Shown: piece by piece, positions 1 through 20,031 of the stretch | How positions within the stretch are numbered: the stretch's first letter is position 1 | Layout: each line of letters starts with the position of its first letter | From: a virus | DNA length: 20,031 nt | IMG/VR virus record: IMGVR_UViG_3300028394_000383 | Coordinates: 1 to 20,031 of that record | Reading direction: 5' to 3' (one strand) | The notes under the pieces: generated by a model | What the model was told of the DNA's origin: nothing | What the model saw: the letters and a program-made list of their open reading frames with translations, nothing else | Databases searched by the model: none | Position numbers and translations under genes: made by a program

Positions 1-62
1 AGTACGCTGATGGCAAATTTGCAACGGTAGATGGTAATGTTAGGTTAATAAAACTTGAATAA
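1..62 (+). CDS. C-terminal end of a late (tail/structural) protein, partial
   Basis: An open frame beginning at base 3 runs to a TAA at 60-62 and encodes the last 19 residues of a protein, ending ...VRLIKLE. The stop shares its A with the ATG of the holin gene (TAATG). This is the same coupling style used throughout the window and supports it as a real gene end. Position just upstream of the lysis cassette suggests a tail-fibre or other late structural protein, but the fragment is too short to assign a family. Confidence 0.55.
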   Translation, partial: YADGKFATVDGNVRLIKLE

Positions 63-466
63 TGAAAGCAGTTATATTAAAACTATTACATCAAAGCTAT
101 GAATTTTTTGCCGTTGCATTGACTACTGGCTTCATTGCTTCGTTTTTCATCCCTATTCAAGGCTTCCTACTGTTTACGGTTGCCGTTGTTTTTGCGGATA
201 CTATAACGGGCATCAAGGCTGCAAGGAAGGAAGGTCAAAAGATAAGCAGCAAGGGATTGTATAGGACAACGGAAAAGATAGTCGTTTATTTTGTAGCCAT
301 CCTCATATTTGAAGGTGCTAAAAATACTTTTAATATCCCTTTCCCGATTACTTACATGGTTGCAATGATGATATCCGGAACAGAGTTATTTAGCGTTGCG
401 GAAAATATTAAGCGAATAACGGGCGTTGAATTAGGGACATTAATAACAAGATTTTTTAAAAAGTAA
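62..466 (+). CDS. Phage holin (phage_holin_4 / toxin-secretion holin family)
   Basis: A 134-residue membrane protein with about four hydrophobic segments (roughly residues 14-30, 33-48, 72-88 and 95-112). The loop after the second segment reads DTITGIKAARKEG. This is followed by an SSKGLYRTTEKI stretch, the conserved D-x-x-T-G and SSK-x-G...K region of the Holin_4 (Cph1-type) family, and the length is typical. Such holins accumulate in the inner membrane and open holes at a set time so that the endolysin reaches peptidoglycan. The ATG overlaps the upstream stop (TAATG). The amidase endolysin lies 1.3 kb downstream on the same strand, completing a lysis cassette. Family recognition is by motif; membrane topology is inferred. 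Confidence 0.88.
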   Translation: MKAVILKLLHQSYEFFAVALTTGFIASFFIPIQGFLLFTVAVVFADTITGIKAARKEGQKISSKGLYRTTEKIVVYFVAILIFEGAKNTFNIPFPITYMVAMMISGTELFSVAENIKRITGVELGTLITRFFKK

Positions 467-483
467 CCATTAAATTAATATAT

Positions 484-834
484 ATGTCAAACGAAGTTTT
501 AGGAGTAAAAGAAACAAAAGAAGTTTTAAATTTCGGTTTCGATTTATTGGAGGCAATCATTAAATCTTTAGAAGACAAAAAGTTTTCCATTGTTACCGAT
601 TCACCTCGTTTTGTACCTGTTATTTTCTCAGCTGCAAAAGCATTTGCTGGCATTGAATTAGTTAAACAGGAGTTAACTGACCTTACACCTGAAGAACAGG
701 ATGAACTTGTATCCGAGTTAAAGCAAAGATTTGACTTAAAAAATGATGCTGTTGAATTACTTGTTGAGGATGTTTTAGACCATGTTTTTGCAACCATTAA
801 ACTTGCTAAAAGATTTCAATCTATTAAGCAGTAA
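484..834 (+). CDS. Conserved-looking hypothetical protein in the lysis cassette
   Basis: A 116-residue, acidic, probably all-helical soluble protein with no signal peptide or membrane segment. The N-terminal half contains a regular amphipathic stretch (VLNFGFDLLEAIIKSLEDKK). The second half is rich in Glu, Leu and Asp (LTPEEQDELVSELKQRFDL) and then VELLVEDVLDHVF. The gene starts 17 bases after the holin stop behind an AT-rich leader. I do not recognise a family with certainty. Small proteins of this type often sit next to holins in Bacteroidota phages, so a virion-associated or lysis-associated role is possible but inferred only from position. The antisense frame over it (456-797) is a shadow. 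Confidence 0.8.
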   Translation: MSNEVLGVKETKEVLNFGFDLLEAIIKSLEDKKFSIVTDSPRFVPVIFSAAKAFAGIELVKQELTDLTPEEQDELVSELKQRFDLKNDAVELLVEDVLDHVFATIKLAKRFQSIKQ

Positions 835-854
835 AATATAGGCGCAGAAGAATC

Positions 855-900
855 GCTACCTTAGGCAGCCGAGGGGAGTTGATTAATTTCTTCTCCCCTT
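855..900 (+). other. Two consecutive hairpins in the leader of the phosphoesterase gene
   Basis: Within the 78-base gap 835-912, a short stem GCT(A)CC / GG(C)AGC closes on a TTA loop (855-869). It is followed at once by a stronger stem AGGGGAG (872-878) pairing with CTCCCCT (893-899) around a 14-nt loop. The second stem is followed by TT and a run of ten A, then CT and the ATG at 913. There is no T-run, so it does not look like a plus-strand terminator. A leader structure affecting translation or RNA stability is more likely. Confidence 0.4.
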
Positions 901-912
901 AAAAAAAAAACT

Positions 913-1743
913 ATGCTTAAGAAAATATTTCCCAATACACATGAATTTTTAGATTACCAAATTTATCAAAAGGATAGGTATTTTTTATTTATATCAGATG
1001 TGCATTTAGATAGCGTGCATTGTGATAGAGTAAAATTAAAACAGCATCTTGACCTTGCTTTAGAACGAAACGCAATAGTATTTATTTTTGGTGACTTGTT
1101 AGACCTGATGCAAGGCAAATACGATCCTCGATCAAATAAAGCAGATTTAAATCCTAAATACAATACTGCAAGATACATAGACGAAGTTATTAATGATGTG
1201 GTAGAATTTTTAACTCCTTATAAATCCATACTTGCTTTCTATTCACCTGGCAACCATGAAACAAGTGTTGAAAAACGCATTGAATACGGAATAGTTGACA
1301 AGATTTGCGAAAAGTTAGAAATGTCACAAGGCAATTATTCGGGCTATATTTATTGTAGATTTTTTGCCTATCTTGAAGAAGGTACAAAAGTACCTTTGAT
1401 TATAAGTTTCCACCACGGTTACGGAGGTGGGGGCGCGGTAACGCGTGATAGTATTAGTACAAATAGAAAAGCAGTTTACCTTCCAGATGCCCAAATTGTT
1501 ATTTCTGGTCATACTCACGACAGATGGATAATACCAATTACACGTAGCCGTATAAGTCGTTACGGGGAAAGCATAGACCAACAATGGCACATAAAAACGG
1601 GAACGTATCAAAACGCACCAATAGATTTTAATGGCTATGCTATTGAAAAAGGATTAGCACCTAAATCTGGTGCTGGTATATGGATGAAATATACTATTGG
1701 TTCTGACCATAAATTAAATTACAATTTTCAATTTGCAGAATGA
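913..1743 (+). CDS. Calcineurin-like metallophosphoesterase
   Basis: A 276-residue protein carrying the full set of metallophosphoesterase motifs in order: SDVHLD with D29 and H31; FGDLLDL with D61; SPGNHE with N114 and H115; FHHGY with H167/H168; and GHTHDR with H200 and H202. These residues bind the two metal ions and the phosphate in this superfamily, which includes Mre11/SbcD nucleases and phosphodiesterases. Nothing in the sequence reveals the substrate. It could be a nucleic-acid phosphodiesterase or a small-molecule phosphatase. It lies inside the lysis cassette, and its TGA overlaps the amidase ATG by 4 nt (ATGA), so the two are probably translated together. The A-rich leader directly before the ATG supports the start. 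Confidence 0.9.
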   Translation: MLKKIFPNTHEFLDYQIYQKDRYFLFISDVHLDSVHCDRVKLKQHLDLALERNAIVFIFGDLLDLMQGKYDPRSNKADLNPKYNTARYIDEVINDVVEFLTPYKSILAFYSPGNHETSVEKRIEYGIVDKICEKLEMSQGNYSGYIYCRFFAYLEEGTKVPLIISFHHGYGGGGAVTRDSISTNRKAVYLPDAQIVISGHTHDRWIIPITRSRISRYGESIDQQWHIKTGTYQNAPIDFNGYAIEKGLAPKSGAGIWMKYTIGSDHKLNYNFQFAE

Positions 1744-2402
1744 AACCAAATGATTTTTTAATATGCCTTGACGCTGGCCATGGTGGCATCAAGGCAGGCA
1801 CGGGCCCAGAGAAATATGTTACATATCCATCAAAGTGCTTCCAGCATCGTACAGGTAAATTTCATTCCTATGGATGGTTTTTTGAAGGTGTTTTTAATAG
1901 GTCATTAGCTAACTATTTGGAGCAATATCTTTTAGACTATGGCTTTCAGGTAAAAAAGATATACGAACCAATAAACGATACAAGCCTTAACAAACGCTGC
2001 CAGCTTGCATCATCTTATTCCAGTGTAGCAAAGCATAGCATCCTTGTTTCCATTCATGGCAATGCAGCTGCAACAACAACTGCAAGAGGATGGGAAATAT
2101 TTACATCTCCTGGTGATACTAAGTCGGATCAACTTGCAACTGCCATAGGCGAGGAAGTAAAAAAGGCTACACCTGGATGGGTGCATAGGAGGGATTATAT
2201 TGATGGAGATTTAGACAAAGAGGCAAGGTTTCAAATGCTTACCGGTGTATCAATGCCTGCGGTTTTGACAGAGAATGGATTCTTTACAAATTATGGAGAT
2301 AGTTGTTTAATGATAGATTTGACTTGGCAGCAAAGCATTGCGAAAGCTCATGCAAAAGGCATCTTGGAATATGCGGTCAAAGAGGGAGTGCAATGGGAAT
2401 AA
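1740..2402 (+). CDS. N-acetylmuramoyl-L-alanine amidase endolysin (Amidase_3)
   Basis: A 220-residue enzyme predicted to cleave the amide bond between N-acetylmuramic acid and L-alanine in peptidoglycan. Visible Amidase_3 signatures are LDAGHGG (zinc ligand H14), FEGVFNRSLA (zinc ligand E49), SIHGNAA (zinc ligand H106) and LTENGFFTN (catalytic E178). There is no signal peptide and no separate wall-binding domain, so export would depend on the holin at position 62. The start is the ATG of an ATGA overlap with the phosphoesterase. It is the last plus-strand gene before the convergent early block. The domain fills the whole length, as is usual for single-domain endolysins. Confidence 0.93.
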   Translation: MKPNDFLICLDAGHGGIKAGTGPEKYVTYPSKCFQHRTGKFHSYGWFFEGVFNRSLANYLEQYLLDYGFQVKKIYEPINDTSLNKRCQLASSYSSVAKHSILVSIHGNAAATTTARGWEIFTSPGDTKSDQLATAIGEEVKKATPGWVHRRDYIDGDLDKEARFQMLTGVSMPAVLTENGFFTNYGDSCLMIDLTWQQSIAKAHAKGILEYAVKEGVQWE

Positions 2403-2430
2403 AAAAAGGCGCAAGTATCTCTCTTGCACC
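2401..2430 (-). terminator. Intrinsic terminator ending the minus-strand early block
   Basis: Read on the minus strand, GGTGCAAG pairs with CTTGCGCC (one mismatch) around a 7-nt loop and is followed directly by seven T (complement of the A-run 2401-2407). This is a standard rho-independent terminator placed downstream of the last minus-strand gene (stop at 2452). It runs just into the end of the convergent amidase gene. The plus-strand side has no T-run. Confidence 0.7.
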
Positions 2431-2451
2431 TCTCAAACACCTTCTTAAACA

Positions 2452-2745
2452 CTAATTAACAACTATCTTATTGTATATTATTTCCAGCATTCTTATAGCT
2501 GATTCTTTTGTTTCTGGCTTTTCTTTTGTATTTTTTATTATTTGATATAACAAAGATACCATTCTTTCAGGATTCATGTATTCATAATATTTTTTACCAT
2601 TTTCATCTAAGCCATTGTAAAATGTTAACAATACATTTACTGTACCAATAGTGTTGTTAAATTTTATTGGCTTTGGATATTTATGAAATATTTCACTACA
2701 TATATCAAGTTCCTTTTTACCTAATAATCCATCCTTAGTTGCCAT
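2452..2745 (-). CDS. Hypothetical protein, last gene of the early block
   Basis: A 97-residue, Lys/Glu-rich, probably helical protein without membrane segments or recognisable motifs. It has an internal stretch rich in Tyr (KKYYEYMNPERMVSLLYQ). Its ATG (2745) overlaps the end of the preceding 57-residue gene by 11 nt, which suggests coupling. Transcription would stop at the hairpin at 2401-2430. I do not recognise the family; length, coding character and operon position support it as a real gene. Confidence 0.72.
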   Translation of the reverse strand: MATKDGLLGKKELDICSEIFHKYPKPIKFNNTIGTVNVLLTFYNGLDENGKKYYEYMNPERMVSLLYQIIKNTKEKPETKESAIRMLEIIYNKIVVN

Positions 2746-2908
2746 GTTGTCCTATTTTTAAAAGGGTTAATTTTGTTTTTTCTTGCCTCATGCGCTGCTC
2801 TATAATTCCTAAGAACCATTTATCTTGATTGCGGTTCTCTTTCATAGTTTCGGCAAAGTAGATTTTCTCTAAGTTGTGAAGCCGTTTTCTTAATACTTTT
2901 TCCTGCAT
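2735..2908 (-). CDS. Small basic hypothetical protein (57 aa)
   Basis: A short frame starting MQEKVLRKRLHNLEKIYF and ending KIGQHGN. It is rich in Lys, Arg, Glu and Gln and probably forms a single long helix. Its ATG at 2908 shares the A of the TGA that ends the resolvase gene (TGATG), and its own stop lies inside the start of the next gene. This tight packing is the main evidence that it is expressed, and it exactly fills what would otherwise be a 160-base gap. Function unknown; a DNA-binding or accessory protein to the resolvase is conceivable but not shown. Confidence 0.65.
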   Translation of the reverse strand: MQEKVLRKRLHNLEKIYFAETMKENRNQDKWFLGIIEQRMRQEKTKLTLLKIGQHGN

Positions 2909-3369
2909 CATTTGTAATAGCTTTTAGCAATTAACGCTAATTGGAATGCGTCAATTTCATCCTGTGATAATTTTTTGTTTCCAGATACTTCTAATTTCAT
3001 TCCTTTGATTACGGACATAGCAAAGTCTAATGTCCATTTCTTGCCTTTCTCTTCCGGTGATATACCTTTTACTGTATGTCCATAAAGTTCCAACCAATCA
3101 ATAGTAAATCTACTGGCTCCTTGGTTCATGCCAACATTGCGGCTTATCTTTGTGCGTGACCTACCATCGACATATTTGCGAAAGGTAATATTTTGTAAGC
3201 TCGAATCTTCCACAACCACAACAATATCCATTGCCCATGTCAATGCGTCTTTTGCCCAGTCGGCAAGTTTTTTGTATCTTCCAAAGTACAATTTATAATC
3301 ATCAATAATGCAAACGGCAAAGCCATTTAGTCGCATACTGGGATCAATACCTACATACTTTTTTACCAT
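2908..3369 (-). CDS. RuvC-like Holliday junction resolvase / RNase H-fold nuclease
   Basis: A 153-residue protein opening with YVGIDPSMRLNGFAV, the first beta-strand motif of RuvC-type RNase H-fold nucleases (catalytic D9). A second acidic motif VVVVEDSS (E54) and a C-terminal SQDEIDAFQLALIA (D137, E138, D140) supply the remaining acidic residues expected in the active site. Length fits phage RuvC-like resolvases (about 150-170 residues). Its likely job is resolving branched replication or recombination intermediates before packaging. It overlaps the upstream membrane-protein gene by 7 nt. The start is the ATG closest to the beta-strand motif. Sub-family is inferred from motif spacing only. 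Confidence 0.8.
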   Translation of the reverse strand: MVKKYVGIDPSMRLNGFAVCIIDDYKLYFGRYKKLADWAKDALTWAMDIVVVVEDSSLQNITFRKYVDGRSRTKISRNVGMNQGASRFTIDWLELYGHTVKGISPEEKGKKWTLDFAMSVIKGMKLEVSGNKKLSQDEIDAFQLALIAKSYYK

Positions 3370-4250
3370 TGTATTTTTTTGTTTACAAAGTTCTTTTTAG
3401 AATATCGCACTAAGAATTTAAGTAAATCTTTATAATCGTAATATTTGCCTCTGTAATACCATAGCTGTTTGCTTTTAATATATTTCATCGTCTGCGTGCC
3501 ATAGGTCATAAAGAGGTCATTGTCTAAGTGAGACCTGGAATAGCCATCCCAGAAGTTCCAGGATGTCAAAAAATCAGTAGTTATTGTGTCAATATAGTGC
3601 TGCTCCTCGTTAGTATCATAAAATGTCCTTTCTAATTTATCACCTCCAATTTTCTCTACACTCATGTAATTATATGCCATAAAGTGATTCTTTTGCGCTG
3701 GCAATACATACACAACAAACATAAAGCAGATAGCCATTGTAAATTTAATTGGATGCGAGGTTGTGGCGTTCATTTTAAGCGCACTTTCTTTTGGCTTCGG
3801 TAGATTGCGCTTCCTTGGTTCTTTCACGCCAATACCATAGGCTTCTATGCCTTTCTCAATGAATTGTATCTCCAACACATATCCAAAGCAAATGATTGCA
3901 CCAATAAAAAAGAACATTGCCCAAAACTCTGCGCCAGTGCTTTTGCCTTGTATGCTAAACCAAAGCTCCAACAATGCTATAACCGTGGCAACTGCTGCAA
4001 CACGAGGAGGATATTTACTCCGCTTGTCAGATGGGTTAAGAAAATCAATAAACACAATGGCAAACCTGCCAAACTGCAACATTAGAGAAGCAGGAATAGA
4101 AAGGAGCAGCGGAAGGGGAAGAAAGTACACGTTAAGAGCTGCGGTAATAAGGTAGGTAAGAATAATACCTGTAAAAATAATCTTTGGCATACTGGATGTA
4201 ATATCCTGAAATAGCCATTCAAAGTTTTGATTGTTAAAATTCTTTTTCAT
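3363..4250 (-). CDS. Multi-pass membrane protein of unknown function
   Basis: A 295-residue protein with about five or six hydrophobic segments: roughly residues 23-40, 44-62, 84-100, 108-127 and 170-186. They are followed by a C-terminal soluble region of about 105 residues rich in Tyr, Trp and Asp (WNFWDGYSRSHLDNDLF; SKQLWYYRGKYYDYKDL). I recognise no family. It begins the last transcription unit of the early block: a terminator (4318-4351) and a candidate promoter/operator repeat (4282-4303) lie directly upstream. It overlaps the resolvase start by 7 nt. A superinfection-exclusion or envelope-modifying role would fit a phage membrane protein, but that is speculation. Confidence 0.75.
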   Translation of the reverse strand: MKKNFNNQNFEWLFQDITSSMPKIIFTGIILTYLITAALNVYFLPLPLLLSIPASLMLQFGRFAIVFIDFLNPSDKRSKYPPRVAAVATVIALLELWFSIQGKSTGAEFWAMFFFIGAIICFGYVLEIQFIEKGIEAYGIGVKEPRKRNLPKPKESALKMNATTSHPIKFTMAICFMFVVYVLPAQKNHFMAYNYMSVEKIGGDKLERTFYDTNEEQHYIDTITTDFLTSWNFWDGYSRSHLDNDLFMTYGTQTMKYIKSKQLWYYRGKYYDYKDLLKFLVRYSKKNFVNKKIQW

Positions 4251-4281
4251 GTTTGTGATGTTTTAATTGTTAATCATACAC

Positions 4282-4303
4282 AAATATACAAAGTATAATT
4301 ATA
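4282..4303 (-). promoter_or_regulatory. Candidate promoter/operator: 22-nt element, copy 1
   Basis: This 22-nt AT-rich element is identical to 9860-9881 and lies 32 nt upstream of the gene starting at 4250. On the minus strand it contains TATACTTTG followed by TATATTTG. The latter fits the Bacteroidota -7 box TAnnTTTG. Its core TATAC-AAA-GTATA is an inverted repeat with a 3-nt spacer, as expected of an operator. No clear -33 TTTG is seen at the usual distance, so promoter identity is tentative. Confidence 0.5.
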
Positions 4304-4317
4304 AATCATAATAAAAT

Positions 4318-4351
4318 AAAAAAAAAGTGGGAAATAAAATATCTCCCACTT
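4318..4351 (-). terminator. Intrinsic terminator after the small protein gene at 4368
   Basis: On the minus strand AAGTGGGA pairs perfectly with TCCCACTT (8 bp) around an 11-nt loop and is followed by a run of nine T. It starts 17 nt after the stop of the upstream gene and precedes the promoter-like element at 4282-4303. It therefore separates two transcription units. Confidence 0.85.
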
Positions 4352-4367
4352 AAAACGCATCACAAAA

Positions 4368-4553
4368 CTACTTCCCAAAAATCTCTTCTCGCCTTTTGTA
4401 TATTTCATCATTTGGCACAATCGTTATTTCTTTTGCGCTTGTTTCTATTCTTAACTCTTTAAATTTTTCTATTGCCTCTGTTACATTATTAGCAGCTACA
4501 CTTACTATGCCTTCTTTGTACTTTATTATAAACCGATTTGTCTTAACTTCCAT
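4368..4553 (-). CDS. Small hypothetical protein (61 aa)
   Basis: A small mixed alpha/beta-looking protein beginning MEVKTNRFIIKYKEG and containing VAANNVTEAIEKFKEL, then ITIVPNDEIYKRREEIFGK. I chose the ATG at 4553 because it overlaps the preceding stop as TAATG, the coupling used elsewhere here. An in-frame ATG three codons upstream (4562) is the alternative. A strong terminator follows the stop. There are no membrane segments. The strand-strand-helix pattern resembles many small phage proteins, but I recognise no family. Confidence 0.65.
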   Translation of the reverse strand: MEVKTNRFIIKYKEGIVSVAANNVTEAIEKFKELRIETSAKEITIVPNDEIYKRREEIFGK

Positions 4554-4675
4554 TAGTACCATTTTCTTATAAGGTCAACAATGTAATAGATAACATACAT
4601 TAATGTTACTATAGCTCCAGCAGCAACAAAGCCACGAGCTAATAAGTCATAAAACTTCTGATTGTCTGGTTTCAT
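4553..4675 (-). CDS. Single-pass membrane microprotein (40 aa)
   Basis: A 40-residue frame starting MKPDNQKFYDLLARGF with one hydrophobic helix at about residues 16-36 (AAGAIVTLMYVIYYIVDLI) and a short basic tail (RKWY). Its TAA overlaps the ATG of the next gene. It lies 2 nt after the stop of another single-pass microprotein gene. Together with the membrane protein at 3363-4250 it forms a small membrane cluster. Holin-, antiholin- or spanin-like roles are possible for such proteins but nothing identifies one. Evidence is the clean frame, the packing and the membrane helix. Confidence 0.6.
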   Translation of the reverse strand: MKPDNQKFYDLLARGFVAAGAIVTLMYVIYYIVDLIRKWY

Positions 4676-4677
4676 AA

Positions 4678-4797
4678 TTATTTATTTAGTAAATATGCAA
4701 TCAAATTTGTTAACAATCTTAATCCTGCTAATAATGCTATTAAAGATGAAATAGCAAAACCAAGCCAATACAATTTTTCTCTATTCTTTTCTGTCAT
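4678..4797 (-). CDS. Single-pass membrane microprotein (39 aa)
   Basis: A 39-residue frame starting MTEKNREKLYWLGF with a long hydrophobic region at about residues 10-37 and ending LNK. Charged residues are confined to the first eight positions, suggesting one membrane-spanning helix. The ATG lies 6 nt after the coiled-coil gene's stop. The gene ends 2 nt before the next microprotein's ATG. Tandem microproteins of this size are easily missed by gene finders. Function unknown. Confidence 0.58.
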   Translation of the reverse strand: MTEKNREKLYWLGFAISSLIALLAGLRLLTNLIAYLLNK

Positions 4798-4803
4798 AAT
4801 TCT

Positions 4804-4992
4804 TTATTTATTTTTAAGATCATGCCATTCCGCTTTAAGTCCTTCAATTTGCTCTTCTAACTCTTCAATCTTATCTTCTAACTTTTCATGCGCTTCTTCA
4901 AGTTCATGAATTTCTATAATTAAATCATCAATTACAGACTTAATATTATCTTTAGCATCATACGCTTGTCTTTCTAAAAGTGAGTTATACAT
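4804..4992 (-). CDS. Small coiled-coil protein
   Basis: About 62 residues, beginning MYNSLLERQAYDAKDN. From about residue 20 onward it is a heptad-patterned Glu/Lys/Leu coiled coil (DLIIEIHELEEAHEKLEDK then IEELEEQIEGLKAEW). I prefer the ATG at 4992 because it follows an A/C-rich leader (AAAACTAAAACAAAAACA) like those in front of 6654 and 9812. The frame stays open upstream to a TTG at 5040 preceded by AGAGGA, which would add 16 residues but would translate through a hairpin. There are no membrane segments. It probably oligomerises, perhaps as a partner of the two adjacent microproteins. Confidence 0.6.
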   Translation of the reverse strand: MYNSLLERQAYDAKDNIKSVIDDLIIEIHELEEAHEKLEDKIEELEEQIEGLKAEWHDLKNK

Positions 4993-5011
4993 TGTTTTTG
5001 TTTTAGTTTTT

Positions 5012-5034
5012 AAAAATTGCCTGTCTTTCCAGGC
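5012..5034 (-). promoter_or_regulatory. Hairpin and T-run before the coiled-coil gene
   Basis: On the minus strand GCCTG pairs with CAGGC around a 6-nt loop, then AATTTTT and an A/C-rich leader lead to the ATG at 4992. The stem is only 5 bp, so it is a weak terminator at best. The arrangement copies the stronger examples at 6678-6705 and 9584-9613. The rest of 5035-5121 shows no gene; I see no clear promoter there. Confidence 0.35.
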
Positions 5035-5121
5035 TGTCAATTCATCCTCTGACGCAATTAGGTGTAAAGAAATGCTTAATTAAATAAGAACATCACTTAA
5101 TTCCGAGGTCTGCAAATGTCT

Positions 5122-5532
5122 TTAAGTAGTCATGTGACCTACTAATATTCTTTCTTGACGAAACGAACTTAATAAAGTTCGATAGTTGTCACTGGTGATA
5201 AGTAGCAGCTGCTTCACGGCTCTACATTGCTCAAAGATTGCAGTGGCCTTGGGATATTTTCCTTTGACATAGTAATCTGTCAAAGTAGAAGAGTGCTTAA
5301 TTCTTTTATACTCCTCCTCTGCCATGTCTCGGATGCACATCATTAGTAGTTGTGAGTAAATGCTTTCATTCATGCCTGAAATAACGGTGTAGCGGCTGTA
5401 ATAAGCGGATAACTGCCGGAGAAACTGGTCGCAAGAATCAAGGTCTTCTCCGCTTGGCGCTGTACTTATCCATGCGTTCACCTCATCGGAAAAGGCTTTA
5501 ATTTCCATCATTTGAGCATTGTACTCTTTCAC
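5122..5532 (-). CDS. Hypothetical helical protein next to the RecB-like nuclease
   Basis: A 136-residue soluble protein, mostly helical by composition, with no recognised motif. The start is a GTG at 5532. It overlaps the upstream TGA by 4 nt (GTGA), matching the overlap rule of the operon, so it is preferred over the internal ATG pair at residues 8-9. Two cysteines and a conserved-looking Y-x-x-x-KYPKATAIFEQC segment near the C-terminus are notable. It follows the PD-(D/E)XK nuclease directly. An accessory role in the same recombination step is possible but is inferred only from coupling. Confidence 0.75.
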   Translation of the reverse strand: MKEYNAQMMEIKAFSDEVNAWISTAPSGEDLDSCDQFLRQLSAYYSRYTVISGMNESIYSQLLMMCIRDMAEEEYKRIKHSSTLTDYYVKGKYPKATAIFEQCRAVKQLLLITSDNYRTLLSSFRQERILVGHMTT

Positions 5533-6425
5533 TTTGCGTCTTTTACCGTTAGCAATGTAATTGTCTTTGTTTCCTCTGTTGCTACACCGTAAAGTATTTC
5601 TTGTTTCTTTTGTGCTGCCAGTTGCTCCTCTCTTTCTTGTAGTTCCTTGCTATGGGTATAAAACTTTTTCTCATAAGTGCTATAACTTAATATCTTATCG
5701 TTAAATTTTTTAGTATATCTACTATTTTGCAACTTATCTTCTATTTTTTTTCTAATAATATCTCTTTGATATGTTGCTTGTTTAATAAAAATATCTAAAT
5801 CAGTATATGTTTCTGTTAAAAAATATATTTGCCGATCACAATGCAGCTCATAGGCTTCAGCTATTTCTTCCGCTGCTTTTCTTATTCTGCTATCTGTTTC
5901 TACAAGATCAATCATTGAAAAGGTATGTTGGTATGTTTCATGCACATCTGTCCATTCCATGCCTTTCCCTTTTATTCTTGTCTTATAATAATCAATAAAA
6001 CAAGTTGGAATAATTCCTTTTTGGATAAATAAAATTAAGCTATAAGCCTTCATTTGCAGGCTATTTACAAGGCGATCTTGTGTCCATGCAGCAGTGCCGG
6101 TTTTAAAATCTCTGATAATTCCAAAGTTTTCAGAGGCATTGTCAATGTAGCCAATAAATTTAAAGTCTCCAAAATCATGATCCAATTTGTATTCTACATG
6201 AGGATACAAAAGTATATTCTGTAAAAAGTTAGGTGGAAAATTATATTCTCTTTGCTCACCTTTGACGTAATCCTCAATGTCACTGGCAAACTGCTTGCCA
6301 AATTCCATCATGGAAGATGGTGCATCCGATATGTTTAGGAAATACCTTTTCATGTAAGCAGATGGATCAGTCTCCCAAAGGTTTATTTGGGAGATAGAAA
6401 GGTGTGGTCGTGGTAATTTAAGCAT
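5529..6425 (-). CDS. PD-(D/E)XK nuclease, RecB/Cas4-like exonuclease
   Basis: A 298-residue protein. The start LSISQINLWETDPSAYMKRYF (residues 9-29) is the S-x-S-x-L...W-x-x-x-P-x-x-Y opening typical of RecB-type PDDEXK_1 nucleases. It continues with FGKQFASDIEDYV (helix with acidic residue), KFIGYID (D95), RDFKTG (D106, K108) and the QMKAY motif (Q124, Y128). These make up the metal-binding PD-(D/E)XK active site. No iron-sulphur cysteine set as in Cas4 is seen. Function: probably processing of DNA ends for recombination-dependent replication, or host DNA breakdown. The last third is a charged helical extension (about residues 210-270). It overlaps neighbours by 8 nt and 4 nt. Confidence 0.82.
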   Translation of the reverse strand: MLKLPRPHLSISQINLWETDPSAYMKRYFLNISDAPSSMMEFGKQFASDIEDYVKGEQREYNFPPNFLQNILLYPHVEYKLDHDFGDFKFIGYIDNASENFGIIRDFKTGTAAWTQDRLVNSLQMKAYSLILFIQKGIIPTCFIDYYKTRIKGKGMEWTDVHETYQHTFSMIDLVETDSRIRKAAEEIAEAYELHCDRQIYFLTETYTDLDIFIKQATYQRDIIRKKIEDKLQNSRYTKKFNDKILSYSTYEKKFYTHSKELQEREEQLAAQKKQEILYGVATEETKTITLLTVKDAK

Positions 6426-6654
6426 TTTCTTCTAGTGTGTAAGGTGTGTTTAAGAATTTTGTTATATCCCAAATAATCAATTGTAATGATTTATCAAATT
6501 GTTCCTTATCTAAATCAACTTTATCTTTTTCATAAACAATAGTATTAATTACTAAAGCTAATCTTGTACTACTTTTAAATGCCCAACTATTTATTTCTTG
6601 TGTAGAGTGATCATAATATTCTACTCTTAACGATGTTTTTTTTTCTAAATCCAT
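6418..6654 (-). CDS. Small hypothetical protein (78 aa)
   Basis: A 78-residue acidic protein starting MDLEKKTSLRVEYYDHSTQEI, with no membrane segment and no recognised motif. The ATG follows a leader CCAAAAACAAAACAAA, the A/C-rich type seen before other genes here. It stands only 23 nt downstream of a strong terminator hairpin (6678-6705). That leaves no room for a separate promoter, so expression probably depends on read-through. It overlaps the nuclease start by 8 nt and is likely co-translated with it. Confidence 0.7.
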   Translation of the reverse strand: MDLEKKTSLRVEYYDHSTQEINSWAFKSSTRLALVINTIVYEKDKVDLDKEQFDKSLQLIIWDITKFLNTPYTLEENA

Positions 6655-6677
6655 TTTGTTTTGTTTTTGGCGTTGTT

Positions 6678-6705
6678 AAAAAAGAGGCAGCGCAATTACT
6701 GCCTC
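6678..6705 (-). terminator. Intrinsic terminator / possible attenuator between two early genes
   Basis: On the minus strand GAGGCAG pairs perfectly with CTGCCTC (7 bp) around an 8-nt loop and is followed by six T. It lies 9 nt after the stop of the gene at 6714-7160 and 23 nt before the ATG at 6654. With no promoter space after it, partial read-through or antitermination is implied. Confidence 0.8.
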
Positions 6706-6713
6706 ATAATGAG

Positions 6714-7160
6714 TCATCTCAATTTTTGGAAAACCTGAATAAATATTGTTGACGTTGCAGCCGTTGCACTTTCATGCGGCACTCCGGCCTCACTTATCTT
6801 ATTGTAAATGTCAATGTATGCCTGCGTGTAAATTGCAGACATTTCAAAGACTATGGCTGCAAGGTCTGGCTTCTCTGCTATTTGTTGCTCAATTACTGCT
6901 ACTCCTGTCGGTGCTGGCATTGTTTGTGACTCCTCCAATACCTTGTACTTTCCATTGTCATCTATTAACGTTATAGCTTGCCCAGACTTATATCTCTCTA
7001 TGACATCACCAGGCTTTCCGTACACTCTGACTTGGCTTTGATCCTCCAGAGTTACGAGGATGTTTATTGAAAAGCCGTACTGCCCTTCCCTTGGCGCACC
7101 TGCTCCATATTTTACAATGCCTTTAGTGATTTTCATAGCTATCTTCTTTTTGGCAGTCAT
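6714..7160 (-). CDS. Hypothetical protein with a possible OB-like N-terminal domain
   Basis: A 148-residue protein. The first ~75 residues are strand-rich (YGFSINILVTLEDQSQVRVYG, then QAITLIDDNGKYKVLEE), resembling a small beta-barrel such as an OB fold. This is followed by a Pro-rich linker (MPAPTG) and a helical C-terminal part. Nucleic-acid binding would fit its place beside helicase, nuclease and resolvase genes, but I cannot name a family. Two in-frame ATGs compete: 7160, overlapping the upstream gene by 38 nt, and 7136, overlapping by 14 nt. The upstream one gives a Lys-rich start (MTAKKKIA). Confidence 0.7.
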   Translation of the reverse strand: MTAKKKIAMKITKGIVKYGAGAPREGQYGFSINILVTLEDQSQVRVYGKPGDVIERYKSGQAITLIDDNGKYKVLEESQTMPAPTGVAVIEQQIAEKPDLAAIVFEMSAIYTQAYIDIYNKISEAGVPHESATAATSTIFIQVFQKLR

Positions 7161-7386
7161 AAATCTCTTGATTGTACCTATCCCAAATGCCTGTGAGCTG
7201 CTCGGCTATCCAAGGCACATCCAGTGCCTCGTTCATTATTTCGACAAATAACACTTGCTGGGCATCGTCAAGTAATTCAAAGCGGAAGATCCTGCAAATG
7301 GCTTTGTCAACATCTTCCTCTGTTGTGCCTTTGATCTTGTAGTCATCCATGAGGTAGGATGCAAATCTTTTACTAATGTCGTTCAT
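7123..7386 (-). CDS. Small acidic hypothetical protein (87 aa)
   Basis: An 87-residue acidic, probably helical protein starting MNDISKRFASYLMDDYK, with a TTEEDVDKAICRIF segment and a Trp-containing centre (VPWIAEQLTGIWDRYNQ). It begins 12 nt after the helicase-methyltransferase stop behind a short A-rich leader and overlaps the following gene. There are no membrane segments or known motifs. Coding character and packing support it; function unknown. Confidence 0.7.
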   Translation of the reverse strand: MNDISKRFASYLMDDYKIKGTTEEDVDKAICRIFRFELLDDAQQVLFVEIMNEALDVPWIAEQLTGIWDRYNQEIYDCQKEDSYENH

Positions 7387-7398
7387 GTAATGCGTTTT

Positions 7399-9564
7399 TT
7401 AAAATAATGTAATTTGAGATTTTAATGATACAACAGATTTTAAATTAGTTTTAGCTAAATCATAATAGCTTTCTTTTAATTCAAAACCTATACCTTTTCT
7501 ATTCATTTTTACAGCTTGATATACTTCGCTTCCAATTCCCATAAATGGAGTGAAAACAGTATCTCCTTTATTTGAATACAAATGAATTAATCTTTCAATA
7601 GTATCTAATTGTAATGGACAAATATGTTTTTCATCATTTTCTTCTCTACCATTCCTGTAACCTTGTAATGTATTTCCATAATTAATATCCATCCATACAG
7701 GTGAAGCGTATTTTTGCCACAAATCAACACTTAGCTCAGTATTTTTTACAGGATTACTTCTTTCTCCATCCTTTCTAAAAATCATAACATAATCAGGAAT
7801 ACCAACTCTGGACATGGTGGAGTCTTTTTTTACTTGTTTGTGCAACAATCCTAAAGCCTTAGTTCTTTGCATTTCAACAACTGGGTCTTTCCAAATTGTA
7901 ATTCTACTTGCGTAAATAAAACCAACTTCTTCAAATGATTTTAAAATCATTCCTGAAAAGTCTCTTAATCCAATATATCCTTCTTTGCCTTTTTGGATAG
8001 GCAAATCCATACAATGTACACATACATTCCTGCCTTGCATCATTACTCTATGTAATTCTTTTATTAAAAAATTAAATTGAGTTAAAAATTCATTATAATT
8101 TTTTGAGTTACCCATATCTTCAATGTGATTTGAATAGGTATATAATTCAGCGAAAGGTGGGCTAAAAACAGATAATCCTATACTTTCATCTGGTAAATCT
8201 TGTATTAACTGAACTGAATCACCTCTTTTAATATTATACCATTCGTTATTTTCATGAGAAATATCAAATACTTTTGAACTCATTATACTTCCAGATAAAT
8301 TTAAATTTACCGCTTTTGCCATTTCTTCCTGCATTAATAAAAATTGTTTTTGTTTGTAATCAATCGCTTGTTTAACATTACTCATTGTATCGGTTGTAAT
8401 CAAATAAATGTTAACTTCATTTTTTTGACCAAATCTATAAGACCTTCTTATTGCCTGATACAATCCCTCAAAAGAAAAATCTAAACTTGCAAATATTTGA
8501 TTATTGCAATTTTGATAATTCATTCCAAAACTTGCTATCTTAGTTTTAGTAATTAATATTCTAAATTCATTGTTTGCAAATCCAAGTAATTTTTCTTTTT
8601 TCCATTCATTAGTATCACTACCTTTTACTTCTATTGCCTCAGGAAGTAATTTTTTAAGTAGTTCACCTTCTTCATTTTGTTTAATCCAAATAATAAAATT
8701 TTCATTTGGTTTAGAGTTTATAATGCCAACTACTTCATCAAGTCTTTCTATTTTAGTTAGTCTTAATTCGCTATTAAAATTTGTAGCTGAAATTATAGCA
8801 TCATTAAATAGTTGTCCATTCTGCCTTTTTGGAGTAATTATTTGATTTTCTAATAGGTTTAATTGAGGAAGATTATAGCCATTCATCTCATATCCTATAT
8901 CCATTGGCTTACTAAGCATAATAGACCATGTACCAACAAATTGATAGAATAATTTTGTAGCATGACCTTTAAGCCTCCATTTTGCCGTTTCTCCACCATC
9001 ATGAATAAAATACATTGATAGCATTTCATTTCTTGTCATTACGTCTAAAAATTCAGAATGATTACCAAGTTCCATTGGATCATTTGGAGAAGGCGTTGCA
9101 GTACAAGCTAATTTATATGGAGTAAATTTAAAATTATCTAAAATATCCTTTTTTGTAGCACCTTCGTAATTTTTTAAAATACTACTTTCATCAAGTACTA
9201 TCCCAGAATATTGATTAACTAAAATATTATCTAATTGCTCGTAATTTATAACATCAATATTAGACATATCAATACCAAATTTAACTCCTTCTTGTTTTGT
9301 TTGACCAACAACAGCTAATGGAGCTAAAATCAATACTTTGCTATTTGTGTGTTTACATACTTGATTTGCCCATTCTAATTGCATCAATGTTTTGCCTAAT
9401 CCACAATCGGCAAAAATGGCATACTTACCAGCTTTTAAGGCTCTTTTAACAATAAATTTTTGAAAGTCAAACATTTTATTATTTAACATTTCATTATCTA
9501 TATCAAACCCACTATTAATGTGTGTTTTTTGTTTTGTTTTTAAAAATTCAAGATAATTTGTCAT
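7399..9564 (-). CDS. SNF2-type helicase fused to a beta-class DNA methyltransferase
   Basis: A 721-residue two-domain protein. The N-terminal SF2/SNF2-type motor shows Q/Walker A ADCGLGKT (52-59), Walker B LDES (124-127), motif III TATP (155-158) and motif VI RRSYRFGQ (373-380). From about residue 440 a methyltransferase domain follows, with catalytic SPPF (468-471, the N4/N6 amino-methylase signature) and the AdoMet-binding FTPFMGIGSE (671-680). The order IV then I marks a beta-class enzyme. Likely role: ATP-driven translocation with adenine or N4-cytosine methylation of phage DNA, protecting it from restriction. No nuclease domain is visible, unlike type I/ISP enzymes. The gene is AT-rich and starts 19 nt after a terminator hairpin. 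Confidence 0.88.
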   Translation of the reverse strand: MTNYLEFLKTKQKTHINSGFDIDNEMLNNKMFDFQKFIVKRALKAGKYAIFADCGLGKTLMQLEWANQVCKHTNSKVLILAPLAVVGQTKQEGVKFGIDMSNIDVINYEQLDNILVNQYSGIVLDESSILKNYEGATKKDILDNFKFTPYKLACTATPSPNDPMELGNHSEFLDVMTRNEMLSMYFIHDGGETAKWRLKGHATKLFYQFVGTWSIMLSKPMDIGYEMNGYNLPQLNLLENQIITPKRQNGQLFNDAIISATNFNSELRLTKIERLDEVVGIINSKPNENFIIWIKQNEEGELLKKLLPEAIEVKGSDTNEWKKEKLLGFANNEFRILITKTKIASFGMNYQNCNNQIFASLDFSFEGLYQAIRRSYRFGQKNEVNIYLITTDTMSNVKQAIDYKQKQFLLMQEEMAKAVNLNLSGSIMSSKVFDISHENNEWYNIKRGDSVQLIQDLPDESIGLSVFSPPFAELYTYSNHIEDMGNSKNYNEFLTQFNFLIKELHRVMMQGRNVCVHCMDLPIQKGKEGYIGLRDFSGMILKSFEEVGFIYASRITIWKDPVVEMQRTKALGLLHKQVKKDSTMSRVGIPDYVMIFRKDGERSNPVKNTELSVDLWQKYASPVWMDINYGNTLQGYRNGREENDEKHICPLQLDTIERLIHLYSNKGDTVFTPFMGIGSEVYQAVKMNRKGIGFELKESYYDLAKTNLKSVVSLKSQITLF

Positions 9565-9583
9565 TTAAGTTGTTTTTAGTGGT

Positions 9584-9613
9584 AAAAAAATAGGGCAGTT
9601 TGGGGACTGCCCT
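9584..9613 (-). terminator. Intrinsic terminator / possible attenuator before the helicase-methyltransferase gene
   Basis: On the minus strand AGGGCAGT pairs perfectly with ACTGCCCT (8 bp, 6-nt loop) and is followed by A and seven T. It lies between the stop at 9630 and the ATG at 9564, with only 19 nt of A/C-rich leader after it. No promoter fits in that space, so the downstream gene should depend on read-through. Confidence 0.85.
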
Positions 9614-9629
9614 GTAATGTTTGATTAAT

Positions 9630-9812
9630 TTACTTTTTAAAATATTCTTTCATTGCATATTTAGCAACGATTTTAATTTTATTCTTATCCCATTGTTTGT
9701 CTGAGCAACCGTAATATTTTACAGTATATTCAACATTTGCAACATATTTTTCGTCAGACAATAAATTTTCTATGTTACGATAAGCTTGTTGTAGTTGGTT
9801 TAAAGTTGTCAT
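9630..9812 (-). CDS. Small hypothetical protein (60 aa)
   Basis: A 60-residue basic protein starting MTTLNQLQQAYRNIENLL, with a Tyr/Lys-rich C-terminal half (YTVKYYGCSDKQW; AKYAMKEYFKK). The ATG follows the leader TTAAAAAACAACAAAA. It is the first gene after the 22-nt promoter/operator-like element at 9860-9881 and is followed by a strong terminator, so it may form a one-gene unit with read-through into the helicase-methyltransferase. A small regulator is possible; no motif confirms this. Confidence 0.68.
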   Translation of the reverse strand: MTTLNQLQQAYRNIENLLSDEKYVANVEYTVKYYGCSDKQWDKNKIKIVAKYAMKEYFKK

Positions 9813-9859
9813 TTTTGTTGTTTTTTAAGGTGATTTATCGTTTGTTTGTTTCGATATGT

Positions 9860-9881
9860 AAATATACAAAGTATAATTATA
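9860..9881 (-). promoter_or_regulatory. Candidate promoter/operator: 22-nt element, copy 2
   Basis: Identical over 22 nt to 4282-4303, located 48 nt before the ATG at 9812. The core TATAC-AAA-GTATA is an inverted repeat. On the minus strand TATACTTTG approximates the Bacteroidota -7 box with one extra base. An upstream CTTG is present but closer than normal -33 spacing. The rest of 9813-9918 is very AT-rich and holds no gene. Confidence 0.5.
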
Positions 9882-9918
9882 ATATACAAGCATAATTAAA
9901 AATAAATGTAAATTATTT

Positions 9919-10647
9919 TTATTTTTTTATCACCTTCCTCCACACTGCCAACTTCTGCGCAATTACCACTGCCCTTTTCATGTTCCCTTGCTCAATGATC
10001 TTTGCATGACTGCGGATGGTCATTAAGTCCAATGACTCTGGCGGCTCTTTAAGTGCAATGGCCTGGGCCTCATCCCACAACGCTCTCTTCTCTCCTTCCT
10101 CGTATGTTATCATATCAAACTTTAGGCACATATCATACCAGTATAGAGGCACATCTTCCCAAGTCTTTCCGGTAAAGTCTTTAATCATGGTTGGAAATTC
10201 TGCGTACAACTTCTCCCTTTCCTTTTGCCCTCTTTCTTCCATGTCCTTCTGGTGTCTAAGGTCTGCAATTTCATTGTCATGGCTTGCAATGATTCTTCTC
10301 CGATATACCATGTATCCATTTAGTATCTTTCCAATTGTGTGCATATTTGCCTTGCCGTAAAATTTAATGTCATCATCCAGTTCTAAAGTTTCTGCGGAGA
10401 ACATACGAAAAGCTATTTCAATCTCATTGGCTGCTATCTGCCCAAAGGTCTTAACTATCTCCTTGGCTATGTTGGCATAGAAGGCAAGGTCGCCATCAAT
10501 GCCGTACATCGGAAAAACGGAGCTGATTACGTTCAATGTTTGTTTGTACGCATCCTTCTGGTCAAGGTTGGCAATGCGGTTGGATCGGGCAGTGATGATT
10601 GCCTGCTCGTCAGAGTTGCGTGGTTGGTACTGTGTTAAATTACTCAT
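9919..10647 (-). CDS. Hypothetical replication-region protein
   Basis: A 242-residue, mostly helical, charged protein without a Walker motif. Notable segments are IGKILNGYMVYRRRIIA (about residues 106-122), followed by a long charged helix with RHQKDMEERGQKEREKLY. A C-terminal part has Trp/Tyr (WEDVPLYWYDM) and a basic end. Its location between the methyltransferase/initiator group and the helicase fusion suggests a replication accessory such as a helicase loader or DNA-binding protein. I see no motif that proves it. The base composition is clearly richer in G+C than the flanking helicase gene. It overlaps the upstream small gene by 8 nt. Confidence 0.72.
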   Translation of the reverse strand: MSNLTQYQPRNSDEQAIITARSNRIANLDQKDAYKQTLNVISSVFPMYGIDGDLAFYANIAKEIVKTFGQIAANEIEIAFRMFSAETLELDDDIKFYGKANMHTIGKILNGYMVYRRRIIASHDNEIADLRHQKDMEERGQKEREKLYAEFPTMIKDFTGKTWEDVPLYWYDMCLKFDMITYEEGEKRALWDEAQAIALKEPPESLDLMTIRSHAKIIEQGNMKRAVVIAQKLAVWRKVIKK

Positions 10648-10849
10648 TAATAAATTGTTTTAGTTTGTGATAGCTTCTTTGGTATTCAATGTATTTCTGC
10701 CTTTGCTCCCTGCTCATGGCATGGTACTTGGCTCGGAGGCGTAGGTTCTCGCGTTCGCGGATCTTCTTGTAAGTGTATTCGTTCATGGTGGCGCGGTACT
10801 TCTTCATGTACTCACGCATATAAGCGTTGCGGTCTTGCTTACATTGCAT
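10640..10849 (-). CDS. Small Arg/Tyr-rich basic protein
   Basis: About 69 residues, very rich in Arg, Lys and Tyr, with repeated YM-R/K-EY/KY units (NAYMREYMKKYRA) and RQKYIEYQRSYHKL near the end; a basic helix likely to bind nucleic acid. I prefer the ATG at 10849, which overlaps the preceding gene by 11 nt. A TTG three codons earlier (10858) would add a cysteine and create a C-x-x-C pair (DCMQCK), reminiscent of the first half of a zinc knuckle. No second zinc pair is seen. Function unknown. Confidence 0.65.
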   Translation of the reverse strand: MQCKQDRNAYMREYMKKYRATMNEYTYKKIRERENLRLRAKYHAMSREQRQKYIEYQRSYHKLKQFINE

Positions 10850-11078
10850 ACAGTCCAATATTTTTTATTTCAATTTCAACTTCTTCCCAATATTCGTGTG
10901 CTTTGTATTTTTTTTCATCCCACTTCTCTTGCTGCATTTGCATTGCAAAAAACAGAGCGCATTGTTCCGCGAGGATGGAAACAAGGATTTCATTTCCTAA
11001 TTCTCCTCCGACATTCTGGATGATGATATAGTAGTGGTCAAAGAGCTCCTTGGCTTTTTCTTTGGGTGTTTGTTTCAT
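10839..11078 (-). CDS. MKQTPKEKA-family small protein, copy 2
   Basis: A 79-residue acidic protein whose first nine residues, MKQTPKEKA, are identical to those of the gene immediately upstream. It also shares the middle pattern (A-x-Q-x-AL followed by E) and the closing EYW-x-x-V-x-x-E-I/L-K. It is therefore a tandem paralogue. It is probably a small helical protein of unknown function; families with this opening are, to my knowledge, frequent in Bacteroidota phages, often in several copies. Coupled to its paralogue by an ATGA overlap. Confidence 0.75.
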   Translation of the reverse strand: MKQTPKEKAKELFDHYYIIIQNVGGELGNEILVSILAEQCALFFAMQMQQEKWDEKKYKAHEYWEEVEIEIKNIGLYAM

Positions 11079-11323
11079 AAGCTTTTAAGTTCATTTTTTA
11101 CATGAATCCAATATTCTAAAGTTCCTTTGTCGTGATATTCTTGTAATGTAAATCCATTTATTTCAAGTATATCTATTATTTCATCAACTGCAACCAATGC
11201 AAATTGCTTAGCTTTAGATGAATCAATGTGTTCTATCCAGCCTTTAAATTCATCTAAGAATTTTGTGCATATAGTAAATTTATTAATTAATTCAACTGCC
11301 TTTTCTTTAGGTGTTTGTTTCAT
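11075..11323 (-). CDS. MKQTPKEKA-family small protein, copy 1
   Basis: An 82-residue protein beginning MKQTPKEKAVELINKF and containing KAKQFALVAVDEIIDILE and a C-terminal LEYWIHVKNELKSL. It is the tandem paralogue of the following gene (see 10839-11078), with diverged middle parts. The ATG overlaps the cytosine methyltransferase TGA by 4 nt (ATGA), and its own stop overlaps the next ATG the same way, so the three genes are coupled. No catalytic residues are apparent; small helical accessory protein. Confidence 0.77.
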   Translation of the reverse strand: MKQTPKEKAVELINKFTICTKFLDEFKGWIEHIDSSKAKQFALVAVDEIIDILEINGFTLQEYHDKGTLEYWIHVKNELKSL

Positions 11324-12576
11324 TCTTTTAAGCTTTGTATATATTCAATCGTATTAAAAATACGATACACAATTTGCGGCACTACGGCATTTCCGTATCC
11401 TTTGATGCTTTCGTTTCGCCACTTTGAAAAGGTAATATTGTCCAATCCGTGGGAAATCCCATCATCTCCGCTACAAACAGGGGATTGAGTTGGGAAGTTG
11501 TCCCACGCGGTATTCCAGATATTTCGTGAGCTTGTACTGCTAAATCTGATTTCCCTTTCCAATTCTCCGATGGGCCCGCACTTCCTTTCCAATCGGATAC
11601 TATCGGTGTAGGTAGCATCCCCATCTTCGCTAATGTCGTTAAATCGTCCATCTTCCCTTCCTCTATTCTCTGATGACTGTTCCCTTGTCCTTTGACTCTC
11701 GGTGTCGGTAGCATTCCCGATGCCATTGCTCTGGTCAATGTCATTGAGTGCATTGAACCCTCTTTTATTTGCGTTGATTTCATCGTTGCCGTTGCGTTCG
11801 TCGAATCCATGCAAGTCGGAGTTGGGAGCATCCCGTTGTTTGCCATCTGGGGTAAACTTATCCCAAATCTCACACCCGTTTTTAGACTTATTGATTTCCC
11901 GTCCGTTAATACTCTGCCCTCGTTTGTTGCATTCATTACCGTTGGAGTGGGCAGCATCCCGTTGTAAATCGCAAAATCTGTTATTGAAAATTGTCGATGT
12001 GTTCCTGCTTTGTTCAGCCGTGTGTATAATGGAAGATTGTTCTCCCTCATTTGTAATGCTAATTCCGGTCTTCCTCTCTGCATTGTGTCTGGAGTTGGCC
12101 ACAATCCAAAGTCTTTCCCTTTGGTGAGGTGCGTTGATCCCCGAAGCTGGAATAATAAACGCTTGGACTTCATATCCAATATTTTCCAAGTCAGCACACA
12201 CCTCGTGGAAAACCATCCCTCCATTCCAGTTAAGTAATCCACGAACGTTTTCGCCCACAACCCATTGTGGTTTAACTTCCCGAATAACTCGGAGCATTTC
12301 TGGCCAGAGGTGTCTGTCATCTTCCTTGCCAAGTCGCTTCCCGGCTGCGCTATATGGTTGGCAAGGGAATCCGCCTGAAATAATGTCAACTGTTCCGCGG
12401 TACTTTGTAAAGTCTGTTTTTTTAATGTCTTCATGGCATTCTGCATTTGGCCAATAGTGATTTAATATTTTACGGGGAAATTCTGCTATCTCACAATGAA
12501 ATATATTCTCCCATCCCATCCAGTCTGCGGCAAGGTCAAATCCACCTATACCACTAAATAAGCTTCCGTGTTTCAT
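11320..12576 (-). CDS. DNA (cytosine-5) methyltransferase
   Basis: A 418-residue C5-methyltransferase. Motif I FSGIGGFD (7-14) binds AdoMet; motif IV GGFPCQPYS has catalytic C72. Motif VI ENVRG (109-113), motif VIII QRERLWIVA (152-160) and the late GYGNAVVPQ motif near residue 395 are all present, so the enzyme looks intact. Residues 165-375, where the target-recognition region lies, are unusually polar, Asn/Asp/Arg-rich and repetitive (DAAHSNGNE, DAPNSDLHG, NATDTESQR, DATYTDSIR). That region is covered by a second long ORF in another frame. No restriction endonuclease gene is adjacent, so it is probably an orphan enzyme protecting phage DNA. ATGA overlaps on both sides. Confidence 0.93.
   Translation of the reverse strand: MKHGSLFSGIGGFDLAADWMGWENIFHCEIAEFPRKILNHYWPNAECHEDIKKTDFTKYRGTVDIISGGFPCQPYSAAGKRLGKEDDRHLWPEMLRVIREVKPQWVVGENVRGLLNWNGGMVFHEVCADLENIGYEVQAFIIPASGINAPHQRERLWIVANSRHNAERKTGISITNEGEQSSIIHTAEQSRNTSTIFNNRFCDLQRDAAHSNGNECNKRGQSINGREINKSKNGCEIWDKFTPDGKQRDAPNSDLHGFDERNGNDEINANKRGFNALNDIDQSNGIGNATDTESQRTREQSSENRGREDGRFNDISEDGDATYTDSIRLERKCGPIGELEREIRFSSTSSRNIWNTAWDNFPTQSPVCSGDDGISHGLDNITFSKWRNESIKGYGNAVVPQIVYRIFNTIEYIQSLKE
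11382..12446 (-). CDS. Overprinted ORF inside the methyltransferase gene (PTP-repeat protein)
   Basis: A 354-codon ATG-initiated frame on the same strand, +1 relative to the methyltransferase, covering its codons 44-398. It encodes a distinct protein with five PTP motifs: LWPTP at 115-119 and MLPTP at 164-168, 206-210, 245-249 and 277-281. A C-terminal LNPLFVAEMMGFPTDWT sits at 320-336. An uninterrupted frame this long is very unlikely by chance in AT-rich DNA. From memory, proteins with repeated [ML]-[LFW]-PTP-x-x-x-D and a closing LNP-x-[FW]-V-E-x-x-MGFP-x-x-WT motif recur in phage genomes next to or across C5-methyltransferase genes, usually annotated as hypothetical. No ribosome-binding site is evident. 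Function unknown. Confidence 0.62.
   Translation of the reverse strand: MQNAMKTLKKQTLQSTAEQLTLFQADSLANHIAQPGSDLARKMTDTSGQKCSELFGKLNHNGLWAKTFVDYLTGMEGWFSTRCVLTWKILDMKSKRLLFQLRGSTHLTKGKDFGLWPTPDTMQRGRPELALQMRENNLPLYTRLNKAGTHRQFSITDFAIYNGMLPTPTVMNATNEGRVLTDGKSISLKTGVRFGISLPQMANNGMLPTPTCMDSTNATATMKSTQIKEGSMHSMTLTRAMASGMLPTPRVKGQGNSHQRIEEGKMDDLTTLAKMGMLPTPIVSDWKGSAGPSENWKGKSDLAVQAHEISGIPRGTTSQLNPLFVAEMMGFPTDWTILPFQSGETKASKDTEMP
11603..11961. repeat. Four degenerate ~20-bp direct repeats in the methyltransferase target-recognition region
   Basis: Plus-strand copies near 11603, 11700, 11817 and 11941 share the pattern CGGnGTnGGnAGCATnCC; a weaker fifth lies near 12090. In one frame they encode D-A/T-x-x-S/T-D/N, in the overlapping frame GMLPTP. 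Spacing is irregular (about 97-124 bp). They could reflect internal duplication of recognition-region units or constraint from the second frame. Confidence 0.6.
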
Positions 12577-13463
12577 GGTTGATATTCATTTACAAGTCTT
12601 TCAATCTCCTCCTGCCTGCGCTTCTCCTGTGCGGCAGGGTTGTTAAAATGCCACTTTGTATAAATAGAATTGGCATTGCTATAAATTATTGATATGCTAA
12701 AATTATTCCTAATATACTTATCACCAACATGCCAAGCTGCCTTGGTGAAAGCGGAAACCATTTCATCCATTGTTCCCTCAACAACGGCAATTTGCTTTAT
12801 CCATGATATTAATTTTTTGCAGTTACTCCCATCTTTCGCACTCATAATGTAATTGCCTTGCTTGTTCTTTGGCAAAGTAACCTTGGCGCAATTTTCGTAC
12901 GCTTGGCAAAAGGCAATGAAGGCGGAGTAAGTTTCTGTATTTTCTTTGTCTTTTAACGCAACATTAACTTTTTCTTTAAAACCTTGCTCATGGGAAATGG
13001 AATCATGGATAGACTGCCTTGCAAAACTATTTTTTATTTTTGGTTGAGGAGGCGTGAAAGAATTTTCACAACCTTTATAATCTTTATTATTATCTGTTTT
13101 ATTCTCTGTATTATTATGTTCACGTTTTCGTGTAGGCTGCTTTGTTGTTTTCGTTAAGTCTGCTTTCACGTTTTCGTTAAAGCTGCTTTCACTTATCTGT
13201 GTTCGCAGTCCTCTGTTTCTTCCATCAAAAAACAACTGAATAATAAATCCTCTCTTTTTTAAGTCAACTATTATATTAGCTACCCTACCTTCTGACAACT
13301 GCACAAATGATGCTAAGTATTCATTAGAGGCAAAGCAGCCGCGGTCGGAGTTGTCCAGGGAGTCAATTTCAACTAATAATATTTTTTCTATTATAGATAA
13401 GTCAGTGTTGAGCCATATCTCTTTAGGTATCCATACACCTTTAAAGTCTCTATTTTCTTTCAT
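12573..13463 (-). CDS. Winged-helix replication initiator / replisome organizer-like protein
   Basis: A 296-residue protein with a DNA-binding N-terminus, a low-complexity linker and a C-terminal domain. Residues 8-76 (FKGVWIPKEIWLNTDLS, then GCFASNEYLASFVQLSEGRVANII and DLKKRGFI) match the helix-turn-helix layout of phage replication initiators (HTH_36 / DnaD-N-like). The linker, about residues 90-150, is rich in Asn, Thr and Lys. At DNA level it holds three 23-bp tandem repeats and an AT-rich stretch. The C-terminal part (about 155-296) has KLISWIKQIAVVEG and a basic tail and may contact a helicase or loader. The lambda O-like arrangement suggests it binds the repeats in its own gene. The exact family is inferred. 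Confidence 0.78.
   Translation of the reverse strand: MKENRDFKGVWIPKEIWLNTDLSIIEKILLVEIDSLDNSDRGCFASNEYLASFVQLSEGRVANIIVDLKKRGFIIQLFFDGRNRGLRTQISESSFNENVKADLTKTTKQPTRKREHNNTENKTDNNKDYKGCENSFTPPQPKIKNSFARQSIHDSISHEQGFKEKVNVALKDKENTETYSAFIAFCQAYENCAKVTLPKNKQGNYIMSAKDGSNCKKLISWIKQIAVVEGTMDEMVSAFTKAAWHVGDKYIRNNFSISIIYSNANSIYTKWHFNNPAAQEKRRQEEIERLVNEYQP
13075..13120. other. AT-rich stretch beside the iterons (candidate DNA unwinding element)
   Basis: These 46 bases contain only 7 G or C, much fewer than the surrounding initiator gene, and directly abut the tandem repeats at 13124-13192. An AT-rich unwinding element next to initiator-binding repeats is the classical origin layout. It encodes the Asn-rich linker of the initiator. 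Confidence 0.5.
13124..13192. repeat. Three contiguous 23-bp direct repeats (candidate origin iterons)
   Basis: Units 13124-13146, 13147-13169 and 13170-13192 follow each other with no spacer. All three begin GTTTTCGT and have CTGCTTT at positions 14-20. The last two differ at only two positions and end in CAC, and a partial end (GTTCAC) precedes the array. Because 23 is not a multiple of three, each unit is translated in a different frame, so the DNA rather than the peptide seems to be conserved. The position inside the initiator gene resembles ori-lambda in gene O. Confidence 0.75.
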
Positions 13464-14083
13464 TGTTTACTAATTTTACTAACAATGTAATTAATTACTT
13501 CTGCGTCAAATAATTTATTAATGACTCTTATAAAATCATCTGGTGTTTGTTTAACACTAATAGTTGGTTTTCTTAATCCTACTTGAACCATTGCAGCATT
13601 GGCAGAAATTTCTTTTGCTATAACTTTATTTGCTAAATCTACATGACCAGACTTAGTTAGTTTTTCAATAGAATAATCTACTCTGTTGCCTTGTATTGTG
13701 TTTCGTTTATTAATCTCATTACTAACAATGTTAGTAATGAGATTTGTATTTTTATATTTATAATCACTTCCTCCTAATCCTTTACTCCATAAATCTCTAT
13801 GTTTTACAAGAACATCTTCATGGTCACGAAAGTATTTTTGAAAGTCACTATCTGTACTTCCTAATCCACCTTCTAATATCGGTGTCTCAATAAATGCTTT
13901 GTAAGCTTCATGTCTTGATCGTTTATTTAAAATGTCATTAAAAGCATTTTGCTCTATCATTTCAAAGTAATGTTTCTTTGCACTTTGTACATTATGCAAT
14001 CCACCATGGTATGATTTTATAAAATATTTTATACTAAAATCTAATGGTGTTTTACTTTCTGTAAATCTTACTTCTGAAGCCAT
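13460..14083 (-). CDS. Hypothetical protein, possibly DNA-binding, upstream of the initiator
   Basis: A 207-residue basic protein. The C-terminal third reads SIEKLTKSGHVDLANKVIAKE, then ISANAAMVQVGLRKP. This 'rule out, propagate, SANAA...aG(f/l)RK' pattern resembles a helix-turn-helix-like segment I have seen in phage and ParB-like DNA-binding proteins; the assignment is tentative. The N-terminal half is Lys/His/Tyr-rich with no motif. The gene contains a perfect 33-bp palindrome (13712-13744). It overlaps the initiator by 4 nt (ATGA) and the helicase by 16 nt, so it probably acts in replication or in control of it. Very AT-rich compared with the genes at 9919-12576. Confidence 0.7.
   Translation of the reverse strand: MASEVRFTESKTPLDFSIKYFIKSYHGGLHNVQSAKKHYFEMIEQNAFNDILNKRSRHEAYKAFIETPILEGGLGSTDSDFQKYFRDHEDVLVKHRDLWSKGLGGSDYKYKNTNLITNIVSNEINKRNTIQGNRVDYSIEKLTKSGHVDLANKVIAKEISANAAMVQVGLRKPTISVKQTPDDFIRVINKLFDAEVINYIVSKISKQ
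13712..13744. repeat. Perfect 33-bp palindrome with 1-nt centre
   Basis: The left arm AATCTCATTACTAACA (13712-13727) is the exact reverse complement of the right arm TGTTAGTAATGAGATT (13729-13744), separated by a single A. It lies inside the coding sequence of the gene at 13460-14083, about 520 bp from the iterons. A 13-nt part (TTACTAACAATGT) recurs at 13476-13488 near the end of the same gene. Symmetry without a loop points to a dimeric-protein binding site rather than an RNA hairpin. Confidence 0.8.
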
Positions 14084-15921
14084 ATTGGTAAAGTTTTAGA
14101 TTCATTAATAGTAGTTGATAAAGCATTAAGCCATTCCAATTTATTTTTAAGTTGTTCAAATGTCATGTCTTTTGTATTTGTCCTATTTTCATATACATAC
14201 CTACCATTAATTGATTTTTTTAAATCACCAATAATAGTTGTGTTAATAGATTTTGACTTTAAATTTTTAACTATTTTATATGACATTGAACCTACTAAAG
14301 TATCAATTTTTGCAAGTAATTCATTCCTGGATAACTCTTGTTTATGTATAATTGCTTTCTCTTCAAATATTTTACCAAGATGTTCTTTTATAATATCAGT
14401 ATGCTCTGAATTATTTTTATCAATTATAATTCTTTTATCTGATTGTAAACTATCCTTTAATCTTAAAAACTCTTTTTCTGGCAAATTATTTTTTTGCCAT
14501 TCTTTAAATAATACATCTGTAATTTGATTAAATAAATTATACTCATAAATAGGTAAGTCATTCCAATTATCATCATCTTCTGTAGGTTCATCTATTTTAC
14601 TATCTCCGGTAAACTCTGTTCCTTGCCATGTAATTTCTGATAATTGTTTTATAGTTTCTAATGCTTTAGAATCTGTAGGAACGTAAACATAACCAAAATC
14701 ATCATCATAATTTTCTATCATGTAATTTCTTCTCATGGCTCTCATTATTTTTTGCACAACTTGATTACCATTATATTGAAGAGAAAGATAAATAATAATA
14801 CTTGATTGAGGATTATCAAAACCTTCTCCTGCAACAGATACTTGTACTAAACATGGTATTTCACCATCTTTATATTTTATTAATATTTCTTTATTGTCAG
14901 ATAATTTTCTGCCATTAACACCAGTGCCTATCCAATTAGCAAAATTAGGTCTCATATCATTAATCATTTTACAATAATTTTGAGCTGATGAAACAGTATC
15001 GGCAAATATTAAAATTTGGTGTATAGGTCTATTTGGCTTTTTTGCATTTGCATTAATATATAAATCCGTGTCTTTTAAAGTTAATTGGTCATATTTATCT
15101 ATTGCCTCAATAAACAATGGACTTACATATTTACTTAAATATCTAAGTTGTTTTTTAATTTCATATTGATTTATATCCTTATAATCGTTTAAAATTATTT
15201 CTTCTCTTAATTGTTCTGTAGTTAAATTTAGTACATTACCTTCTATTAAAAGATCAACATAATAATCTCCAGCAATATATTTAATTCGTCTTATTGCTTC
15301 TTCTTCGATACCTTGTTTTATATCTAAGTTGTAAATATTATTACTATCAATTTGCTTAAATATAGATAATTGGTTTGTGTTATCTGGTGTAGCACTTAAT
15401 CCTAAAAAATATTTAGCATTTAATCCAGCAATTAAATTACCAAATTTATTAACATCTGTATAATGATGTGATTCATCAACACATACAAACCAATTACCAG
15501 TTCTTAGTAAATCATTTAAAATAGATCCTCTACTATTTATTCCAAAGTGAGGAGTTACCATAAAAAACTCAGATTTATTATACTGATGTTCTTTTATAGC
15601 AAATGAATCATTTACTTGTACAACAGAATCACCAGAATTACATATAAATTCAAATCCAATTTTTTTACATTGCTTTTTTAAATCTTTGTTAAAATCAATT
15701 AATTTAACTGTTGATGGTGCTACATAAAGAAATCTATCGCACTTTCTTTGTTTACGAAGTTCGTAGTAAGCACCAATAGCAGTTAATGTCTTACCATATC
15801 CTCCTGGTAAAACTGCTAAATAGGTGCCTTGCCCACCGTTTAAAATCATGTTAATTGTTTCCTCTTGACCTTTACGGTACTGGAATCCATCTTGGTTTTC
15901 TTTTTGTGACATTCTAAACAT
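14068..15921 (-). CDS. SF2 DNA helicase (DEAD/DEAH-like)
   Basis: A 617-residue superfamily 2 helicase: Q-region FQYRKGQEET (13-22), Walker A LPGGYGKT (38-45), Walker B VDESHH (148-153), motif III SATP (176-179), IFADT at the start of the second RecA-like domain, motif V GEGFDNP and motif VI QKIMRAMRR. It should unwind or translocate on DNA during phage replication or recombination. The C-terminal ~170 residues are charged and lack recognised motifs. The start is the ATG at 15921, with a second ATG three codons later; both lie inside the HNH gene. The overlap with HNH is 76 nt in a -1 frame. The coding sequence is extremely AT-rich (10 G+C in the 60 bases from 14221). Confidence 0.9.
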   Translation of the reverse strand: MFRMSQKENQDGFQYRKGQEETINMILNGGQGTYLAVLPGGYGKTLTAIGAYYELRKQRKCDRFLYVAPSTVKLIDFNKDLKKQCKKIGFEFICNSGDSVVQVNDSFAIKEHQYNKSEFFMVTPHFGINSRGSILNDLLRTGNWFVCVDESHHYTDVNKFGNLIAGLNAKYFLGLSATPDNTNQLSIFKQIDSNNIYNLDIKQGIEEEAIRRIKYIAGDYYVDLLIEGNVLNLTTEQLREEIILNDYKDINQYEIKKQLRYLSKYVSPLFIEAIDKYDQLTLKDTDLYINANAKKPNRPIHQILIFADTVSSAQNYCKMINDMRPNFANWIGTGVNGRKLSDNKEILIKYKDGEIPCLVQVSVAGEGFDNPQSSIIIYLSLQYNGNQVVQKIMRAMRRNYMIENYDDDFGYVYVPTDSKALETIKQLSEITWQGTEFTGDSKIDEPTEDDDNWNDLPIYEYNLFNQITDVLFKEWQKNNLPEKEFLRLKDSLQSDKRIIIDKNNSEHTDIIKEHLGKIFEEKAIIHKQELSRNELLAKIDTLVGSMSYKIVKNLKSKSINTTIIGDLKKSINGRYVYENRTNTKDMTFEQLKNKLEWLNALSTTINESKTLPIWLQK

Positions 15922-16082
15922 AATAATTGTAGATTATTTATGAAAGTTTGTCCACCAAGACTGTATGGTAAGATATGGTCGGCATGATAGTTGCCCTTGC
16001 AAAGTTCAGTTTCGCATATAGCGCACTTAAAGTCTTGCAGTAACAATAATAAATCCTTAGTACGATTATTAGCTACTCTCAT
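15846..16082 (-). CDS. Small HNH nuclease overlapping the helicase gene
   Basis: A 78-residue protein that is essentially one HNH domain: zinc-type C20-x-x-C23, the H-x-DH active-site motif HADHILPYSLGG (H33, D35, H36), then N49/N50 and a second C55-x-x-C58-H59. HNH domains of this type nick or cut double-stranded DNA. The last ~20 residues (KTKMDSSTVKVKRKQLT) are basic and lie over the helicase start. The ATG overlaps the preceding small gene as ATGA. It may act with the helicase, either as a separate subunit or as a fusion formed by frameshifting at the A-rich site 15894-15908. The domain assignment is firm; the partnership is inference. Confidence 0.83.
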   Translation of the reverse strand: MRVANNRTKDLLLLLQDFKCAICETELCKGNYHADHILPYSLGGQTFINNLQLLCLECHKKKTKMDSSTVKVKRKQLT

Positions 16083-16237
16083 ATTTTGCTTACCTTACCA
16101 TCAGTGTGGCGGACTACAGTGTAAATATACATAATTTTATTTACTTTTCCCTTTACTTTTCCAAGGCGGATTCCCTTATACTCTGTTCCCTCTAAAGTGT
16201 AAAGTCGTTTTTCTATTTCTTTAATATTATTACTCAT
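16079..16237 (-). CDS. Small basic hypothetical protein (52 aa)
   Basis: A 52-residue frame starting MSNNIKEIEKRLYTLEGTEYKG. It is rich in Lys, Gly, Tyr and Ile and looks like a short helix followed by beta strands (GKVNKIMYIYTVVRH; TDGKVSKI). It starts 2 nt after the stop of the MptE-like gene, and its TGA overlaps the HNH ATG by 4 nt. The packing on both sides is the main evidence that it is expressed. No family recognised. Confidence 0.62.
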   Translation of the reverse strand: MSNNIKEIEKRLYTLEGTEYKGIRLGKVKGKVNKIMYIYTVVRHTDGKVSKI

Positions 16238-16239
16238 AA

Positions 16240-16980
16240 TTAATCCTCTATTACTTTGTATGTAAAACCTTGCTTATGATATTCTATTTCTTTATTAAAT
16301 GGAATAGGGTAAGCATTGCCCATTCTTTGGCTTAAATTGACAAAATTCCAACCTTTAGGTTTTGCCCATTCCATAAAAATTTGCAAAGATGCCATTGTGC
16401 GGTGGCTGTGGCCTGTGACAAAAAAATCATCTTCTCCCCATATCTCTCTATATTCTTTACAATATCCATAACTATCTATTGTACCTCCATCAATTCCTAA
16501 CATAAAAATATTCTTTGCACCAAGATGATAGGCTAAACCAATAGCATCTAAAAGAATAGTACCTCCAACAAATAAATAATTATCCATCTTTTGTATTAAT
16601 GGCTTAACATAAAGATCAGTTGTTTCGCAAATGGGCAAACCATCATATTTATAATAAGGGCCTTCATAATATGTAGTACCTCTATTAATATTATTACAAT
16701 CATAATTAGATAATACAAACTTATAAGGATATTTATAAATATTTTCAATCATTCTTTGATGAAAATTATCTGGTGAATCAATAACTGTATGATGATTTAT
16801 TACGTAATCAAAATACATATCTTTCAATAAATAGGTATCATTTAAACATATAATAACACTATTATATTTAAAAATATTTATAATATCTGCATAAGGCAAA
16901 TAATCCAAAGATGATCCGCTGCCAATAATTAAAGCATTAGTTTTATTACCTTTTAAATCTCTGATAAATTTAGTTTCCAT
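16240..16980 (-). CDS. MptE/DUF115-like Rossmann-fold protein (glycan or nucleotide-linked transferase)
   Basis: About 246 residues from the ATG at 16980 (METKFIRDLKG). The open frame extends five codons further to a TTG, but the ATG fits 4 nt after the upstream stop. The opening ALIIGSGSSLDYLP is the glycine-rich G-x-G-x-S-L loop. FVGGTILLDAIGLAYHLGAKN followed by IFMLGIDGG is the second conserved block of the 6-hydroxymethylpterin pyrophosphokinase MptE-like / DUF115 superfamily, which also includes Maf-type and sialyltransferase-like enzymes. In phages such proteins are usually tied to surface-glycan or nucleotide-sugar chemistry. The substrate cannot be read from the sequence. The coding sequence is strongly AT-rich. 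It sits between a cell-wall hydrolase and an HNH nuclease. Confidence 0.68.
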   Translation of the reverse strand: METKFIRDLKGNKTNALIIGSGSSLDYLPYADIINIFKYNSVIICLNDTYLLKDMYFDYVINHHTVIDSPDNFHQRMIENIYKYPYKFVLSNYDCNNINRGTTYYEGPYYKYDGLPICETTDLYVKPLIQKMDNYLFVGGTILLDAIGLAYHLGAKNIFMLGIDGGTIDSYGYCKEYREIWGEDDFFVTGHSHRTMASLQIFMEWAKPKGWNFVNLSQRMGNAYPIPFNKEIEYHKQGFTYKVIED

Positions 16981-16984
16981 TATT

Positions 16985-17785
16985 TTAATATTCAAGATTA
17001 GGAAAAGATGCTTTGACTGTCCAATACTCTGTACTTATGTTACTTCGCACTTTCCATTGGTTACTGGTGTGATAGCCTGACTTCCAAAAGCATTTGCAGA
17101 TATTATTTACAATGTCCTTTGGCTTCATGCCATTGTTATACTTCGCATAAATAAACTTCTTGCAATTCTTATACCTTGGCAAGTTCATAACATTAGACCA
17201 GCCATCAATCATAGACTGATAATCTTTATAAGCCTGAAAATTGCATGGTACTTTCTTCCCTCCCTTGTAACAGTCATCCATTGCTTTCATTTTATTTCCC
17301 TTACCGGTGTACTTGATCCCTCCAGGATTAAGAGCTTTCATCATCAACTTTGATTCCAGTCCATTACTTGTTGCCTCAATAATAAAAAAGGCATAGATAA
17401 CAGATATTGGTAGGTTAGTCTTTTTGTGCATGGAATAAAAAAAGTCATCGTACATAAAAGCTAAATAAATTCTTCTTAACTCTACTAAATTCTTGCCATG
17501 CAATCTCTGAAACCCAACGGCATCCATAAAGTCATGCAGCTGATCCTTCTCCATGTTCTTAATATGCTTACCTGGCAGATTTTTAACATCTATTATAAAA
17601 GTGTTTTCCTGCGGATATTCTTTTGCTGGATTAGGTGCAGTTTTCTGGGCTTTGTAGCTACTGCCTGCAAAGCTACTAACAAACATGGCAAAGCACATGG
17701 TAAGGGCAAGGATGCAGAGCTTGAAAATGTTGCGTCTGCGAGTGATGGGAGAATATACTTCCCATTCAAATTGATTGTTTTTCAT
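16985..17785 (-). CDS. Membrane-anchored glucosaminidase-like peptidoglycan hydrolase
   Basis: A 266-residue protein with a basic N-terminus (RRR at 16-18), then a membrane helix (about 20-38) that acts as an uncleaved anchor or signal peptide, and a Pro-rich linker. A glucosaminidase (FlgJ / NAGase-type) domain covers about residues 105-235. FIIEATSNGLESKLMM carries the likely catalytic E137 (E144 nearby), NPGGIKY (153-159) is the GIK signature, and FQAYKDYQSMIDGWSNVM (183-200) is the FRAY/Y-x-D family motif. It should cleave the glycan strand of peptidoglycan outside the inner membrane. Its place next to SSB on the early strand, far from the holin-amidase cassette, is unusual. Several cysteines could form disulphides. 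Confidence 0.8.
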   Translation of the reverse strand: MKNNQFEWEVYSPITRRRNIFKLCILALTMCFAMFVSSFAGSSYKAQKTAPNPAKEYPQENTFIIDVKNLPGKHIKNMEKDQLHDFMDAVGFQRLHGKNLVELRRIYLAFMYDDFFYSMHKKTNLPISVIYAFFIIEATSNGLESKLMMKALNPGGIKYTGKGNKMKAMDDCYKGGKKVPCNFQAYKDYQSMIDGWSNVMNLPRYKNCKKFIYAKYNNGMKPKDIVNNICKCFWKSGYHTSNQWKVRSNISTEYWTVKASFPNLEY

Positions 17786-17808
17786 ACTAATTGGTTTATA
17801 AATAATGT

Positions 17809-18192
17809 TTAAAATGGCATATCATCGCCAAGGTCAACCTTGCCAACTGGCGGATTAGCGTTGTGAGGAGTAGCTTCTGCGGTTGGCTTACCTCCAAATT
17901 CTAAAGATGTAACACGGCAGTTTATCATACCAAAGGCTTCAGAGTTCTTAATATAGGCATTTACGCTTCCTGATCCTTCGGCCACAATGTAAGTGCCCTT
18001 GGTAATGAATGGAGTGAGTTTAATTGCTCTTTCTCCCCAAATTGAACAACCTATCCAAATAGTCTTTTCTCCAGGTGTACTACCATACACCTTTTCAGTG
18101 TGAGCAATGGAAAATGAGCATACAGTTGTATCTCCTACTGTCTTCAATTCGGCATCACTGCCTACTCTTCCAGAAACAATTAGTTTTATCAT
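17809..18192 (-). CDS. ssb: Single-stranded DNA-binding protein
   Basis: A 127-residue SSB. An OB-fold begins MIKLIVSGRVGSDAELK and continues through VCSFSIAHTEK, TIWIGCSIWGERA and TYIVAEGSGSV. A short flexible linker (about 100-117) leads to the acidic tip DLGDDMPF, the conserved C-terminal peptide (D-D-x-P-F) that recruits helicases, nucleases and primases. It coats single-stranded phage DNA during replication and recombination. It is the first gene of the minus-strand early block, directly behind the divergent promoter region at 18193-18254. Length, fold and tip agree, so this is one of the surest calls in the window. Confidence 0.95.
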   Translation of the reverse strand: MIKLIVSGRVGSDAELKTVGDTTVCSFSIAHTEKVYGSTPGEKTIWIGCSIWGERAIKLTPFITKGTYIVAEGSGSVNAYIKNSEAFGMINCRVTSLEFGGKPTAEATPHNANPPVGKVDLGDDMPF

Positions 18193-18204
18193 ATTTATTT
18201 TTTA

Positions 18205-18236
18205 TTTGCAAATATAATAGAATTATTATACATTTG
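18205..18236 (+). promoter_or_regulatory. Bacteroidota-type promoter for the rightward operon
   Basis: TTTG at 18205-18208 and TACATTTG at 18229-18236 are separated by 20 nt. They match the Bacteroidota -33 (TTTG) and -7 (TAnnTTTG) elements at the expected spacing, 19 nt before the ATG at 18255. The -33 box is part of a perfect palindrome ATTTGCAAAT (18204-18213), so a regulator or the opposite promoter may share it. Confidence 0.65.
18209..18216 (-). promoter_or_regulatory. Candidate -7 box of the leftward (ssb) promoter
   Basis: On the minus strand TATATTTG fits TAnnTTTG exactly and lies 17 nt before the ssb ATG. A clear TTTG at the -33 position is not seen. It overlaps the -33 region of the rightward promoter, so the two promoters would compete or be controlled together. 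Confidence 0.45.
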
Positions 18237-18254
18237 CATAAATAATATAAAATA

Positions 18255-18419
18255 ATGAATGTACTTACAAAAAAAAGAAAGAGCGTGTTATTAGATGAGG
18301 ATACACATCGACTACTAATAAGCACGCAGATAAATGTTTCTGCCCTAACTGGAAAGAAGATGCCTATAGCTGAAATTATTAATTATCTATGTGCAGATTG
18401 GAAAAAAAAGAATAAATGA
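18255..18419 (+). CDS. Small ribbon-helix-helix-like protein (54 aa)
   Basis: A 54-residue basic protein: a Lys/Arg-rich start (MNVLTKKRKSVLLDEDTH), then a helix (RLLISTQINVSALTGKK) and a second helix (MPIAEIINYLCADWKKK). The short strand SVLLDEDTHRLL followed by two helices resembles the ribbon-helix-helix fold of Arc/CopG/MetJ-type repressors. Such proteins bind palindromic operators as dimers. It is the first gene after the divergent promoter, so autoregulation or control of the ssb operon is attractive, but this is inference. Its TGA overlaps the glycosyltransferase ATG by 4 nt (ATGA). Confidence 0.68.
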   Translation: MNVLTKKRKSVLLDEDTHRLLISTQINVSALTGKKMPIAEIINYLCADWKKKNK

Positions 18420-19402
18420 AGGTTACTATATTTACATCTTCCAAAAGTCAGGCGACTGATTACTACCGCACTATTGGGCCGTTCTCGAGGTTAGCACTAC
18501 AAAAGAATTTCTTAGTAGAGATAAAGCAACAAGAAAAGGCAATGTGGTATGACATTTATAATACAGACATTGTAATCATTCAGCGACCTAACAGCACATC
18601 ATCACTTGGAATCATGGCAGATGCCAAAAGGATGGGCAAGGCTGTAATAATAGACTTTGATGATCACTTACTAAATGTTCCGGAGGATAATCCTGCAGCC
18701 TCTTACTTTAGTAATCCCCAAGTACAAAAGCAAATACAAGATACATTTCTATTTGCTGATGTTATCATTGTATCAACTCAAAAGCTATTAGACTTATACA
18801 AGCCAATGAGTCAAGGTAAGCCAATGTTTGTTATTCCTAATGGATGGTCACCTACTGACATCCCTATGATCAAGGTGCAAGAGCAACATAAGCCAGTAAG
18901 ATTTGTTTGGCGTGGAGGTAGTACACACTTTGCAGACCTACACACTATAAAGCCGCAGCTAAACGCTGCAATGGATAAGGATACAGAGTTTACATTTTTT
19001 GGTATGCCACAATTCATGATGTATGATTTTAATAAGAAGGCTAACTTTGTAGAGTGGAATAGTATGTTTATCTATTTTACATTCATGCAAAGGATAGAAG
19101 GAGACTATGGCTATTATCCCTTATGTCGTAATGAGTTCAATGAGAGCAAATCAAATATCTTTGCTATTGAATGTTTAGCTAATGGTATGCCAGTGTTAGC
19201 GGACAAATACTTTAAAGAGTTTAATATGCCTGGAGTAATCAACTATGATTCACCAGAGCATTTTGGTGAGCTTACCGATATGATTATTTCTGGCAACATT
19301 GATAAGCTATCTCTCGTTAAAGAGGGAAGAAAGCATCTTAATGAGGTGCTACACATAGACTTACTTAACCAAACACGATACAAGATACTTAAAGGAATAT
19401 AA
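18416..19402 (+). CDS. GT-B fold glycosyltransferase (GT4-like)
   Basis: A 328-residue protein with the two-domain GT-B layout. The N-terminal domain has an opening strand MKVTIFTSS, then DIVIIQRPN, and IIDFDDHLLNVPEDNP (about residues 77-92). The C-terminal domain has VRFVWRGGSTHFADL (the donor-binding loop seen in family 4 enzymes) and NESKSNIFAIECLANGMPVLA, matching the E-S-x-S-N...E-x-x-A-x-G-x-P-V-x-A acceptor/donor motif. It should transfer a sugar from a nucleotide-sugar donor, perhaps to phage DNA, virion protein or host surface glycan; the target is unknown. Coupled to the small RHH-like gene by ATGA. The HNH gene begins on the next base after the stop. Confidence 0.82.
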   Translation: MKVTIFTSSKSQATDYYRTIGPFSRLALQKNFLVEIKQQEKAMWYDIYNTDIVIIQRPNSTSSLGIMADAKRMGKAVIIDFDDHLLNVPEDNPAASYFSNPQVQKQIQDTFLFADVIIVSTQKLLDLYKPMSQGKPMFVIPNGWSPTDIPMIKVQEQHKPVRFVWRGGSTHFADLHTIKPQLNAAMDKDTEFTFFGMPQFMMYDFNKKANFVEWNSMFIYFTFMQRIEGDYGYYPLCRNEFNESKSNIFAIECLANGMPVLADKYFKEFNMPGVINYDSPEHFGELTDMIISGNIDKLSLVKEGRKHLNEVLHIDLLNQTRYKILKGI

Positions 19403-19837
19403 ATGCCATACATACCTAAGTACATACAGTCAAGCATTAACAAGGCTAAGATGATGCGCAAGCCATCTGGTGAACAAGGTAATTATAACAGTGCATGGCA
19501 GAAGGTGAGCGTGAACTATAGACGTTCTAATCCTTTGTGTGAGGTATGCTTAGTCCTTGGTGAGATGGTTGACATAACACCAGGAGATAGGAAAGGATGT
19601 GTTGATCACATGATACCTATTACGCGTGGTGGTTCTATGTATAACCTTGGCAACCTATTAGCATTGTGTAAGTCTTGCCATGATACCAAGTCTATACTGG
19701 AGAAGTTATCTGTTGCACCTGTTCCTATCTACATGGATGCCGATGCAAAGATACTACCTAAGGACAAGGCCGATGTCATAGCATGGTTGGCACAGCAGGT
19801 GCAGAGGAAGAAGAGCATGGAACAGCAAGGACAATGA
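19403..19837 (+). CDS. HNH endonuclease next to terminase
   Basis: A 144-residue HNH endonuclease of the type found beside terminase genes in cos- and pac-packaging phages. The zinc site is C46-x-x-C49 and C89-x-x-C92-H93; the active-site DHMIPITRGG includes D68-H69 with N81/N84 following. In HK97-like phages the neighbouring HNH protein assists terminase in specific DNA cleavage. Here a partial gene resembling a small terminase follows after 152 bases, which supports that role. The start ATG is directly adjacent to the preceding TAA. The C-terminal 45 residues are Lys/Ala-rich and helical. Confidence 0.9.
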   Translation: MPYIPKYIQSSINKAKMMRKPSGEQGNYNSAWQKVSVNYRRSNPLCEVCLVLGEMVDITPGDRKGCVDHMIPITRGGSMYNLGNLLALCKSCHDTKSILEKLSVAPVPIYMDADAKILPKDKADVIAWLAQQVQRKKSMEQQGQ

Positions 19838-19989
19838 AAAGCAAGGTCAAAGCAAGGGCAAGAGGCACAAAGGACCGGGGAGGGGAAGGAATTATGGGAA
19901 ACGTCAGGTTATCGTGTCGTGCAACTTTACGCACAACAAATCAATAGCCTAAAGGGGGGTTTATACAAAACATACAAAAGCAAAAACAA
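19838..19989. other. Intergenic region before terminase; candidate packaging (cos-like) site
   Basis: These 152 bases contain no credible gene (only a 17-codon frame from 19894). They hold two unusually G-rich tracts, ACCGGGGAGGGGAAGG near 19874-19889 and AAAGGGGGGT near 19951-19960. Between them is an inverted repeat GTCGTGC (19916-19922) / GCACAAC (19931-19937) with one mismatch and an 8-nt loop. Position between HNH and small terminase is where cos/packaging sites commonly occur. Nothing here proves a nick site. Confidence 0.3.
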
Positions 19990-20031
19990 ATGAGAGCAAA
20001 ATCATTAAAAACAAAAGAGTTACAAGGTACT
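19990..20031 (+). CDS. Start of a probable P27-family small terminase, partial
   Basis: Fourteen codons from the ATG at 19990 to the window end encode MRAKSLKTKELQGT. The Lys-rich start followed by ELQGT resembles the first residues of P27-type small terminase subunits (often ...LQGT-x-R). The gene directly follows an HNH endonuclease, the usual HNH-terS-terL order. The leader CAAAAGCAAAAACAA is the A-rich type seen elsewhere. The fragment is short, so the call depends mostly on context. Confidence 0.5.
   Translation, partial: MRAKSLKTKELQGT

Follow-up and report, generated by a model that had tools for sequence, protein, structure and literature searches.

Does the replication initiator gene of a virus carry its own origin of replication within its coding sequence? 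This question is raised by three 23-bp repeats beside an AT-rich stretch inside such a gene on a 20,031-bp IMG/VR virus record, which was analysed over its whole length and is called the window here. We conclude that the linker DNA of this gene very probably holds the origin served by the encoded protein: the winged helix would act on the repeats (iterons), the AT-rich block would melt, and the C-terminal domain would recruit the helicase together with a partner protein. The features concerned are collected in Table 1.

An earlier note, made from the sequence alone, had taken the gene for a winged-helix initiator, and profile searches agreed with this. The protein matched PF13730 (HTH_36) with an E value of 6e-7 and 29.6 bits, above the gathering cut-off of 25, and its Pfam matches were limited to HTH_36 and, weakly, HTH_46. 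Its PHROG matches were to replication initiation families and O-like ones, at best with an E value of 1e-13. No match to DnaB_2 or Phg_2220_C was found up to an E value of 0.01 for the full protein and of 1 for its C-terminal part; relatives that combine the same DNA-binding type with DnaB_2 or Phg_2220_C domains exist (L254, L260). The AF2 model, built on a 72-row alignment, predicted with high confidence a winged helix at residues 14-88, followed by a linker with residues 92-145 and 147-174 below pLDDT 50, within which the iterons and the AT block are encoded, and a helical C-terminal domain at residues 176-294. Fold searches with the DNA-binding domain recovered DnaD-N (2v79) with Z 9.4 and an rmsd of 4.3 over 101 aligned positions. 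Two chains of initiator type were also matched, 4pql with Z 9.4 (rmsd 4.6 over 99 positions) and 4pt7 with Z 9.1 (rmsd 6.6 over 100), as were many MarR-type winged helices at equal or higher Z. Sequence searches against solved structures gave chance matches only. The predicted recognition helix, which differs in sequence between iteron types, would contact the iterons.

Table 1. Positions of the initiator gene, its putative origin elements and the partner gene in the window
Feature	Position	Strand	Remarks
Replication initiator gene, 296 aa	12573..13463	minus	winged helix, disordered linker and helical C-terminal domain
DNA-binding domain coding DNA, residues 1-90	13194..13463	minus	PF13730 at residues 22-74; DnaD-N-like fold
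Recognition helix, residues 58-71 (LSE-GRVAN region)	13251..13292	minus	AF2/DSSP
Iteron 1, distal to AT block	13170..13192	minus	14/17 positions self-complementary; minus-strand 23-mer GTGAAAGCAGCTTTAACGAAAAC
Iteron 2	13147..13169	minus	10/17 self-complementary; minus-strand 23-mer GTGAAAGCAGACTTAACGAAAAC
Iteron 3, adjoining AT block, most degenerate	13124..13146	minus	6/17 self-complementary; minus-strand 23-mer AACAAAGCAGCCTACACGAAAAC
AT-rich block, 12-bp repeats (AATAATACAGNT type), candidate DNA-unwinding element	13075..13118	minus	TRF 13075-13117, period 12
Helical C-terminal domain coding DNA, residues 176-294	12582..12938	minus	without confident Pfam match
242-aa partner gene (phrog_26016), candidate helicase-recruiting factor, lambda P's part	9919..10647	minus	phrog_26016 E 3e-7

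The three contiguous 23-bp repeats in the linker were confirmed by self-match, TRF and consensus search. TRF reported 3.2 copies at 13119-13192 with a score of 99, the top array of the window. The best 46 bp of the period-23 self-match reached 38/46, compared with a maximum of 29 in dinucleotide shuffles of the gene (n=300). Allowing at most 3 mismatches, the iteron consensus had 3 matches in 20,031 bp, all of them in the array, and 0 in 100 shuffles. A loose dyad-core pattern that was scanned genome-wide proved too unspecific and was dropped. The low G/C content of the neighboring stretch, to which the earlier note had also pointed, was counted correctly (7 G/C in 46 at 13075-13120), but it is not unusual by itself, because 430 of the 19,986 windows of 46 bp are equally AT-rich. 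We therefore rejected AT-richness per se as evidence for an origin. What is notable in this stretch is the 12-bp repeat and its conservation, not the base composition.

Relatives came from viral contigs, scanned three times, and from bacterial and archaeal genomes, scanned once; together these scans yielded the loci L002-L232. From the 231 loci we took 198 into the analysis and left out 33, namely further loci of entered contigs (L089, L122-L150, L152, L155) and L232, a 13-residue match. Together with the window they gave 158 distinct ORFs (41 identical ones were dropped), 6 of them open-ended and 20 shorter than 170 aa. A tandem score of at least 31 in a 46-bp window was reached by 98/158 initiator ORFs compared with 12/328 other ORFs of the same loci, some of the scores coming from AT repeats and not from iterons (the best period was 12 bp in 16 cases and 15 in a few). 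The repeats fell at residues 60-160 in 94 of the 98 scoring ORFs, and in 70 the period was not divisible by three. Sorted by class of DNA-binding domain, the score was reached in 71/101 ORFs of the A-superfamily, 11/11 of class B, 4/4 of C, 6/21 of D, 0/10 of E, 1/2 of F and 5/9 unclassified ones; the remaining 30/101 A-superfamily ORFs include truncated ones. Periods of 20-24 with a score of at least 29 occurred in 68/101 A-superfamily linkers and in 0/54 of the last 270 coding bases. In seven long contigs the iterons were confined to the initiator gene, except that one contig had four weak matches elsewhere. The tandem test responds poorly to irregularly spaced units, as shown by a score of 27 for lambda O, which is a true positive.

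The earlier note had suggested that selection in the linker acts on DNA. We compared codons in pairs sharing an amino acid with degenerate codons among 32 full-length type-A sequences. The same codon was used in 7188/7730 cases (0.930) in the iterons and in 5262/5312 (0.991) in the AT block, where amino-acid-matched expectations were 0.625 and 0.665. Elsewhere in the gene the rate was lower, at 23745/37398 (0.635) for the DNA-binding domain and 20609/34554 (0.596) for the C-terminal part. Amino-acid identity was 0.890 in the DNA-binding domain, 0.678 in the iterons, 0.714 in the AT block and 0.528 in the C-terminal part. The linker protein is thus less conserved than the DNA-binding domain, yet its codons are nearly frozen, and the proposed comparison of unit conservation with protein divergence turned out strongly positive. 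Codon identity in the iterons exceeded that in the DNA-binding domain in 447/452 divergent pairs, which share sequences and are non-independent. The case named in the earlier note as speaking against its reading, a linker peptide kept in relatives without the repeats, was unseen in the close family, with a period-23 array in 33/33 type-A ORFs.

These data bear on the alternative that the repeats serve the protein, with selection on amino acids maintaining a disordered, repetitive linker. The linker is indeed disordered in the AF2 model, and the AT block is translated for the most part in a single frame (NNT), 155/162 A-superfamily matches to its motif RRTAATAYA (see below) lying in phase 0. 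For this reason coding limits may account for the biased frame and strand of AATAATACA. We therefore did not accept the phase of the motif as proof that DNA is selected, and relied instead on codon freezing and on GC-rich phages. The 23-bp copies, however, are read in three different frames, as had been noted before, and give the unrelated peptides ESSFNEN, VKADLTKT and TKQPTRKR. Linker amino acids vary more than those of the domain while synonymous sites are frozen, and the half-sites covary as DNA dyads. We regard selection on the protein as an exceedingly improbable explanation of the repeats.

Aligned in register, the A-superfamily iteron consists of a half-site, CAG, the inverse half-site and an A-tract. 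For the dyad test, 47 ORFs with CAG in at least 2 of 3 units were reduced to 16 representatives at 80% domain identity, with 39 units. Complementary cells numbered 173/312, compared with 119.5+-7.6 (maximum 146) in 2000 permutations of the right halves. The half-sites vary among proteins and match inside each site (GTGAA..TTCAC, AGCAA..TTGCT, GACTAC..GTAGTC), as expected of selection by a symmetric protein dimer; this pattern suggests that the initiator occupies the iterons as a dimer. In the window itself the symmetry declines from iteron 1 to iteron 3 (14, 10 and 6 of 17); the poor dyad of the third copy counts against the origin reading. Imperfect inverted repeats on the transcribed strand could also form RNA hairpins that regulate the transcript. 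Against this, no Rfam family was found in 12400-14200, and neither the regular tandem spacing of 22-23 bp nor the AT block nor the coupling to the DNA-binding domain would be expected of hairpins, which we therefore consider a highly improbable explanation of the dyads.

The coupling just mentioned was seen when iteron distances were compared with those of the protein parts. They correlated with the distance of the DNA-binding domain (Mantel r 0.564, p 0.0002; 24 loci), and no correlation with the distance of the C-terminal domain was detected in the same loci (r -0.006). GCTAAAA-type units accompanied SRVAH proteins in 7/7 cases and ACGAAAAC-type units accompanied GRVAN/GRLAN proteins in 25/25, a descriptive pairing, as the two unit patterns were defined by eye after viewing the sequences; the single SRMAN protein (L032) fits neither. 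Furthermore, the same C-terminal family is joined to unlike DNA-binding classes with units of 23 bp (B), 22 bp (C) and 16 bp (D). Class-D DNA-binding domains are homologous to TP901-1 Rep, at 40% over 63 aa with an E value of 4e-13. Where the DNA-binding domain has been replaced, most classes bear other repeats at the same place. The main exception is class E, which shares the C-terminal family and the partner and showed no tandem array at a score of at least 31 (0/10 ORFs). Its members (L020, L040, L041, L055, L063, L093, L095, L104, L112) have two in-frame 24-bp repeats of the TTCACNNATGAAGAGGGG type, which may be another site design. Coinheritance alone is no proof of binding, because linkage could hold adjacent segments together in recombinants, and physical linkage could explain part of the module correlations. 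As far as sequence comparison can tell, the putative origin arrangement is conserved and swapped as a unit among many phages.

The AT block contains the motif [AG][AG]TAATA[CT]A (RRTAATAYA), which in A-superfamily ORFs occurred 159 times in 22,635 nt of linker compared with 3 times in 53,510 nt elsewhere. Among 16 relatives from named records, 12 had it in the linker, with 23 matches in 3,642 nt and 7 in 133,752 nt outside (both strands). The motif is common to phages of at least four host phyla. In the Pseudomonas phage Skulduggery, with 59% GC, the linker contains AATAATACA twice. Codon use in seven genes of this phage, linker excluded, is AAT 6 : AAC 42 for Asn and ACA 5/60 for Thr; the motif is thus retained against codon usage. 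Seven of the 16 named-record relatives had a tandem score of at least 31 and three more scored 30. GJ44 and Cormatin have iterons and lack the exact motif, and two genes sharing the domain, LE1 Orf5 and that of Bacteroides C3_41T2LP, had neither iterons nor motif. According to the annotation, 10/16 named-record genes are followed by a gene for a DnaC/DnaI-like loader, an IstB-like or other AAA/ATP-binding protein, or a DnaB/replicative helicase.

Since the winged-helix fold is near to MarR-type repressors and the sites are dyads, the iterons might instead be operators through which the protein represses or roadblocks transcription in its own gene, with replication starting elsewhere. The AT block, however, is even more strictly conserved than the sites (0.991), its motif is common to many phage groups, and it did not change sides relative to the iterons among the relatives inspected. 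Initiators with in-gene origins are also known among homologous or analogous genes. Moreover, autoregulation and origin function can coexist. An operator without origin function is very unlikely in our judgement.

The C-terminal part of the initiator is associated with a second gene. At all loci with this C-terminal family and at least 2.4 kb of downstream sequence (58/58), the partner gene lay downstream of the initiator, and tblastn detected it at 0/60 loci with other C-termini, a search that a diverged partner could escape. Other neighbors turned over, with the 207-aa gene upstream kept in 5/69, the helicase in 1/69 and the C5 methylase downstream in 4/87. Across 26 loci, partner distance followed that of the C-terminal domain, with r 0.864 and, after allowing for the DNA-binding domain, 0.852; its correlation with the DNA-binding domain was 0.065 once the C-terminal domain was accounted for. 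The partner model is all-helical with a mean pLDDT of 88. The partner had no Pfam match and no clear PDB match, no loader was among the fold matches listed, and the Pfam and PHROG comparison gave no match to a DnaC/DnaI ATPase. By analogy to O/P, the partner may act in recruiting the helicase. As a separate observation, a phosphoadenosine phosphosulfate reductase-like gene directly follows the initiator at two loci (L032:2769-3518, L020:3608-4357).

The gene thus combines tandem iterons under DNA-level selection, dyads and adjoining AT-rich repeats, three features of the functional class with an origin inside the initiator gene. What the data directly support are the repeats, the DNA-level conservation, the covarying dyads and two couplings, one between iterons and DNA-binding domain and the other between C-terminal domain and partner. 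In the mechanism that we propose, the N-terminal winged helix would bind the three dyad iterons, probably as dimers because the sites are dyads, and would wrap or bend the DNA. The strain would melt the adjoining AT-rich 12-bp repeats, a step suggested by their position and codon freezing. The C-terminal domain and the 242-aa partner would bring the replicative helicase onto the opened strand, as their coupling and analogy suggest, and replication would start at the array.

This layout had been likened to ori-lambda in the earlier note. In lambda, 19-bp imperfect inverted-repeat iterons and an AT-rich tract lie in the middle of the O gene and O is a dimer (PMC7466680), and the NC_001416 annotation gives four iterons. 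Both systems have in-gene dyad iterons, an AT block and a downstream partner, and in both the N-terminal part goes with the origin and the C-terminal part with the partner. They differ in that lambda has four irregularly spaced units, compared with three regular 23-bp units here, and the partner here is non-adjacent and not recognisably lambda P. Homology to lambda O was undetectable with hhalign (probability 0.2%); lambda O matches PF04492 (6e-36) and the window protein PF13730, so the latter does not belong to the Lambda O family (PF04492, Phage_rep_O). The parallel stands for layout, dyad iterons, AT block and downstream partner as an analogy, and the likeness appears to be one of mechanism, not of detectable homology.

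TP901-1 Rep/ORF13, Tuc2009 Rep2009, 80alpha ORF20 and SPP1 G38P are likewise origin binders with repeats inside their own genes. The literature places the TP901-1 and Tuc2009 repeats inside the cognate replisome organizer gene (PMC8965321), describes 80alpha ORF20 as not complementable in trans (PMC5499656) and locates SPP1 oriL, with an AT region, inside gene 38 (PMC6316719). The 80alpha record carries an annotated putative rep_origin inside gp20 (ORF20). The TP901-1-type organizers differ from the window protein, whose domain is of the HTH_36/RDFKGVW type and whose C-terminal part shows no match to DnaB_2 or Phg_2220_C.

In the plasmids RK2 and F the origin lies outside the rep gene. These iteron plasmids resemble the window in having tandem initiator sites that adjoin repeated AT-rich elements, and at RK2 oriV (TrfA) and F oriS (RepE) a single strand of these AT repeats is bound by Rep (PMC4081077). 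Gordonia phage initiators have near-identical C-terminal regions and unrelated winged-helix N-termini, which was read as domain exchange (PMC10684548). Exchanged winged-helix parts are a likeness to our phages; a difference is that the part of that paper available to us mentions neither iterons nor a co-travelling origin.

The host is probably a member of the Bacteroidota, an assignment suggested in the earlier note that is plausible rather than proven. The nearest cellular match was a Saprospiraceae MAG contig. A survey of Bacteroidota genomes gave 2/395 matches, one of them the known Saprospiraceae MAG, so that no prophage series was available for host assignment. Shine-Dalgarno-like motifs were found for 3/24 genes, at chance level (10-14%). 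The GC-skew analysis suggested for mapping the replication start did not point to the gene: cumulative extrema fell at the initiator in 0/9 long contigs, and third-position skew showed no consistent side difference in these nine. In the window, GC skew tracks gene orientation. GC skew is uninformative on the origin position, and we weighed it neither for nor against.

Elsewhere in the window, two adjacent small ORFs on the minus strand (10839-11078 and 11075-11323) both start with MKQTPKEKA and share a 26-nt repeat at 92% identity. An AT-rich intergenic element of the TGTAAATATACAAAGTATAATT type is repeated at 4279-4335, 9857-9913 and 16120-16141 and is possibly regulatory. The minus-strand gene at 7399-9564 encodes a 721-aa protein with an SF2-type helicase part and an N6/N4 DNA methylase part. 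A 354-aa ATG frame at 11382-12446 (minus strand) overlaps the C5 methylase gene at 11320-12576 out of frame and is possibly a mechanical ORF.

Searches of the openly licensed literature yielded no earlier account of this phage family, nor of iterons lying inside the initiator gene in phages of this kind. The phage family, the C-terminal domain with its partner, the natural specificity swaps and the AT motif RRTAATAYA are new; the logic is known from lambda O/P and TP901-1/80alpha. We tentatively propose, as a joint reading that falls somewhat short of probable, that these phages combine exchangeable origin-specificity cassettes with a constant C-terminal/partner pair and a conserved single-strand reader of RRTAATAYA. 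Because one segment would hold both the DNA-binding domain and its cognate origin, recombination in the linker would switch specificity and origin in one step. The strand-fixed RRTAATAYA, shared by phages whose iterons are unrelated and whose hosts are Bacteroidota-like, pseudomonad, firmicute and fusobacterial, would point to such a reader. As part of the same tentative proposal, the helicase-recruiting pair would be unlike O/P or DnaD/DnaC in sequence. If true, the pairs of iteron and recognition helix would be a natural series on the evolution of initiator origin specificity, and the genes would be self-contained modules of origin and initiator, possible replicons for poorly tractable hosts. 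The shared AT motif would open the question of what reads the melted strand to tests in several groups of phages.
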